In this document: positions 1 to 64,000 of the stretch, piece by piece
Layout of the letters: the number at the start of each line of letters is the position of its first letter
How positions within the stretch are numbered: position 1 is the first letter of the stretch
Assembly (NCBI RefSeq): GCF_900168025.1
Contig: NZ_FUYN01000002.1
Location: 212,343-276,342 of the forward strand
Length of the DNA: 64,000 bases
Origin: Acetoanaerobium noterae
GTDB lineage: Bacteria; Bacillota; Clostridia; Peptostreptococcales; Filifactoraceae
Direction: 5' to 3'
Translations under genes and position numbers: made by a program
The notes under the pieces: model-generated
What the model was told of the DNA's origin: nothing
The model's input: only the letters and a program-made list of their open reading frames with translations
Databases searched by the model: none

Positions 1-447
1 AAAGAATATAATTCATTCCACATCAAATCATGATGTCATGGACAAAAATCTCAGCAAGGTTCAGCTCAGTGGATATTCTACATTGGTAATTTCATTGAAG
101 TAGGTACTAAGCTAATTAGAGGGATAAAGACTGCTTATAAATTGCTGGGATCTTATTGCATTCGCAATAAGAAAAATCAGGTTCTTGAATAAATTGGAAA
201 ATTGGTATATAATATTTTCAGATAAAACTAGAGTTACTATAGATACTCAGGATAAAATTATGAGGTGTTTTATGAGTGTGATTGTTCTTTTATAGTGAAT
301 TAAATAAAATCTAACAGGTACGAGGTCATATGAGCATTTGCTATATGTCTATTTGACTTGCTTGGATTTCACTGATAAAAGACGATACTAACTGTATGAA
401 CCTTGTAAAGCAAAAGGCTACATTGCCTTTACTTTTAGATGGTTATT
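1..447. other. gene-poor left edge, possible decayed gene end
   Basis: No convincing complete gene is visible here. A reading frame on the plus strand is open from 34 to 192 and ends in a plausible hydrophobic/basic tail, but it is preceded by a stop at 31-33 and has no start or ribosome binding site. It could be the remnant of a gene lying mostly left of the window, or chance. A small hairpin (AAAGGC paired with GCCTTT, about 410-430) precedes the terminator at 448. No riboswitch consensus that I know fits the rest. Confidence 0.3.
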
Positions 448-480
448 AACTGCAGCTATTTAGTCTGCAGTTTTTTTGTT
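448..480 (+). terminator. intrinsic terminator upstream of the mutS2-like gene
   Basis: Perfect 8-bp stem AACTGCAG (448-455) with CTGCAGTT (465-472), a 9-nt loop, then a T-run to about 480. It ends whatever transcript comes from the left, or attenuates the following gene. Confidence 0.75.
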
Positions 481-519
481 TTTGAAATAACCCATAATTT
501 TATTTTTGAGGAGATTAAC

Positions 520-2481
520 ATGAATAAAGCGATACAAACATTAGAATTTAATAAAATAAAAGAACGACTAAGTGAATTTTGCCAAAGCTCATTAGGTAAG
601 CAGCTAGTAGATAACCTATATCCTGCTGTAAATATAAAAGCAGTAGAAACTAGACTCAAAGAAACAAAAGAAGCAGTGAGGCTTCTAAAAGCTGGAATGA
701 TACCACCTCTTGGAGGGCTCAGCAATATATCCATGCTACTTGAAAAAACTGAAAAAGGCATGATATTAGAGGCTAGTGAGCTAACTGCCATCAATGATTT
801 TCTAAGAGCCTGCAGAAACCTAGAGCAATTTATGAATAAGCATAAAGAGCTGATACCCCTCATATCTGAGTATATACTTTCTATGAAAAGCTATAAGGAT
901 ATAGAAGAGGAGATTTCCTACAGTGTAAGCGGAGCAATAGTTCTCTCTCAAGCGTCCAAAAACCTAGGAAGAATAAGAAGGCTAAAGGAAAATCAAAAAG
1001 AGAAGATTGAAAAGACCCTTCAGGCATTTTTATCATCTAACTCAAACAAATCTCTTATTCAGGAGTTTTTTATAAGCGAAAAAAATGGTCATTACACCAT
1101 ACCTATAAAATCAGCATATAAAAATCATGTAGAGGGGAGCATAATTGAGACCTCATCTACAGGCTCTACAGTGTTTATAGAGCCAAAAGCAATAGCAAAG
1201 CTCTCAGGAGAGATGCAGATGCTGGAAGCCGAAGAATTGGCAGAGCAGTATCAGATACTAGCAGGGCTCACTGGACTTATATATGAAAATATAAGCAGTA
1301 TCAAGCAAAACATGGAGCTTATGGCGACTTATGATTTAATATTTGCAAAGGCGAGATATGCAATCAGCATAAATGCAGCAATGCCTGAAATAAATCTAAA
1401 AAGGCATATAAAAATAGTAAATGGAAGACATCCTCTGCTAGAGGGAAGAGTGGTGCCGCTTAATATAGAGGTAGGACCTGATTTTAATACCCTAGTGATA
1501 ACAGGACCAAACGCAGGAGGAAAGACAGTGACGCTAAAAACAGTTGGCCTTCTTATCCTCATGACTCAGTGCGGATTATTTATACCAGCAGATGAGAGTA
1601 GTCAGATACCAGTTTTAGATGATGTGCTAGTAGACATAGGAGACAATCAAAGCATAGAAAATGCCCTTAGTACTTTTTCATCCCATATGCAAAATCTCGG
1701 AATCATACTCAAAAAATCATCAAACAACACCTTGGTTCTAATAGATGAAATAGGAACAGGAACAGATCCGGCAGAGGGAGCGGCTATAGCGGCGGCTATA
1801 CTTGAAGAGCTCAGCAGAAAAGGAAGCCTTACCATAGCAACTACTCACTATGGAGAAATAAAGGAATTTGCTGTGAGGCATCCTCTGTTTAGAAATGCAT
1901 CTGTACTATTTGATAAAGAAACTCTGTCACCCTTGTATGAGCTTATTATGGGTGAAAGTGGAGAGAGCAATGCCTTTTGGATAGTGGAAAAATTTGCATT
2001 TCCATCTGGAGTAATTAATAACGCAAAGCGCTACCTTATGACAAATGAAAAAAATAAAGCGGCATCCTATATTACTGAAAAAGACAAGGAAAAACTGCAG
2101 AGTGAATTTGAAAAAAACAAACAAAGACAGCTTGAAAAGCAGATCCTAAAAGAAGAAAGACTAAGTAGCATAAAAGAAAGAAAAGTAGACTACTCAAAGG
2201 GTGATAGAGTAAGACTTCTAGATACAGACGAGATAGGGCTAGTTTATGAAGAGGCAGATAAAAACGACAATGTCACTGTCTACCTTTCAAATAATTATAA
2301 AAAAGTCTTAAGAAAAAGACTTTCACTTATGGAAAAAGCCCAAAACCTTTATCCAAATGACTATGACTTAGACACTCTTTTTACTGATTATTCTGCTAGA
2401 AAGCTAGAGCATGACATAAAAAGGGGCTCGAAAAAAGCTCTCAAGAAAATCCAAAAGGACATTAGATTAAAGAATAGGTAA
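520..2481 (+). CDS. MutS2-family ATPase lacking the Smr domain
   Basis: MutS2-like DNA/ribosome-associated ATPase, 653 aa. The N-terminal lever/clamp region (about 1-300) includes a long charged helix. It is followed by the MutS ATPase with Walker A GPNAGGKT (residues 329-336), Walker B LVLIDE (Asp409-Glu410) and the GTGTDP signature. After the ATPase come a coiled coil and a KOW-like segment (about 560-610), and the protein ends in a basic tail. Typical MutS2/RqcU is about 780 aa and finishes with an Smr nuclease domain, which is absent. The reading frame is open from 439, but 448-480 is a terminator. The ATG at 520 is chosen because GAGGAG lies 6 nt upstream and the protein then starts with the family-typical MNKAIQTLEF. 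The gene stands alone. In MutS2 the role is anti-recombination or rescue of collided ribosomes; which applies here is not shown. Confidence 0.85.
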   Translation: MNKAIQTLEFNKIKERLSEFCQSSLGKQLVDNLYPAVNIKAVETRLKETKEAVRLLKAGMIPPLGGLSNISMLLEKTEKGMILEASELTAINDFLRACRNLEQFMNKHKELIPLISEYILSMKSYKDIEEEISYSVSGAIVLSQASKNLGRIRRLKENQKEKIEKTLQAFLSSNSNKSLIQEFFISEKNGHYTIPIKSAYKNHVEGSIIETSSTGSTVFIEPKAIAKLSGEMQMLEAEELAEQYQILAGLTGLIYENISSIKQNMELMATYDLIFAKARYAISINAAMPEINLKRHIKIVNGRHPLLEGRVVPLNIEVGPDFNTLVITGPNAGGKTVTLKTVGLLILMTQCGLFIPADESSQIPVLDDVLVDIGDNQSIENALSTFSSHMQNLGIILKKSSNNTLVLIDEIGTGTDPAEGAAIAAAILEELSRKGSLTIATTHYGEIKEFAVRHPLFRNASVLFDKETLSPLYELIMGESGESNAFWIVEKFAFPSGVINNAKRYLMTNEKNKAASYITEKDKEKLQSEFEKNKQRQLEKQILKEERLSSIKERKVDYSKGDRVRLLDTDEIGLVYEEADKNDNVTVYLSNNYKKVLRKRLSLMEKAQNLYPNDYDLDTLFTDYSARKLEHDIKRGSKKALKKIQKDIRLKNR

Positions 2482-2559
2482 ATAATAAGAGATTAAAGAA
2501 AGGATATTAAAGAAACGTTATTAAAAAAACTATATTAAACAATAAGCATTAATACTAAA

Positions 2560-2617
2560 AAATCCTAGATTACTTAAAATGCATACATTGATGTAAGCAT
2601 TGAGTAATCTAGGATTT
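2560..2617. terminator. long bidirectional hairpin between convergent genes
   Basis: A 15-bp perfect inverted repeat (2560-2574 with 2603-2617) encloses a second nested stem (AATGC/GCATT and TACA/TGTA). On the minus strand it is followed by a run of six T, making a good terminator for the chemoreceptor gene. On the plus strand the T-rich tail is weaker. Confidence 0.8.
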
Positions 2618-2690
2618 CTAAATTTTAAAAGCTATTTATAAAAAAACATTATTTCTGACAGGGATTTATTTATTTTAAACTTGCCATGAT

Positions 2691-4442
2691 TTATACTTTG
2701 AATTTGTAAACTAAAGCTCTTAGCTCTTCCGCAACGCTTGCCAAGCTATCGCCAGCATTTGCTAGCTCTGCTATAGTTGCGGCTTGTTGCTGAGTAGAGG
2801 CTGCGACCTCCTGAGTGCCAGCTGCATTTTCTTCGGAAATAGCAGAAAGATTAGAGACCAAATCTATAATAGAGTTTTTGTTATCAGTCATTTGCATTGA
2901 TGATTCATTTAAGCTATCTATTATAAGCTTTATGGAGTCTATAGCTTTTGCTATCATTTCGAACTTATCACCAGTTTGATTTACGCTTTTAGACTGCTCA
3001 TCAAACATTACCCTTACTCCCTGCATAGTAGTAACAGCAGCTTGAGATTTAGAACGTAGCTCTTCTATTACGAGCTTGATATCATTTGTGAAGGAATTTG
3101 ATTGCTCAGCGAGCTTTCGTATTTCATCAGCTACCACGGCAAAGCCTCGTCCTGCCTCTCCAGCTCTAGCAGCCTCTATAGCTGCGTTTAGAGCTAGAAG
3201 ATTGGTTTGGTCAGCTATGCTTTGAATCATTTCGCTTGCTTCTTGGATTTTCTGGGCACTTTCATTATTGCTCATTATGATGCTATAAACTGTTTCAGTA
3301 GCTTCATTGTTTTGCATGGTCTTGTCTATTAGCTCATGGATTATTACAAAGCCTTCTTCTTTTTGAGCTTCTATACTTTTTGCTGCATCGTTAAGCTGCA
3401 TAAGCTTACGACTATCTTCATCTAAAAGGTTTCCTAAATCGTCGATATTTTGAGCAGTTATTTCTGTATCTTTAGCTTGGTCGCTAGCTCCTCTAGCTAT
3501 TTGCTCTATAGTATTTGCTATTTCCTCAGAGGTTGTGGCAGCTTGCTGAGTTTTTGCAGTCATATCATCGGAAGCTGAAGCTACGCTTTGGGCAGATTCA
3601 GAGGTTTTTCTGATGAATTCAGCCACATTTTCTTGCATTACTAGGAGAGCTTTACACATTTTTCCTAGCTCGTCTCTTCTAGCTGTAAATTTATTAAGCT
3701 GATTATTTTCATTTGACCTAAAATCTAGCTCAGCCTGAGTGTCAAGAGCCGTAGTCAAAGCTATTATAGGCTTTGAAATAGAATTACCTATGTAGTAGCT
3801 AAGAGCAGCTATTATAAGCAGAATAAGTGCGACTATCATAGCTACAGATTTTATTGTATCCATTTTGCCGTCTTGTGCAATTTTTTCAACATCAGCTATT
3901 GTTTTTCCAGTAAAATATATGCCTATTACTTCTTTATTTTCGCCTAAAATAGGTGAATAATGGGTCATATACTGAACACCTAGAATATCAGCTTCTCCAA
4001 AGTAAGATTCGCCCTTTGAAATGGCTTCATACGCTTTGCCATTTGAATCTAGGGTAGTTCCTACAGCGCGCTTTCCAGCCTCATCTTTAACAGTGGTCAA
4101 AACTCTTACATATTCATTTCCTTGCTTTTCGAACACTGTAGCAACTATGCTCATGCCATCGGACAATTCATCTATATAATCGTATTTTCCAGCTATAGGA
4201 AGTCCACTACTGTCTACGAGATTTCCATTTGAACTTGTCTTTAATTCTCCAAATTGCTCCTTGAGATATATCTCGAGCATAGTGTCTGCAGCAAGAAGCT
4301 TTTCTTCAAACTGAGAATTTATTATGTCTTCGGTCACCTTGAAGCTACTTAGCAGGCTCAGCGTAAGAGCTGATACTAAAGAAACAATTACTAACCCTAG
4401 CATTATTGCTATTATTCTATTTTTTATACTTTTCAAAATCAT
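2691..4442 (-). CDS. methyl-accepting chemotaxis protein with Cache sensor
   Basis: Membrane chemoreceptor of about 583 aa. It has an N-terminal membrane helix (about 10-34), an extracellular Cache_3/Cache_2-type sensor (about 40-190, with the characteristic RAVGTTLD and YMTHYSPI segments), a second membrane helix (about 198-218), a HAMP region, and a cytoplasmic signalling domain. The conserved hairpin tip [20 protein letters not shown] and the [15 protein letters not shown] motif are intact. It ends without a CheR/CheB pentapeptide tether. Ligand unknown; this Cache class often senses small organic acids. GGGGG directly abuts the ATG at 4442, so the TTG two codons downstream may be the true start. 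Monocistronic, with a strong terminator downstream. No che or flagellar genes are in the window, so twitching motility or a remote che operon is the likely output. Confidence 0.93.
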
Positions 4443-4595
4443 CCCCCATTTACTTTTTATTTTTATATATTGTTAAGTAAAAAAAATATCACAAATTCCA
4501 TTATATTAGTGAATATATGTATTTACAATACTATATTTTTTATTTTATCATTAGTAACATAAGCTTAACATTAATGCTCTGATTGGAGGATGGAT

Positions 4596-6290
4596 ATGTA
4601 CAAAGGAACTGGAGTCTCTAGAGGGCTTGCTATAGCAAGAGCACTGGTTATATCCAATCAAGAAATATCAGTAAAAACCTACGAGGTAGAAGATATAAAA
4701 TCTGAATCGCAAAGAGTGACCTTGGCTTTTCATAAAGCCAAGCTGGAAATAGAAGAGTTTATAAGCACACTTACAAACGAAGAAGAGAAAAACATAATAA
4801 ACACTCAGCTTATGATGCTAGAAGACCCAGAGCTTTTGAAGGAAATAGATAATTATATTAAAGAAAACTCTGTAAATGCAGAATCAGCTATAGATAAGAT
4901 TTTGGATGTGTATATAGCTATGTTTGAGCAGATGCCAGATGAGTACATGAGCCAAAGAGCTGTGGATATAAAGGATATAAAAACTAGAGTTCTGCTTACT
5001 ATGACTAGGCGAACTAGAATGGATGCAATTGAGCTAGACCACGACTGTATCATAGTGGCTGATGAAATATTGCCATCGTATATGACCCAGCTCGATCAGA
5101 CAAAAGTAGTTGGTTTTATTTCTAGCAAGGGTGGAGTGAATTCGCATAGCTCTATAATAGCTAGAAGCATGCAAAAGCCTATGATAATAGGGCTTAAGGA
5201 TGTGGTTACTCAGCTAAAAACCGATGATATGCTAGCGATAGACGGAGCAAAGGGCATGGTTTATGTAAATCCAAATGAAGCCCTGATAACTGACTTTGAA
5301 AAGCAGATGGAAGCTATGAGGCTTCAAAGAGAGCTGCTTAGGATGCTACCTGATGTCACGGCAACAAAAGATAGCCACCACATAGGTCTATATGCAAACA
5401 TAGGAAGCATAGAGGATGCAAAATATGCGGCTGAAAATAAAGCTGAAGGGATAGGGCTTTTTAGGACAGAGTTTATTTATCTAAACCAATCAGAGCTTCC
5501 TAGTGAAAACTACCAGTATGAAATTTACAAATCGGTTTTAAAGCTCATGAAAGGTAAGGAGGTAGTAATAAGAACGGTTGATATCGGAGCTGACAAGCAG
5601 CTAGATTACATAGATATCCCAAAAGAGGACAATCCTTTTTTAGGATTAAGAGGCATAAGGCTGTGTCTTGCGAACAAGGAAATGTTCAAAACTCATTTAA
5701 GAGCGCTTCTAAGAGCGAGTATGCATGGGGAAATGAAAATTATGTATCCTATGATTTCGTCGTTAGAAGAGCTTCAAACTGCAAATTATATTCTCGAAGA
5801 ATGCATGCTAGAGCTAGATGAAGAGAACATACCATATAAGAGAAACATAAAGGTAGGTATGATGGTGGAAGTTCCATCTGCGGCTATAAATTCAGATATA
5901 CTTGCAAAGCATACGGATTTTTTCAGTATAGGAACAAATGACCTGATTCAGTACACGGTAGCAGTTGACAGAATGAATGAACAGCTTTTGAATCTATATA
6001 GCCCTTATGATCCTGCTGTACTTAGACTGATAAAGCTAACAGCTGAAAATGCTCGCAAAAATAATATACCTGTATCTATATGTGGAGAAGCAGCCTCAGA
6101 GGAAGCTCTTCTTCCTCTATTTCTTGCTATGGGAATAAATAGCTTAAGTATGAGCGCAGGAGAAATTCTGCCTCTTAGAAAAAAAGTAGGAGAGTTCCAA
6201 CTGAAGCTTCTAAAGACCATATCCGAGGAGGTAATGGCGTTAGAAACAGCTGGAGAAATAAAAAATCATCTCAAAAAATACATGAGATAG
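4596..6290 (+). CDS. ptsI: PTS enzyme I (phosphoenolpyruvate-protein phosphotransferase)
   Basis: Transfers phosphate from PEP to HPr in the phosphotransferase system; cytoplasmic. 564 aa, normal for EI. Domains: PEP-utilizers N (about 5-125), the swivelling phosphohistidine domain with active His184 in GGVNSHSSIIARS, and the C-terminal PEP-binding TIM barrel (about 250-540) with SIGTNDLIQYT and the catalytic Cys in SICGEAAS. There is no GAF domain, so this is ptsI and not ptsP. An in-frame ATG at 4590 directly follows GGAGG with no spacing; the ATG at 4596 has 6 nt and begins MYKGTGVSRG as in the family. HPr and sugar permeases are not adjacent. Its 3' end nearly touches the convergent glucosaminidase gene. 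Confidence 0.95.
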   Translation: MYKGTGVSRGLAIARALVISNQEISVKTYEVEDIKSESQRVTLAFHKAKLEIEEFISTLTNEEEKNIINTQLMMLEDPELLKEIDNYIKENSVNAESAIDKILDVYIAMFEQMPDEYMSQRAVDIKDIKTRVLLTMTRRTRMDAIELDHDCIIVADEILPSYMTQLDQTKVVGFISSKGGVNSHSSIIARSMQKPMIIGLKDVVTQLKTDDMLAIDGAKGMVYVNPNEALITDFEKQMEAMRLQRELLRMLPDVTATKDSHHIGLYANIGSIEDAKYAAENKAEGIGLFRTEFIYLNQSELPSENYQYEIYKSVLKLMKGKEVVIRTVDIGADKQLDYIDIPKEDNPFLGLRGIRLCLANKEMFKTHLRALLRASMHGEMKIMYPMISSLEELQTANYILEECMLELDEENIPYKRNIKVGMMVEVPSAAINSDILAKHTDFFSIGTNDLIQYTVAVDRMNEQLLNLYSPYDPAVLRLIKLTAENARKNNIPVSICGEAASEEALLPLFLAMGINSLSMSAGEILPLRKKVGEFQLKLLKTISEEVMALETAGEIKNHLKKYMR

Positions 6291-6308
6291 CTAAGTAAAT
6301 TAGCTATC
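6286..6308. other. inverted repeat spanning both convergent stop codons
   Basis: GATAGCT (6286-6292) and AGCTATC (6302-6308) form a perfect 7-bp stem that contains the stop codons of ptsI (plus) and the glucosaminidase gene (minus). There is no clear T-run, so it may be an end-of-transcript structure rather than a full terminator. Confidence 0.5.
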
Positions 6309-6917
6309 ATACTCATATAATTTATACTTCTCGATAAGCTCTATGAGCTTATCGGGATAATTTGGGTCTGTGGAGTAGCCACAAGCATAAAGAGCTTTCG
6401 CCGCTTCTTGATAAGTGAGGGATTCAACTACAGGTTTATACCTATCAGCAGTTCCAACTAGCAGTCCATGATGAGCCATGGATGCGGCAAGATTATCATA
6501 GGCTCTAAAGGCACCTGGTATTTGAACTAATTTTCCGTCGATATACTCGTTCGTTTGAAATACAACCCTCTGATCAGTTTCTCTGATGCTTTTTATTCCA
6601 AAATAGTTACTGTAGTCCTTCGAAAGAGTAGATTCCCCCCAATTGCTTTCTAGTATTGCTTGAGCTATGGTTATGCTAGGAAATATTTTGTACTTCTCCT
6701 CATTTTCCTCAGCATAGGGAAGCATAGCCTCAATAAAATTCTCTTTTCTTATCGCATCGTCGTGGATACGTTTTTTTTCAGGAAGGCTCGCGATTTCTCT
6801 TCCTGCAAATATAATTATCATCATTATAGATATGGTGATTAAGCCTGTAGATGCAAATCTTAAAAAAAGATAAAAGTTTTTAGGAAGTTTTTTCTTTCTT
6901 CTTTTTCTTTTTTTCAT
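6300..6917 (-). CDS. membrane-anchored glucosaminidase (GH73-like)
   Basis: Peptidoglycan N-acetylglucosaminidase of the FlgJ/LytG type, 205 aa. A very basic N-terminus (KKRKRRKKK) precedes a membrane helix (about residues 18-40), then the GH73 domain, with the catalytic Glu in AQAILESNWGES and the family segments NYFGIKS and FRAYDN. This is a signal-anchor topology with the domain outside the membrane. A TTG five codons upstream keeps the frame open, but the ATG at 6917 has GGAG about 9 nt upstream and is the likely start. No flagellar genes are near, so a role in wall turnover or cell separation is more likely than flagellar rod assembly. Confidence 0.85.
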   Translation of the reverse strand: MKKRKRRKKKLPKNFYLFLRFASTGLITISIMMIIIFAGREIASLPEKKRIHDDAIRKENFIEAMLPYAEENEEKYKIFPSITIAQAILESNWGESTLSKDYSNYFGIKSIRETDQRVVFQTNEYIDGKLVQIPGAFRAYDNLAASMAHHGLLVGTADRYKPVVESLTYQEAAKALYACGYSTDPNYPDKLIELIEKYKLYEYDS

Positions 6918-6932
6918 ATAGTTATTCTCCAA

Positions 6933-7193
6933 TAAATTATTTTTTTATTTGCTAGTATATTTAATGCATAATTTAGTACATCGTTGTTTATTATATCAAG
7001 GTCTTTGGACTTGATAAGTAATATTCACTACGTTAATTAGCAGACTTCTTTCTTTAATTATACAATTTTTGGTTCGAAAATCATAACTGGGATATAAAAA
7101 TAAAAGGCAACCTTGCCAAATTATATTAGAAATCTAAAAATAAGGAGAAAGGAGAGTATGACTTAGCCGAGAGGTTAATCATAATAGTAAGCT
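6933..7193. other. intergenic region with small dyads
   Basis: Divergent spacer. It contains TATCAAG/CTTGATA (about 6995-7017) and GGCAA/TTGCC (about 7107-7118) short dyads. A strong Shine-Dalgarno-like stretch (7142-7154) is followed by a two-codon reading frame, ATG ACT TAG, at 7158-7166. No recognised regulator site. Confidence 0.35.
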
Positions 7194-7505
7194 ATGGAAA
7201 ACAGTGAAGCCTTAAAAGTACTACATCATTTAGAAGACCTATTAAAACAGGACGATAGAAAAGCTATATATGACCTTATGACTCATGATTTTAAATCTAG
7301 AGTAGGCATGGACCATTATTTAAGACTTGAAAAATATAGGCTTAATTTGAGTTTACCCCTTTGCCTTGTGCATATATATGAAGCGAGCGATGAAAAAATG
7401 ATGCTAAGAGTGAAGCAGGAGTCGAAATCTGACCATGAGAGCTTTGCAAATATATTATTTGTGAAGGAAGAGGAAATGTGGAAGCTAAGTGGTGTACTTA
7501 CTTAA
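7194..7505 (+). CDS. small hypothetical protein, possibly NTF2-like
   Basis: 103 aa, unrecognised. The pattern (two N-terminal helices ALKVLHHLEDLLKQDD, then short strands, ending in a strand WKLSGVLT) resembles a small NTF2-like or lumazine-binding-like fold, but this is only an impression. No signal peptide or membrane helix. The start is weakly supported: the nearest purine-rich stretch (GAGAGG) is about 18 nt upstream. The good Shine-Dalgarno sequence lies further up and serves a two-codon reading frame that is in the same phase and stopped by TAG. It precedes the secreted peptidase gene but with a 141-bp gap, so co-transcription is possible, not shown. Confidence 0.55.
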   Translation: MENSEALKVLHHLEDLLKQDDRKAIYDLMTHDFKSRVGMDHYLRLEKYRLNLSLPLCLVHIYEASDEKMMLRVKQESKSDHESFANILFVKEEEMWKLSGVLT

Positions 7506-7601
7506 ATTCCGCTTCTATAATTCAAAATATTCATAAAAGATTGACTAATTATTCAGAATATCTTTTATATTGGAATATTTTGGGTTACAATTATGGTAAC
7601 T

Positions 7602-7618
7602 CGCCGTGATATTCACGG
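7602..7618. promoter_or_regulatory. GC-rich palindrome in the leader of the M14 peptidase gene
   Basis: GCCGTG and CACGGC are separated by ATATT, a perfect 6-bp dyad in otherwise A/T-rich DNA, about 29 nt before the start codon. It could be an operator or a 5'-UTR hairpin. A weak -10 (TACAAT) lies just upstream. No known regulator consensus is recognised. Confidence 0.4.
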
Positions 7619-7646
7619 CAATATTTAAATAACAAGGAGGTAGAAC

Positions 7647-10316
7647 ATGAAGAGTAAGAAGGTTGGTAAGCTTGGAAAAGCTGTAGCACTTATCGTAGCA
7701 TTACTTATGGTAGTATCTCTTGCAGTTCCTGCATTTGCACAGGATACCAAGACGGCATCTGGACCTGTAGTTTCTATGACTGAGCCAAAGGAAGTGGTTT
7801 TTGAGGCAAGAATGTCAGCAGATACAAAGGTTTCAGATTTAAAATGGTATTTTGGAGACAAGGAGCTGTCAGCTTGGAAGAAATGGAGTATGGAAACTGG
7901 TGATTTCACAGCAGGACCATTTATTACATTTACTAAAGAGCCAGTTATTGAGAATGGTTTACTTAAGGCAACTATTAGCTTTGACAGATTATTTGACACT
8001 ACGGATTTAAGTCAAAGAAGACCATATAACATCAGACTTAAATATCCTGAGTTCATAGGAACCTACGAGCTTAAAGCTGTAAATGAAACAGGACAGCAGC
8101 AAGCGAAACTCGATGTTTCCCTAGTTCCTTATGAAAGCTATATGAGCTATGACCAGATGAAAGCGGCTGTAGCTGATATAAAAAATTCTGCTAAAGCAGA
8201 TAGATTTGTAAATCTAGAAGTTTATGGTACTACTGTTCAGGGAAGACCTATGGATTTAGGTATTATAGCAAAAGATAAAGAAGCTGTAGATGAGTATCTT
8301 AATGAAACTACACCTATGATGCTTGAAAACCCTGAAAAAATGATAGCTGATATCAAAGCAAATAAAGCTGATTACAAAACAGTTATCTTTATGAACAATA
8401 TCCACCCAGACGAGCAGCCTGGAGTAGATGCAGTGGTGAAGCTATTTAACGACTATGCTAAGGAAGATTTCATTGATTATGCAACTACTGACGAAAATGG
8501 TAAGAAAGTAAATAAGAGAATAAACGTAGATAAATTACTTGAGGATTTTATACTTGTATTTAGCTTTACTCAAAATCCAGATGGTAGAGTAGCAAATACT
8601 CGTACAAATGCTAATAACTTGGATTTAAATAGAGATAATGGCTTCCAAACTCAACCGGAAACTCAGGCTATGGCAGCGCAGATTTCTAAGTACAATCCTC
8701 TAATATTCCTAGACTATCACGGATTTGTACAGGAGTTTTTAATTGAGCCTTGCACACCTCCTCATGATCCTAACTATGAGACAGATTTACTTTACTCTAC
8801 TATGCTAGAGCTTGCTCATATCATGGGTAGAGCAGGAGTTGAAAACTCTAAATACGAAGATTATCTTATCCCTATGATAGACTATGGAACTGGATGGGAT
8901 GATGCAACTTCAGCCTATACAGCAACTTACGCTATGCATCATGGAGCTCTAGGACATACTATAGAAGTTCCAGAAATGAATGAGGATTCCTTTAAAGCAG
9001 CTATCCATACAGGATATGCAGCGGCAGATTATGCAATTAATAACAAAGACATGCTTATGCTAAATAAATTAGAATACTATAAGCGTGGAGTAGAAAAACT
9101 AGATTCAAGAGAAGCTGATAAAGCAATCGTTAATGCTCAAAACGAAATAAAAGGTCGTCCAAGAGGAAATAACGAAAGCTTCTTCCCGGATTACTATGTA
9201 ATTCCTATGGGATTAGATGCTCAGAAAAATGCAGTAGCTGCATTTGATATGGTAGCATATCTTGAAAGAAATGGAGTTAAGGTTCATGAGCTAAAATCAG
9301 ATGCTGGAGCTTACAAAAAAGGCGACATAGTAATAGATATGGCTCAAGCTAAACGTGGCTATGCAAATCATGTGCTTTATTCTGGAGTAGATGAATCAGA
9401 ATGGGCTGAGATGTATGCAGAAATAGTAACTAATTTCCCTGCGCAAAGAGGCTTTGATGTGATGGAAGTTAGAGATGCAAATTTATTTACAGGAAAACTA
9501 GGAGATGTAACTATTAGTAAAGCTCCATCAAGCAGTATTACAGATGCTAAGTTTTACTTGATTCACAACAATTCACTGGAAACAGTAAAGGCTGTAAACC
9601 ATGCAATTGAAATGGGACATAAAGTTGTAAGAGCAGATTTAGGACAGGGAAAAGAAGGCTTTGCAGTTGATAAAGCTTGCCTAGAGATGCTAGTTGATAA
9701 GCATGCACTTAAATTTGAAGCACTTGATAAAATGCCTGAAGGCAAAGAAATAACTTCAAAAACAGTATATGCACCAGCTATGAGTACAGCTTATTTTGCT
9801 CTAGAGGCTATGGGCTTTGATGTAGTAACTGATGCAAGCAAGGCTGATGTTTTAGTTACAGATTCAGGCTCATTAGATCCTGAATTAATCGGAACAAAGC
9901 CGATGGTAGCTATCGGTGGCTCTGCTATGGCAGCTATAGGTGAAAGTGGAAAGATAGCAGGCTTAGAAGTTAAAACTACAGATTTCTATCACGAAGGTCT
10001 ACTAAAATCTACAAATAACGCTTCTAGTATGTATAGCTTAGGTTATGCTTCAGATGATACTATGTACAGCTCTTCTGGAACATGGATAGAAAAATTACCA
10101 GCAGGCTTTACAGCATTATCAACTGTTAAAAATACGGGAGATTACTTCGTAGCAGGATGGTGGCCAGGACATGAACAGGTTAAAGGCAAGGTTATGTCAG
10201 CAGTAGGAATGGTGAATGGACAAAAAACAGTTCTATATGCTGGAAACCTAACAAATAGACTTCATACTCAATATCTGTATAGATGGATTAGTAATGCAGT
10301 TTATGAGCTTCAGTAA
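7647..10316 (+). CDS. secreted M14-family zinc carboxypeptidase
   Basis: Large exported metallopeptidase, 889 aa. It has a cleavable signal peptide (basic KSKKVGKLGK, hydrophobic core, cleavage near VPAFA/Q at about residue 31), an N-terminal beta-rich region (about 35-165), then an M14 zinc carboxypeptidase domain. The zinc site HxxE is HPDE (His253, Glu256), the substrate-binding stretch is NPDGR...NLDLNRD, the third zinc ligand is His358 in LDYHG, and the catalytic Glu lies near 440 in EVPE. The C-terminal half (about 500-889) is of unknown fold, perhaps a glutamine-amidotransferase-like or lectin-like module. AAGGAGG precedes the ATG. It probably releases amino acids from peptides for an amino-acid-fermenting anaerobe. 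It is followed by a very long hairpin terminator, so the transcript ends here. Confidence 0.88.
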   Translation: MKSKKVGKLGKAVALIVALLMVVSLAVPAFAQDTKTASGPVVSMTEPKEVVFEARMSADTKVSDLKWYFGDKELSAWKKWSMETGDFTAGPFITFTKEPVIENGLLKATISFDRLFDTTDLSQRRPYNIRLKYPEFIGTYELKAVNETGQQQAKLDVSLVPYESYMSYDQMKAAVADIKNSAKADRFVNLEVYGTTVQGRPMDLGIIAKDKEAVDEYLNETTPMMLENPEKMIADIKANKADYKTVIFMNNIHPDEQPGVDAVVKLFNDYAKEDFIDYATTDENGKKVNKRINVDKLLEDFILVFSFTQNPDGRVANTRTNANNLDLNRDNGFQTQPETQAMAAQISKYNPLIFLDYHGFVQEFLIEPCTPPHDPNYETDLLYSTMLELAHIMGRAGVENSKYEDYLIPMIDYGTGWDDATSAYTATYAMHHGALGHTIEVPEMNEDSFKAAIHTGYAAADYAINNKDMLMLNKLEYYKRGVEKLDSREADKAIVNAQNEIKGRPRGNNESFFPDYYVIPMGLDAQKNAVAAFDMVAYLERNGVKVHELKSDAGAYKKGDIVIDMAQAKRGYANHVLYSGVDESEWAEMYAEIVTNFPAQRGFDVMEVRDANLFTGKLGDVTISKAPSSSITDAKFYLIHNNSLETVKAVNHAIEMGHKVVRADLGQGKEGFAVDKACLEMLVDKHALKFEALDKMPEGKEITSKTVYAPAMSTAYFALEAMGFDVVTDASKADVLVTDSGSLDPELIGTKPMVAIGGSAMAAIGESGKIAGLEVKTTDFYHEGLLKSTNNASSMYSLGYASDDTMYSSSGTWIEKLPAGFTALSTVKNTGDYFVAGWWPGHEQVKGKVMSAVGMVNGQKTVLYAGNLTNRLHTQYLYRWISNAVYELQ

Positions 10317-10463
10317 AAGCTCATAAAAACGAAAAATTGAATTCTATCTTAAAGTTAAATTAGATAGAATATAATGATTAAATAAGGTATTAGCTAATTA
10401 TTAAAAAAGAAATTGCTTAAATTTTAAAAAAGCTATTTTCTAAAATAAAAAAAGTAAAAAAAT

Positions 10464-10562
10464 AAAGAGACTATTACGAAAAGAAAATTTAATATAATAT
10501 GTTGGTTTGTCTATTGCAAATTTAAACATATTATATTCTTCTTTTTAGATAGTCTCTTTTGT
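10464..10562 (+). terminator. very long two-stem hairpin terminator
   Basis: Outer stem AAAGAGACTAT (10464-10474) with ATAGTCTCTTT (10549-10559) and a perfect inner 13-bp stem (10491-10503 with 10525-10537), ending in a T-rich stretch. Both ends are T/A rich, so it could also work on the minus strand. Confidence 0.75.
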
Positions 10563-10577
10563 ATTTTACAATTAAGC

Positions 10578-10611
10578 TTTTAAATTAAATTTATTAAGCT
10601 TTAATTTAAAA
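10578..10611. repeat. 12-bp perfect A/T inverted repeat
   Basis: TTTTAAATTAAA (10578-10589) and TTTAATTTAAAA (10600-10611) around a 10-nt centre. It lies 265 bp before the YfcC transporter start, in a 559-bp gap that otherwise holds only the long terminator and a candidate -10 (TATAAT, about 10722). It could be a regulator site; A/T bias makes such dyads easier by chance. Confidence 0.4.
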
Positions 10612-10875
10612 CAAAGAAATATATGAAATTAATATAAATTAACATAAAATTGGAAATATTTGCAAAAGTTAAAATATATCAATTTATGCAAAAAAAGTTT
10701 TATAGACCAGTTAAGAGAGGTATAATTATTATGTAGCTTTAATGACTACTGATGTGGTTAGTGTTTTGTTATGGGTAATTATTATGAGGTGAGCTTTTAA
10801 TTTATTTAAAATGCCTATGAGTGGTCTTATTGCTATATGTGTGAAATCGTTTTTATTTTAAAGGAGGTAAGACGT

Positions 10876-12306
10876 ATGGAACAAAATAAGAAGAAATTTT
10901 CTATGCCTTCAGCCTACACTATTTTATTTGCAATTATTGTAGTTGTAGCCATCTTAACATGGATAGTGCCGGCTGGACAGTACGAAATGACAGAGCTAAA
11001 CGGCAAAGAAGTACCAGTACCAGGAACATATCAGCAGGTGGAAAGAACGCCTCAAGGTATATTTGACATAATAACGTCTCCAGCAAAAGGTTATCAGGAT
11101 GCTGTTGACGTTGCATTATTTATTCTAATCATAGGAGGATTCCTAGGAGTAGTAATGAAAACTGGAGCTATCGATGCAGGAATTGCTCAGGTTACAAACA
11201 AGCTAAAAGGTAAAGAGAAAATCATGATTCCTATATTGATGGTCCTCTTTGGAGTTGGTGGTACTTCCTATGGTATGGCAGAGGAAACCATAGCCTTTTA
11301 TCCGCTACTTATACCAGTGTTTGTAGCGGCAGGTTATGATACAGTGACTGCAGTTGCTGTAATACTTCTTGGAGCAGGTGTTGGAGTTTTAGGCTCTACA
11401 GTAAACCCTTTTGCTACAGGTATAGCATCTGGATTTGCAGGAGTTTCTCTAGGGCAGGGTATAGTTCTTAGATTATTAATTCTAGTAGTAGGAGAAATAG
11501 CGGCTATACTTTATGTTATGAGATATGCAGAAAAAGTAAGAAAAGATCCAACCAAATCTATAACTTATGCTACTAGAGAAGAAGATATAAAGCATTTTGG
11601 AGCTCAGCAAGAAGGAGCTTCTTTCCCAGAGCTTACAGGAAAACGTAAACTGATTCTTGGATTATTTGCTCTCACTTTTGCAATTATGATTTACGGAGTT
11701 ATTCCGTTTGAAGATATGGGAATCACAGCGATTCCTACTCTTTGGTGGTGGTTTACTGAGCTAGCTTCATTATTCTTAATTATGTCTATAATTATAGGGC
11801 TAGTAGCTGGACTAAGTGAAAAGGAATTGATTGGAGCTTTTGTAGATGGCTCTAGAGATTTACTAGGAGTTGCTCTTATAGTTGGTCTATCAAGAGGTAT
11901 CACAGTAGTTATGAACGCAGGGAATATGACTGCTACAGTGCTTAATCTAGGGGAAAGAACTCTTGCTAGCACAGGAAGCGTAGCCTTTACTATATTGACA
12001 TATTTATTCTATATTCCTATGTCATTCCTTATTCCATCGACTTCAGGACTTGCTACACTTTCTATGCCTATCATGGCTCCTTTAGGAGACTTTGCAGGAG
12101 TAGCAAGAGATGTAGTAATAACAGCTTATCAGTCAGCATCTGGTATAGTAAACCTCATTACTCCTACTAGTGCTGTTGTTATGGGTGGTCTTGCTATAGG
12201 AAGAGTGCCGTATGATAAGTGGCTGAAATTTGTAGGAAAATTCATGGTTATAATCTTCCTTATAACTGTGGTTGCACTTGCTATAGGAGCACTTGGAATA
12301 TTGTAA
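10876..12306 (+). CDS. YfcC/DcuC-type membrane transporter
   Basis: Integral membrane carrier of about 476 aa with some 11-12 hydrophobic segments. The N-terminus FSMPSAYTILFAIIVVVAIL, followed by TWIVPAGQYE, is the hallmark of the YfcC family (ion transporter superfamily). Relatives carry C4-dicarboxylates, arginine/ornithine, or other amino acids or peptides. The conserved GAGVGVLGSTVNPFATGIAS and SGIVNLITPTSAVVMGGLA stretches are present. An upstream in-frame ATG exists at 10837, but AAGGAGG sits 9 nt before the ATG at 10876. The next gene encodes a PII-like protein, and PII-like proteins often control neighbouring transporters. The preceding secreted peptidase suggests uptake of amino acids or small peptides; substrate unproven. 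Confidence 0.85.
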   Translation: MEQNKKKFSMPSAYTILFAIIVVVAILTWIVPAGQYEMTELNGKEVPVPGTYQQVERTPQGIFDIITSPAKGYQDAVDVALFILIIGGFLGVVMKTGAIDAGIAQVTNKLKGKEKIMIPILMVLFGVGGTSYGMAEETIAFYPLLIPVFVAAGYDTVTAVAVILLGAGVGVLGSTVNPFATGIASGFAGVSLGQGIVLRLLILVVGEIAAILYVMRYAEKVRKDPTKSITYATREEDIKHFGAQQEGASFPELTGKRKLILGLFALTFAIMIYGVIPFEDMGITAIPTLWWWFTELASLFLIMSIIIGLVAGLSEKELIGAFVDGSRDLLGVALIVGLSRGITVVMNAGNMTATVLNLGERTLASTGSVAFTILTYLFYIPMSFLIPSTSGLATLSMPIMAPLGDFAGVARDVVITAYQSASGIVNLITPTSAVVMGGLAIGRVPYDKWLKFVGKFMVIIFLITVVALAIGALGIL

Positions 12307-12390
12307 TTATAAAAAGCTATTATGATATTAATTGAAATATATGTGGCTATGCGCAGTATGGTCAAACTAAATAAAAAGGGTGTATAATTA

Positions 12391-12421
12391 AAAGCAGCAG
12401 GGATAGCCTTGCTGCTTTTTT
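12391..12421 (+). terminator. hairpin between transporter and PII-like gene
   Basis: A 10-bp stem with one wobble (AGCAGCA 393-399 with TGCTGCT 410-416, plus inner GG/CC), flanked by AAA and a T-run, about 90 nt after the transporter stop. A TATAAT at 12383-12388 lies just upstream with no good -35, so the hairpin may alternatively form the 5' end of the next transcript. Confidence 0.65.
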
Positions 12422-12437
12422 AAAGGAGGGAATCGTT

Positions 12438-12806
12438 ATGAATAGTGCATATTGCATGGTACTAGTGATAAATGATATAGCAAAATATGAAACGATATTA
12501 AAAAAACTGTTTGATATGGGTATAGGTGCGACCTCGGTAGACAGTATGGGAATGGGAAAATTTCTCTTAGAGTCAGATATTAAGATTCCATTTTTTGGAA
12601 CCATCCAGCAAATGGTAGAGGGCAACAGACCATATAACAAAACAGTTTTTAGTGTGATAAGAACAAAGAACGTACTAGATGAAGCAGTTGCCATGATAAA
12701 AACTGAGCTTCATTTAGAAAGTGAAACAGGCAAAGGCTTTATGTTTGTACTTCCAGTGCTAGATTATCATGGTTTTGAAGAAGAAGGCTCTCTGGTTGAA
12801 GATTAG
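12438..12806 (+). CDS. PII-like (GlnB/CutA-fold) regulatory protein
   Basis: 122 aa. The beta-alpha-beta pattern is typical of the ferredoxin-like PII/CutA fold: strand YCMVLVIND, helix AKYETILKKLFDMG, strand ATSVDSMGMG, a loop region with an IPFFG segment, strand KTVFSVIR, helix DEAVAMIKTEL, strand GFMFVLPVLD. There is no canonical T-loop tyrosine motif, so it is not classical GlnB; it belongs with PII-like proteins found beside transporters. Good AAAGGAGGG upstream. It follows the YfcC transporter and may gate or sense for it. Its stop codon overlaps the convergent apbE stop by 4 bp. Assignment rests on pattern recognition. Confidence 0.6.
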   Translation: MNSAYCMVLVINDIAKYETILKKLFDMGIGATSVDSMGMGKFLLESDIKIPFFGTIQQMVEGNRPYNKTVFSVIRTKNVLDEAVAMIKTELHLESETGKGFMFVLPVLDYHGFEEEGSLVED

Positions 12807-13846
12807 TCCCTATACTCTATAGTAAACTCAGTATTTTTTAATTCAAATGAATCAGCCATTGATTTTGAAAGAATTATTTTCTTATCCTTGGTTATAACTA
12901 TAGCATCTGAATCAGGCAGAGAGTCGATAAGCTCAAAGCCTTTTTCTATTCCTAAAGCAAAAACAGAAGTCGATAATGCATCTGCCATCATGGAGTTTTT
13001 AGAAATTATTGTAACAGCGGCTATTTCATTCTCCACAGGGTAGCCGTCAGCAGTGGATAGAATATGGTGATATTTTTTACCATCCTGCTCGAAATATCTC
13101 TCATAGGTTCCAGACGTAACCATAGAAAAATCAGTATCTCTGTAGATACCTAAATAATCTCCGTGCTCAGAGTAAGGGTTCTGAATACCTATACTAAATG
13201 GACTGCCGTTTTTATCTCCTCTAGCATAGATATTGCCGCCTAGATTGATAATCGCAGATTTCACCTTATATTTTGCCAAGGTACTATTTATTTCATCAGT
13301 TACATAGCCCTTTGCTATAGCGCCTACATCAAGAGCCATACCTTTTTCTGTCAGGTATACAGTTTTTGCATTTTTATCCAAAACTACCTTTTCATATCCA
13401 ACAAGTGAAAGGGCATTTTTTAATTCATCTTCAGTTGGAACCTTTGCAGCCTCAGTTCCTATACCCCAGAGGTTAGCAAGTGGACCTACAGTGATGTCAA
13501 AGCTTCCATGAGATAGCACGCTATACTTGATACCCTCTGATATAACTAAAAAAGTTTCATCTGATACGGAAACAGGAGCGATGCCAGCGTTTTGATTTAT
13601 TTTAGAAACCTCACTGCTTGAAGTTTTTGAAGTAAGAGCATTTTCAAGGCTCTGAACTCTCATTGTTATCTCTTCGTTTATCTTCTCTATATCCTTTCCT
13701 TCATCCAAAATCTTTATATCTAGAACAGAATTGAGAAAGAAATTAGGACCAGTAGATATGAGCTTTTGCTCGGGTTTCATTTGGCATCCTGTTGCTAGTA
13801 TAGAAAAAACAAATAATAATACAAACAAAAATAATCTTTTTTTCAT
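12803..13846 (-). CDS. apbE: ApbE lipoprotein, FAD:protein FMN transferase
   Basis: Attaches FMN through phosphodiester linkage to Thr/Ser of target proteins such as Rnf or Nqr subunits; located outside the membrane. 347 aa with a lipoprotein signal (basic KKR, hydrophobic core, lipobox LATGC, Cys at about residue 21). ApbE motifs seen: GTEAAKVPTEDEL region, DVGAIAKGYVTDEI, the AIINLGGNI strand, an HHILSTADGYPV segment and MMADALSTSVFALG. The upstream GAGGTAG gives a modest ribosome binding site. No Rnf genes lie in the window. The gene is single and divergent from the pilus locus. Confidence 0.9.
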   Translation of the reverse strand: MKKRLFLFVLLFVFSILATGCQMKPEQKLISTGPNFFLNSVLDIKILDEGKDIEKINEEITMRVQSLENALTSKTSSSEVSKINQNAGIAPVSVSDETFLVISEGIKYSVLSHGSFDITVGPLANLWGIGTEAAKVPTEDELKNALSLVGYEKVVLDKNAKTVYLTEKGMALDVGAIAKGYVTDEINSTLAKYKVKSAIINLGGNIYARGDKNGSPFSIGIQNPYSEHGDYLGIYRDTDFSMVTSGTYERYFEQDGKKYHHILSTADGYPVENEIAAVTIISKNSMMADALSTSVFALGIEKGFELIDSLPDSDAIVITKDKKIILSKSMADSFELKNTEFTIEYRD

Positions 13847-13927
13847 TGAATCTACCTCGTTTTTTAAGTGATAGAATTATTATACCAAAAAATAATAATA
13901 TAAAATTTATATTTAATTCTTTATTCT

Positions 13928-13948
13928 TTGACAATTTTATAATATAAT
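13928..13948 (+). promoter_or_regulatory. candidate promoter of the pilus operon
   Basis: A perfect TTGACA (13928-13933) and overlapping TATAAT boxes (13938-13943, 13943-13948) are present but badly spaced relative to each other (4-9 nt). Either the -10 lies further on (about 13949-13956, poor match) or the TATAAT boxes use a weaker -35 upstream. The position just before the riboswitch is right for a promoter. Confidence 0.45.
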
Positions 13949-13975
13949 AAAGACATCAAAACTAGAATATAGGGC

Positions 13976-14068
13976 TTTAGCCTTATATCCATAACAAGAA
14001 CAGATGAACTATAGCTAGATATGGACGCCTTACGCTATAGGGATGTAGTGGCGTAACCGGCTGAATTA
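13976..14068 (+). ncRNA. c-di-GMP-II riboswitch aptamer
   Basis: The leader contains the 3' core of class II c-di-GMP riboswitches: a stem ACGCC...GGCGT followed by AACCGGCT (around 14024-14062), preceded by TGTAG and by the GATGAA element (14003-14008). TTTAGCC (13976-13982) can pair with GGCTGAA (14059-14065) as P1. Order and spacing match the known aptamers used upstream of clostridial pilin genes. The 3' part (AACCG, CTGA) is also the 5' arm of the following terminator, so folding of the aptamer and of the terminator exclude each other. Ligand binding should therefore allow read-through into pilB (an ON switch). Assignment is by eye against remembered consensus; an Rfam RF01786 search would settle it. 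Confidence 0.82.
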
Positions 14069-14090
14069 TAAATCAGTACGGTTTTTTTTA
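14055..14090 (+). terminator. riboswitch-controlled intrinsic terminator
   Basis: AACCG (14055-14059) and CTGA (14061-14064) pair with TCAG (14073-14076) and CGGTT (14079-14083), followed by eight T. Its 5' arm is the conserved 3' end of the c-di-GMP-II aptamer, which makes the two structures alternatives. Confidence 0.85.
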
Positions 14091-14193
14091 TGCCTAATTA
14101 ATAAGTTTTATCAAAATCTTTATAATTAAACACTAAAAAACTATAAATTAATTCTTGTTAATTAACTGATTTAAAATCAGCAAGGAGGACAAT

Positions 14194-15873
14194 ATGCCCA
14201 ATAAAAAAATGAGACTAGGAGATATTTTAATAGAGGCTGGAATAATAACTTTTGACCAGCTAGAGGATGCTCTAGTACTTCAAAAACAAAAAAACAAAAA
14301 GCTCGGAGAGCTTTTAATAGATGAAAAAATACTTACTGAAGAGCAGATTCTAGGAGTACTTGAATATCAGCTAGGAATTCCATATGTGGATTTAAATAAA
14401 TATTATATAGACCCAAAAGCACCAAAGATAATAACAGAGTCACTAGCAAAAAAACACAACCTCATACCTATAGGAATGAATAGAGGAAAGCTTATGCTAG
14501 CCATGTCAGATCCACTGGATATGATAGCTACAGATGATATCCGTATAACTACTGGGCTTGAGCTGGATTTAGTAATCAGTTCTAAAAATGATATCAAAAA
14601 AGCCATAAATATATATTACGACTCTACAGAACTAGCAGAAAGAGCAGTAGAGGAGTTTAAATCTCAGTCAAACATCCAAGAGGTAGAAGATGATGTAGAG
14701 GATGAAGACATAGTAAATGCACCTATGGTTAGACTGGTAAACACCATTATAAGTCAAGCAGTGCGTTCAAAAGCAAGTGACATACACATAGAGCCGTTTG
14801 AAAAAAACGTAAGAATAAGATACAGAGTAGATGGAGAGCTAAAAGAAGTAATGGCTCCAGCAAAATCTACACACTCAGCTCTAGTTACTAGAATAAAAAT
14901 CATGGGAAAAATGGACATCTCGGAAAAGCGTATCCCACAGGACGGGAGAGTAGAGACCATAATCGAAAACCATGCAATAGATATGAGAATATCTGTACTA
15001 CCTACAGTTTATGGAGAAAAAATAGTAATAAGACTTCTAGATAGAAATGCAATCATAGTTGGAAAAGAGGAGCTAGGATTTACAGCTCATAACCTAGAGC
15101 TTTTTGACAAGATAATCAAAGCTCCAGAAGGAATTATATTACTTACAGGACCTACAGGAAGCGGTAAAACCACTACCCTTTATACCATATTAAAGGAACT
15201 AAACCAAATAAACAAAAACATCATAACAGTGGAAGACCCAGTAGAATATAGACTAAATGGAGTAAATCAAGTACAGGTCAACATAAAAGCAGGACTTACC
15301 TTTGCATCAGGTCTTAGATCTATCTTAAGACAGGATCCAGATATAGTAATGGTAGGAGAGATAAGAGATGCGGAGACTGCACAAATAGCTACTAGAGCAG
15401 CTATAACAGGGCATCTAGTACTTTCTACTTTGCATACCAATGACACAGCTAGCTCTATATCAAGACTGATAGACATGGGGATAGAAACCTACATGGTATC
15501 CTCATCAGTTATGGGAATCATAGCTCAAAGACTAGTAAAAAAAATCTGTACTAAATGTAAGGAATCCTATGAGGCAACAGATGAAGAACTCCATTTTCTA
15601 GGAATAAATGAAAAAGTAACTCTTCATAAAGGAAGAGGATGCAATGCTTGCTCGGGTACTGGATACTCAGGAAGAACCGCCATTCACGAAGTGTTAGTAA
15701 TGGATAGAGAAATAAGAAATCTAATCAATGAAAAGAAGAGCGTAGATGAAATAAAGGATAAAGCTAGAAGCAAGGGACTAAAAACCTTAAACGAATCCTG
15801 TAGAGAGCTAGTGCTTTCTGGAATCACCACTATGGAGCAGCTAATCAAAATTACCTATAGTGTCGATATATAG
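14194..15873 (+). CDS. pilB: type IV pilus extension ATPase PilB (GspE family)
   Basis: Cytoplasmic hexameric ATPase that powers pilus polymerisation. 559 aa. N-terminal GspE/MshEN domain (about 1-150, starting RLGDILIEAGIIT), then the ATPase with Walker A GPTGSGKT (319-326), an Asp box, and Walker B DPDIVMVGEIRD followed by the His box GHLVLSTLHTND. A tetracysteine zinc site (C452, C455, C483, C486) is characteristic of assembly ATPases as opposed to PilT. AAGGAGG sits 6 nt before the ATG. First gene behind the c-di-GMP-II riboswitch, so its expression is expected to rise with c-di-GMP. Confidence 0.95.
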   Translation: MPNKKMRLGDILIEAGIITFDQLEDALVLQKQKNKKLGELLIDEKILTEEQILGVLEYQLGIPYVDLNKYYIDPKAPKIITESLAKKHNLIPIGMNRGKLMLAMSDPLDMIATDDIRITTGLELDLVISSKNDIKKAINIYYDSTELAERAVEEFKSQSNIQEVEDDVEDEDIVNAPMVRLVNTIISQAVRSKASDIHIEPFEKNVRIRYRVDGELKEVMAPAKSTHSALVTRIKIMGKMDISEKRIPQDGRVETIIENHAIDMRISVLPTVYGEKIVIRLLDRNAIIVGKEELGFTAHNLELFDKIIKAPEGIILLTGPTGSGKTTTLYTILKELNQINKNIITVEDPVEYRLNGVNQVQVNIKAGLTFASGLRSILRQDPDIVMVGEIRDAETAQIATRAAITGHLVLSTLHTNDTASSISRLIDMGIETYMVSSSVMGIIAQRLVKKICTKCKESYEATDEELHFLGINEKVTLHKGRGCNACSGTGYSGRTAIHEVLVMDREIRNLINEKKSVDEIKDKARSKGLKTLNESCRELVLSGITTMEQLIKITYSVDI

Positions 15874-16010
15874 AATACAAAAGTATTCAAGAAATAAACA
15901 AATATAGTAGTTAAGATTTATATTGGGTGGGTATTAGTTAATATATTTATATAGAGTTAAGGTTAATGGGTTGTAAAAATTACTAGAGACAAAAAAAGAG
16001 GGGATAAATT

Positions 16011-17069
16011 GTGAATATTTTAGAATTATTGGACAAAGCTATACAGCAGAATGCATCAGACATCCATATTACAGTAGGGCTTCCACCTGTTATGAGAGTA
16101 GATGGAGCATTAATAAAGATTTCTGAAAAAATCTGCAGTCCAAAAGACAGTCTAGAAATTGTCAATCAAATGCTAAAAACCAAGCAAAGAGATGAATTAG
16201 AAGAAAAAGGGGAAATTGACTTTTCTTTCTCAGAGCAAAGCATAGGTAGATTCAGGGCAAATATATACAAGCAAAGAGGAAGCTATGGAGTAGCACTTAG
16301 GGTAGTTCCTATGTATGTGCCTACGATAGATGGTCTTAACCTTCCGCCTATACTAAAGGATTTATCCATGAAGCAAAGAGGATTAATCCTAGTTACTGGA
16401 CCTACAGGAAGTGGTAAATCAACTACATTAGCAGCTATGATAAACCACATGAACCAAAATAGAAATTCTCATGTAATAACTATAGAAGATCCGATAGAGT
16501 ACCTTCATAAGCATAACAAATGCATGATAAATCAAAGAGAAATAGGAAATGATACAAGAACATTTTCAAATGCACTAAGAGCAGCTCTAAGACAAGACCC
16601 AGATGTAATCCTAGTAGGTGAGATGAGAGACCTAGAGACCATATCTACAGCTATAACTGCTGCAGAAACAGGTCACTTGGTATTATCGACTCTACATACA
16701 GTAGGAGCAACAAAAACCACTGACCGTATCATCGACGTATTTCCACCATATCAGCAACAGCAGATACGTACTCAGCTAGCATCAGTATTAGAAGGAATCA
16801 TATCTCAGCAGATTATTCCTAGAGCAGACGGACATGGAAGGGTAGCGGCATTTGAACTACTCATAGCTACGCCAGCTGTTAGAAACTTAATCAGAGAGGG
16901 TAAAACCCATCAGCTTATGACATCTCTAGAAACTGGTTCGAAATTTGGAATGAACACCATGGACGCAGCCCTTATCAAGCTATATAGAGATGGTGTAATA
17001 GACAATGAAAACCTTAGAAAATACGCAGTTGATATAGATATGATAAACAAGCAGGTAGGCTACTACTAA
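16011..17069 (+). CDS. pilT: type IV pilus retraction ATPase PilT
   Basis: Hexameric retraction motor, 352 aa, the normal PilT length. Walker A GPTGSGKS (130-137), Asp box HVITIEDPIEYLH, Walker B DPDVILVGEMRD, His box GHLVLSTLHT, and the C-terminal retraction motif AVRNLIREGK, a near match to the canonical AIRNLIRE. It lacks the zinc tetracysteine of PilB. GTG start preceded by GAGGGG. It is 137 bp after pilB and 13 bp before pilC. Presence of PilT implies dynamic, retractable pili and therefore twitching or DNA-uptake capability. Confidence 0.95.
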   Translation: MNILELLDKAIQQNASDIHITVGLPPVMRVDGALIKISEKICSPKDSLEIVNQMLKTKQRDELEEKGEIDFSFSEQSIGRFRANIYKQRGSYGVALRVVPMYVPTIDGLNLPPILKDLSMKQRGLILVTGPTGSGKSTTLAAMINHMNQNRNSHVITIEDPIEYLHKHNKCMINQREIGNDTRTFSNALRAALRQDPDVILVGEMRDLETISTAITAAETGHLVLSTLHTVGATKTTDRIIDVFPPYQQQQIRTQLASVLEGIISQQIIPRADGHGRVAAFELLIATPAVRNLIREGKTHQLMTSLETGSKFGMNTMDAALIKLYRDGVIDNENLRKYAVDIDMINKQVGYY

Positions 17070-17082
17070 GGGGGGAAGTATA

Positions 17083-18300
17083 TTGGTTGCTGTCTATAAA
17101 TACAAAGCCATAGATAACACAGGACGACCTATAGAGGCAGAATTTCATGCAAATACCAAAGATGAAGTATTGTCTATGCTTAGAGAAAAAGGCTATACAC
17201 CTGTAAAAATAGAACTTCAGGAGCAAAAGTCAAAAGACGTAGGTGATATAGGGCTATTCCAAAAGAAAGTGAAAATCAAGGATATCTCTGTGTTTTGTAA
17301 ACAGCTCTACACTATGCTAAACGCAGGTATGCCACTTTCAAATGCACTTGATGTACTTGCAGACCAGACTGAAAATAAAGTTCTAAGACTTACGACCAAA
17401 GATGTCTACTCTCAGGTACAAACAGGAGCAGTACTATCTCAGGCTATGAAAAAGCACAAAAAAATCTTTCCGAATCTTCTCATAACTATGGTGGAAGCAG
17501 GAGAGATGACAGGTAATCTAGATAACGTGCTTGCAAAAATGTCAGAGCACTATGAAAAAGAAAACAAAATAAACTCAAAGATAAAAGGTGCTATGGTATA
17601 CCCAGCTGTGCTGAGCGTGGCAGCTGTAGCAGTAGTAATATTTCTACTTACTTTCATCATGCCGACATTTACAGGGATGTTTACATCCTCAGGGGTAGAG
17701 CTACCGCTTCCTACTAGGATACTTATGGGCATCAGTGATGCTATAAAGAACTATTGGTATATATTTATAGCAGTCATAGGAACCATAATATTTTCTATAA
17801 ATAGATATGGAAAAACAGAAACAGGAAAAAGACAGTTTGATAATCTCAAGCTTAGAATTCCTGTAGTAGGATCCTCAGTTACTAAGATAGCAACATCTAG
17901 ATTTACTAGGACATTATCAACTCTTATGGCTAGTGGGATTCCGATAGTACCAGCTATGGAAGCTGCGGCAAATGTAACAAATAACCAGATAGTAATAGAT
18001 GGTATGAAAAAAGTAGTAGAAGATGTAAAAAAAGGTCTAAGTATCAGCTATCTTCTAAAGACCATGCACTTCTTCCCACCTATGGTTATATCCATGGTAG
18101 GAATAGGAGAAGAATCAGGTTCCCTAGAAGATATGCTTTCAAAAACTGCGGATTACTATGATGAAGAACTAGATGCTTCGATTCAAAGAATGTTAGCTTT
18201 ATTAGAACCAGCCCTAATCATAGTTATGGGAGGAATAGTTGGTTTTATCGTTATTTCCATGATGCTGCCTATATTTGATTTATCATCTACAGTGCAGTAA
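17083..18300 (+). CDS. pilC: type IV pilus platform protein PilC
   Basis: Inner-membrane platform that couples the ATPases to the growing pilus. 405 aa with two GspF/T2SF repeats (about 70-195 and 270-395) and three membrane helices, including VLSVAAVAVVIFLLTFIMPT and the C-terminal PALIIVMGGIVGFIVISMMLPI with the family ending IFDL. The TTG start has AAGGGGGG about 7 nt upstream. Tight coupling to pilT. Confidence 0.94.
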   Translation: MVAVYKYKAIDNTGRPIEAEFHANTKDEVLSMLREKGYTPVKIELQEQKSKDVGDIGLFQKKVKIKDISVFCKQLYTMLNAGMPLSNALDVLADQTENKVLRLTTKDVYSQVQTGAVLSQAMKKHKKIFPNLLITMVEAGEMTGNLDNVLAKMSEHYEKENKINSKIKGAMVYPAVLSVAAVAVVIFLLTFIMPTFTGMFTSSGVELPLPTRILMGISDAIKNYWYIFIAVIGTIIFSINRYGKTETGKRQFDNLKLRIPVVGSSVTKIATSRFTRTLSTLMASGIPIVPAMEAAANVTNNQIVIDGMKKVVEDVKKGLSISYLLKTMHFFPPMVISMVGIGEESGSLEDMLSKTADYYDEELDASIQRMLALLEPALIIVMGGIVGFIVISMMLPIFDLSSTVQ

Positions 18301-18363
18301 ATAGGAAGTAGCGTTAGAATATATTGCAATATTATACTTATATTTTAAAGGAGGAAGATTTAC

Positions 18364-18735
18364 ATGATGGAAAAAATGAGAAACAAAAAGAAAAAAGGAT
18401 TTACACTTGTTGAACTTGTTGTTGTAATCGTTATTATTGGTATTTTGGCAGCGATAGCAATACCAAGGCTAAGTGGATTCACTGGCAGAGCTAATGCGTC
18501 TAAGGCTGAAGCAGATGCAAGAACTATAATAACAGCTGCATCTACCATTTATGCAGATAATAATGTTGCTAGTACACCGACTGAAACTCAAATCGAAGCG
18601 CTAACAGGTAATTTGGATGGCACATTAGGCACAGTAACAATAGCCGCTAATGGAGGAGTTTCTTTTACTTATACAATAGGTGGCAGAACTGCTACAGTTG
18701 TAAATAGTGAAATTACTGGAATTACTGGGTCTTAA
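18364..18735 (+). CDS. pilA: major type IV pilin (prepilin)
   Basis: Class III signal: a short basic leader ending KKKKG, then FTLVELVVVIVIIGILAAIA, with cleavage after Gly12 and the obligatory Glu5 of the mature protein. The mature pilin is about 111 aa, small for a pilin, with a helical linker (ASKAEADARTIITAAS) and a beta-rich C-terminal head lacking cysteines. Two ATGs in tandem follow AAGGAGG; either could serve. It is probably the major subunit because it is the simplest prepilin, follows the machinery genes and is followed by a stem-loop that could raise its own mRNA stability. The next gene is an O-antigen-ligase-like protein that may glycosylate it; the head is rich in Ser/Thr. Confidence 0.9.
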   Translation: MMEKMRNKKKKGFTLVELVVVIVIIGILAAIAIPRLSGFTGRANASKAEADARTIITAASTIYADNNVASTPTETQIEALTGNLDGTLGTVTIAANGGVSFTYTIGGRTATVVNSEITGITGS

Positions 18736-18775
18736 TGGACTACATCTAATTAAAAATAGGACAATATTTGTGATG

Positions 18776-18813
18776 TTTCTAAGAGGTGATAATTTTATAA
18801 TGCCTCTTAGAAA
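18776..18813 (+). other. 11-bp perfect stem-loop after the pilin gene
   Basis: TTTCTAAGAGG (18776-18786) pairs with CCTCTTAGAAA (18803-18813) around a 16-nt loop; there is no T-run. It is placed 40 nt after the pilin stop and before the next gene. It looks like a processing or stabilising structure, or a leaky terminator, that would make pilin mRNA more abundant than downstream genes. Confidence 0.6.
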
Positions 18814-18858
18814 TAATCATTAATAGGTAATTTTACTAAAATAGTAATAAGGTGAAAA

Positions 18859-20274
18859 ATGCGAGTATATAAAGAGTTTTTTTATAAAATAGTTAGAGTT
18901 AGACAAGATTTAAAAAGCTTGAAATCATTAGGAGATTTTACAGAATATTTATCATCATCTTTTTTTACCAAAATTTCATTGTGTATATTATTAGCATGGG
19001 TTATTTCGCCAATATGGATAATTATAAATAGCTCTTTATTAAGTAATAAATTTAAAAATTTAAGCTCTTTTATGAAACGAGTAGAAATTGATATTATATG
19101 GTATGTATTTTTGCAACAATTAGGATATATTGCATTTATAATTTTTATTTTTGTTATAATTAAAAATTATAATGATTTGAAGATCCATAAGTTTAATTAT
19201 AAAAATCTCATTAAAATTAACCAAGTAGAAATATTACTAATATTTATGCTTGTATGGTCAATAATTTCAACACTTGTATCTAGTGACATGAATCTTTCTT
19301 TTACTGGGACATCGTATAGACACGATGGACTAAACACTTATATTACTTATGCTGGTTTTTTTACTTGTGGGTACTATATAAATACGAAATCAAGTATAAA
19401 GAAAATTATTAGTATATTTGTTTTATCATCTACAATTGTAGCTGGATTAGTACTTCTAGATATAAACTATTTAAATAATATTTTTAGTTTCAACACGAAT
19501 AGTGCAATTTTTTACAATATTAATCATTATGGCTATTATTTATGCATGGCTGTAATAAGTTCTGTATTTCTGGTTCTAACAAATAAATCAAATAAAAAAA
19601 ATAAGCATAAATATCTTTTATGCTATGTCCTATTGGTAGCTGTATTAGTAAAAAATAACTCATTTGGACCTTATTTAGCAACTTTAGTTGGTTTATCTGT
19701 ACAGTTAGTCATTATTTACTATAATTTTAGAGATTATTTTAAAGATATGTCACTTATTTTTATACTATTTTTAGTTATATCTTTAGTTATAAATATGTTC
19801 TCCAGTTTTCTAATAGTAGAGGTATTAAAGCTTTTTGGAGATGTTCAAGAGATAGTAACAAATGATAATTTATCAGAGCAAGCTGGTTCTGGTAGATGGA
19901 TTCTTTGGAAAAATGGAATAAAATATATGCTTGAAAAACCTATTTTTGGATATGGGCCTGATAATCTTGGTTATAGATATGCTATGGATAAAATACAGCA
20001 AGATAGACCTCATAACGAGTTTATTCAAATAGCAGCTAGCTTAGGAATTCCAGCTTTATTTTTTTATATAACTGCATTATACAAACATTTTAGACTAGTT
20101 ACTAAAAATATAAAACATTTTGATATAGAATTAATATCTTTGAATTTAGTAGTGGCAACATATCTATTTTCATCTTTTTTTGGGAATACAATGTTTTACA
20201 CTTCACCCTACTATTTTATTTTTTTAGGAATGGCCGTTAGCAATACTAAGTTAGTTATTAACTGTTTTAGGTAG
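18859..20274 (+). CDS. O-antigen ligase/Wzy-like membrane protein, possible pilin oligosaccharyltransferase
   Basis: 471 aa, about 10-12 membrane helices. The Wzy_C/WaaL-type conserved part lies in the C-terminal third: GSGRWILWKNG, PIFGYGPDNLG and RPHNEFIQIAASLGIPAL, containing the family Arg and the His-Asn pair of the large periplasmic loop. The family transfers lipid-linked glycan to lipid A, to another glycan, or (PglL/PilO/TfpO type) to pilin Ser/Thr. Location between the major pilin and the minor prepilins favours pilin glycosylation here, an inference. Base composition is clearly more A/T-rich than pilB-pilC, hinting at a different history. AAGGTG precedes the ATG. A terminator-like hairpin follows. 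Confidence 0.75.
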   Translation: MRVYKEFFYKIVRVRQDLKSLKSLGDFTEYLSSSFFTKISLCILLAWVISPIWIIINSSLLSNKFKNLSSFMKRVEIDIIWYVFLQQLGYIAFIIFIFVIIKNYNDLKIHKFNYKNLIKINQVEILLIFMLVWSIISTLVSSDMNLSFTGTSYRHDGLNTYITYAGFFTCGYYINTKSSIKKIISIFVLSSTIVAGLVLLDINYLNNIFSFNTNSAIFYNINHYGYYLCMAVISSVFLVLTNKSNKKNKHKYLLCYVLLVAVLVKNNSFGPYLATLVGLSVQLVIIYYNFRDYFKDMSLIFILFLVISLVINMFSSFLIVEVLKLFGDVQEIVTNDNLSEQAGSGRWILWKNGIKYMLEKPIFGYGPDNLGYRYAMDKIQQDRPHNEFIQIAASLGIPALFFYITALYKHFRLVTKNIKHFDIELISLNLVVATYLFSSFFGNTMFYTSPYYFIFLGMAVSNTKLVINCFR

Positions 20275-20285
20275 GTACAGACTTT

Positions 20286-20309
20286 AAAAGAATATTAACA
20301 TTCTTTTTT
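20286..20309 (+). terminator. terminator after the O-antigen-ligase-like gene
   Basis: AAAAGAAT (20286-20293) with ATTCTTTT (20300-20307), 6-nt loop, followed by more T. It suggests that the pilus locus is at least two transcripts. A further perfect dyad GCATCAA/TTGATGC (about 20410-20427) lies between this and the next gene. Confidence 0.65.
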
Positions 20310-20498
20310 CGTATATCTTTATGAAATTATAATGTAAACTATTGTAATTTTTAATTAGAGCTTATGTTTATATATTTTTTATCAATTTATAAATTCATTA
20401 TGCAATGGCATCAATAAATTTGATGCAAAATATATAAATGTAATTAGTTTTGTTTTATATTTGAATTTTATTATGTTTTGTAGAAAGAAGGGAATGTT

Positions 20499-21620
20499 AT
20501 GAAAAAACTTAACCTAAAAAAACGTAAAGGTGGAGCATTAGTATTTACACTACTTGTAATGCTCATTATGACGATACTAGGTACTACTCTTCTTCAAATA
20601 AGTTTAGCAGAAAATAAAATGGCAATAAGAGATAAAAATAGAATCGAGGCATATTATCTTGCTAGAGCTGGAGTAGAAACAACAGCTGCTTATCTAATAG
20701 ATAATGCTACACCAGAGGCAGATATAAATCAAATAGTTGACAAAAAATCTGATGAGATTTCTTACGGAAAAGGTACTTTTAATGTAGAATTAATAAAAGA
20801 CCCAACTGCAGGTAGCCATTCCATTATCGTAAAAGGCACAGGAACTGTAAATGGAGTATCCGAAAATGCGACTTTAGAAGTGAATATCCAGGGAGTTCCT
20901 GGAGGTCCAGCGTTTGAATATGGATTATTTGCTATGGGAAATATCTATTTAAGTGGTAGTGCCAATATTGCTGGAGATACTGGGTCAAATGGGAGCATAG
21001 GCCAAAGTAATGGACAGAATAGATTTAATGGAGATACTGATTCTAATTTAAATAAACAGTATCCGCCACCTGTATTCCCTACAGATCCAGATACTGCTTC
21101 AAATCAATCTTATGGGAATAATTCTAATGTAAGCTATAATATGAGTGTTAATAAAATTAGAACATATAATGAATTATCTGCAGGACAGAATACTGAATTA
21201 ACAATAAATACAGGTTCGAACAATCCAGCAAAACCTGCTGTTCTAGTGGTAGGAACATTAAATTTTCCTAAATCAGAGATTATTGTTAATGGAACGAATC
21301 CTTTATATATTTATGTAAAGAAAGAAGCTACATTAAGTGTCGTAAATTCTCCAGGGTCTTCCAATAAACTCTTCTTATTCATGGCTGATGGAGCATCGCT
21401 TCAATTTGGGCAAGGAAATAATTCTTTTGAGGGATTTATATATGGACCTGGAGCGACACTCAATATTAATGGGGGAGAAAATATTTCTGGAGGAGTAATT
21501 ATTAAAACATTCTCAGTGAATGGAAATTTTCAATTAACTGATGAAACTTCATCAGTCGGAGGAATCGACCTTGGAGATTTGCCTGTACAAATCTACAAAA
21601 CAGTGAATTGGCTAGATTAA
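20499..21620 (+). CDS. PilX-like prepilin with C-terminal beta-helix-like domain
   Basis: 373 aa. A basic N-terminus ending RKGG leads into ALVFTLLVMLIMTILGTTLLQISLAENK, the PilX N-terminal pattern, and then RIEAYYLARAGVETTAAYL, the conserved helix after it. It lacks the standard Glu5 of pilins, as PilX-type proteins often do. The C-terminal half is rich in Gly/Asn/Ser and repetitive short strands (SGSANIAGDTGSNGSIG, INGGENISGGVIIK), suggesting a polymer-forming or beta-helix fold. Probably a minor pilin or pilus-associated surface protein. A GAAGGGAA stretch precedes the ATG. Confidence 0.75.
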   Translation: MKKLNLKKRKGGALVFTLLVMLIMTILGTTLLQISLAENKMAIRDKNRIEAYYLARAGVETTAAYLIDNATPEADINQIVDKKSDEISYGKGTFNVELIKDPTAGSHSIIVKGTGTVNGVSENATLEVNIQGVPGGPAFEYGLFAMGNIYLSGSANIAGDTGSNGSIGQSNGQNRFNGDTDSNLNKQYPPPVFPTDPDTASNQSYGNNSNVSYNMSVNKIRTYNELSAGQNTELTINTGSNNPAKPAVLVVGTLNFPKSEIIVNGTNPLYIYVKKEATLSVVNSPGSSNKLFLFMADGASLQFGQGNNSFEGFIYGPGATLNINGGENISGGVIIKTFSVNGNFQLTDETSSVGGIDLGDLPVQIYKTVNWLD

Positions 21621-21681
21621 AATTATAATTATAATGTATAGTAATAATTTTTAATGAGTCATAAAATTTGGAGCGATGTAT

Positions 21682-22041
21682 ATGAAAATTAGTAAAAGAA
21701 AAAAAAATAATAAAGGAATGACCCTTATAGAAATTATTATTGCAATGGCAATTCTAGCAATAATAGGAGTAACATTTTTGAATGTGTTTGGCTCAGGATA
21801 TATTGGAATTGTATCAGGAGGGAAACACACTAAAACTGCATACAAGGCTCAGCAACTAGTTGAGAAAGAAATAATTGATAATCCTGTAGTAACACAAAAG
21901 AATAGTCCAACAATAACTTTTCCTGGAACTACAAGAACAATTCAAAGATTGGGAAGAGAGATAGTAATCACAGAAAATTATAATGGAGATACTAAATACA
22001 AGACAGAAATAACAACATTTATTGCAATTCCAAACCCATAG
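21682..22041 (+). CDS. minor prepilin (PilV/PilE-like)
   Basis: About 119 aa. Class III signal KISKRKKNNKG/MTLIEIIIAMAILAIIGVTF, with Glu5 after the cleavage Gly. The head is short. An ATG at 21676 is only 2 nt from GGAG, whereas the ATG at 21682 is 8 nt away, so the latter is chosen. Followed after 11 bp by the next prepilin gene; the two probably form a minor-pilin pair that primes assembly. Confidence 0.85.
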   Translation: MKISKRKKNNKGMTLIEIIIAMAILAIIGVTFLNVFGSGYIGIVSGGKHTKTAYKAQQLVEKEIIDNPVVTQKNSPTITFPGTTRTIQRLGREIVITENYNGDTKYKTEITTFIAIPNP

Positions 22042-22052
22042 GTGGTGATGAC

Positions 22053-23219
22053 ATGATTGATAACAAAAATAAATCTGGATTTACTTTGATGGAACTAGTT
22101 ATAGTAATAGCGATTCTAGGAGTAGTATTATCGATAGCATCATCTTATTTTTCTTTTGGAACTAAGATATTTTCAAAAGGCGGCAATAGAGCAGATGTCC
22201 AAGCCAGTGCGAGACTCGCTTCCATACAGATAAGTGAAGAACTAAGAACCGCGAAAACTGCTGAATTATTAACAACAAAACCATCACTGCCTATAAGTTC
22301 GGGAGATAAATTTAATTATATATATATTGATGGAAATAAAATTATGTATAGAGATTCTAATAATGTTATAAGAGAGCTATTTCATTCTGATGATGTCTAT
22401 GATTTAAGTTTGATTTTTTCAAAAGAAGGAAGAACTGGGGTCAATTTTACAATAGACATGAAAGTCAAAGAAAATCAATATCAAATTGATTCAGGAGTTG
22501 AAGCCCTTAACATTATTTCTACTGATCAGATAAAGCCAGACATAGCTACAGGAACATATGTAGCTATAAGATACTCAAATCCAATAGCCGATGCTAAAGA
22601 GATAGTTAGACTGGATAGTTTATTATTAGATTTATACGATGTAAATAAATTTTTAGGTGATCCTAACAATATGGTTTTAAAAGAGCCAACATCAGCTCCT
22701 AATCAAATTACTCTCCCAACAAAAGGGCTTAATGGTTCAACTATAACTTGGTCAAACTCGCCAGGGAATATTGACAGTACGGGTAAAGTATATAGGCCAG
22801 GTTTTCTTGATAACGATGTTATTGTAAATTTAACTCCAACAGTTAAGTTTGGAGTTGAATCAGCTACTTTAACTCCATTTAAAGTGAAAGTTGAAAAGTT
22901 AAAAGAATTGAATTTTGATATTAATGAGCCAATATACCCAAGTGCAATGTATGTGAACTTTAATCAACCATTTAGTCATCAGATACTTGTAACAGGAGGT
23001 AACCCAGGATACAAGTTCACAACTTCATCACAGCTACCTGTAGGAGTAACGCTAACAGAAGACGGGCTACTTAGTGGGACAATTCCATATACTAGCTCAG
23101 AACTAAATATACAAGAAGAATATGATATTATTGTGACAGTAAAGGACAGCCATATTGAGATAGGTGGAGTTTTAGCTCCAAATGAAAAAACAGAAACATA
23201 TAAATTGGTAGTTAATTAA
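22053..23219 (+). CDS. large PilW-like prepilin with Ig-type modules (tip adhesin candidate)
   Basis: 388 aa, unusually large for a pilin. Class III signal NKNKSG/FTLMELVIVIAILGVVLSIA with Glu5. The first half (to about 180) is pilin-like. Residues about 195-285 resemble an atrophied bacterial Ig repeat (ITLPTKGLNGSTITWSNSPG). Residues about 300-385 resemble a putative Ig (He_PIG) domain, with GNPGYKFTTSSQLPVGVTL and DGLLSGTIPY. A prepilin carrying binding modules is a natural tip adhesin. AGGTGGTGAT before the ATG. The next gene is 123 bp away with its own candidate promoter. Confidence 0.8.
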   Translation: MIDNKNKSGFTLMELVIVIAILGVVLSIASSYFSFGTKIFSKGGNRADVQASARLASIQISEELRTAKTAELLTTKPSLPISSGDKFNYIYIDGNKIMYRDSNNVIRELFHSDDVYDLSLIFSKEGRTGVNFTIDMKVKENQYQIDSGVEALNIISTDQIKPDIATGTYVAIRYSNPIADAKEIVRLDSLLLDLYDVNKFLGDPNNMVLKEPTSAPNQITLPTKGLNGSTITWSNSPGNIDSTGKVYRPGFLDNDVIVNLTPTVKFGVESATLTPFKVKVEKLKELNFDINEPIYPSAMYVNFNQPFSHQILVTGGNPGYKFTTSSQLPVGVTLTEDGLLSGTIPYTSSELNIQEEYDIIVTVKDSHIEIGGVLAPNEKTETYKLVVN

Positions 23220-23290
23220 TTTTTTCAAGTTAATGTAGCTATATTCTTATAGGAAAGACTCTTTTGGAAACACTGTAACTGATTTCGTGT

Positions 23291-23320
23291 TTGACAAAGG
23301 TTTCTATAAAAAACAATAAT
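23291..23320 (+). promoter_or_regulatory. candidate promoter for pilMNO
   Basis: TTGACA (23291-23296), 18-nt spacer, AATAAT (23315-23320), ending 22 nt before the pilM start. Read from sequence only. Confidence 0.5.
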
Positions 23321-23342
23321 CTAGCAAAGGGGGAGGGCTTAT

Positions 23343-24362
23343 TTGAAGCAAAACAAGAGTAAGCTAGGCTTATCATCCAAGAAAAAAGATGTTAAATGCC
23401 TGTCCATTGATATAGGAAGCAGCTATATAAAGTTTGCTGTAGGACAAAAGATGGGCAGGCGCCTTAAGGTTGACAAGACATTTAAAGCAAGACTGCCAGC
23501 TGGTGTATATGAAAATGGACATATGCACAATATCCAAGAAATGAAATCCATAATTCAAGGTGCATTAAATGCAAATTCTGTAAAGCTAAAAGACGTTATT
23601 TGCACCCTTGAATCTACAGATGCAATCAAAAGAGAGCTAGTAGTTCCTGCTGTTGCAGCTGAAGACTTATCAGAGATGGTAAGCTATGAAATCGGTCAGT
23701 ACCTGCCTATTGATATCAATAGCTATGTACTGCAGTACAAGATTGTGAGAGAGTTTGAGGAGGAAAATGTAAAGAAATATGAACTCCTTGTAGCTGCCCT
23801 TCCAAAAGAAATAGTTCACAACATTTACTCTATGCTTATCGAGATGGGATTAGATCCATATGCACTTGATATTCACTCAAATGCAGTTGACAAGATAGCA
23901 GCTGAGTATGAACTATTTAACGAAGCTAGTATCAAAGAAAATACAGCAGCATTTTTGGATTTAGGCCATGAAAATATCAACGTTATTATAGTTGAAAAAG
24001 GCCAATATAAGTTTAATAGACTTATAAAAAATGGAACAAGAGATTTTGAACAGCTTACTACTGAGTTTGAGTTCAAAACTATCGATGAGATTTCTCAGCA
24101 TCTTGATGTAGTAGACAGATGGATAGAGGAAATCGACAAGGTATTTAAGTACTACACTAGTAGAAGCGTAGATAATACTATAGATAAGATTTTTATCTAT
24201 GGAGGGATTTCTGTGATGGAGGGCTTAGATACATATATCCATGAAAGAGTAAATATCCCTGTAGAGCTAATCAAATCCATAGATAACGTAGAGATAGTAG
24301 CTGGCAATGAATATACTTTGGCACAGAGCTTAAATGCTATTAGTGCGATTATCAGGCTGTAG
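23343..24362 (+). CDS. pilM: type IV pilus assembly protein PilM (actin-like)
   Basis: Cytoplasmic actin-fold ATPase of the alignment complex, binding the PilN N-terminus. 339 aa. Actin/hexokinase/Hsp70 motifs: phosphate 1 (LSIDIGSSYIKFAVG), phosphate 2 (AAFLDLGHENINVIIV) and the adenosine motif (KIFIYGGISVMEGL). TTG start behind GGGGGAGGG. It begins a pilM-pilN-pilO transcript with 14-bp and overlapping junctions. Confidence 0.9.
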   Translation: MKQNKSKLGLSSKKKDVKCLSIDIGSSYIKFAVGQKMGRRLKVDKTFKARLPAGVYENGHMHNIQEMKSIIQGALNANSVKLKDVICTLESTDAIKRELVVPAVAAEDLSEMVSYEIGQYLPIDINSYVLQYKIVREFEEENVKKYELLVAALPKEIVHNIYSMLIEMGLDPYALDIHSNAVDKIAAEYELFNEASIKENTAAFLDLGHENINVIIVEKGQYKFNRLIKNGTRDFEQLTTEFEFKTIDEISQHLDVVDRWIEEIDKVFKYYTSRSVDNTIDKIFIYGGISVMEGLDTYIHERVNIPVELIKSIDNVEIVAGNEYTLAQSLNAISAIIRL

Positions 24363-24376
24363 GGGGTGGACATAAT

Positions 24377-24937
24377 ATGAGAGATTTTAACTTTTTTGCA
24401 CCCTATGAGCAGGAGCCTAAGAAAAAAGCTTCAGGCAGTAATGTCCTTATGATAGTGGCAGCTGGATTACTTGCTTTATGCTTGGCTTTAGTGATATTTA
24501 ATACCATGACCCTTATGTCTCTTGAAAAGTCTATTACCAATCTAGATTCGAAGATGAATGAGCCAGATTTTAAAGCAAAGGTTGCAAATGTTCAGGCAAA
24601 GCAAGCTGAGCTTAATTCTTTAAAAACTGACCAAGTTTTCTTTGAAGCTCTAGATATAGTTATGGATAAGCAAAACAAGGTAAATGAAGCTGCAGTTAGA
24701 CTCATAGCTGAGCAGGTACCTGATAATCTTCACCTTACAGATTTATCTATAGTTGAAGACAAGATAGACATTAAAGGCAAGTCGTACAACAAAGTTGCTG
24801 TAGCACAGTTTCAGCACAATCTAAGACAGACAGAAGAATTTGATAACCTTTTCGTATCTGAAATGGTTAAAGAAGAAGCATATTATAATTTTAGCATCAT
24901 GCTTGAGGCAAAGGGGGATGAGACTGATGAAAATTAG
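24377..24937 (+). CDS. pilN: type IV pilus assembly protein PilN
   Basis: Bitopic membrane protein, 186 aa. The cytoplasmic N-terminus DFNFFAPYE is the PilM-binding peptide type (consensus INLLP, here diverged). It has one membrane helix (about 24-44, VLMIVAAGLLALCLALVIF), a coiled coil (about 50-85), then a ferredoxin-like periplasmic domain with the fimbrial-assembly pattern ADQVPDNLHLTDLSI-like. GGGGGTGG precedes the ATG. Its last 11 nt overlap pilO. Confidence 0.85.
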   Translation: MRDFNFFAPYEQEPKKKASGSNVLMIVAAGLLALCLALVIFNTMTLMSLEKSITNLDSKMNEPDFKAKVANVQAKQAELNSLKTDQVFFEALDIVMDKQNKVNEAAVRLIAEQVPDNLHLTDLSIVEDKIDIKGKSYNKVAVAQFQHNLRQTEEFDNLFVSEMVKEEAYYNFSIMLEAKGDETDEN

Positions 24938-26330
24938 TAACAGAGAGAAAAATCTCTTACTTCTCCTTTTTATAGCTGTAGGTGGATATTTGTTCTTTAC
25001 CTTTGTATATACGCCTCAGACTGAAAAGCTAGAAACCCTAAAGCAACAAGAGCAAGCTAAACAAAACGAGTATGCTCAGATGCAAGCACTTATAAATTCT
25101 GAAGGTAATTTGGATTTAGAAATAGAAACTATAAAAAACGAGCTTCTTCCTGTAGCTAGAACTTATTTTGGAGATATAGACCAGGAAGAAACTATAGTTA
25201 TTTTAGATGACTTTGCTCAAAAAGCTGATTTGGATATCAAAGGTATCAGATTTGTAGAGCCTATTGCAAAGAGTTTGACTGAGCTAAAAGAAAGTGTAGC
25301 TTCTAAAAATCAAGAAAACAAACCAGCAGAAAAACCAGCCGAAGCTACATCAGAAGGTGAACCTGCTAAAGAAGAGACAGTTGAACCAGACAACATTACA
25401 GCTAGGGCTGCAGAAGTAGAATTTGAGGGCAATTATGATAAACTTATGGATTATTTAGTTGAGGTAGGAAGCTATTATAAACGTATTTCTTCATATTCTA
25501 TGCAACTTAAATCCGAACAAGGAAAGCCTCTTACAGGTACTATATTTATGAACTTTTATTGTATAGACAGCGTTGATAAATATGTTCCTCAAGATCCAAG
25601 TATTTTGGAATATAACTTTATTCCTCGTTCATCAAAAGACAATCCTTTTGAAGCGTATTCATGGTCATACAAGATTACTACAATTCCTGGTGTTTATACA
25701 TCTCCAGTTAGTCAGCAAGGAATAATAGTGGGACCTAGTGAGCTAGGCATGTATTATCTTCCTGAGCAAACAAAGGAAGATCCTATAAGTATGGAAAAGA
25801 CTATGGAGCTAGGGGCACAGAATCCTATTCCGTTAGCTCTTAATATATTTGATGAAAAGCTACTTTACAGCTTTGAAGATAAGATTCTAAAGACATTTGC
25901 TTTAGATAAAGGAAATACTATTTCAGGCAAGCTAGAGAAGGATTTAGAGTCTGAAGAAAATCTTTATAGCATTACTTACACCTTTGACGGTGAAGAAGCT
26001 GAAACAGAAGTATATCTTGATTTACAAAGTAAAAAACTAACTATAGATAAGCAACCTCAGTACCTTTCTTTATTTGTAAATGCTGATAAAAAGCTAGATA
26101 ATATACTCGGACTTATTGTTACTGACGCCAAAGGTATGGACTACAGAGTATTTTTAGCTAATAAAATCGACTGGACAAATCAAAAAGAGCTAAGAGGAGT
26201 GCTTCCAGAAAGTATTACTTATCCACTTACAGTTAAAAATGTATTTGTAAGAGATAATTCTGATACTAGTACAAAAAATGCAAAGCTATCTTTTGATGAA
26301 TTAAAAGTAGCATATTATGAAGTAGATTAG
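24927..26330 (+). CDS. pilO: PilO-like alignment protein with long C-terminal extension
   Basis: 467 aa. One N-terminal membrane helix (NLLLLLFIAVGGYLFFTFVY), a coiled coil (about 30-65), then a PilO-type ferredoxin-like domain (about 75-220), interrupted by a low-complexity Glu/Ala/Pro/Lys stretch (about 125-155). Ordinary PilO is about 200 aa. The remaining roughly 240 residues are an unrecognised acidic beta-rich domain, perhaps replacing PilP. An in-frame ATG at 24918 abuts GGGGG; the ATG at 24927 has proper spacing and begins MKISNREKN. Overlap with pilN indicates translational coupling. A strong terminator begins 2 nt after the stop. Confidence 0.78.
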   Translation: MKISNREKNLLLLLFIAVGGYLFFTFVYTPQTEKLETLKQQEQAKQNEYAQMQALINSEGNLDLEIETIKNELLPVARTYFGDIDQEETIVILDDFAQKADLDIKGIRFVEPIAKSLTELKESVASKNQENKPAEKPAEATSEGEPAKEETVEPDNITARAAEVEFEGNYDKLMDYLVEVGSYYKRISSYSMQLKSEQGKPLTGTIFMNFYCIDSVDKYVPQDPSILEYNFIPRSSKDNPFEAYSWSYKITTIPGVYTSPVSQQGIIVGPSELGMYYLPEQTKEDPISMEKTMELGAQNPIPLALNIFDEKLLYSFEDKILKTFALDKGNTISGKLEKDLESEENLYSITYTFDGEEAETEVYLDLQSKKLTIDKQPQYLSLFVNADKKLDNILGLIVTDAKGMDYRVFLANKIDWTNQKELRGVLPESITYPLTVKNVFVRDNSDTSTKNAKLSFDELKVAYYEVD

Positions 26331-26332
26331 GG

Positions 26333-26362
26333 AAAAGACGATGCCGATGCATCGTCTTTTTT
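26333..26362 (+). terminator. strong palindromic terminator ending the pilus locus
   Basis: Perfect 12-bp stem (26333-26344 with 26349-26360), tetraloop CGAT, then T. The core of the hairpin is repeated exactly at 40467-40490. Confidence 0.9.
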
Positions 26363-26422
26363 GATATGTTTATATAATTCACAATTAAATCCCATGATTT
26401 ATATTTGAATCGAGAAGTAAAG

Positions 26423-26446
26423 AGTGCAGTCTGCACTTTTTTTCTT
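26423..26446 (+). terminator. second hairpin with T-run
   Basis: AGTGC and GCACT arms of a near-perfect palindrome (AGTGCAGTCTGCACT) followed by seven T. Possibly a back-up terminator isolating the catabolic operon from the pilus genes. Confidence 0.6.
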
Positions 26447-26461
26447 TTTTTGATTTATATG

Positions 26462-26479
26462 TAAGTCAAAAATGACTTA
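26462..26479. promoter_or_regulatory. candidate enhancer (UAS) of the sigma-54 activator
   Basis: TAAGTCA and TGACTTA are separated by AAAA, a perfect 7-bp dyad about 105 bp upstream of the -24/-12 promoter, which is the usual distance for bacterial enhancer-binding proteins. I do not see the same dyad in front of the second sigma-54 promoter. Confidence 0.5.
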
Positions 26480-26585
26480 AATTTATACTTTTTTTATTTT
26501 TCTAGAAGATTTAGAAGTATGAAAATACTGAGAAAAAGCCTGAAATATCAATGGAAATGCTGAAAAATAATTTTAATTTTAGATT

Positions 26586-26601
26586 TGGCATGAGACTTGC
26601 T
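26586..26601 (+). promoter_or_regulatory. sigma-54 (-24/-12) promoter of the phloroglucinol-type operon
   Basis: TGGCAT, five bases, TTGCT: a close match to the RpoN consensus TGGCAC-N5-TTGCW, with GG and GC exactly 12 bp apart. It lies 153 bp before the cupin start and close to a sigma-54 activator gene, which supports function. Confidence 0.85.
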
Positions 26602-26738
26602 GTATAGAATTGCATTGGTTAAGAAATTAACATCAAAAAATATTTTTAAGACATAAGAGGATTTACAGCTAAAGAATTGATAATAATTTATGATTTAAGG
26701 ATTTTGGAAACTCAATAAGTTAAATGGAGGTGTATGAA

Positions 26739-27086
26739 ATGAAAAAAGTTGATTTTAAAGATGTTATGCCTTACAAAGCACCGCTTCATTTTGATTGTGC
26801 GACTCTTAAGCTTCAAGGACTAGAAGAAACTGGAGCATCTAAGTTTTGGATGGGAGTTACTCACTTTCTTCCAGGTGGAGGGGCTGAGTATGCATATGAA
26901 GATTCTCCTACTGAAAAAGTATACATAGTTTTGGAAGGGGAGGTGCTAGTTAAGTCAAAAACTGAGGAATTTTTACTTAAGAAGATGGACTCTATATTTA
27001 TAGGACCTAATGAAGGCAGAGAAATAATTAATAAAACTAACATGCCAGCCACTATGCTTGTGGTTGTCAATTATCCAGAAGCATAA
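26739..27086 (+). CDS. small cupin-domain protein
   Basis: 115 aa, single cupin barrel. Motif 1 region TEKVYIVLEGEVLV and motif 2 region MDSIFIGPNEGREIINKTN are recognisable, but the usual metal-binding histidines are largely missing (only a Glu in the first motif), so it may be a binding protein or a non-metal enzyme. GGAGGTG sits just before the ATG at 26739; an earlier in-frame ATG at 26724 would place the ribosome site inside the gene. First gene after the sigma-54 promoter and 13 bp from the reductase, so it belongs to the pathway. Its step is unknown; possibly an accessory isomerase or stabiliser of a reactive ketone. Confidence 0.75.
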   Translation: MKKVDFKDVMPYKAPLHFDCATLKLQGLEETGASKFWMGVTHFLPGGGAEYAYEDSPTEKVYIVLEGEVLVKSKTEEFLLKKMDSIFIGPNEGREIINKTNMPATMLVVVNYPEA

Positions 27087-27099
27087 GGAGGGAAAGTAT

Positions 27100-27888
27100 A
27101 TGAAGGAAATGAGTAATCAAGAGATGAAGAATATGTTTAGTCTTGAAGGCAAGGTAGCAGTAGTAACTGGTGGAGCAGGCTCACTAGGTGAAGGGGTAGC
27201 TACAGGCTTAGCACTTCATGGTGCAGATGTAGTAGTTACAGGAAGAACAATAGAAACGCTTCAAAGTACAGTGAAAAAAGTTGAGGAACTAGGTAAAAGA
27301 GCACTTGCTATAGCTTGTGATGTTACAAATGAAGACCAAGTAAAGGCTATGGCAAAGCAAGCTGTGGATGCATTTGGCAAAATAGATATTTTAGTAACTG
27401 TTGCAGGTATAGCAAAGAGATTTCCGGCTGAAGAATTTCCAGTAGAAGCTTTTGAGCAGGTGATGGATATTAACGTTACTGGGACTTTTATTCCTTGTAA
27501 GGTAATAGGAAATGTGATGAAGGAGCAAGGACATGGAAAGATAATTACCGTATCTTCGGTAAGAGCTTTTGCAGGGCATCCTGGAGGATATGCTGCTTAT
27601 GGAACTAGCAAGGGAGCAGTAGCACTACTTACAAAGCAGCTTGCTACAGAGTGGGCTAAATACAATATTAATGTAAATTCAGTAGCTCCTACTATTTTCT
27701 GGACACCACTTACTCAAGAGGTATTAGAAGATGAAAAGCTTAAGAAAATATTTTTAGATAGAATTCCTATGGGAAGAGCAGCGCTAGTTCAAGACATGGT
27801 AGGAACTACTGTATATCTTTCATCTGCAGCATCAGATTTTATAACTGGCCAGATAATTTATGTAGATGGTGGCTGTACAGCAGGCTAA
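27100..27888 (+). CDS. SDR oxidoreductase, candidate phloroglucinol reductase
   Basis: 262 aa short-chain dehydrogenase/reductase. Cofactor motif TGGAGSLG (23-30), catalytic Ser152/153, Tyr167 and Lys171 in YGTSK, and an N-terminal extension of about 15 residues. By general similarity it would be called gluconate 5-dehydrogenase or 3-oxoacyl-ACP reductase. The known phloroglucinol reductase of anaerobes is an NADPH-dependent SDR that converts phloroglucinol to dihydrophloroglucinol. The following genes fit the rest of that pathway, so this role is inferred from context. AAGGAGG 8 nt before the ATG at 27100; an upstream in-frame ATG at 27058 lies inside the cupin gene and is rejected. Confidence 0.85.
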   Translation: MKEMSNQEMKNMFSLEGKVAVVTGGAGSLGEGVATGLALHGADVVVTGRTIETLQSTVKKVEELGKRALAIACDVTNEDQVKAMAKQAVDAFGKIDILVTVAGIAKRFPAEEFPVEAFEQVMDINVTGTFIPCKVIGNVMKEQGHGKIITVSSVRAFAGHPGGYAAYGTSKGAVALLTKQLATEWAKYNINVNSVAPTIFWTPLTQEVLEDEKLKKIFLDRIPMGRAALVQDMVGTTVYLSSAASDFITGQIIYVDGGCTAG

Positions 27889-27909
27889 ATCCTAGAAAGG
27901 TGAGAAAGC

Positions 27910-28869
27910 ATGAGCGAAGAAATAAAAGAAAAAGTTAAAAAAGAGATTAAAAACATTACTATTTATGGTTCTGGACTTATGGGAAGTGGTTTGGCTCAAG
28001 TATTTGCATCTGATGAAAATCTAAATGTTACTATTTGCACTAGAAATATAGCTAATTCAAAAATTCATGACAGCATGAGCCAAAATCTAAAGCCATTTAT
28101 AGATAAAGGTATTTACATTGAGGATTATGCCATTAATCTTATATCTAGAGTAAGAATAAGCGATGATAGGGAAGCATCTGCAAAGAATGCAGATTTTATT
28201 ATCGAATGCATACCAGAAAACATGGAGCTAAAGCAAAATTTATTTGAAGAGCTTGAGAGCTATTGTAGCGAAGATACTATATTAGCTACAAATACCTCAG
28301 TGATGAGTATTTCTGAGATTGCAATGAAAACTAAGAAGAAAGATAGGGTGGTAGGTGCTCATTTTTGGAATCCACCATATCTGATTCCTCTAGTAGAAGT
28401 TGTAAAAGGTGATGAAACATCAGAGGAAACTATGGACCTCACCATGAAGCTACTAAAAAAAGCTGGAAAGCATCCTATATATGTAAACAAGGATGTGCCT
28501 GGATTTGTAGCAAATAGACTACAGCACGCTTTATGGAGAGAATCTATATCTATTGTAGAAAGAGGAATAGCAGATGCTAAGACAGTAGATGAGGCTTTGA
28601 AGTTTGGACCTGGACTTAGACTGCCGATACTTGCACCTATAGAAAATGCTGACATGGTGGGATTAGATCTTACCTTATCTATTCATAGCTATATATTGAA
28701 ATACTTGGAAGATTCCCATGAGCCATCAAAGCTTTTAAAGGAGCTAGTGGAAAAAGAAGAACTAGGCTTCAAGACAGGTCAAGGCTTTCAAAGCTGGACT
28801 AAAGAAGAAGCAAACAGCTCTAGAGAAAGACTGTCTGAATACTTGATTAAGGTACTTTATAATAAATAA
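27910..28869 (+). CDS. 3-hydroxyacyl-CoA dehydrogenase family protein, candidate 3-hydroxy-5-oxohexanoate dehydrogenase
   Basis: 319 aa, full two-domain enzyme. The Rossmann motif ITIYGSGLMGSGLA (from about residue 17) is followed by the acceptor strand TICTRN, the ANTSVMSISEIA and GAHFWNPPYLIPLVEVV signatures (His-Glu dyad region), and PGFVANRLQHALWRE opening the helical dimer domain. The closest ordinary labels are 3-hydroxybutyryl-CoA or L-carnitine dehydrogenase. Carnitine dehydrogenase acts on a free beta-hydroxy acid, and BKACE genes accompany it. Here the substrate is inferred to be 3-hydroxy-5-oxohexanoate, oxidised with NAD+ to 3,5-dioxohexanoate. 21 bp after the SDR gene. Confidence 0.82.
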   Translation: MSEEIKEKVKKEIKNITIYGSGLMGSGLAQVFASDENLNVTICTRNIANSKIHDSMSQNLKPFIDKGIYIEDYAINLISRVRISDDREASAKNADFIIECIPENMELKQNLFEELESYCSEDTILATNTSVMSISEIAMKTKKKDRVVGAHFWNPPYLIPLVEVVKGDETSEETMDLTMKLLKKAGKHPIYVNKDVPGFVANRLQHALWRESISIVERGIADAKTVDEALKFGPGLRLPILAPIENADMVGLDLTLSIHSYILKYLEDSHEPSKLLKELVEKEELGFKTGQGFQSWTKEEANSSRERLSEYLIKVLYNK

Positions 28870-28897
28870 TTTGGATAAAACTTAGGAGGTTTTTATA

Positions 28898-29836
28898 ATG
28901 GCAAAGAAAGTATTAGTTGATTTGACACATCCGTTTCATGCAGATATTCCAGTATGGCCTTATTTTGCAAAGCCGAAGATTGACACTATGCACAATTTAG
29001 CAAAAAGTGGAGTTTTGACTCAGAAAATTGATGTAGTAATGCACTGTGGTACTCATGCCGATGCTCCTCGTCATGTCATGGAGTATGAGTTCGATGGAAA
29101 GCGTGCAAGATATACTCATGAAATGCCACTAGATGCTTATTATGGTGATGCTGTTTGCCTAGATATCAAGGTAGATAGATGGGGGCTTATCACGGCAGAC
29201 CATCTTTATGATGCGTGTAAGCGTGCAAATATCAAGCCAGAGGAATTAGAAGGAATGGTTATATGCCTTAGAACAGGTATGCATCTTAAGTTTGATGATA
29301 CTAGAGAGTACTATCACTATTCTTGTGGAACAGGAAGAGAAGCTGGAGAATGGTTTGCAAAGTACAAGCCTAAATGTGTAGCTATGGATATGCAAGCTCT
29401 AGACCATCCTCTTCATACTACTATGGGTAAAAACGGTGGATATGTAGGAATGAATCTTATTGGAAACTCTGGAAAGCCAATAACAGATGAATATATAGAA
29501 AAATTTGGCATTGAGGCTTACGCGGAGTTTAATAAGGATACATTTATAGATGTATTTGGAAAAGATAAATATATGGAAGCTTACGGAATGTTAGAAAATC
29601 ATGGATTAGAAGGAACCTGGGAGCCTTGCCACAAGCTTATGATGGGCAATGGTATTGTAGGGGTTGAGAACCTAGGTGGAGATTTGGACAAGGTAGTTAA
29701 TAAAAGATTTAAGTTCATGGCATTTCCTATTCGCTGGTGGCTAGGTGATGGTTCAATGGTTCGCTGCGTAGCGGAAATTGATGAAGACGATGTAAATGAT
29801 GTTCCAGACAGAGTATACAACTATGGTGGATTCTAA
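28898..29836 (+). CDS. metal-dependent cyclase-family hydrolase, candidate dihydrophloroglucinol cyclohydrolase
   Basis: 312 aa, cyclase family (PF04199; kynurenine formamidase-like fold). The metal motif HCGTHADAPRH occupies residues 49-59, and further conserved segments are LRTGMH, GREAGEWFA and MDMQALDHPLH. It is longer than kynurenine formamidase (about 210 aa), with a C-terminal extension ending in a Trp/Arg-rich segment. Dihydrophloroglucinol cyclohydrolase, which opens the ring of the cyclic diketone with water to give 3-hydroxy-5-oxohexanoate, belongs to this family as I recall it. Gene order makes that the best guess; other cyclic amide or lactone hydrolases remain possible. TTAGGAGG before the ATG. 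Confidence 0.84.
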   Translation: MAKKVLVDLTHPFHADIPVWPYFAKPKIDTMHNLAKSGVLTQKIDVVMHCGTHADAPRHVMEYEFDGKRARYTHEMPLDAYYGDAVCLDIKVDRWGLITADHLYDACKRANIKPEELEGMVICLRTGMHLKFDDTREYYHYSCGTGREAGEWFAKYKPKCVAMDMQALDHPLHTTMGKNGGYVGMNLIGNSGKPITDEYIEKFGIEAYAEFNKDTFIDVFGKDKYMEAYGMLENHGLEGTWEPCHKLMMGNGIVGVENLGGDLDKVVNKRFKFMAFPIRWWLGDGSMVRCVAEIDEDDVNDVPDRVYNYGGF

Positions 29837-29862
29837 TATACGATATTGAAAGGAAGAAAATA

Positions 29863-30696
29863 ATGAGTAATTTAGACAATAAGGTTATCTTAACTGTTGC
29901 TCCTACTGGAGCTTGGCCGACAAAAAAAGAAACTCCATACGTGCCACTACAGCCTAGAGAAATAGCAGATGAAATCTATGCTTGCTGGAAAGCTGGAGCA
30001 TCTATAGCTCATATACATGTTAGGGATGATGAAGATAAATCCTCAATGAGCTTTGAAAAGTTTGAAGAGACTGTTAGATATATAAGAGAAACTGATTGTG
30101 ATATAGTTATAAATCTTACCACATCAGGACAGCTAGGTTTAGATGATGAAGCAAGAATGAAGCATGTAATAGAGCTAAAACCAGATATTGCTTCTTATGA
30201 TTGTGGCTCAATGAACTGGATGCACAGTTCAGTATTTGAAAACAGCCCTAGATTTTTAGAAAAGCTAGGACTTGCTATGCAGGAAAATAATGTGAAGCCC
30301 GAAATAGAAATTTTTGATGCAGGAATGATTTACAATGCTCTTTATTATCTTAAAAAAGGCATATTAAAAGCTCCTCTACATTTTCAATTTGTGCTAGGAG
30401 CTGCAGGTGGAATGGATGCTACTGTTGAAAATCTTGTATTTTTAAAAAGTCTTCTGCCTGAAAACTGTACCTGGGGTGCACTTGGTATAGGAAAAGGACA
30501 TCTTCCTATAATGTATGCAGCTCTTGCATTAGGAGGACATGTCAGAGTAGGAATGGAAGACAATGTTTTTTATTCTAAGGGAGTACTGGCAAAATCCAAT
30601 GTAGAGTTTGTAGAAAGAACTAAGAGAATAGTTAAAGAGCTTAATAAGGAAATTGCTTCTCCAGATGAAGCTAGACAGATATTGGGATTGAAATAG
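29863..30696 (+). CDS. BKACE (DUF849) beta-keto acid cleavage enzyme, candidate triacetate acetoacetate-lyase
   Basis: 277 aa TIM-barrel Zn/CoA enzyme. Family features: VILTVAPTGAWPTKKE at the N-terminus, GASIAHIHVRDDED (metal His pair), a VINLTTSG strand, IEIFDAGMIYNALY, and the terminal GGHVRVGMEDNVFY. BKACEs transfer acetyl-CoA onto a 3-keto acid, giving acetoacetate and a new CoA ester. With 3,5-dioxohexanoate (triacetate) the products are acetoacetyl-CoA and acetoacetate. The well-known relative Kce acts on 3-keto-5-aminohexanoate in lysine fermentation; none of the other lysine-fermentation genes (kamA, kamDE, kdd, kal) is here, so that role is unlikely. Confidence 0.87.
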   Translation: MSNLDNKVILTVAPTGAWPTKKETPYVPLQPREIADEIYACWKAGASIAHIHVRDDEDKSSMSFEKFEETVRYIRETDCDIVINLTTSGQLGLDDEARMKHVIELKPDIASYDCGSMNWMHSSVFENSPRFLEKLGLAMQENNVKPEIEIFDAGMIYNALYYLKKGILKAPLHFQFVLGAAGGMDATVENLVFLKSLLPENCTWGALGIGKGHLPIMYAALALGGHVRVGMEDNVFYSKGVLAKSNVEFVERTKRIVKELNKEIASPDEARQILGLK

Positions 30697-30724
30697 ACTT
30701 AAATATAATTCGGAGGAAAATGTT

Positions 30725-31345
30725 ATGGAAATGAAAGTAACGCAAGACTCAATGGGAACGCATTTAGATTGGAAACATGAGGGAATTACTCCAAAGATGA
30801 TAGACTGGTTTTGGAGCAATATGGAAAAAGGTTTTATTTTATGGCATCCATCTCAACATGAAACTTTAGAGTGGGCTGTAGCACCTAAACATGGCAATCC
30901 CATAGGGTCTGTACATATAGCGCCACAAACCTGGAATGATGGAACACGCCAAAATCTTTATATAAGATTTGAGGATTTAGCTACAGTGCCAGCCAATGTA
31001 AAGGAATATATTGTTTATGAGCACTGCGTTGTTGTTGCAGGACTGGGATTTGGACCAGAGAGCCTAGAAGTAGAAGAGGTTATGGGGTATCGCATACACC
31101 AGTGGGAAAAAACTGACTATGGTGTTGTAGGGAAATCTTCAGCTATAGGTATGAAAAAGAAGGAAACTCCTGAGCAAGGGATTACTTGGTCTGAGCATTG
31201 TGCTGAAGAAATTGGAAACTGGGGAGAATTTTTGCCTCAGCTATACAACTTATATCAAGTTGTTACAAACACAGATTATAATTTGTATGCAGACCTAACC
31301 GTTGAAGGCAAAGGTAAAGATTTGAACTATAAGTATATAAAATAG
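30725..31345 (+). CDS. phloretin hydrolase/DAPG hydrolase (PhlG)-like protein
   Basis: 206 aa. It matches the DAPG-hydrolase (PhiG) domain: GITPKMIDWFW, then LWHPSQHETLEW, a YIVYEHCVVVAGLGFG segment, and near the C-terminus SEHCAEEIGNWGEFLPQLY, which carries the His-x3-Glu metal ligands typical of PhlG. These Zn enzymes hydrolyse a C-C bond between a phloroglucinol ring and an acyl group (phloretin to phloroglucinol plus phloretic acid; 2,4-diacetylphloroglucinol to the monoacetyl form). Being last gene of the operon it supplies phloroglucinol to the reductase. It is shorter than PhlG (about 290 aa), so the N-terminal part is reduced. GGAGGAAAATGTT precedes the ATG. Confidence 0.8.
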   Translation: MEMKVTQDSMGTHLDWKHEGITPKMIDWFWSNMEKGFILWHPSQHETLEWAVAPKHGNPIGSVHIAPQTWNDGTRQNLYIRFEDLATVPANVKEYIVYEHCVVVAGLGFGPESLEVEEVMGYRIHQWEKTDYGVVGKSSAIGMKKKETPEQGITWSEHCAEEIGNWGEFLPQLYNLYQVVTNTDYNLYADLTVEGKGKDLNYKYIK

Positions 31346-31367
31346 CAGAGTAATATGAACTAATAAA

Positions 31368-31397
31368 AAAGGCTGGTGATTTTATCAGTCTTTTTTG
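31368..31397 (+). terminator. terminator of the phloroglucinol-type operon
   Basis: AAGGCTG and CAGTCTT arms (one G-T wobble) around a short loop, followed by a T-run, about 25 nt after the stop of the PhlG-like gene. Confidence 0.75.
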
Positions 31398-31416
31398 CTA
31401 TGTGTACAGAAGTATA

Positions 31417-31425
31417 TGTTATAAT
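31417..31425 (+). promoter_or_regulatory. extended -10 promoter of the sigma-54 activator gene
   Basis: TGTTATAAT: an extended -10 (TG-N-TATAAT) with no good -35, 55 nt before the start codon. It implies sigma-A dependent, possibly low constitutive expression of the activator. Confidence 0.55.
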
Positions 31426-31479
31426 TGTGCTTAAAATACTAATCAATAATTCGTTATAAGTTAAAGTTAGGGGAAGCAT

Positions 31480-33021
31480 ATGGATAATGTAAATATGAAT
31501 GAAATCGGTTATAAGTCAGATGAACAGGATTTGTTTAAGAAAAGAGAAGCAGATGCTCTTGCTATAGCTGACTCAATTTCAGACGGAATTTATATAACAG
31601 ATAAAAATGGAGTAGTAACAGCTATTAATAAAGCTTTTACAGAAATTACGGGAATCAAGGCTGCAGATATTGTAGGCAAGAATATGCAGCAGGTGTGGAA
31701 TAACGTAGTTTTAAATTCAGATCCTGCTTTTATAGAAATTAAGCCAGAAGACAAAGCGAATGCATTTGATATGTTTAATAACGGAAAGAAAAAGACTTTG
31801 AAAACTAGGAAGCCATGCTCTATAGCTTTACTGGTTTTGAAAGAGAAAAAGCCCATTTCTGTTTTGACCACTATAGATAGAATGAATAAAAGAGTGTTAA
31901 TTACAGGCACGCCATTTTTAGATGAAGACAAAAATGTAGTTCAAGTGCTTACTATTATAAAGGATTTGACGGAGCTGTTCGTTTTGAGAGAAAAGCTAGA
32001 AGAGGTCGAAAAGGAAAAAGCTAAATACCTTAGTGAAATAAAGAATCTGAAGAAAGATATCAAGGAAAGACAATTGTATAAAGATTTGATTTCTAAAAGT
32101 AGCTCTATGGACAAGGTGATAAAGCTAATAGAAAATGTATCCAAAACGGATGCAACCATACTGATTACTGGAGAAACTGGAGTAGGAAAAGAAGTGGTAG
32201 CTAGAACCATTTTTAAAAACAGCAAGAGAGCAAATGGTCCCTACATTAGAGTGAATTGTGCCGCTATACCAGAAAATCTATTGGAATCAGAGTTATTTGG
32301 TTATGAAAAAGGTTCATTTACAGGAGCTTCTCAAAATGGGAAGCTAGGACTTTTTGAAATGGCAAACAATGGAACTATTTTGCTTGATGAAATAGGAGAA
32401 ATTCCTGTTAAGCTTCAACCCAAACTGCTAAGAGTACTTCAAGAGAGAGAAATAAAGCGCATAGGTGGGACAAGCAATATAAAAATAGATGTGCGTGTAA
32501 TAGCTGCCACAAATTTGAATTTAGAAGATGAAGTTAAAAAAGGCAATTTTAGGGAGGATTTATATTATAGACTCAATGTAATTCCCATCGAGCTTCCTCC
32601 ACTTAGGGAAAGAAAAGAAGATATATCCTTGTTAGTTTATAATTTTTTAGGGAAATTCAATAAAGCCTATGGCAAAACTAAAGACTTTGATATTACTGCT
32701 TTAGAAATTTTGGAAAACTACAGTTGGCCAGGAAATGTAAGAGAGTTAGAAAACTCAATTGAAAGATTGGTTGTAATAGGGGATGAACACCTTATAACTA
32801 GAAATACTATTTTGAGTGTACTAGGTCAGGATAAATTTTACGAGGCATCCACTGAAACTATTGATGGTACTTTGAAAGAAGCAGTTGATAAATTTGAAAG
32901 AAATATTCTAGAAAAGACTCTAAAAAGTTGCGGAAGCACGTATAAGGCTGCCAAAATATTAGGAATAACTCAGTCTACGGTAGTAAGAAAAGCAAAGGCG
33001 TTAGGAATAACTGAATGGTAA
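31480..33021 (+). CDS. PAS-domain sigma-54-dependent transcriptional activator
   Basis: 513 aa enhancer-binding protein. N-terminal PAS sensor (about 20-115, [18 protein letters not shown] and the following FTEITG), a linker coiled coil (about 165-205), then the AAA+ domain with Walker A GETGVGKE (231-238), the sigma-54 contact loop GSFTGA (278-283, the common form is GAFTGA), Walker [15 protein letters not shown], and a C-terminal Fis-type helix-turn-helix ([23 protein letters not shown]). No receiver domain, so it is signal- or ligand-sensing rather than a two-component response regulator. Two sigma-54 promoters flank it, one before each neighbouring catabolic transcript, which makes it the obvious activator of both. 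AGGGGAAGC before the ATG. Confidence 0.93.
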
Positions 33022-33058
33022 TGCAAAGATGCATTTTTTTAATGCGTTTTTGCATTTT

Positions 33059-33100
33059 AAATCGCAATTCTGTATGGTTTACAGAGTTGCGATTTTTTTT
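33059..33100 (+). terminator. terminator of the activator gene
   Basis: AAATCGCAA...TTGCGATTT with an inner TCTGT/ACAGA stem and eight T. A weaker hairpin (ATGCAAAGATGCAT) directly after the stop codon precedes it. Confidence 0.88.
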
Positions 33101-33183
33101 ATTTAATAAGTAATTTTTTGTTTGTATTGTAATTTCAAGGAAAATACAGAGGCTTAGAATTTGTAGATAAAACTTTAACAGTT

Positions 33184-33199
33184 TGGCATATAAGTTGCT
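33184..33199 (+). promoter_or_regulatory. second sigma-54 (-24/-12) promoter
   Basis: TGGCAT, five bases, TTGCT. GG and GC are 12 bp apart, the same hexamer and pentamer as the promoter at 26586. It lies 46 bp before the flavoprotein gene. Confidence 0.85.
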
Positions 33200-33244
33200 T
33201 TATACAAACTATAAGAAATTAGAAATTTACATAGGAGGATTCAT

Positions 33245-34207
33245 ATGAAGATATTAGGAATAAGCTGTGGAAGAAAAATGAGTAATACCGAGATTCTTGT
33301 AAAAGAAGCCTTGATGGGCGCAGAAGAGTTAGGCGCAGAAGTAGAGTTTGTACGTCTACAGGATTTAAAGCTCAAACCTTGTACAGGATGTAATGCCTGT
33401 GTAGTAAGCCTTATGGAGAAAGGTGGAACAGGAGATTGTATCATAAGAGATGATGATTTCAAGTTCATAGATGAAAAAATTATGGATTGTGACGGAATAA
33501 TTGTTGGCTCGCCAATATATGAAAAAACTCCAAGTGGACAGTTGAAAATATTAAATGACAGAATGGGACCTTCTCACGATGTGGCTATGAGAATGATAGC
33601 TAAAAAAATCCGTGAACAAAAAAATATAACTACAGGAAATGGTCCAGACGAAAGATCTTTTAAAACTAGAGCTGCATCTCTAATAGCAGTGGGAGGAAGT
33701 GAATGGGATAATTTAGCCTTGCCAATGCTTCATTTGTTTACTTTATCAATGCAAATGGAAGTTGTAGACAAGATGCTAGTAAACTGGGTAGCTCTTCCAG
33801 GTATGGTAGCGCTTAAGGATGATGAGCTAGCAAGAGCTAGAAAATCTGGACGTCATGTTGCACACAGCTTGATGAAGCCTATAGAGGAAGCTGAATATAT
33901 AGGTGAAGAAGGTATATGTCCACTTTGTCATTCAAAATTACTAGAAGTTAGAAATGGGGATAGTAATTATCCTATTATATGTGGAATTTGTGGAGTTAAA
34001 GGAACACTTAGCGTTGTTGATAATAAGGTTAAGTTTGAAGTTAAAGAGGAAGACAAAGCTCATTCACATATTAGACTTTCTGGTAAATTTGTGCATTGCG
34101 ATGAACTAAAAAATGTTTCACTAAAACCAGCACCAAATGTGCATGAACTACCTCAAAGGTTAGAAAAATATAAAACCTATTTAACTCCTTCAAGACCTAT
34201 AAGTTAA
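33245..34207 (+). CDS. flavodoxin-fold reductase with C-terminal zinc-ribbon-like domain
   Basis: 320 aa. The first about 200 residues are an NADPH-dependent FMN reductase/flavodoxin fold: ILGISCGRKMSNTEILVKEA for FMN phosphate binding, CTGCNACVVSLMEKG (a CxxCxxC pattern as in iron-sulfur flavoproteins), and IIVGSPIYEKTPSGQLK. Residues about 225-265 carry two CxxC pairs (CPLCHS, CGICG), a zinc-ribbon or rubredoxin-like knuckle. The tail is unrecognised. Likely a redox enzyme that uses FMN on a substrate of the same regulon, since it is the first gene after a sigma-54 promoter. Function otherwise unknown. AGGAGG 6 nt before the ATG. Confidence 0.75.
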   Translation: MKILGISCGRKMSNTEILVKEALMGAEELGAEVEFVRLQDLKLKPCTGCNACVVSLMEKGGTGDCIIRDDDFKFIDEKIMDCDGIIVGSPIYEKTPSGQLKILNDRMGPSHDVAMRMIAKKIREQKNITTGNGPDERSFKTRAASLIAVGGSEWDNLALPMLHLFTLSMQMEVVDKMLVNWVALPGMVALKDDELARARKSGRHVAHSLMKPIEEAEYIGEEGICPLCHSKLLEVRNGDSNYPIICGICGVKGTLSVVDNKVKFEVKEEDKAHSHIRLSGKFVHCDELKNVSLKPAPNVHELPQRLEKYKTYLTPSRPIS

Positions 34208-34235
34208 ATCAAAAATAGAAAGAGAGAGTGCACTT

Positions 34236-35093
34236 ATGTCAATTGAATTTAATCCTATGAGGAGTCTTATTTATGTAGATGTAGTAAAAGAAGACTATAG
34301 GCACATGTTAAAGCATTGGTTATATCGTCATCATATTCCAGATAGCATTTCGCAATTTGGGCCCTATGTAACGAAGTATGCATTTTATCCAGCACTTCCA
34401 ACTCCACCAGAGGGTGACAGATTTGGAACTATAAGAATGCAGCTAACAGAGCATTACTGGACGGTCAATCCATTTACTAGTAACTTTAAAAATAAGGCCT
34501 TTACAGAGTTTTTTCCTATAGACATTTTAAAATGGCAAGGCAATATTCCTGATGACAGCAAGGTGGCGGCTTTGGAAGGAGAAGAAGTAGTCAAACTAGA
34601 AGGCGATGATGCTAGAGCAAGCGGTGGTGACAATGGTTGCCCTCCATTTATCTTTGCATTTGTACCTATTTGCTGGGAAGAAGATTTTAAAGGCTCTCAG
34701 CGAACTGTAGAAGATGGTCCAAATTACCGTTGGCAGTTTGTTATGAAATATCCAGAGGGAGTTACTATGAAAGAAGGAGATAAGTGGTTTTATGAGGAAA
34801 TGATTCCTAAGTTCAAAGATATGCCAGATGTACTTAGGATTTTATCAAGTAAAATCATTCAGCAAGTAAATGGATGTCCATACCATAGAGTGGTTGAGAT
34901 GTGGTTTAACTGTCCATCAGCTTGGTATAGATCAGCTGTAGAAAAAGCAAAAGAAATCAAAAAACCTTCATGGGCAAAATATGATGTTTTTCCATATTTA
35001 AAACCGAAGTTTGAAATTGCAAGCTTATTTTTAACTGATATTGCAGAAAGTGACAATTATAGTCAGTACCGTGGTTATATTACTATGCGCTAA
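34236..35093 (+). CDS. unassigned protein with EthD-like/dimeric alpha-beta barrel features
   Basis: 285 aa, not recognised with certainty. The N-terminal segment LIYVDVVKEDYRHMLKHWLYRHHIPDSI followed by a Tyr-rich strand resembles a dimeric alpha-beta barrel (EthD/ABM) half, with a second similar half at about 155-275 (YRWQFVMKYPEGVTMKEGDKWFYEEMIPKF). This tandem arrangement is seen in small-ligand enzymes, including ring-cleaving or heme-binding members. Many conserved His/Trp/Tyr residues (WLYRHH, HYWTVNP) suggest a catalytic pocket. Cytoplasmic, no signal. It is co-transcribed with the flavoprotein under sigma-54, so it probably acts on an aromatic or cyclic intermediate. Confidence 0.6.
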   Translation: MSIEFNPMRSLIYVDVVKEDYRHMLKHWLYRHHIPDSISQFGPYVTKYAFYPALPTPPEGDRFGTIRMQLTEHYWTVNPFTSNFKNKAFTEFFPIDILKWQGNIPDDSKVAALEGEEVVKLEGDDARASGGDNGCPPFIFAFVPICWEEDFKGSQRTVEDGPNYRWQFVMKYPEGVTMKEGDKWFYEEMIPKFKDMPDVLRILSSKIIQQVNGCPYHRVVEMWFNCPSAWYRSAVEKAKEIKKPSWAKYDVFPYLKPKFEIASLFLTDIAESDNYSQYRGYITMR

Positions 35094-35120
35094 ATAAATA
35101 TTATATGGGGGTACGATATT

Positions 35121-35345
35121 ATGAAGCTAAAAATATCTATTACTAACGGAATAATCGGTGGAGCTATCGGTGGGATAATATCTTTTGTTATTAACTATTT
35201 TCTAGTACCTGTACCACAAAACGCACTGCAAAATGGATTTGGTAATTTAATAAGCGGCTTAATAAGTGGTTTTCTAGCAGCATTTATTGGATTTATGATT
35301 TATCTGTCAAAGGAAAATAAGTCAGATTCAAAAATGATTTCTTAA
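35121..35345 (+). CDS. small two-helix membrane protein
   Basis: 74 aa. Two Gly-rich membrane helices (about 9-30 and 43-65) with a short loop and a Lys/Asp-rich cytoplasmic tail. No known family. GGGGG is about 11 nt before the ATG. 28 bp after the previous gene and followed by a terminator, so it is the last gene of the second sigma-54 transcript. Could be a subunit or anchor of the flavoprotein system. Confidence 0.6.
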   Translation: MKLKISITNGIIGGAIGGIISFVINYFLVPVPQNALQNGFGNLISGLISGFLAAFIGFMIYLSKENKSDSKMIS

Positions 35346-35358
35346 ATTAAAAATGATA

Positions 35359-35407
35359 AGAAGGTTATGTTCTAGAATATAAAATTTGGAACATAACCGT
35401 CTTTTTT
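35359..35407 (+). terminator. terminator of the second sigma-54 transcript
   Basis: GGTTATGTTC (35363-35372) with GAACATAACC (35389-35398), extended by flanking A/T pairs, and six T. It lies 17 nt after the small membrane gene and only 20 nt before the ptb start, so the ptb operon either has its own promoter nearby or depends on read-through. Confidence 0.85.
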
Positions 35408-35426
35408 ATGGAGGGTAAAAATATAA

Positions 35427-36332
35427 ATGGAATATAAAAGCTTTGATGACTTAATTAAAAAAGTTCAAAACTTAGGATCAAAGAAAAAAGTAGCAGTAGT
35501 TTCAGCTCAAGATGAACACACTTTAGAAGCAGTTTTTAAGGCTAAAAAAGATAATATAGTAGAGCCTATTCTAATAGGAAACAAGAAAAAAATAATAGAG
35601 ATTCTAAGTAGGTTACATGAAAGTGTGCTAGAGGAATCTATTATAAATGTAGAAAGTGATTCAGAAGCGGCAGAAAAAGCAGTAGAGCTGATAAATGAAA
35701 ATAAAGCTGATTTTATTATGAAGGGTAAAATTCAAACAGCGGATTTATTAAGAGCAGTTGTAAATAAAGAAAATGGACTAAGAACTGGAAAGGTTATGTC
35801 ACATATAGTTATTCATGAAATTCCTACATATCACAAGCTTCTTGCAGTCACAGATGGTGGAATGATGATGTATCCAAACCTTGATGAGAAAAAGCAGATT
35901 TTAGAAAACGCTGTAAGTACATTTTTAGCACTTGGTTATGAAAATCCCAAAGTAGCTGTATTGGCAGCTGTTGAAACTGTGAATCCTAAAATGCAAGAAT
36001 CTGTGGATGCAGATCTGCTTAAAAAAATGAATATAAAAGGTGAAATAATAAACTGCATAGTAGAAGGACCGATATCCTATGACTTGACAATGAGCAAGGA
36101 ATCAGCAAGTATTAAAGGCTTTGTGAGCCCTGTAACTGGTGAAGCTGATATTATTATGGTTCCAAATATAACAGTAGGAAATATTCTAGGAAAGTCTTTA
36201 GTGTATTCTGCTGGAGCAAAAATGGCAGGCTTTATAGTTGGAGCAAAGGTTCCAATAGTTTTAACCTCGAGAGGTTCTACTTCAGAGGAAAAATACTTGT
36301 CACTAGCACTATCTGCATCAGCAGTAAAATAA
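35427..36332 (+). CDS. ptb: phosphate butyryltransferase-type acyltransferase
   Basis: Converts acyl-CoA and phosphate to acyl phosphate. 301 aa, the normal Ptb length (Pta is about 330). PTA_PTB fold: KKVAVVSAQDEHTLEAV at the N-terminus, EPILIGNKKKI, ADFIMKGKIQTADLLRAV, MMMYPNLDEKKQIL, and the phosphate-binding VGNILGKSLVYSAGAKMAGFIVGAKVPIVLTSRG. It heads a ptb-iorA-iorB-membrane-buk operon. The substrate may be butyryl-CoA, or an aryl- or branched acyl-CoA made by the IOR encoded next to it. Confidence 0.88.
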   Translation: MEYKSFDDLIKKVQNLGSKKKVAVVSAQDEHTLEAVFKAKKDNIVEPILIGNKKKIIEILSRLHESVLEESIINVESDSEAAEKAVELINENKADFIMKGKIQTADLLRAVVNKENGLRTGKVMSHIVIHEIPTYHKLLAVTDGGMMMYPNLDEKKQILENAVSTFLALGYENPKVAVLAAVETVNPKMQESVDADLLKKMNIKGEIINCIVEGPISYDLTMSKESASIKGFVSPVTGEADIIMVPNITVGNILGKSLVYSAGAKMAGFIVGAKVPIVLTSRGSTSEEKYLSLALSASAVK

Positions 36333-36355
36333 GATGGAAGGAAAGGTAGAGATAT

Positions 36356-38137
36356 ATGAAAAAATTACTAACAGGAAATGAAGCTATTGCTCGTGGAGCC
36401 TGGGAAGCTGGAGTGAAATTTGCATCTGCATATCCAGGAACTCCAAGTACAGAAATACTTGAAAATACAGCATTATATAAAGAAGATATTTTAGCTGAAT
36501 GGGCACCAAATGAAAAAGTCGCACTAGAAGCAGTGATAGGAGCATCTTTTGCTGGAGCAAGAACTTTTGCCGCTATGAAGCATGTGGGAGTGAATGTAGC
36601 AGCAGATCCATTGTTTACATTTTCCTATACAGGAGTAAATGGAGGGATGGTTTTAATTTCTGCTGATGAACCAGGTTATCATTCTTCTCAAAATGAACAA
36701 GACAATAGAAACTATGCAAAATTTGCAAAAATTCCTATGCTAGAGCCATCAGATAGTCAAGAATCAAAAGATATGATGAAGCTGGCTTTTGAGATAAGTG
36801 AAGATTATAACACTCCTGTTATGCTTAGAGTAACTACTAGAGTATGTCATTCAAAGAGCATAGTTAAGTGTAGTGATAGACAAGAAGCAGGAATAAAGGA
36901 ATATTCTAAGGATTTAAATAGATATCCAGTACCATCAAATGTTGGCGGGATGAGAAAAAGAGTAGAAGAAAGACTGACAAAGCTACAAGATTATTCGAAT
37001 AATACAAAGCTTAACTTTATTGAGTGGAATAATAAAAAGATTGGAGTAATTGCATCAGGAGCTTGCTATAGATATGCAAAGGAAGTTTTTGGGGATTCAG
37101 TTTCTTATTTGAAATTGGGCTTTACAAATCCTCTTCCTAACGAAAAGCTTGTAGAATTTTGCAGTGAAGTAGAAAAAATATATGTTATTGAGGAAAATGA
37201 TTCATATATAGAGGACCAAGTTAGAATATTAGGCTTTGATTGCTTAGGAAATAATTTCTTTCCATATACAGGCGAGATGACTCCAGATGTAATCAGAAAT
37301 ACTGTTTATGGCAAGACAAATGATACTTTAGATTACGATAGTGCCAAGGTAGTTCCAAGACCACCTACACTATGTGCAGGATGTCCTCATAGAGGTTTCT
37401 TCTTAGAACTAAAAAAGAAGAAAAATGTTGTAGTGTCAGGAGATATAGGTTGCTATGGTCTAGGCCATGCTGACCCATATAATGTAGGAGACTGGTGCAT
37501 AGCTATGGGAGCAAGCCTAAGCATGGGTCACGGAGCACAGCAAGTTTTCAATATGAAAGAAAACTCAAATACTAGAGTTGTTTCAATGCTTGGAGATTCA
37601 ACATTCTTTCACACAGGAATGAATTCGCTTTTGGATGTAGTTTATAATTCTAGCAACACTGTCAATGTAATACTAGATAATAGAATTACTGGAATGACTG
37701 GGCATCAGGAGAATCCTGGAACAGGCTATACCTTACAAGGTAAAAAGACTAAAGAAGTTGATATAGAAAAGGTAGTAAGAGCATTTGGTATGGAAAATGT
37801 AGTAGTGATAAATCCTAATGATTTAACGGCAGTCAAAAATGCTCTTGATTGGGCGCTTAGCTTAGATGAGCCTTCAGTAATTATTACAAGATGGCCATGT
37901 GTACTCAAAAAGCTTTCAATTGAAGATGAAAAAGAATTTGAGGGAGTTTTTAAGAGCAAGTGCAAAGTAGATACAGATAAATGCATTGGATGTAAAGCGT
38001 GTATCAGAACTGGGTGTCCAGCTATATCATTTGACAAGGATAAAAAGAAATCCAGCATAAGCCCAGATTCTTGTGTAGGATGCGAGGTATGTCTTCAAGT
38101 ATGCCCAGTTAAAGCTATTGGAAAGGTGGAAGCATAA
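36356..38137 (+). CDS. iorA: indolepyruvate:ferredoxin oxidoreductase, alpha subunit
   Basis: Oxidatively decarboxylates aryl pyruvates to arylacetyl-CoA with ferredoxin as acceptor. 593 aa, normal length. Pyrimidine-binding domain at the N-terminus (GNEAIARGAWEAGVKFASAYPGTPSTE), transketolase-like middle region, TPP-binding domain with VSGDIGCYGLGH and MGASLSMGHG, and two C-terminal 4Fe-4S clusters (CIGCKACIRTGCP and CVGCEVCLQVCP, each followed by the fourth Cys). GGAAAGGTAGAG precedes the ATG. 24 bp after ptb. Confidence 0.94.
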   Translation: MKKLLTGNEAIARGAWEAGVKFASAYPGTPSTEILENTALYKEDILAEWAPNEKVALEAVIGASFAGARTFAAMKHVGVNVAADPLFTFSYTGVNGGMVLISADEPGYHSSQNEQDNRNYAKFAKIPMLEPSDSQESKDMMKLAFEISEDYNTPVMLRVTTRVCHSKSIVKCSDRQEAGIKEYSKDLNRYPVPSNVGGMRKRVEERLTKLQDYSNNTKLNFIEWNNKKIGVIASGACYRYAKEVFGDSVSYLKLGFTNPLPNEKLVEFCSEVEKIYVIEENDSYIEDQVRILGFDCLGNNFFPYTGEMTPDVIRNTVYGKTNDTLDYDSAKVVPRPPTLCAGCPHRGFFLELKKKKNVVVSGDIGCYGLGHADPYNVGDWCIAMGASLSMGHGAQQVFNMKENSNTRVVSMLGDSTFFHTGMNSLLDVVYNSSNTVNVILDNRITGMTGHQENPGTGYTLQGKKTKEVDIEKVVRAFGMENVVVINPNDLTAVKNALDWALSLDEPSVIITRWPCVLKKLSIEDEKEFEGVFKSKCKVDTDKCIGCKACIRTGCPAISFDKDKKKSSISPDSCVGCEVCLQVCPVKAIGKVEA

Positions 38138-38138
38138 A

Positions 38139-38708
38139 ATGGTAAAGAGCATTTTGTTGGTAGGAGTAGGTGGCCAAGGCACAATTCTTGCGAGTAAATT
38201 ACTGACTACTGGACTTATGGAAGCAGGCTATGATGTGAAAATGAGCGAAATTCATGGTATGTCACAAAGGGGAGGCTCTGTATCCTCTCAGGTTAGATAT
38301 GGAGATGAGATTCAGTCACCAGTGATAGAAATTGGAGGAGCAGATATACTTGTGTCATTTGAAAAGATGGAAGCCTTGAGATGGTTTAAATATTTAAAAC
38401 CAAATGGAAAAGTAATTGTAAATGATTATGAAATTGACTCTATGCCTATTCTTTCAGGAAAAGAAGAGTATTCTCAAGGAATAATAGATGAAATTTCAAG
38501 TAGAGCTTCGACTATAGTTATAGATGCTCAAAAATATGCTCTGCAACTTGGAAATTCAAAGGTAATGAATGTAATTTTGCTTGGAAGCATAATTAAAGCT
38601 ATGGAGCTTGAAGCTATAAATTGGGAAAAGATAGTTAGAGATAATGTGAAGCCTCAATTTGTAGAAGTAAATTTAAAAGCAATTGAAGTAGGAATGAATT
38701 TATTATAA
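38139..38708 (+). CDS. iorB: indolepyruvate:ferredoxin oxidoreductase, beta subunit
   Basis: Gamma-domain subunit of IOR, 189 aa. SILLVGVGGQGTILASKLL (nucleotide/CoA-binding loop), KMSEIHGMSQRGGSVSSQVRYG (family hallmark), and the C-terminal helix VNLKAIEVGMNLL. The ATG at 38139 is one base after the iorA stop with AGGTGG upstream; earlier in-frame ATGs lie inside iorA. Makes the alpha2beta2 enzyme with the preceding gene product. Confidence 0.92.
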   Translation: MVKSILLVGVGGQGTILASKLLTTGLMEAGYDVKMSEIHGMSQRGGSVSSQVRYGDEIQSPVIEIGGADILVSFEKMEALRWFKYLKPNGKVIVNDYEIDSMPILSGKEEYSQGIIDEISSRASTIVIDAQKYALQLGNSKVMNVILLGSIIKAMELEAINWEKIVRDNVKPQFVEVNLKAIEVGMNLL

Positions 38709-38718
38709 GAGGTGAAAG

Positions 38719-39375
38719 ATGAAAAAAGGTGATTTTGTATGGATAGCAGCTTTATTGGTTTGGGTGCTTATTTTAGTAGTACCTTCCTCTAGAGCTTTGT
38801 TTATAAGTGTAACTGATGCTCATCCTTATGCAGGAGGATTTATAAAGTTTGCTATCTTAGCAAGCATGGGAGACATGCTGGGAATTAGAGTTATAAAGGG
38901 TGAGTGGACTGCTCCGAAAGGCCTTATGTATAAAGCCTTGGTATGGGGAATTATTGGATTAATGGTAACTCTTGTGTTTACAGTTTTTATGGGTGGAGCT
39001 GCAGCAGCTCAAGCATCAGGAAAATTGCCTTTTAATGGTTCAATTTTGGCACAGGCTTTTTTTGGAAGCAGTATTATGAATGTCACTTTTGGCCCTATGA
39101 TGATGGTATTTCACAGGTTCACAGATATGTATATAGATAGCAAATGCGATAATAAAGAAGCTAAAGTTACTATGAGAGAGCTTATTGAAAAGAATGATTG
39201 GAATTCTTTAGTTGAATTTAGTTGGCTTAAAACCTGTCCGTTCTTTTGGATACCTGCTCATACTATAGTTTTTTTACTTCCATCACATTATAGAGTTATT
39301 GTATCAGCATTTTTATCAATAGCTCTTGGCTTGTTGCTTGCTTTTGCGAAAAAGGAGAGTCATAATGAAGTATAA
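38719..39375 (+). CDS. Mpv17/PMP22-like membrane protein
   Basis: 218 aa with about four membrane helices. The C-terminal segment WLKTCPFFWIPAHTIVFLLPSHYRVIVSA resembles the Mpv17 signature (W-x-PA-x4-F-x3-P-x2-YRV), a family better known in eukaryotic organelles with a few bacterial members. The first 30 residues form a signal-anchor helix. Its last 11 nt overlap the buk start, so translation is coupled. A transport or channel role for the acid made by Ptb/Buk would fit the position but is inference. Confidence 0.65.
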   Translation: MKKGDFVWIAALLVWVLILVVPSSRALFISVTDAHPYAGGFIKFAILASMGDMLGIRVIKGEWTAPKGLMYKALVWGIIGLMVTLVFTVFMGGAAAAQASGKLPFNGSILAQAFFGSSIMNVTFGPMMMVFHRFTDMYIDSKCDNKEAKVTMRELIEKNDWNSLVEFSWLKTCPFFWIPAHTIVFLLPSHYRVIVSAFLSIALGLLLAFAKKESHNEV

Positions 39376-40432
39376 TATTTTAGCTATAAACCCTGGTTCA
39401 ACATCTACAAAGTTAGCTTTGTATGAGAATGATAAAGAAATTTTTTGTAATACCTTGGAGCATTCTGCAGAGGAAATTGAGAAGTACGATAAAATACAAG
39501 ATCAATTTGAAATGAGAAAAAATCTAGTAATTTCTTCTCTCCTTGAGAAAGGATATGACATTAAAAGCTTATCTGCAGTAGTCGGAAGAGGGGGCATGGT
39601 TCCGAAAGTAAAATCTGGAGCCTATAAAGTCAATGAAACTATGGTGGATAGACTTAAGTTTAATCCTGTCATAGAACATGCATCGAATTTAGGAGCTTTA
39701 ATAGCTTATGAAATTGCAAATGAGGTCAATATTTCTGCTTATATATACGATTCTGTCAGGGTGGATGAGCTTAAGGATGTCGCAAGAATTTCTGGTATGC
39801 CTGAAATTCCTAGAACAAGTACAAGTCATGCTTTAAATTCAAGAGCCATGGCTATGAAAGTAGCTAAAATGAATGGCAAGAAATATTCTGATATGAATTT
39901 TGTAGTTGCTCATCTTGGTGGAGGAATATCTGTAAGTGTTCATGAAAAAGGAAGAATGGTGGATATTTTAGCAGATGACGAAGGCCCATTTTCGCCTGAA
40001 CGTGCAGGAAGAGTGCCCTGTAAAGAGCTAATAGATTTATGTTACTCAGGGGAATTTGATAAAAAAACTATGAACAAAAAATTAAGAGGAAATGGCGGAC
40101 TTAAAGCTTATCTAAATACAGTTGATGTAAGAGAAGTTGAAGAAATGATTGAAAGAAATGATGAAAAGGCAAAGCTTGTTTTAGAAGCGATGGCTTATCA
40201 AGTTGCAAAAGGTATTGGTGACCTTTCGACAGTTGTTGAAGGTAAAGTCGATGCTATTGTACTTACAGGAGGAATCGCTTATTCTAAGAGAATCACAGCT
40301 TTGATTAAAAAAAGAGTAGAGTTTATTGCTCCAGTTGAGATAATGCCTGGAGAAAATGAAATGGAGTCCCTTGCTATGGGAATACAAAGGGTGCTTAAAG
40401 GAGAAGAAGAAGCATCTGAATATAGCGAGTAG
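39365..40432 (+). CDS. buk: butyrate kinase-type acyl kinase
   Basis: Makes ATP and the free acid from acyl phosphate. 355 aa, normal for Buk. ASKHA fold: ILAINPGSTSTKLALYEN (phosphate 1), VVGRGGMVPKVKSGAY, RTSTSHALNSRAMA, FVVAHLGGGISVSVHEKGRMVDI (phosphate 2), GPFSPERAGRVP, and IVLTGGIAYSKR (adenosine). The ATG at 39365 follows AAAGGAGAG; an earlier in-frame ATG at 39326 is inside the preceding gene. With Ptb it forms the substrate-level phosphorylation module ending the operon. Confidence 0.94.
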   Translation: MKYNILAINPGSTSTKLALYENDKEIFCNTLEHSAEEIEKYDKIQDQFEMRKNLVISSLLEKGYDIKSLSAVVGRGGMVPKVKSGAYKVNETMVDRLKFNPVIEHASNLGALIAYEIANEVNISAYIYDSVRVDELKDVARISGMPEIPRTSTSHALNSRAMAMKVAKMNGKKYSDMNFVVAHLGGGISVSVHEKGRMVDILADDEGPFSPERAGRVPCKELIDLCYSGEFDKKTMNKKLRGNGGLKAYLNTVDVREVEEMIERNDEKAKLVLEAMAYQVAKGIGDLSTVVEGKVDAIVLTGGIAYSKRITALIKKRVEFIAPVEIMPGENEMESLAMGIQRVLKGEEEASEYSE

Positions 40433-40466
40433 AAGAACTATAAATAATTATTTAGAGGTATAAATA

Positions 40467-40494
40467 AAGACGATGCCGATGCATCGTCTTTTAT
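40467..40494 (+). terminator. terminator of the ptb-buk operon, twin of the pilus terminator
   Basis: Perfect 10-bp stem (40467-40476 with 40481-40490), tetraloop CGAT, then T. Its 24-base core is identical to that at 26335-26358. Confidence 0.9.
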
Positions 40495-40546
40495 AATCTT
40501 AAAAAATAAATTATTTAAAAGTTTTTCGATTATAATCGAATAAATA

Positions 40547-40574
40547 TTGATATTATTTTTTTGTAGGGTATACT
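40547..40574 (+). promoter_or_regulatory. promoter of a possible small RNA
   Basis: TTGATA (40547-40552), 16-nt spacer, TATACT (40569-40574): a good sigma-A promoter with no reading frame downstream on the plus strand. Confidence 0.6.
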
Positions 40575-40581
40575 CCATGCC

Positions 40582-40682
40582 TAGAGTACCGAGGGCTTCC
40601 GACTATAGTTGAACTTTGTTATATAGGTGCTGTATTTTACGCTTAAATTAAAAAAGACGCTGAATCCACAGCGTCTTTTTTT
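40582..40682 (+). ncRNA. candidate orphan small RNA, about 100 nt
   Basis: Between the promoter at 40547 and a perfect intrinsic terminator at 40656 lies about 75 nt without a start codon plus ribosome site. The 5' part (AGAGTACCGAGGGCTTCCG and beyond) is more G/C-rich than the surrounding DNA and contains CTATAG and CTATAT segments that could pair. I do not recognise it as 6S, SRP, tmRNA, or a known riboswitch. The boundaries are inferred from the promoter and terminator. Confidence 0.5.
40656..40682. terminator. perfect terminator hairpin, probably bidirectional
   Basis: GACGCTG (40656-40662) with CAGCGTC (40669-40675), followed by seven T on the plus strand and by a T-run on the minus strand too. 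It would end the candidate small RNA (plus) and the transglycosylase gene (minus). Confidence 0.88.
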
Positions 40683-40736
40683 GCCCTTTAAAAATTAAAA
40701 CAATCAATTAAAAACAAAAAACTTTTTACACGATTT

Positions 40737-41285
40737 TTAGTGACTTGCTACATAAGTTGCAACATAAGTTTTTATGGTTTCCATTTTTGCAGATACTTGG
40801 CTTTGGTATTTCGTAGAGTAGTTTCCTTTGTTTACTCTAGTTGTACCTTGGTTGTATGCGCTAAGTGCTTTAAGCACATCTCCACCATATGACTGAATAT
40901 GTCCGCTAAGATAACGCGTACCAAAATCGATATTTATATCTGAGTTGTATAAGTCTTCGCTAGTATAGCCGTATGCTTTTCCTGTGTTGACATGGATTTG
41001 CATTGCGCCGATACATCTGTTGTAAGTAAGGCTTGGGTTGAAGTTACTTTCTTGCCATATTACTGCAGCAATTAGCTCTTTATCTACGTTGTAATTAGCA
41101 CTTGCCTTGTTTATCGATTTCATAAGATTGTTTAATGCCTGGTCGCTAAGCTTAGAATTTTTGCTCGACATGAAAGTTTTTAGGGCGTCGTCACTTTTGA
41201 TGCTATCATCCTGTACTTCTGCATATGTAAGATTTGAACCTAACAATGCTAGGATGAAAGCGAAAACTACGATAAGCTTTCTCAT
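40737..41285 (-). CDS. secreted lytic transglycosylase (SLT, GH23)
   Basis: Cleaves peptidoglycan glycan strands outside the cell. 182 aa: signal peptide (RKLIVVFAFILALLGSNLTYA, cleavage near residue 22), then a compact SLT domain with catalytic Glu in AAVIWQESNFNP, then GAMQIHVNTG (usually GLMQI), an NINFGTRYL-like segment (DINIDFGTRYL) and ALSAYNQGTTRV. No LysM or other wall-binding repeat. GGAGTG precedes the ATG. Such small SLTs open the wall for pili or exporters, or work in wall turnover. Confidence 0.9.
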   Translation of the reverse strand: MRKLIVVFAFILALLGSNLTYAEVQDDSIKSDDALKTFMSSKNSKLSDQALNNLMKSINKASANYNVDKELIAAVIWQESNFNPSLTYNRCIGAMQIHVNTGKAYGYTSEDLYNSDINIDFGTRYLSGHIQSYGGDVLKALSAYNQGTTRVNKGNYSTKYQSQVSAKMETIKTYVATYVASH

Positions 41286-41477
41286 TCTTTCACTCCTCTA
41301 TTTTTTATTATTTCTAAATTGCTTAGCCAAGTATTTGTTTATTATAGTGCAAAGAAAACAGTTTATCAACCTTTTTGAGCAAAAAAGTTACAAAGAAGTA
41401 ACAGAATATTTACAACATTTCCCTGTAAATCCCATGAAATGCACATTCTTCATTGGATACAAGTTGTAACTTTTTTC

Positions 41478-41510
41478 GAAAAAAATAGTGCCGATTTTAC
41501 AATCAGCACT
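41478..41510 (-). terminator. terminator of the NamZ-like gene
   Basis: On the minus strand AGTGCTGATT pairs with AATCGGCACT (one wobble), then a T-run. It begins about 25 nt after the stop codon. Confidence 0.8.
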
Positions 41511-41534
41511 ACTCGGTTTAATGAAATATTAAAT

Positions 41535-42824
41535 TTAGTTATAAATTAGATATTGTTTTCTTAGATTTTTAAAGTTCTCAACTTCGTTAGAATAGCTTTT
41601 TACTATCTGGTCAGGAGTTCTATTGTTTAGTAGATCCTGCCCAAATCTACTTCCACCCATATTTTTTTCAAACATAGGTATAACTCCATTTTTTTCTACT
41701 GGAACAGTCAGTTTCTTTTGAAGGTTTGCAGTTGCTAGGATATATACTCCAGTTTTTGCTGGATTGAAGCTATGGTAATCAGTTACCTGCAGATTTACTC
41801 CGCCTTTATCGCCTTTATCTTCTGGAACAAATACTATTCCTGGAAGCTTATAAGCATTCAGTGCATTTGCTAGAGTCTGACTATTAAAGCCCTTGCCACC
41901 TACCCAGGTAAATTTATCGCCTTGACCGAGCCCAGTTCCATCTCCTATGCCTGTAGCCATGTAGGCAAAAGCTGATTCTATATTCGGGATGTTTGGTGAG
42001 GTCTGTACAAACGGAAGTCCAGTATCTTGCCATACCATAGCTCTAGTGTAATTTTTCATAGGCACTATTTCTAGCTTGCAGCCAATGTTTCTGTTGAAAA
42101 ACTGAGCTAGCTCTGCGGCAGTCATTCCATGAGCCATAGGCATATTGTCGACACCTACAAAGGTTTTGTATTTATCTTCTAGCACATAGCCTTCGACATT
42201 AAGTCCACCAACTGGGTTAGGTCTGTCGAGTACTATTAGGGTTTTATTGTTTTCCTTAGCTGCTATCATGCAGTAATTAAGTGTAGACATGTAAGTATAG
42301 GTTCTAGAACCGATGTCTTGCATATCAAATACTAGCACATCTACATTAGTAAGCATTTCAGGGCTAGGCTTTCTAGTTTTGCCATAGAGGCTATATACAG
42401 GAAGGTTTAATTTTGTATCCGTATATGACTCTACGTACTTGCCAGCGGCTACAGTGCCATCTAAGCCGTGTTCTGGTGAGTAGATGGAAGTAAGGCTAAT
42501 CTTTGGATAGGCACTTAGTACATCTACAGTTCTTTCTAGCTTTGAGTTCACGCCTGTATGATTTGTGACTATACCTACACGTTTGCCATCTATTAGATGG
42601 GAGTATTCACTGAGAAGTCTTTCATTTCCAAGCACTGTCTGATAGTAAGGCACTACGTTTTGAGCAGGAGCCTCAGCTATAGGATTAGTAGCTTGTGTAT
42701 CATTAAGAGATAATAGAACTTCTCTTAGATAGCTGTATTCATCTTCTGTGATGGGATTTGAAAATGCTAAGCTTCCCATAGCTAGAGTCATGATAAGTGA
42801 AAGGGTTAATAGCTTTTTTATAAT
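41535..42824 (-). CDS. secreted DUF1343/NamZ-type exo-N-acetylmuramidase
   Basis: Removes terminal N-acetylmuramic acid from wall fragments (GH171 family). About 430 aa: signal peptide (KKLLTLSLIMTLAMGSLAFS), then the DUF1343 domain with GKRVGIVTNHTGVN, IYSPEHGLDG, VFDMQDIGSRTYTYMSTL, LDRPNPVGG, MPMAHGMTAAELA, and GIGDGTGLGQGDKFTWVG. The start is odd. GGAGG at 42830-42834 is followed by ATT ATT ATA before the lysines, with no ATG/GTG/TTG at proper spacing. The upstream in-frame ATGs (42884, 42899) lack a ribosome site and would bury the signal peptide. The best reading is an ATT (42824) or ATA start, or a sequencing error. Next to the SLT gene, so a wall-recycling pair. Confidence 0.82.
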   Translation of the reverse strand: MIKKLLTLSLIMTLAMGSLAFSNPITEDEYSYLREVLLSLNDTQATNPIAEAPAQNVVPYYQTVLGNERLLSEYSHLIDGKRVGIVTNHTGVNSKLERTVDVLSAYPKISLTSIYSPEHGLDGTVAAGKYVESYTDTKLNLPVYSLYGKTRKPSPEMLTNVDVLVFDMQDIGSRTYTYMSTLNYCMIAAKENNKTLIVLDRPNPVGGLNVEGYVLEDKYKTFVGVDNMPMAHGMTAAELAQFFNRNIGCKLEIVPMKNYTRAMVWQDTGLPFVQTSPNIPNIESAFAYMATGIGDGTGLGQGDKFTWVGGKGFNSQTLANALNAYKLPGIVFVPEDKGDKGGVNLQVTDYHSFNPAKTGVYILATANLQKKLTVPVEKNGVIPMFEKNMGGSRFGQDLLNNRTPDQIVKSYSNEVENFKNLRKQYLIYN

Positions 42825-42908
42825 AATTACCTCCTTTTGTAAAAAACAATCTGCTATTTCTAGCTCATATAAGTATTTCGTCATAAATAGAAGAAGCATT
42901 AAATTAAT

Positions 42909-42947
42909 TTAAAAAAGCGCCATAAAGCTGAGTGCTTTTGGCGCTTT
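42909..42947 (-). terminator. terminator of the baeRF-like gene
   Basis: On the minus strand AAAGCGCC pairs with GGCGCTTT around an 18-nt loop, followed by six T in a row. Confidence 0.82.
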
Positions 42948-43004
42948 ACTAATATTTTAATTGTATCATGCAAATTGATAAATAAAATTACAATTCAATT
43001 AAAT

Positions 43005-44150
43005 CTAATAGCGAAGTATAGCTGCTATAGGTTTATGCTCTGGCATATGAGCATGGTCTAGATAATAAATCTTTCCACCAGCAAGCAAGGTCTGTCTTAC
43101 ACTTATGCCTATTAGATCCTGAACTTCATGAGGGTCAGCGTAGTCAGTGTTTACTCTATCGTTTTCCTTGTCATACACTCCAGGAATAGGCTCAGCTGAT
43201 TTTGACAAGAACAGAGTATCTATTCTTTGCACATGAGATGCTTTTACTATTTGGCTTATGGAGTCTACAGTTCTATCTGTATTTGAAAGATTTCCATATT
43301 GAGCTACAGCCTTTTCAGAATCAATGAGAAGCTGAGGCTTTACTATATGCCATGCATGGTCTCTTAGAGAAGAAGCAGTCATAGTCTCAGGATTTCCTGA
43401 GATGGTTTTTTCGCTTATATTTTTGTATGAGCTAGCTTCCTTATATATAGAAGAAATATAATCAACCCCAGCTAGAACTAAGGTTTTATTTTTGCTATTT
43501 AAAAATGTTGATATATATTTTTCTACTATCTGGCAATATCTAAGAACAAATTCCTTTTCTGTTTCATCTCCTATATTTTCGCCATGAGTAGCAGCGCCTA
43601 GACTTCCACCACTTACCTTTGCAGGTCTTCTGCCTAGATGAGATTCATCTATATCATACTGAAGAGCCTCATCCATATTTTTTGGCATATCAGGGATGTC
43701 TATAGGATTTATTTCAAATCTATTTGCACTGTAAAGCGCAAGGGTATTTTTGCTGATAGCTAGTATATAGTAGTCTATATTTTCTGTAAGAACTGGAAGC
43801 AGTGGCTTGATATGGAAGATATTATCAGCAATAACTGTTTCTTCAAATGCATGAGGAAGTCTGTAGGTTTTTAGCTCGTGCTTGTTTATAAATACAGCTA
43901 GGCCTTCTTTTTGCGCATTCAAGAAACTTAAATCTTCTCCCATCAGGGTGAAGGCTTTTAAATTCTCCTCTATATCTCTTGCATCGTAATCTTTTTCTTT
44001 AATTGCATCCCTAGCTTTTGAAATCGAATTCTTAATTAGGATTCTATTGGTATCCTTGTCTCCAGGTATGGTAGGTAAGTAAATTGTTATACTAGGGTGC
44101 TCGGCATTTTCAAGTAGATAACGCAGGTCTTGAATTTTCATTACTTCCAT
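43005..44150 (-). CDS. baeRF-like protein (archaeo-eukaryotic release-factor-fold family)
   Basis: 381 aa cytoplasmic protein, probably of the bacterial baeRF family 3-type group. Seen: SITIYLPTIPGDKD near the N-terminus, FINKHELKTYRLP, the DYYILAISKNTLALYSAN strand (typical RNase-E/eRF1-like beta motif), an acidic/His linker with GGSLGAATHG, and a C-terminal half with KTLVLAGVDYISSIYKEAS and the HVQRIDTLFLSK segment. The family is linked by others to ribosome rescue or hibernation and is often stress-induced; no biochemical role is certain. GGAGG 8 nt before the ATG at 44150. Confidence 0.72.
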   Translation of the reverse strand: MEVMKIQDLRYLLENAEHPSITIYLPTIPGDKDTNRILIKNSISKARDAIKEKDYDARDIEENLKAFTLMGEDLSFLNAQKEGLAVFINKHELKTYRLPHAFEETVIADNIFHIKPLLPVLTENIDYYILAISKNTLALYSANRFEINPIDIPDMPKNMDEALQYDIDESHLGRRPAKVSGGSLGAATHGENIGDETEKEFVLRYCQIVEKYISTFLNSKNKTLVLAGVDYISSIYKEASSYKNISEKTISGNPETMTASSLRDHAWHIVKPQLLIDSEKAVAQYGNLSNTDRTVDSISQIVKASHVQRIDTLFLSKSAEPIPGVYDKENDRVNTDYADPHEVQDLIGISVRQTLLAGGKIYYLDHAHMPEHKPIAAILRY

Positions 44151-44279
44151 AAATGTTACCTCCTGTAGCTTAATTATGAGATAATTTAGAAAAATATCCC
44201 ATATACTTTACATACCCTCTGTTTATAGTTATAAACCTATTTGAAAAGGGGTAAATATATTAAAATATATAATTTTATA

Positions 44280-44308
44280 TTGACGGCTTAAAGCACAAAG
44301 TATAATAT
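44280..44308 (+). promoter_or_regulatory. promoter of the ABC exporter operon
   Basis: TTGACG (44280-44285), 17-nt spacer, TAATAT (44303-44308), overlapping a TATAAT at 44301. A perfect operator-like palindrome begins at its end. Confidence 0.65.
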
Positions 44309-44321
44309 GACTATATAGTCA
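44308..44321. promoter_or_regulatory. operator-like palindrome TGACTATATAGTCA
   Basis: A 14-bp perfect palindrome just downstream of the -10, around the expected transcription start. The position is that of a repressor operator. No regulator gene is adjacent, so the repressor is encoded elsewhere. Confidence 0.6.
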
Positions 44322-44431
44322 CATATACTAGTGGAGAGTAAAATTAAATAATATTACTATGTATATATTGTTTTAAGCTTATTTAAATAGCATATATATT
44401 GATAAGGATTAATTTGAAATGGGGTGAGGCT

Positions 44432-45136
44432 ATGAATACGCTTATCAAGGGTGTAAATGTCTCTAAGATTTATAAAATGGGAGAAGTGGATATAAGGGCG
44501 CTGTCAGAAATTGATTTTGAAATTTATGACTGTGAATTTCTCGTTCTGCTTGGACCCTCTGGTTCGGGAAAAAGTACATTACTGAATATCGTAGGAGGAA
44601 TGGACTCTCTTACTTCAGGAGAGCTGTATTACAAAGGAAAGCCTATTCACAACGGAGGCAAGAAGCTTCTTACTGAGTATAGAAGAGATGCAGTTGGATT
44701 TGTATTTCAGTTCTATAACCTCATGCCAAACTTAACTGCGCTTGAGAATGTAGATCTTGCAAGAGAGATTTCCTCAAGTCCACTAGATGCAAAGGATATG
44801 CTTGAAAAAGTAGGGTTACTGGATAGAAAAGACCATTTTCCATCTCAGTTATCAGGCGGGCAGCAGCAAAGAGTTGCTATAGCGAGGGCTCTAGCAAAGA
44901 ATCCTGAAATCTTGCTTTGTGATGAGCCTACAGGAGCTCTTGATTCAGTTTCTAGCAGAGAGGTCATTCGCATACTTAAGGAATTTTCCAGAAGCTTTGA
45001 AAAAACAGTTATAGTTATCACTCACAATGCATCCATAGCTCAGACGGCTGATAGGGTTATGTATATAAAGGATGGAAAGATAGAAAAGGTGGAGGTAAAT
45101 GAAAATCCTATACCTGTAGAGGAGATAGTGCTATGA
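44432..45136 (+). CDS. ABC transporter ATPase (MacB/LolD type)
   Basis: 234 aa. Walker A GPSGSGKST (41-49), Q-loop FQFYNLMPNLTALENV, signature LSGGQQQRVAIARALA, Walker B ILLCDEPTGALD, H-loop ITHNAS. The MacB/LolD-type hallmark EPTGALD is present. GGGGTGAGG before the ATG at 44432; a TTG at 44399 also keeps the frame open but has no ribosome site. Its stop overlaps the permease start (ATGA). Confidence 0.95.
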   Translation: MNTLIKGVNVSKIYKMGEVDIRALSEIDFEIYDCEFLVLLGPSGSGKSTLLNIVGGMDSLTSGELYYKGKPIHNGGKKLLTEYRRDAVGFVFQFYNLMPNLTALENVDLAREISSSPLDAKDMLEKVGLLDRKDHFPSQLSGGQQQRVAIARALAKNPEILLCDEPTGALDSVSSREVIRILKEFSRSFEKTVIVITHNASIAQTADRVMYIKDGKIEKVEVNENPIPVEEIVL

Positions 45137-47496
45137 CTCTATACAAAAAGCTATTTAGGGATTTGATGGAGCATAAGGGCGCTAATCTAGCGGCTATAGT
45201 GGTAATAGCTATAGGACTGATGATGTACGCTGCTTTTGCTATGGTAATGCAGACTCTAGAGCTTTCTATAGATAAATTCTATTCAGATAGTAAATTTCCT
45301 GATGGATTTGTGACTGTGCTTACTATGCCAAAATCCAAGATAGCTGATATCAAGGATATAGAAGGAATCAATCAGGCTGAAGGAAGGCTAAGAGAGGATA
45401 TAAGAATAGCTGATAATTTTGGTACTTTTTCAACTGAAACCAAGTATTTAAGGCTAGTGAGTTCAAATACCTCTGTAGGAACCTATATAATAGAAGAAGG
45501 AAAAGCTCCTAGACTAGGCTATATGGAAACTGTAGTTGACCCTATGTTTGCAGATGCAAATGATTTAAAGGTGGGAGACAAGATTCCAGTTATCGCCTAT
45601 GGAAAAAATGTAGACTTAACTATCAGTGCTATAGGAAGAAGCGCAGAAAATGTCTATGCACTTAGGAATTCATCAGAAATTTATCCAGATCCAATAATAT
45701 TTGGGGTAGGATTTATGGATATCACGTCCTTAGAAAAATTAACAGGAAAAGGACACTATACAAATGTAGTGTTTACTATAAAGGACGATGCAGATTTTGA
45801 CTATATAAAAAGAACGATAGAAAGAGAGCTAAGACCCTATGGATTTATATCTATAGTAGAAAAGAAGGATCAAGAAAGCAATCTGCTTCTTACAAATGAA
45901 ATGAAACAGCTTGAGGTCTCATCAACTATGCTTCCTCTAGTATTTCTAAGTGTTTCCTCTATGATTTTGTATATCATGATAAAGAGGATAGTTGAGCAGC
46001 AAAGAGGACAGATAGGAATATTAAAGGCCTTTGGATATTCTTCACTTAGCATTAGGATGCACTATACTAGCTACTGCATAGTGATAGGACTACTAGGAGG
46101 TATAATTGGAGGACTGTTTGGCCTAATATTTTATCAGCCACTGATGTCTCTTTACATGATGTTTTTTAATATGCCTATCTTAGAGGGACAGATATTAGTT
46201 TCTTATTTGTTTAGAAGTATAGCTATTTCAGTTGTATTTGCTATATTTGCTGGTTATAGAGGGAGTACTCAGGCTCTGCTTTTATCACCTAGTGAGGCTA
46301 TGAGAGAGAAAGAGCCTGTGCTTGGAAGTCGCTCGTTATTTGAAAAAATACCTCTATTATATAAGGCTTTGACGACAAAGGGCAAAATGGCTCTTAGAAA
46401 TATATCTAGAAATCCAGCAAGAAGCTTTTTTGTATTTGTAGGGATAGCATTTACTTTTACGCTTTCAGTTATTCCGTGGACCTTTATGGGGCAAGTCGAT
46501 TCCATGCTTTTTGAGCGTTATGACGATGTGGAAAAATACGATGTAAAGGTAGCTTTGTCTGATTTAAATGCTTTGGAGAGCGTAGAAACAGAGCTTACTA
46601 GACATAACGAAGTTTACAGGGCAGAAGGAATGCTCGAGATTCCAGTTTTTTTTACAAATGAGCATATCAAAGAGCCGGTATCGGTTATAGGGCTAAGAGA
46701 AAACAGCAATTTATATACAGTGATAGATGACGATAAAAATCCAGTAAATATATATAAAGGTGGAGTAGTCCTATCAGAACGACTAGCAGACAAGCTAAGA
46801 GTAAAAACAGGAGACTATCTCACCATGGAAAGCCCTTACATGAGAGACAAGGATAAGAAGGAAAGCGTGAGGGTGATATCCACTGTAAAGCAAAATGTAG
46901 GAATAAACGGCTATATGGATATTGAGTATCTATCAGCGGTTTTAGGCTACTCACCTGCGGCAAATTCAGTTTTATTAAGAGCAAAGCCAAATACAGCGGC
47001 TGTGCTAAAAGATATTTATGAAGAGAGCCCTAAAATTACAGGCATAAATGACGCAAATGAAATGATTGAAAAGCTGAAAAAATTTATGGGCAGCTTTATG
47101 GGCAGTATGTATTATGTAGCTCTTATAGCTATAGTTATGGGAGTGGCGATAATTTACAACTCCTATGTAATAATATTATCAGAGAGAAAAAGAGAGCTTT
47201 CCTCGCTTATGGTGCTTGGGATGAGTGAAAAGGAAGTGCTTTCTATAGTTACTTTTGAGCAGTGGTTCATAGCTATATTTGCGATGCTGTTTGGAATACC
47301 ATTATCACAAAGTGCTGTAACTGCCATGGGAAAATCAGCTAGTACGGATATGTTTTCTCTAGCTGTGAAGCTGGACCTAAACTCTTTAATTATAGCATTT
47401 GTAGTAACTATTATTGCCATAGTACTCGCTCAGGTCATGGCATCTAGAAAAATTAAGCATTTGAATATAGTAGATGCTCTAAAATCCAATGAATAA
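45133..47496 (+). CDS. ABC transporter permease with two FtsX domains
   Basis: 787 aa. N-terminal membrane helix, a large extracytoplasmic MacB-like domain (about 45-255), three helices of the first FtsX core (about 265-390), a second extracytoplasmic region (about 435-640), and three helices of the second FtsX core (about 650-780). Equivalent to two fused MacB-type permeases, as in Gram-positive lipid/peptide extrusion systems. Start overlaps the ATPase stop by 4 nt. Confidence 0.92.
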   Translation: MTLYKKLFRDLMEHKGANLAAIVVIAIGLMMYAAFAMVMQTLELSIDKFYSDSKFPDGFVTVLTMPKSKIADIKDIEGINQAEGRLREDIRIADNFGTFSTETKYLRLVSSNTSVGTYIIEEGKAPRLGYMETVVDPMFADANDLKVGDKIPVIAYGKNVDLTISAIGRSAENVYALRNSSEIYPDPIIFGVGFMDITSLEKLTGKGHYTNVVFTIKDDADFDYIKRTIERELRPYGFISIVEKKDQESNLLLTNEMKQLEVSSTMLPLVFLSVSSMILYIMIKRIVEQQRGQIGILKAFGYSSLSIRMHYTSYCIVIGLLGGIIGGLFGLIFYQPLMSLYMMFFNMPILEGQILVSYLFRSIAISVVFAIFAGYRGSTQALLLSPSEAMREKEPVLGSRSLFEKIPLLYKALTTKGKMALRNISRNPARSFFVFVGIAFTFTLSVIPWTFMGQVDSMLFERYDDVEKYDVKVALSDLNALESVETELTRHNEVYRAEGMLEIPVFFTNEHIKEPVSVIGLRENSNLYTVIDDDKNPVNIYKGGVVLSERLADKLRVKTGDYLTMESPYMRDKDKKESVRVISTVKQNVGINGYMDIEYLSAVLGYSPAANSVLLRAKPNTAAVLKDIYEESPKITGINDANEMIEKLKKFMGSFMGSMYYVALIAIVMGVAIIYNSYVIILSERKRELSSLMVLGMSEKEVLSIVTFEQWFIAIFAMLFGIPLSQSAVTAMGKSASTDMFSLAVKLDLNSLIIAFVVTIIAIVLAQVMASRKIKHLNIVDALKSNE

Positions 47497-47507
47497 CGAG
47501 GTGACTT

Positions 47508-48743
47508 ATGAAAAAATCCATTAAATTTATACTAATAGGCATAATAGCAGTGCTAGCTATAGGCTATACAGTTTACTCAATGACAAAGCCATTAGAGGTG
47601 AAAGCTACTAAAGTTGAAAAGGCTGATTTAATCAGTGATTTCAAAGAGGATGCTATAGTAGTATCTGAGGATAGCTATACGATAAGTCCACCATATGATG
47701 CAAAGCTCACCTTCATAGTAGAGCAAGGCATGAATGTGAATGCAGGAGAGCTTATTGCGAGTATGGATGATGTTGATTTAAAAAATCAGAAAAGTCAGCT
47801 CAGCGCCCAGCTAAAATCTGTAGGTGGTCAGCAGGCAATGTCAAAATCTCCAGTCTATGATTCTCAAGTTGAGAGTCTAAATATAGCTATAGCAATGGGA
47901 AAAGACCAAATAGCAAGGCTAGAGACGAGCTATGAAAGAGCAAAGGCGCTTTATGACAGTGGAGCTATACCGAAGGTGGAGTTTGAAGCTGCTGAAAATG
48001 CTCTTCACGATGCAAAAAATCAAGTGAAGCTAAAAGAAAGCGAGCTAGCCCTCATATATGAATCAGCGGTAGAAAAGCCAGGAACAAGCACTTATTATTC
48101 AGGACAAAAGGAAGCACTACAAGCTCAGATACGTTCAATCGATGAAAAGCTAGCTAAAACAAAAATCTATGCACCTGCTAGTGGAGTAATTACAAAATCA
48201 AATGCAAAATCAGGGGCTTTTGTATCCACTATGACTCCTATAATCGAGCTTTCCTCAGCCACACAAACTGTTGCTAGGGCAAATGTTTTGGTTCAAGATG
48301 CAGCTGCTCTAAAACTAGGTCAAAATGTCACAGTGACTCAAAAAATTAGAAATGAAGAAAAGCATTATCCTGGAACTATAGTAAAAATAAGCGACTATGC
48401 AAATACCATGCAGTCTCCACTTGGACTTGAAGAACAAAGGGTAGAGGTAGATGTGGCTTTTCAAAGCGAAGAGAAGCTGTTTTTGGGATATGATTTGAGC
48501 CTAACTATAGAAACTATGAGAAAAAATTCTGTCATAGCTCTTCCGAAAACTACTGTTTTTGAAATAGATGACAAAAAATACGTATGGAAAATAGATGAGC
48601 AAACTCTAAAAAAACAAGAGGTAGAAACTGGTTATGAATCTGATTTTGACTACGAAATAACTCAGGGCTTAAGTGAGGGCGACCTTATAATATTAGATCC
48701 TAATGATGCTCAGCTAGAGGAAGGAAAGAAAGTAAAATACTAA
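47508..48743 (+). CDS. HlyD/MacA-type efflux adaptor
   Basis: 411 aa membrane-fusion (periplasmic-adaptor-like) protein: N-terminal membrane helix (about 7-25), lipoyl/barrel-sandwich halves (SPPYDAKLTFIVEQGMNVNAGELIASMD and KIYAPASGVITKSNAKSGAFV), a coiled-coil hairpin between (about 100-200), and a beta-barrel domain with a C-terminal YVWKIDEQTLKKQEVETG segment. Third gene of the exporter operon, 11 bp after the permease. In Gram-positives such adaptors assist extrusion of peptides or drugs. Confidence 0.9.
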   Translation: MKKSIKFILIGIIAVLAIGYTVYSMTKPLEVKATKVEKADLISDFKEDAIVVSEDSYTISPPYDAKLTFIVEQGMNVNAGELIASMDDVDLKNQKSQLSAQLKSVGGQQAMSKSPVYDSQVESLNIAIAMGKDQIARLETSYERAKALYDSGAIPKVEFEAAENALHDAKNQVKLKESELALIYESAVEKPGTSTYYSGQKEALQAQIRSIDEKLAKTKIYAPASGVITKSNAKSGAFVSTMTPIIELSSATQTVARANVLVQDAAALKLGQNVTVTQKIRNEEKHYPGTIVKISDYANTMQSPLGLEEQRVEVDVAFQSEEKLFLGYDLSLTIETMRKNSVIALPKTTVFEIDDKKYVWKIDEQTLKKQEVETGYESDFDYEITQGLSEGDLIILDPNDAQLEEGKKVKY

Positions 48744-48854
48744 ACTAAACTGGTATAGTTATCAGAAAAGTGTGGCTTCTTTATTGCATATTAATAGAAG
48801 GTGGGGTATATTTAATATATAAGAAATTTTCCAAATAATTGCAAGGAGGATCAC

Positions 48855-49640
48855 ATGCAGCACTATTCCAGAGAAAAAAAAGGTCTAAAAATCCTTAATT
48901 TATTATTTTATTTATTGATGATAGGAGCCAATGCCTTAGCAAACACAAATATATTCGGGCAAGCTACTACTGAAGAAATATCAGCAAAATACAGCAATCT
49001 ATTTACTCCAGCAGGCATAACCTTTGCCATTTGGGGCGTTATATATATTATGCTAGGCTATTTTGTGCTTTATCAGCTAGGGAAAAACGGATATGGAGCT
49101 AGAAAAGAAGCAACTGAAAAAATAGGTCTCTGGTTTATAGTATCTTGTATATTGAACGGACTGTGGTTGTTTTTCTGGGCTTTTGATATGATAGGTCTTA
49201 GTATGATAGCTATGATAGCTTTGCTTTTAGTGCTTTATCTCATCTACTTTAGAGTATATACAGTAGAAGCCTATCTTTACAATGACGAGAAAAAAGGATT
49301 TTTACTTCCGTTTTCTCTATATACAGGGTGGATTTCAGTTGCAACAATAGCAAACTTTGCGGCCTTTGTTAAGTATATGAACTGGAACCTGTTTAATCTT
49401 CCTGAGGCTCTATGGGTATCTATAGGAATAGCAGTGGCTGTGCTTGTAAATCTGTTCTTCATAACTATGAGAAAAGATAAGGCGTTTGGATTCGTGGGAA
49501 TCTGGGCACTAGCAGGAATAGTATATGCCAGATATTTGGATGGAAATCTTATGCCAGTAGGTTATGTGGCAGGAGTGGCAATATTTGTACTGCTTGCTGT
49601 AATAATAAATAGCCATGGAAGAAAGTCACATTCAAACTAG
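48855..49640 (+). CDS. TspO/MBR-related membrane protein
   Basis: 261 aa with seven or more hydrophobic segments, longer than the five-helix TspO core (about 160 aa). Seen: NLFTPAGITFAIWGVIYIMLGYFVLYQ, LNGLWLFFWAFDMIGLSMIAM, and the Trp-rich GWISVATIANFAAF. Members bind porphyrin or other ligands or act as tryptophan-rich sensory proteins. AGGAGG before the ATG. It lies 111 bp after the adaptor gene with its own leader, so it may not belong to that operon. Confidence 0.8.
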   Translation: MQHYSREKKGLKILNLLFYLLMIGANALANTNIFGQATTEEISAKYSNLFTPAGITFAIWGVIYIMLGYFVLYQLGKNGYGARKEATEKIGLWFIVSCILNGLWLFFWAFDMIGLSMIAMIALLLVLYLIYFRVYTVEAYLYNDEKKGFLLPFSLYTGWISVATIANFAAFVKYMNWNLFNLPEALWVSIGIAVAVLVNLFFITMRKDKAFGFVGIWALAGIVYARYLDGNLMPVGYVAGVAIFVLLAVIINSHGRKSHSN

Positions 49641-49696
49641 ATATTTTAAGTTAGTGATAAGAGTTTAAAATAAAATGATGAAATTAAAAAAGTTTA

Positions 49697-49763
49697 AAAA
49701 GAGTCAGTATGAATGATATCTCCACAAAAAATTAGTTGGAGGAACATTCGTACTGACTCTTTT
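49697..49763. terminator. bidirectional hairpin terminator
   Basis: AAAAGAGTCAGTA (49697-49709) with TACTGACTCTTTT (49751-49763), plus inner GAATG/CATTC and TCC/GGA pairs. T-runs follow on both strands. It lies between the convergent tspO-like and ftsH-like genes. Confidence 0.85.
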
Positions 49764-49819
49764 ATTAATAGTATAATTGTGGGTAAAACAAAAGTTCTCT
49801 ATTGTATACGGTTACTATT

Positions 49820-51757
49820 TTAAGCTTCTGAGATATTAAATTCAATAGTCTCTTCTTCTATTGTGATTTTTTCATGTTCTATTTTATTCTCGTGCATTAT
49901 TTTAATAAAGTGCTCCCCATCTATTATTGACACCTCAAGGAGAGTTTCGGCTATAAGGTCAAGCTTTTCTCTATTTTTATTTAGCATCTGCTTGGTTTCA
50001 TTAAACAGCTCCTCAGCTAATGCTTTAGCGTCCTTTATATAATCATCATTTGGTCTAGACATGCCTAGCACATCTAGATTTATAACGCTATCGTGCATTC
50101 CCCAAGACTTAATTATTGAGGATATAATCATAGTGGCTTGTTCGATGTCGTTTACTGCGCCAGTTGTTATATCGTCTTCGCTCTTAGCAATGATAGTCTC
50201 TGCGGCTCTTCCGCCATATAGCATTTTTACTCTGTTTTTCATATCGGCTTTGCTAGCTAGACCTTCTTTAGGTTCATTTAGAGTATAGCCTCCAGCACCT
50301 GAAGTAGTAGGTATGATACTGACTTCGAGTACAGGCTGTCCTAGAAGGTGACCCACTATGGCATGACCTGCCTCATGATAGGCTACGATTTTACGCTGGC
50401 TATCTGATTCTAAAGGCTTGTCTTTTTTATCTCCCTTGATTAGGATTCTAAGGTAGGCTTCATCGATATCAGTCTGCTCGATTACCTCATGGCCGTTAAT
50501 TACAGCCTTTATAGCGGCCTCATTCATGAGATTTTCAAGCTCAGAAGGACTAAAACCTATGGTTTTTTTAGCGAGGTTTTCTATTATTACACTTTCAGAT
50601 ATTTTTTTACTTTTTACATAAAGCTCAAGTATACTCATACGCTCATTTCTATCAGGAAGAGGAACAGCAAGCTGTCTGTCAAATCTACCTGGACGGGTAA
50701 GAGCAGGGTCTAAATCTTGAAGTCTATTAGTAGCTGCTATAGTAATTACAGCTTCCTTGCCACTAAAACCGTCGAGCTCATTTAGCAGTGCGGTTAGAGT
50801 TTTGTCATCCTCAGAGGTTCCTCTGTTTTGACCTCTAGCACCACCTACTGAGTCTATCTCGTCTATAAACACTATGCAGGGTGCATTTTTTCTAGCTGTC
50901 TTGTAAAGCTTTCTAACCCTTCGAGCACCTAGACCTACGTATAGCTCCACAAAGTCTGAACCGTTAACCTTGAAGAATGGAACTCCAGCTTCTCCGGCTA
51001 TAGCTTTTGCCATTAAAGTTTTACCTGTTCCTGGAGGACCGTAAAAAATTACCCCATTAGGAAGCCGTGCGCCTATATCGTTATATTTTTTTGGATTTTC
51101 TAAGAAGTCCAAAATGTATTTTGAATCGTTTTTAAGTGAGCTATAGCCTGCTATATTGCTAAAATTCGTATCAGGCACCTTGGTTGTGATTTCATTTTCT
51201 TTTGGGTCCATACCTCTTTGATAAAATACTAAAAAGCCCATAATTAAAGCTACTGGGAGCATAATCTGGAAGGTGGATAAAAGAAAATAAACCAAATCAT
51301 TTGGAGGATTAAAGCTAAATACTCTTATGCCCTTTGCAAGAAGCTCTGAGCGAAACTCTGGATAGGCAGGATTTTCTGTTATGAACTTAAATTTCCCATC
51401 CTTAGGAAGTATTTTAGCATCCACAGAAGTTTCTTTGGTTTTATCAAGGTCCTCAAGCAGAATTTTGTAATCCTCATCAGGAGTTATCTTTTGAGAATTT
51501 AGATATTCTAAAGTAGGGAGAAATTGCATATTGCTGTTGCTTGAGCTTAGAAATACATATTCTACTTGATTTTTTTCAATCATCTGCTGAAACTGAGTGT
51601 ATGGAATATATGAAACCTCATCCTTTTTATCTTTTTGAAGCTGAATATTGCCGTACATTGCCAAGCTGTAAATCACAAACATAACTATTATTATGAAGGA
51701 AATTCTTCGTTTGGTTAGCTTTTTTTTGATTTTTTCAAGCTTTTCTTTTCTACTCAT
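49820..51757 (-). CDS. ftsH: FtsH-family membrane ATP-dependent metalloprotease
   Basis: 645 aa. Two membrane helices flank an extracytoplasmic domain (about 18-38 and 155-178), then the AAA domain with Walker A GPPGTGKT (240-247), Walker [10 protein letters not shown], arginine fingers RPGRFDRQ, and the M41 peptidase domain with zinc motif HEAGH (461-465). The zinc-ligand Asp lies further on in [15 protein letters not shown]. The extracytoplasmic region is longer than usual (about 115 aa), so this is probably a second FtsH and not the housekeeping copy, which normally sits near tilS/hpt. Start ATG at 51757. Confidence 0.9.
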
Positions 51758-51907
51758 TTTTCATCACCTTTTTGTAAATAGATAATTTTATTATACACTA
51801 TTTAAAGAAGAGAAAGATAATTATCCAATCTTTCTTTAAAAATTAGCCGCGTTATGTCATAATCTAATGAGATGATTTATTATGAAGTTTAAATGGAGGA
51901 CAAATAT

Positions 51908-53194
51908 TTGAGAATTATAGATATGAAAGGGATAATAAAAGGTCAGGATGTGCCTAAAATAGCATACAGACCTGTTAAGTCTCTAGAAGATAGAATATAT
52001 TTTGAAAAGGTTCAGGGCACTTTAGAGGAGCAGTGGACGGAAGGTATATACAGATATGATATAGCTGAGCAAAAGCTGACAAGGGTGGATACAGGAGAGC
52101 ATTCAAATAATCCGTCCATGTATGATATAGAGGTGCCAGGCTCATATGAAGATGTACTGGCGATAAAGGATATGGATTATATCTACTACTGTGTATCTTC
52201 TGAAGCTGAGAAAGAGCAGATACTGAATTTCTTTAGGCTTAATCTTGAGGCAGATACCCAAGATGATATACTGAACTTTAGCTTTTCAAAGGATGAATAT
52301 GTTTATAAGGGACTTGAGATATTGACTGAGGGCTATTTTATATTTACGCTTTCAGATGCCAAGACGCCTTTTGAAAGCAACCAATATGACAAGGTATACC
52401 TAGTGGATGTAGATGAAAGAAGAATTTATGAGATTCACGACCTGTTATTTAAGCTCACAGCTGGAAAAAGAGAAGTAATAGGCAAGGAAGTAAAATACCT
52501 GCTGGTTGAAGAGGTCTATCTATCAGAGGAAGAGGAGCTAGAGCTTCTTTTATCAGATGATGTAGAGCTTGCTATAGATATACCAGAAGAGATGACTGAG
52601 GATTTTGTATTCAAAAACAGCCTTAGAATATTGCCGTTTCAAAACTTTTTAAACCTAGTAAAATCAGGTAGCAGATATTATGAATACAAGGTGCTAGATA
52701 GCATATTTATGGATGGGGTAATCAGAATAGTGGGAGAAACTCCAAACATGCTTTACTATAAGAAAAACAAGCATGAGCATGTTCTGAAATCAAGCCGTGA
52801 TTTTAATGAGAGAAGACTAAAGGGCAAAGAAGAAATTTTCTCTATAGATAAAGAAACTCTCAACATTTCAAAGATAATGGAGCTAGGAGATAAGAGCCTG
52901 CTTGCATTTGAGGATGAAACTGTATATGAGATAGAAGAGGACGATGAAAAGGTTAAAATAGCATCCTCAAGAGGAGACAGCTTCTCTTTTGAGTATGAAA
53001 AGGATGTATCTGATATAGAGGCAAAGGAATATTTCTACGATTTATTCAACCATAGATACCTAGTGATAGGGGTAATTAAGAGCAAGGATAAATTTTCAGG
53101 GAGCTTTCTAAAGATAGTGGATATGTATGAAATAGAAGAAGACAGAAAGTGCGAGGACCTTTTTATCATAGACGATACAGTATTTATTGGATAG
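51908..53194 (+). CDS. acidic hypothetical protein of unknown fold
   Basis: About 428 aa, not recognised. It is very acidic (runs such as LSEEEELELLLSDDVELAID), with repeated short strands and Tyr-rich blocks (YIYYCVS, RYDIAEQKLTRVD, VYLVDVDERRIYEI) that suggest a beta-propeller-like or DUF repeat structure. No signal peptide or membrane helix. GGAGG at 51895-51899 is inside the ATG frame beginning at 51893, so the TTG at 51908, 8 nt downstream of GGAGG, is the better start. It precedes the helicase-nuclease gene by 13 bp and prepilin peptidase follows, so the three are probably co-transcribed. Function unknown. Confidence 0.7.
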   Translation: MRIIDMKGIIKGQDVPKIAYRPVKSLEDRIYFEKVQGTLEEQWTEGIYRYDIAEQKLTRVDTGEHSNNPSMYDIEVPGSYEDVLAIKDMDYIYYCVSSEAEKEQILNFFRLNLEADTQDDILNFSFSKDEYVYKGLEILTEGYFIFTLSDAKTPFESNQYDKVYLVDVDERRIYEIHDLLFKLTAGKREVIGKEVKYLLVEEVYLSEEEELELLLSDDVELAIDIPEEMTEDFVFKNSLRILPFQNFLNLVKSGSRYYEYKVLDSIFMDGVIRIVGETPNMLYYKKNKHEHVLKSSRDFNERRLKGKEEIFSIDKETLNISKIMELGDKSLLAFEDETVYEIEEDDEKVKIASSRGDSFSFEYEKDVSDIEAKEYFYDLFNHRYLVIGVIKSKDKFSGSFLKIVDMYEIEEDRKCEDLFIIDDTVFIG

Positions 53195-53207
53195 GGCGTG
53201 GGATAGT

Positions 53208-55577
53208 ATGCCTAGTAGAATTGAAATTTCTGTGCGCTCTTTGGTGGAGTTTGTACTTAGAAGCGGAGATTTGGGAGCGAGCAGTAGCTTTTCGCCAGCT
53301 AGAATGCAGGAAGGCATCAGAATACATCAGCAGCTCCAGCAGATTAAGGGGAGATACATTGAAAAAGAGCTCCCTCTTAGACTGGATATCAAAGTAAACG
53401 ATATAGACTTTCGCATATCTGGGAGAGCTGATGGCTTGATGCTGGATGAGGGTTTTTATATCATAGATGAAATCAAAAGCACGGCTAAAAGCCTGAGCAA
53501 TTGTGAAGAGGAAGAGGTTCACTTGGCTCAGGCTAAATTCTATGCCTATATTTATGCTTTAGATAACAAGCTAGATAATATAGGTGCAAATGTAACCTAT
53601 TACAGCCTCCATGATGAGGATATAAGAACCTTTGAGCACGAATACGAAAGAGAAGAGCTGGAAACCTATGTGACTCATATCCTACATAGCTATAGCTTGT
53701 TTTGCATGCTACTTGAAAGGCTAAAGGACGAAAGAGATGAAAGCATACTTACTTTAGAATTTCCTTTTGACTCATATAGAAAGGGTCAAAAGAAAATGAT
53801 AAACGACGTATATAGAGCTATCAGCCAGAAAAAGAGACTGTTCGTAAAAGCACCTACAGGCATAGGAAAAACAATATCAACCATTTATCCTGCACTTAAA
53901 AGCTTAATATATGAAGACAATGAAAAGATATTTTATCTTACCTCAAAGACCATAAATCGCGAGGCGGCATCGGATACCTTGATGCTCTTAAAAGATGCAG
54001 GGCTAAGCGTAAGAGCCATAGCCCTTACGGCAAAGGACAAAATCTGTCCTTATGGAAGCTGTGATTTAAATGCCTGTGATTATGCAAGAGGGCATTTTGA
54101 TAGGATAAACTCGGCTATCTATGATATTTTGGAAACGCAGGATATCATAACTAGGGATGTGATACTGAGCTACAGCGAGTCACATAAGGTATGTCCCTTT
54201 GAATTTGCCCTTGATATCTCGCTATTTTGCGATGTAATTATAGGGGATTACAACTATGCCTTTGACCCAGCTGTTTACCTCAAGAGGTTTTTTGCCGAGC
54301 AGATGGGAAAATATATATTTCTTATGGATGAAGCTCATAATTTCATAGATAGAGCTAGAGATATGTTTTCAGCTTCTATAGAAAAAACAGCCTTTCTAGA
54401 GCTTAGAAAGCTTATAAAATCAGCGATTAAAGATCATACGATGATTCCTAAGGAGCTTTCTGATGTTTTAAAATCAATAGGACATGTCAATGCAGGGTTT
54501 TTAAAGCTTAAGCCAGAGCAAGCTGAGATTGAGTTCTCACAAAAAGCTTTGCCAGAGAATTTAGTAAAGGCAATAAGAGGCTTTATAGAAAGCTCAGATT
54601 ACTATTTTAGTGAGTATCCAAATGCAAATGAAGAGGCTTTTTATCAGGATTTACTTAATTTATATTTTGAAGCCCATGCATTTATAAGAATTGCTGAGCT
54701 TTACGATGAAAGATACACTATGCTAGGATATCAGCATGATAAGAATTTGAGAATAAAGCTGTTTTGCATAGACCCTTCAGCTCTTGTTAAGGATGCACTT
54801 AGCAGATGCACTAGCCTTATTGCATTTTCTGCCACTCTTATTCCAGCGTCTTACTATATAAGTATGATGGGAGGGCTAGAGGACGCAGTATATCTTATGC
54901 TAGACAGTCCATTTAATCCTGAGAGATTAAAGGTTATGATAGATTCAAGCGTATCTACTAGGTACTCCCATAGACAGCGCTCTATTGATAGGGTAGTGCA
55001 GAGGATTCACTCAGCCGTAAGCTCTAAAAATGGGAATTACATAGCTTTTTTTCCTTCCTATGAATACATGAATCAAATTTATGAAGAATTTTCAAAAACC
55101 TATGAAGATATTGAGTGCATAGTTCAAGAAAGAAGCTTTACTGAGCTTCAAAGAGAAGACTTTTTAAAGCAGTTTGTAGACCAAAATACTCACGTAATGG
55201 TAGGCTTTGCAGTTATGGGAGGAGCTTTTTCTGAGGGAATCGATTTAAAAGGAGATAGACTCTCCGGAGCAATAATTGCAACTGTAGGGCTTCCAGGGAT
55301 TTCATATGAGCTAGACTTGATTATGGAGTATTTTAATAACGAGGGAAAAAATGGCTTTGATTATGCATATAGATATCAAGGCATGAACAAAGTAATGCAA
55401 AGCGCAGGCAGAGTGATTAGGACTTCATCGGACAAAGGTTTTATACTTCTGCTTGATGATAGATTTTTAGAAGCGAGCTATCAGAATCTCATGCCTAGAG
55501 AGTGGCTGGATTTTGAAAGAGTAAGCAGTCCTTTGGAAATTAAAAATACCTTGGAACAATTTTGGGAGGAGAGCTAA
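53208..55577 (+). CDS. Cas4-like nuclease fused to XPD/DinG-type helicase
   Basis: 789 aa. N-terminal PD-(D/E)XK domain (about 1-150): His40, Asp75 in ISGRADG, Asp87-Glu88-Ile-Lys90 in IIDEIKS, and QxxxY (from Gln108), the arrangement of Cas4/RecB nucleases. Then helicase motif I KAPTGIGKT, an iron-sulfur domain with Cys residues in CPYGSCDLNAC and HKVCPF, DEAH box LMDEAHNF, FSATLIPASYY, GAFSEGID and QSAGRVIR. DNA-repair helicase-nuclease in which the FeS cluster belongs to the helicase as in XPD/DinG. No CRISPR or cas genes are near. The ATG at 53208 has GTGGGAT upstream; a TTG at 53187 would overlap the preceding gene. Its stop overlaps the prepilin peptidase start by one base. Confidence 0.88.
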   Translation: MPSRIEISVRSLVEFVLRSGDLGASSSFSPARMQEGIRIHQQLQQIKGRYIEKELPLRLDIKVNDIDFRISGRADGLMLDEGFYIIDEIKSTAKSLSNCEEEEVHLAQAKFYAYIYALDNKLDNIGANVTYYSLHDEDIRTFEHEYEREELETYVTHILHSYSLFCMLLERLKDERDESILTLEFPFDSYRKGQKKMINDVYRAISQKKRLFVKAPTGIGKTISTIYPALKSLIYEDNEKIFYLTSKTINREAASDTLMLLKDAGLSVRAIALTAKDKICPYGSCDLNACDYARGHFDRINSAIYDILETQDIITRDVILSYSESHKVCPFEFALDISLFCDVIIGDYNYAFDPAVYLKRFFAEQMGKYIFLMDEAHNFIDRARDMFSASIEKTAFLELRKLIKSAIKDHTMIPKELSDVLKSIGHVNAGFLKLKPEQAEIEFSQKALPENLVKAIRGFIESSDYYFSEYPNANEEAFYQDLLNLYFEAHAFIRIAELYDERYTMLGYQHDKNLRIKLFCIDPSALVKDALSRCTSLIAFSATLIPASYYISMMGGLEDAVYLMLDSPFNPERLKVMIDSSVSTRYSHRQRSIDRVVQRIHSAVSSKNGNYIAFFPSYEYMNQIYEEFSKTYEDIECIVQERSFTELQREDFLKQFVDQNTHVMVGFAVMGGAFSEGIDLKGDRLSGAIIATVGLPGISYELDLIMEYFNNEGKNGFDYAYRYQGMNKVMQSAGRVIRTSSDKGFILLLDDRFLEASYQNLMPREWLDFERVSSPLEIKNTLEQFWEES

Positions 55578-56335
55578 TGGGGATAATAGCGTTTTTGTAT
55601 GGACTGATATTTGGGAGCTTTTATAATGTTGTAATATATAGGATACCTGCAGATAAAAGCATAGCAAAAGGCAGGTCGATGTGTGGCAGCTGCAACCATA
55701 CGTTAGCTGCAAAGGATTTGGTTCCTGTACTTAGCTGGGTATTTTTAAAAGCAAGATGTCGCTACTGCGGTTCAAAGATATCTATGAGATATCCTATAAT
55801 AGAGCTAGTTACAGGACTATTATTTTATCTTGCCTATACCAGCTCAGGCTCTATATGGGAGTTTTTATTTTATGCTAGCCTTTGGTCCATGCTACTTATT
55901 ACAGCCATGATAGATTACGATGAAATGATAATTTCTGATGCGGTACTTCTTGTATTCACGGCAATTGGTTTAGTTTCGATTTTAGTGATGAAAGCAGGAC
56001 TACTTACTAGAGTCTATGGACTTGCCTTTGGATTTGGCTTTTACTTTGCCATTTATTATGTAGCAAAGCTAATTTATAAAAAAGAGGCCTTTGGCTTTGG
56101 GGATGTCATGCTTATGGGAGCACTAGGCATATTTATGGGATTTAGAGATACTGTTTTAACGAGTATACTTAGCTTTTATGTAGCTCTTATCATAATAGTA
56201 ATAATGAAAATATTTGGAAAGAAAACAGGGCTTAGGCAGGAGATTCCTTTTGGACCATATATATGTATAGCTGCGTTCTTGGTTTCACTTTATGGGAAGG
56301 AGATAGTAAATCTTTATCTAAATTTACTTATGTAA
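55577..56335 (+). CDS. pilD: prepilin peptidase/N-methyltransferase
   Basis: Cleaves and methylates type IV prepilins at the inner membrane. 252 aa with 7-8 membrane helices. The cytoplasmic zinc loop with four Cys (CGSCNHTL and CRYCGSKI) and the two catalytic Asp motifs AMIDYDEMIISD and FGFGDVMLMGALG are all present, so both activities are expected. The ATG at 55577 overlaps the helicase stop (TAATG), with GGAGGAGAG upstream. It is located about 30 kb from the pil cluster, behind a DNA-repair gene; it must serve the prepilins encoded at 18.4-23.2 kb. Confidence 0.95.
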   Translation: MGIIAFLYGLIFGSFYNVVIYRIPADKSIAKGRSMCGSCNHTLAAKDLVPVLSWVFLKARCRYCGSKISMRYPIIELVTGLLFYLAYTSSGSIWEFLFYASLWSMLLITAMIDYDEMIISDAVLLVFTAIGLVSILVMKAGLLTRVYGLAFGFGFYFAIYYVAKLIYKKEAFGFGDVMLMGALGIFMGFRDTVLTSILSFYVALIIIVIMKIFGKKTGLRQEIPFGPYICIAAFLVSLYGKEIVNLYLNLLM

Positions 56336-56389
56336 AAAGTCTAATTAGTTATAATAAATGTATTATAAAATAATCCATTGGAGGTAAAA

Positions 56390-57631
56390 ATGAAAAAATA
56401 TTCTCTAAAGGACATAGAAATCAAGACTCCAGGATTACAGTTAAGAGACAAAATAATTGATAAATATGGAAGTATTAGTAATTTTGCAAATGAAATAAAT
56501 TTATATGAATCATCTATCAATCAGTATCTTTTTAATAAAGATTTAGGATCTTCTACTTTCAAAATTAGAACAGCCTATGCATTTAATCAAGATTTTAATA
56601 AGCTATTTCTTTCAGAAAGTGAACAAATACGCATAATGACAAGCACTGTATCATGGTACATCCAAGACTACAATCAATACCAAGATATAAATATATTCGA
56701 GAGATTAAAAAAAATCTGTCTTGAAAAGGAGCTTATGGAAGACTATGCTATAGTGTGCAGATGCTTTGCTCATTTTTATTGGAATCAAGGCAAAAGAGAT
56801 AGAGGTCTTGCATATATTGAAGTAGCTGCGAATATAATGAGAAATAAGGACAATATAGATAGGTTTGGACTTTACTTATCTGAATATTTATGGATGAAAG
56901 TGGCATACTTTAAAAAAAGTATCCAAAGTAAAGAGCTAAATGAATTTGATAAAGCAATAGAAAAAGTACAAGGCCCTCTTACTACTGGATATATGTACTA
57001 TAATTTAGCAAATGCCTTTTCTTCTATCAAAAACTACGATAAGAGCAAATACTATTATTTGAAATCCCTTAAATATCACGAAGCTCCTAAAATCAGAGCC
57101 TTTATCTATATGAGCTATGGAGATATGCAAAAAGAGATGGGACTAAGGCAAGAAGCTCTGCAAAGTTATAAAAGTGCTGAAGCTTTACTTGATGATAGTG
57201 ATGATTCTCTTAGCTATGTCTATCATGAGTATGCTCTATATTATTATGAAATAGGGGATATGATAAAAGCAGAGAACTACATTGATTTAGTTTTCAAGGG
57301 TGAAAAGCTGCTAATTGCATCAACAGATAATGATTTTCTAGTTACTTTTTGCAAAATAAAGCTTCAGCAAAATAAAGTAAAAGAAGCTTTATACTATATA
57401 GAACAGCTTTTGTCAGAAATTGAAGGTGAGTATATTTATCTAGAGAATCATCTATTGAAATTAGATAATTTGATAGATTGGCAAAAAGATAATAGACAGT
57501 TTCTAGATATTATTTCAGGTATTCTAATAAAACATTATAAATTGAATGAAAAAAAGCTGAGTAGTGAAATAAAGAGAATATTAAAAATGACTATAGGAAA
57601 TGTTTTTATTCATCTCGCATATCTAAAATAA
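56390..57631 (+). CDS. helix-turn-helix TPR regulator of RRNPP-like architecture
   Basis: 413 aa. The N-terminus (about 10-65) looks like a diverged XRE-type helix-turn-helix (ISNFANEINLYESSINQYLFNK). The rest is all-helical with TPR-like repeats (GYMYYNLANAFSSIKNYDKSKYYYLKSLKYH; AFIYMSYGDMQKEMGLRQEALQSYKSAEALL; HEYALYYYEIGDMIKAENYIDLV). This resembles peptide-responsive regulators (PlcR, Rgg, AimR). I looked for a following pheromone-precursor gene and found none convincing. Alternatively it controls the divergently unrelated SnoaL operon downstream. GGAGGTAAAA before the ATG; a TTG at 56378 is the frame start but would overlap the ribosome site. Confidence 0.75.
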   Translation: MKKYSLKDIEIKTPGLQLRDKIIDKYGSISNFANEINLYESSINQYLFNKDLGSSTFKIRTAYAFNQDFNKLFLSESEQIRIMTSTVSWYIQDYNQYQDINIFERLKKICLEKELMEDYAIVCRCFAHFYWNQGKRDRGLAYIEVAANIMRNKDNIDRFGLYLSEYLWMKVAYFKKSIQSKELNEFDKAIEKVQGPLTTGYMYYNLANAFSSIKNYDKSKYYYLKSLKYHEAPKIRAFIYMSYGDMQKEMGLRQEALQSYKSAEALLDDSDDSLSYVYHEYALYYYEIGDMIKAENYIDLVFKGEKLLIASTDNDFLVTFCKIKLQQNKVKEALYYIEQLLSEIEGEYIYLENHLLKLDNLIDWQKDNRQFLDIISGILIKHYKLNEKKLSSEIKRILKMTIGNVFIHLAYLK

Positions 57632-57648
57632 AAGATATAGACAAATTA

Positions 57649-57698
57649 CAGAGAGTTTTCTATTGATCTAATAAAATAGGTCAGTGAAAGCTCTTTTT
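57649..57698 (+). terminator. terminator after the TPR regulator
   Basis: An imperfect long stem between about 57650-57670 and 57677-57692 with some wobbles, followed by CTCTTTTTATTTTTT. It lies 18 nt after the stop codon. Confidence 0.65.
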
Positions 57699-58069
57699 AT
57701 TTTTTGCAAATTTGAAATTTTTAAAAAATATACAAAATTGTAAATAAAAGGAAAAAATAATTCGCTATATTTATAATAAATTTACTTCGAAGTTATACTT
57801 ATTAAAATTTTATCAAGCTAGTATAAATTTTCATTATTGAAATTAATAAAAAGAAATAAGCTTGAATTTGAATGTTTTTTTTAATTTATAAATTTTATTT
57901 TTAAAAGTATAAGTCTTACTATATAAAAATGTAAAAAAAAGTAAAAAATGTAATTTGATGATTTGTTCAAACAAAGATAATATTATGGAAATAATAAAAA
58001 TCTATAGGAATAATTCAAATTATTAATATTGAATCAAGAAAAGAGAAGTTTTTAGGAGGAAAGATTAAG
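57699..58069. promoter_or_regulatory. very A/T-rich upstream region of the SnoaL operon
   Basis: About 370 bp with strongly elevated A/T. It contains the perfect dyad TTTGTT-CA-AACAAA (57962-57975), a likely operator, and TATAAT-like boxes. No sigma-54 -24/-12 match was found. Only very short reading frames occur (for example MEIIKIYRNNSNY from 57986), without ribosome sites. GGAGG lies 7 nt before the SnoaL start. Confidence 0.45.
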
Positions 58070-59080
58070 ATGGGAAAATACACAGATACTAAAAAAGTAG
58101 TTTTAGATTACTTCGATGATTTAGAAAACGCTTCAGTTGATGAAGTGGAAAACGTTCTTAAGAAGCACGTAAATGATGGATACTTATGGAGAGGCGTGTA
58201 TCCATTTAGAGAACAAAACACAGTAAAGAATGTAAGTGAGAATTTTTGGATTCCATTAAAAAAATCCCTAAAAAGAATGCAAAGAAGACAGGATGTTTTT
58301 ATAGGCGGGACCAATGAAATCAGTGGTGAGCAATGGGTAATGAGTATGGGGCATTTTATGGGATTGTTTGATGAGGATTGGCTAGGTATAAGAGCTACGA
58401 GAAAAATGATAAGTCTAAGATATGCTGAATTTAATTGTGTCGAAAACGGAAAAATATCTCAAACAGGAGTTTTTATAGATATTATAGGTTTTATGCAACA
58501 AGCTGGGGTGAATCCTCTTCCACCTCAAACAGGAAATTATTTTGTATATCCAGGACCAAGAAATCACGATGGACTACTATTCCAGGATGCGCCAGAAGAA
58601 GAAGGCAAAGCTACTTTAGCTTTAGTAAATAAAATGGTGGATGATTTGACTGCTCTAAACGAAAGTGGAGCTATGGGATGTCCGCCTGAAGTACTGGAGA
58701 AAACGTGGTCAAAAGATATGATTTGGTATGGCCCAGCAGGTATAGGAGCAAGCTACACAATCCCAAGATATCAAGAGCAGCATCAGCTTCCATTTAGAAA
58801 TAATTTAAAGGATAAAAAATTTAATGGGCATGTTTGCAGATTTGCAGAAGGAAATTTTGCTTGCTTCTTTGGATGGCCAAATCTTTCGAATACACCTATT
58901 GGAGGGTTTTTAGGGCTTCCAGGAGGAGAAATAAGAGCAGATATGCAAGTTGTTGACGTATATTACAGACAAGATGACAAGCTATGTGAAAACTGGGTGT
59001 TGATTGATATTCCATATTGGCTAAAGCAGCAAGGGCTGGACATTTTAGAGCGTACAGAAAGTATTTACAACAAAAAATAA
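58070..59080 (+). CDS. tandem SnoaL/NTF2-like protein 1
   Basis: 336 aa with two SnoaL-like (NTF2 fold) domains: about 5-150 and 190-330. Halves are recognisable by the pattern helix-helix (VVLDYFDDLENASVDEVENVLKKHV), FREQNTVKNVSENFWIPLKKSLKRMQRRQ, and the strand YAEFNCVENGKISQTGVFIDIIGFMQQAG. The second half repeats it with SKDMIWYGPAGIG and RQDDKLCENWVLIDIPYWLKQQG. The family includes polyketide cyclases and small-molecule isomerases. Substrate unknown. It begins an operon with a second such protein and a carrier, so it presumably works on the carried compound. Confidence 0.8.
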   Translation: MGKYTDTKKVVLDYFDDLENASVDEVENVLKKHVNDGYLWRGVYPFREQNTVKNVSENFWIPLKKSLKRMQRRQDVFIGGTNEISGEQWVMSMGHFMGLFDEDWLGIRATRKMISLRYAEFNCVENGKISQTGVFIDIIGFMQQAGVNPLPPQTGNYFVYPGPRNHDGLLFQDAPEEEGKATLALVNKMVDDLTALNESGAMGCPPEVLEKTWSKDMIWYGPAGIGASYTIPRYQEQHQLPFRNNLKDKKFNGHVCRFAEGNFACFFGWPNLSNTPIGGFLGLPGGEIRADMQVVDVYYRQDDKLCENWVLIDIPYWLKQQGLDILERTESIYNKK

Positions 59081-59114
59081 TGGACTTTATTTATGGAAAA
59101 AGAAGGAGGATGTA

Positions 59115-60323
59115 ATGGCTGATTTAAAATCTAAAAGCAGTGAGCAAAAGATATCAGAAGAAAAAATCTATAATCCAGAAGTTAACAAAAAGGAAAGCAT
59201 AAGTGAAACTCCAAAGAATCATAAAATTTACTATGGAGATACAAGTAAAGTATTTCCAGTTGGTCACAGTGATTACAATGACTATGTGAAAAATAATGAA
59301 AAGAAGCAAGAGCTTCCAGGCTTTGATGAACAATACAATGACATAGTGGATTATATACTTAAAATCACACATAGAATTTGGGAAGAAAAAGGGATAGGAA
59401 TAATATATGATACTTATCATAATGATGTAACTATGCATCTTTCATCAACTACATTGGTAGGGATTAAAGATGTTGTTGCAAATACACTGCAAACCCTTCA
59501 TTCATTTCCAGACAGAAGGTTGATAGGAGAAAATGTGATTTGGTCAGAGCATGATACAAATGGCTTTTTATCTTCTCATAGGGTTTTATCTACAGCGACG
59601 AATTTAGGAGATAGCCCTTTTGGAAAAGCTACTGGAAAACGCGTAAATTTTAGAACTGTTATAGATTGCGCTATTGAAAACAATAGAATTTATGAAGAGT
59701 GGCTTGTTAGAGATAATCTATGGCTAGTAAAGCAGCTGGGTTTTGATGTACATGAAGTAGCAAAAAATATGGCTAAAGCGACAGCAATAAAAACTCCAGC
59801 TCTTCAAACCAGATATGGACTAGGTGAAGCTATGCAAGGTCAATTTATGCCAGAAAAATATATGGCAAAAGACGATTCTGTAGGAGAAATGATGCTTCAG
59901 ATGCATAGTCATATTTACAACTATAAAATGATATCTGATGTTAAAAAATATTATATGGATAATGCACTTGTTCATTATATATGCGATAAAAGATTATTTG
60001 GTCATGAGGAAATTCAGGGTATGATGATTAGTCTTTTATCATCGTTTCCAAATGCTCATTATGGAGTTGATAGAGTAACATGCAATAAAAGAAGAGGCAC
60101 AAATGAGTATGATGTTGCTGTCAGATGGAGGCTAAGAGGTCTTCATGAAGGATTTGGAACTTTCGGAGCACCTAGCATGAAGCCTGTTGAATTCTTAGGG
60201 ATAAGTCATTACAAAGTAGTTGACAATAAAATCGCAGAAGAGTGGATTACATACGACGGATTAGATGTTTTGAGGCAAATCTATTTAGAAACAGAAGATT
60301 CATATATTAGGGAGGATAAATAA
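59115..60323 (+). CDS. tandem SnoaL/NTF2-like protein 2
   Basis: 402 aa. The charged N-terminal about 70 residues are of low complexity. Then come two SnoaL domains (about 85-205 and 255-385): IIYDTYHNDVTMHLSSTTLVGIKDVVANTLQ and NRIYEEWLVRDNLWLVKQLGFD for the first, YYMDNALVHYICDKRLFGHEEIQGMM and VVDNKIAEEWITYDGLDVLRQIY for the second. Probably a paralogue of protein 1 by ancient duplication; both end domains in the EEW...D pattern of SnoaL cyclases. Stop codon overlaps the MFS start (TAATG). Confidence 0.8.
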   Translation: MADLKSKSSEQKISEEKIYNPEVNKKESISETPKNHKIYYGDTSKVFPVGHSDYNDYVKNNEKKQELPGFDEQYNDIVDYILKITHRIWEEKGIGIIYDTYHNDVTMHLSSTTLVGIKDVVANTLQTLHSFPDRRLIGENVIWSEHDTNGFLSSHRVLSTATNLGDSPFGKATGKRVNFRTVIDCAIENNRIYEEWLVRDNLWLVKQLGFDVHEVAKNMAKATAIKTPALQTRYGLGEAMQGQFMPEKYMAKDDSVGEMMLQMHSHIYNYKMISDVKKYYMDNALVHYICDKRLFGHEEIQGMMISLLSSFPNAHYGVDRVTCNKRRGTNEYDVAVRWRLRGLHEGFGTFGAPSMKPVEFLGISHYKVVDNKIAEEWITYDGLDVLRQIYLETEDSYIREDK

Positions 60324-61609
60324 TGGAAAATGCTGTAGTAAATAAGGGCGAAGAAATACTTTTAGGCAAAGATTTATCAATGGCAAGAAGATTGCTTGCA
60401 TTTTTTTCAATAATGGTAGTTTACTTTTTTTATTGCTATAATTTTATGGTTGGGACTTTTGTTAAGCCAACTATGATTAATGAGATAGCAGCAGGGGGAT
60501 TTGCATTTACAATCCAGCAGACAGAAGCTATATTTGCAGTTATGTCTTTTGGTACAATTCCAGGAACAATTCTTTTTGGAATACTAGCTTCCAAAATTGG
60601 TAAGAAAAACACTTTAGTTGTAGTAGCTGGATTAATTGCACTTACTACTTTTTTACCTATGACTAATCCATCTAGCTATAACTTATGGAGATTTTCAAGA
60701 TTTTTAACTGGAGCTACATTAGGTGGAGTATTTGGCTCAGCAATGCCACTTGTTGCAGAGCTTTTCCAAGCAAAATACAGAGGTAAATTAGCAGCAATAC
60801 TTACAAGTTTATTTTCATTAGCAATGATATTTGGAGGTCAAATTTATGGACTTCTAGGTGATGCAAACTGGAACCTACTTATGTATACAGCTATAGTTCC
60901 AATAGCAATAGGCGCAGTTATGGTATTTCTTTTCGTACCTAGTGACTATGAGCTTACAAAGAAATATAATGCCGATGCTGAAAAATCAGGAGAAAAAATC
61001 AATTACTTCAATATGTATAAAGGAAAATATCTTTTTATTGGTATAGGAGTAATATTGCTATCAGGGGCTAACTTCACTGCATACTCAGCATTTGCAAACA
61101 ACGCAACTACTTATCTTAGAAATTCTGTTGGCTTAAGTGCAGCAGTTGCTGGTGGAATATACAGCCTTCAAGGTATAGGACAGCTTATAGGATACAATGT
61201 TTGGGGATTTATTTCAGACAAATTTGGAAGAAAGATTCCTCTTGTTGGAATGGTTCTAAGCGCAATTTTAGTATTTATGTATATGCAACTAGGCCCTAAT
61301 GATATAAGTAAGTTTAGATTGGTTTCAATAGCTATAGGATTTGGAGTAGGATTCTCTGGAGCTTGGGGAGCTTATTATTCTGAGCTTTTCCCAGCAAAAT
61401 ATCGCTCTATATCAGCAGGGATATCATTTAATGGTGGTAGAATAATCTCAATGTTTGCAATTCCTGCTATAGCTGGCTTAGCTACAAATGCTGATGAAAT
61501 AGTTAAGATTTTCCAGATAGCTATAGGAGTGTTTGTTATTGGAGCAGTTGTTTGGGCCTTCCTTCCAGAAACAATAAATAAATCTAATGAGGCTGAGGCA
61601 ACAAACTAA
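60323..61609 (+). CDS. MFS transporter (aromatic-acid/sugar porter-like)
   Basis: 428 aa, 12 membrane helices. MFS motif between TM2 and TM3 (GILASKIGKKNT), RFLTGATLGGVFGSAMPLVAELF and AKYRGKLAAI in the first half; FISDKFGRKIPLVGM and PAKYRSISAGISF in the second. Resembles the AAHS (aromatic acid:H+ symporter) or sugar porter branch. The large central loop carries a short charged stretch. Overlap with the second SnoaL gene by one base indicates a shared operon and a shared substrate. Confidence 0.88.
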   Translation: MENAVVNKGEEILLGKDLSMARRLLAFFSIMVVYFFYCYNFMVGTFVKPTMINEIAAGGFAFTIQQTEAIFAVMSFGTIPGTILFGILASKIGKKNTLVVVAGLIALTTFLPMTNPSSYNLWRFSRFLTGATLGGVFGSAMPLVAELFQAKYRGKLAAILTSLFSLAMIFGGQIYGLLGDANWNLLMYTAIVPIAIGAVMVFLFVPSDYELTKKYNADAEKSGEKINYFNMYKGKYLFIGIGVILLSGANFTAYSAFANNATTYLRNSVGLSAAVAGGIYSLQGIGQLIGYNVWGFISDKFGRKIPLVGMVLSAILVFMYMQLGPNDISKFRLVSIAIGFGVGFSGAWGAYYSELFPAKYRSISAGISFNGGRIISMFAIPAIAGLATNADEIVKIFQIAIGVFVIGAVVWAFLPETINKSNEAEATN

Positions 61610-61629
61610 AAAATATAGTTTAATTTAAG

Positions 61630-61680
61630 GCATAGTGCGGCTAGCTATTTGTAAATTTCAAGTAGCTAACCTTACTATGC
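61630..61680 (+). other. long perfect stem-loop between MFS and symporter genes
   Basis: GCATAGT (61630-61636) with ACTATGC (61674-61680), then GG/CC and TAGCTA/TAGCTA, then CTATTTG with CAAGTAG. No T-run follows, so it is a structured RNA or recombination-site-like palindrome rather than a terminator. Confidence 0.6.
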
Positions 61681-61718
61681 AATTTGTATTTTATGGATTT
61701 TTTGAAAGGAGAGAGAAA

Positions 61719-63314
61719 ATGTTACCTTTGATAGACATAGTTGTAATAATTGTATATTTAATCGGCATGTTAGTTATTGGTTATGTTTCAGGAAAAGATA
61801 ACGAAACCCAAGAAGATTATTTACTAGCTGGACGTTCTATGCCTTGGCTTCCGATTTCTCTATCTATAACAGCTACCATGATTAGTGCTAATGCATTAAT
61901 AGGTGGACCTGGATGGGCGTATACATCTGGAATGAAGCCTTTTATGGTTAATATCACAGTTCCGCTGGCTGTATTTTTTGCGGTATATGTAACTGCACCG
62001 GTTATTTATCATTTGAGAGTGACCTCTATATACGAGTATATGGAGTTTAGACTAGGTGGATTTACAAGAAATCTTACTGTTGCTCAATTTTTTATAAACT
62101 CATTAATTCAAGTTAGCTCCATGGTTTTCATTCCATCTTTAATTCTTCAAACTATAACTGGATGGTCTATTGTGGTTATAGTTCCTATTATTGTACTAAT
62201 CTCAATTATATATACACTATTAGGCGGGATTAAGGCTGTAATTTGGACAGATACAGTCCAGACCTTAGTAGTAATTTCGGCTGTGATTTTATCTATATAT
62301 ATACCTTTGAAATATTTAAATTTAAGTTTTTTCGATACGTTAGATATTGCAAAAGCTGCTGGAAAATTTAATACGCTAGATTTCACTTTTGATTTAAACA
62401 CAGAAAATACATTTTATGCGGCTATCTTCGGTGGAACTATTATGTGGAGTAGGTACTTTTGCTTTGATCAAGCTCAAATTCAAAGAATACTAACAGCAAA
62501 ATCTATAAAAGGAGTTAAACGTTCACTTACAAGTAGCGCGATACTCATGAATGTAATGTATTATTTTATGCTTTTAATTGGACTTTTTTTATGGGTTTTT
62601 TATGATGGAAAGCCATTTGAAAATTCAAATCAGGTTATGATTAATTTTATAATAGATAAAGTGCCAGTAGGCATTACAGGGCTAATAATTGCAGGAACAT
62701 TTGCAGCGGCTATGTCTAGCGTAGATTCACTTCTTAACTCCATGACTACTGTGTTTATAAAGGACATATATGAAAAATACTTTTATAAAGAAAAAGATGA
62801 AGTTTCACTAAAAACAACGATGACGATTTCATCGATACTAGGAATAATAATAATTTTTATAGTTATATTTGCATTTGGAAATACGGTAAAATCGGTATTA
62901 GACATAGTTGGTAAATATATATCGTATTTTACAGGACCAGCGTGTGCTGCATTTATTTTGGCGATGTTCACTAAAAAAGCAAATGATAAAGGTGTGGCTT
63001 CTGGATTTGTTCTAGGCTTTATATCTAGTTATTTTCTTATTAATCAATTAAAGACCTTTTGGCTATGGAATTCGGCTATAGGATGCTTGATAACATTTAT
63101 ATTAGGCTATGGGTTTAGTTTTATATTTAAAAATGATAAAACGCTAGAAGAAATTTCTAATTATACAGCAATGGGTATGAGGAAATATTTGATTAAAAAT
63201 AACGACCTTCAAGAAGATGGAGCATCTATAGTTCCTTTTAAACTAGATAAATACGGGATAATAATTTTAGGATTCTTTTTACTTCAATTTGTGATACTCG
63301 CTTTATTGAGCTAG
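61719..63314 (+). CDS. sodium:solute symporter (SSS family)
   Basis: 531 aa, about 13 membrane helices. Family features: a QEDYLLAGRSMPWLPISLSITATMISA segment, the LLGGIKAVIWTDTVQTLVVI signature, and the AGTFAAAMSSVDSLLNSMTTV helix of the second sodium-site type. The start is the ATG at 61719, with GAAAGGAGAGAG before it; an in-frame ATG at 61635 lies inside the stem-loop. Substrate unknown; likely a carboxylate or the same compound as the adjacent MFS carrier. Tandem repeats follow the gene. Confidence 0.9.
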   Translation: MLPLIDIVVIIVYLIGMLVIGYVSGKDNETQEDYLLAGRSMPWLPISLSITATMISANALIGGPGWAYTSGMKPFMVNITVPLAVFFAVYVTAPVIYHLRVTSIYEYMEFRLGGFTRNLTVAQFFINSLIQVSSMVFIPSLILQTITGWSIVVIVPIIVLISIIYTLLGGIKAVIWTDTVQTLVVISAVILSIYIPLKYLNLSFFDTLDIAKAAGKFNTLDFTFDLNTENTFYAAIFGGTIMWSRYFCFDQAQIQRILTAKSIKGVKRSLTSSAILMNVMYYFMLLIGLFLWVFYDGKPFENSNQVMINFIIDKVPVGITGLIIAGTFAAAMSSVDSLLNSMTTVFIKDIYEKYFYKEKDEVSLKTTMTISSILGIIIIFIVIFAFGNTVKSVLDIVGKYISYFTGPACAAFILAMFTKKANDKGVASGFVLGFISSYFLINQLKTFWLWNSAIGCLITFILGYGFSFIFKNDKTLEEISNYTAMGMRKYLIKNNDLQEDGASIVPFKLDKYGIIILGFFLLQFVILALLS

Positions 63315-63324
63315 TATAAATAGA

Positions 63325-63480
63325 AAAAATAAAAGTTATTCCAACCAAAAAGAATAAGATTAATAAATTAAAAATTATTTCGTAATAATGAAATAAGATT
63401 AAAAAAATAAAAATTATTACGATGAAACGAAATAAAATCAAGAAATAAAAAAATATTACGACAGAACAAAATAAAATTTA
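63325..63480. repeat. four imperfect tandem repeats, about 39 bp each
   Basis: The anchor pattern AATTATTNCG recurs with a spacing of about 39-40 bp (anchors near 63340, 63380, 63420, 63459) in an A/T-rich background; units share AAATAAAATTAA-type flanks. No reading frame. Probably a non-coding repeat between the symporter gene and the ATPase gene. Confidence 0.65.
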
Positions 63481-63501
63481 TTAAAATATAACACTATAGG
63501 G

Positions 63502-63507
63502 TATAAT
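63502..63507 (+). promoter_or_regulatory. candidate -10 of the ATPase gene
   Basis: TATAAT 20 nt before the start codon, with only a weak -35 upstream. Confidence 0.45.
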
Positions 63508-63527
63508 GGAATCAAAGGAGGGATTTT

Positions 63528-64000
63528 ATGATTAAAAGAGAGCTTTATTTAAATAAAATTAGACCTTTTATTGATTCTGACCTAATTAAAGTCATCATAG
63601 GTATTCGTCGCTGCGGCAAATCGGTTCTTATGAAGCAAATAATATCTGAAATTAAAGAGAAGCATGTAGATGATGCACATATTATATATCTTAATTTTGA
63701 AGATCTTCAGTTTTCATTTATTGAAAATGAAATGGACTTATATAGATGTATTAAAGATAAAATACAAGATGAAGGAAAGTATTATCTACTATTTGATGAA
63801 ATACAAAATGTTAATAATTTCGAAAAAGCTATAAATTCGTTTCGAGCAACTTTAAATTGCAGCATATTTTTGACAGGCTCAAATGGGAAATTGCTATCTG
63901 GAGAACTTGCTACTCATCTTTCAGGTAGGTATGTAAGCTTTAGAATTATGCCTTTTTCATTTAAAGAGATGTGCAAGGTTAAGGATATAAGCAAAGATAG
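63528..64000 (+). CDS. AAA_14/DUF4143-type ATPase, cut by the window end
   Basis: Start of a predicted ATPase; 157 codons are visible with no stop before the window ends. Walker A GIRRCGKS (about 26-33), Walker B YYLLFDEIQN, a sensor segment SIFLTGSNGKLL, and SGRYVSFRIMPFSFKEM, which is the hallmark order of AAA_14 ATPases that carry a C-terminal DUF4143. Family members are usually about 400-450 aa and sometimes act in defence or mobile-element contexts. AAAGGAGGG 8 nt before the ATG. Confidence 0.85.
   Translation, partial: MIKRELYLNKIRPFIDSDLIKVIIGIRRCGKSVLMKQIISEIKEKHVDDAHIIYLNFEDLQFSFIENEMDLYRCIKDKIQDEGKYYLLFDEIQNVNNFEKAINSFRATLNCSIFLTGSNGKLLSGELATHLSGRYVSFRIMPFSFKEMCKVKDISKD

Follow-up and report, generated by a model that had tools for sequence, protein, structure and literature searches.

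A class II c-di-GMP riboswitch very probably switches on the type IV pilus operon of Acetoanaerobium noterae

Results

The leader of the type IV pilus operon of A. noterae very probably contains a class II c-di-GMP (c-di-GMP-II) riboswitch working as an ON switch of transcription, and PilB, the extension ATPase encoded directly downstream, is probably a second target of the same messenger. The leader was analysed within a stretch of 64,000 nucleotides (hereafter the window), and all window coordinates given below are on its plus strand.

Identification of the aptamer

A search with the Rfam covariance model of the c-di-GMP-II family (RF01786), as proposed in the first-pass annotation, matched 13989-14071 over the full length of the model (model positions 1-84) with a score of 48.2 bits (E 9.5e-10, 351 bases scanned), the best match of the region. 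In the 2.8 Mb genome this was the single RF01786 match (E 1.8e-9). The match was significant and unique in the genome, though it lies below the curated gathering score of 53.5. An Rfam scan of the window at the default cut-off reported nothing, and RF01786 was revealed with an E-value threshold. The gathering score is a curation convention rather than a biological feature, and it is the only formal threshold below which the window aptamer falls. An independent covariance model (R1) was trained on 26 aptamers, all from other genera of the order, with the window and the sister species left out. R1 scored the window aptamer at 82.6 bits, with E 1.2e-19 when 74 kb were scanned and E 4.6e-18 for the genome, where it had no other match; this score falls inside the range of the pilB-linked relatives. 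The core GTAGTGGCGTAACCGGCT, which had been read as fitting a class II aptamer, is present at 14045-14062, and the RF01786 and R1 matches bear that reading out. On sequence grounds, 13989-14071 belongs to the class II c-di-GMP aptamers, and binding of the ligand is predicted.

The first-pass annotation had drawn the element at 13976-14090. Its identification stood and its boundaries shifted: position 13976 falls in a separate upstream hairpin, the aptamer occupies 13989-14071, and 14089 is the last base of the terminator. The upstream hairpin, at 13967-13988 directly before the aptamer, has nine perfect pairs (ATATAGGGC-TTTA-GCCTTATAT). It was rejected as a part of the switch, being absent from the sister species (L038).

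Structure and covariation

Aptamers from relatives in the order (87 sequences, related to one another, so that counts taken from them are not independent) were aligned. Every helix, the pseudoknot included, is supported by covariation in these relatives. Over the whole structure, 84.5% of cells were paired, as against 59.3% in shuffles and 29-43% when the partners were slid, and the covariation score was 0.745, as against 0.259 in shuffles and 0.10-0.14 with slid partners. In the window, the 5' strand of P2 (ACA, 14000-14002) pairs with TGT at 14044-14046, and that of P3 (CTATAGC, 14009-14015) pairs with GCTATAG at 14034-14040. All pairs of both helices are formed in the window; in the alignment, 94.6% of P2 cells and 94.9% of P3 cells were paired, with covariation at 3/3 and 7/7 pairs, respectively. 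The pseudoknot, in which ACGCC at 14025-14029 pairs with GGCGT at 14050-14054, was paired in 99.7% of cells and showed compensatory changes.

The conserved core AACCGGC (14055-14061) comprises the equivalents of A69, A70, C71, C72 and G73, followed by the first P1 base; we take these numbers to be those of structure 3Q3Z. A69 was conserved in 85/87 aptamers, A70 in 83/87, C71 and C72 in 87/87 and G73 in 82/87, and the near-invariant positions (the U before the loop GG, and AACCG) all match the consensus in the window. P1, whose 5' strand lies at 13991-13998, was the least paired helix of the alignment (63.9% of cells). It is weak in the window as well, where two contiguous pairs beside the core (A13997-G13998 with C14061-T14062) are followed by an internal loop and then by four A-U pairs that can form between AUAA (13991-13994) and UUAU (14066-14069). 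This weak P1 is the main structural reservation about the switch.

The pseudoknot subtype and the Rfam cut-off

The window aptamer has P1, P2, P3, the pseudoknot and the AACCG core in common with RF01786 and differs from it in the pseudoknot letters, which are ACGC/GCGU in the window and GCAC/GUGC in the RF01786 consensus (in full, GGGCAC with GUGCAA). Of the 87 aligned aptamers, 50 had A-U plus G-C as the two variable pseudoknot pairs and 34 had G-C plus A-U; three to four further combinations also occurred. The structure line of RF01786 leaves the pseudoknot columns unpaired. We infer that the low RF01786 score arises in part from this, because a compensated swap is then scored as mismatches. 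Among the pilB-linked aptamers of the ACGC subtype, 14/25 were below the RF01786 cut-off.

The ACGC form was found in 25/27 pilB-linked aptamers (24, plus one with a G-U pair) compared with 26/61 others, counts that come from related species and are not independent. The latter 26 sit before genes other than pilB. When the genomes of all species were scanned for the pattern, the subtype turned up before many other downstream genes too, and the idea that it is specific to pilus operons was rejected. In that scan the pattern also occurred in Chloroflexi, Actinobacteria and candidate phyla.

Neither variant family was a home for the window aptamer. The genome had no match to RF03169 (c-di-GMP-II-GAG), even at E 10, and none to RF03170 (c-di-GMP-II-GCG), a model used without a positive control. 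The RF03169 model does fire on four loci (L146, L158, L174 and L199). These four have the canonical UGGACGC...GCGUAACCG core, yet are c-di-GMP-II-GAG by best Rfam score; the naming apparently stems from the pseudoknot letters and is possibly a misassignment by automatic annotation. One of them, together with three further c-di-GMP-II type aptamers (L151, L157, L158 and L164), comes from contigs labelled as the candidate phyla Komeilibacteria, Parcubacteria, Falkowbacteria and Patescibacteria, and three of this second set precede small proteins resembling response-regulator receivers.

c-di-GMP signalling is present in the genome, with 36 matches to the GGDEF domain and four class I c-di-GMP riboswitches. 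Three of the class I switches (L032-L034, G000:C2:532781-536016) lie within 3.3 kb, before proteins without a Pfam match, and one (L035, G000:C3:92229-92312) precedes a transglutaminase-like protein.

The terminator and the predicted direction of switching

An intrinsic terminator spans 14055-14089. Its stem-loop (14055-14083, -9.9 kcal/mol) is formed by AACCGGCTGA and TCAGT-A-CGGTT, and the U-run at 14082-14089 was seen in the sequence. The layout is AACCGGCUGA-AUUAUAAA-UCAGUACGGUU followed by U's, with the first A of the AACCG core as its first base. The minimum free energy and centroid folds of the leader both contain this terminator. A terminator scan with a bulge-free stem model gave none in the stretch, and folding recovered it. 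The 5' arm lies within the aptamer core and P1, so that 14055-14064 is used by both structures; the earlier claim that the 3' end of the aptamer is the 5' arm of the terminator was thereby borne out by folding. As judged from the sequence, the aptamer core with P1 and the terminator are predicted to be mutually exclusive.

This overlap recurs in relatives. In 26/27 pilB-linked aptamers the 5' arm of the terminator begins 0-5 nt past the equivalent of A69, whereas at the weakest observed energy only 89/1620 random downstream positions and 44/1080 shuffles did so (4-6%). In several relatives (e.g. L056, L072 and L103, with GTTAG) the 3' arm of the terminator copies the 5' strand of P1, which is the look of a strand-exchange switch.

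No antiterminator that would compete with the terminator was seen; therefore, ligand binding should raise read-through, and the RNA very probably switches the pilus genes ON upon c-di-GMP. At low c-di-GMP, AACCGGCUGA (14055-14064) of the nascent RNA would pair with UCAGUACGGUU, and the terminator would form ahead of pilB. At high c-di-GMP, the ligand would lock the pseudoknot, the AACCG core and P1; the locked aptamer would sequester the 5' arm of the terminator, and polymerase would read through into pilB-pilT-pilC, the pilin genes and pilMNO.

The pilus operon and PilB

The genes for PilB, PilT, PilC, prepilin, PilM and PilN follow in order on one strand, in agreement with the pilus operon assigned by the first-pass annotation. 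pilB (14194-15873; T2SSE 1.3e-140, MshEN 1.7e-18) is followed by pilT (16011-17069; TIGR01420, 488.5 bits against a cut-off of 319.1), pilC (17083-18300; T2SSF 1.5e-67) and a prepilin gene (18364-18735; N_methyl 2.2e-10). Minor pilin genes, for a PilX_N protein and two N_methyl proteins, lie at 20499-23219, and pilM, pilN and a pilO-like gene, the last with a weak T2SSM match below the cut-off, lie at 23343-26330. Between pilC-prepilin and the minor pilins, 18859-20274 encodes a protein of 471 aa of the Wzy_C/O-antigen-ligase family, which may function as a PglL/TfpO-type pilin O-glycosyltransferase. An inverted repeat, CTGATTTAAAATCAG, at 14166-14180, directly before the ribosome-binding site of pilB, resembles the CTGA...TCAG arms of the terminator and is not obvious in the sister species.

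Residues 7-59 of PilB match NF053729, a c-di-GMP-binding, MshE-related family (64.1 bits, cut-off 38). The MshE-type consensus consists of two (R/K/L)LGxx.. motifs with 5-residue spacing (PMC11731258). The first motif of PilB, RLGDILIEAGIITFDQLEDALVLQ, fits this published consensus completely; the second, KLGELLIDEKILTEEQILGVLEYQ, departs from it twice (K for G, and I for L), and its K at position 1 is allowed by the extended consensus (PMC11731258). These N-terminal motifs probably bind c-di-GMP. c-di-GMP may thus act twice, on the transcription of the pilus genes and on the PilB motor, with one signal bearing on both expression and motor. The motif is not special to operons controlled by the riboswitch, an idea that was rejected on finding it in PilBs of the same family that have no riboswitch.

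Distribution among relatives

About 25 genomes of the order share the arrangement aptamer-pilB-pilT-pilC. Within the family of A. noterae, the only other species with the riboswitch before pilB is the congeneric sister species, whose PilB is 80% identical; it keeps the aptamer, and the changes in its terminator stem preserve the pairing. The 420 bases upstream of four same-family PilB orthologues (G002, G004, G006 and G010, 65-67% identical) contained no such RNA, and riboswitch control of pilB is therefore not universal. The 420 bases upstream of a more distant orthologue (G003) likewise contained none. Tandem or triple c-di-GMP-II aptamers occur at four loci in relatives (L039, L058, L093 and L095).

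Discussion

The canonical core and the absence of a GAG-variant match in the genome point to c-di-GMP as the predicted ligand. It is hardly credible that the pseudoknot-swapped subtype binds something else, as the orphan variant c-di-GMP-II-GAG might. That variant does have the CGCC/GGCG pseudoknot letters of the window, some RNAs of other phyla with these letters score best on RF03169, and U rather than C precedes A69 in the window. However, the RF03169 consensus is CGGuCGCC...GGCGAGACC, and the sequence of the window and of every pilB-linked relative is instead UGGACGC...GCGUAACC, in which U and AA are canonical; at the core, AGACCG of RF03169 (GGCGAGACC, loop CGG) stands against UAACCG of the window (GGCGUAACC, loop UGG). 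The lack of RF03169 and RF03170 matches in the genome also argues against another ligand, as does the context, a pilus operon and a PilB with a c-di-GMP domain, which suits c-di-GMP.

If the RNA is a c-di-GMP aptamer, it might still have decayed, with a P1 too weak for the ligand to outcompete the terminator, so that termination is constitutive or otherwise set. P1 is weak in both the window and the sister species, with two to three of its positions shared with the terminator, and the Rfam score lies under the threshold. On the other hand, the conserved core, P2, P3 and the five-pair pseudoknot are intact, the sister species has retained the aptamer together with terminator pairing, and the R1 score is in the range of the pilB-linked relatives, all of which make decay extremely unlikely. 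It is very unlikely, if a little less so, that the RNA is real but exerts only minor control, with pilB transcribed mainly from a promoter past the terminator. A promoter-like sequence (TTAATA-17-TATAAT, 10/12 match) at 14098-14126, 3' of the terminator, could bypass it. In this A+T-rich region, however, chance alone would give 2.4 such sites and three were found, and in many relatives, where pilB starts about 50-110 nt past the aptamer, there is no room for a second promoter between the terminator and pilB. A c-di-GMP-responsive ON switch, which would act through the terminator ahead of pilB, is thus the reading that we prefer.

The architecture of this switch is itself known; the present analysis contributes a pseudoknot subtype that is missed by the cut-off, and its conserved linkage to pilB. 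Standard annotation misses many such switches, probably because a model with an unpaired pseudoknot penalises a fully compensated swap of letters. A more far-reaching proposal would make the ACGC/GCGU switches a functionally distinct subtype, with affinity or kinetics tuned unlike those of the GCAC/GUGC form, placed preferentially on pilB operons in the order, providing two-layer c-di-GMP control together with an MshE-type motor, and largely unannotated owing to the Rfam cut-off. Taken as a whole, we regard this proposal as unlikely. Should c-di-GMP bind to the PilB domain, as predicted, a single messenger would govern both the making and the running of the machine, within one operon.

The similar arrangement in Clostridioides difficile, to which the first-pass annotation had pointed, was found in the literature. 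The class II c-di-GMP switches of C. difficile are ON switches (PMC6200980); one of them, Cdi-2-4, lies upstream of pilA1, where transcription terminates in the ligand-free state and c-di-GMP brings about read-through (PMC6200980, PMC6366702). As far as the sequence tells, the window switch would work alike. The two differ in placement: Cdi-2-4 sits ahead of pilA1, the gene for the major pilin, and read-through from there into the pilB operon is partial, whereas the window switch lies directly before pilB, with pilT, pilC and the pilin genes downstream. The C. difficile paradigm, in which c-di-GMP switches on type IV pili via a class II riboswitch, would thus hold in some 25 genomes distributed over the order.
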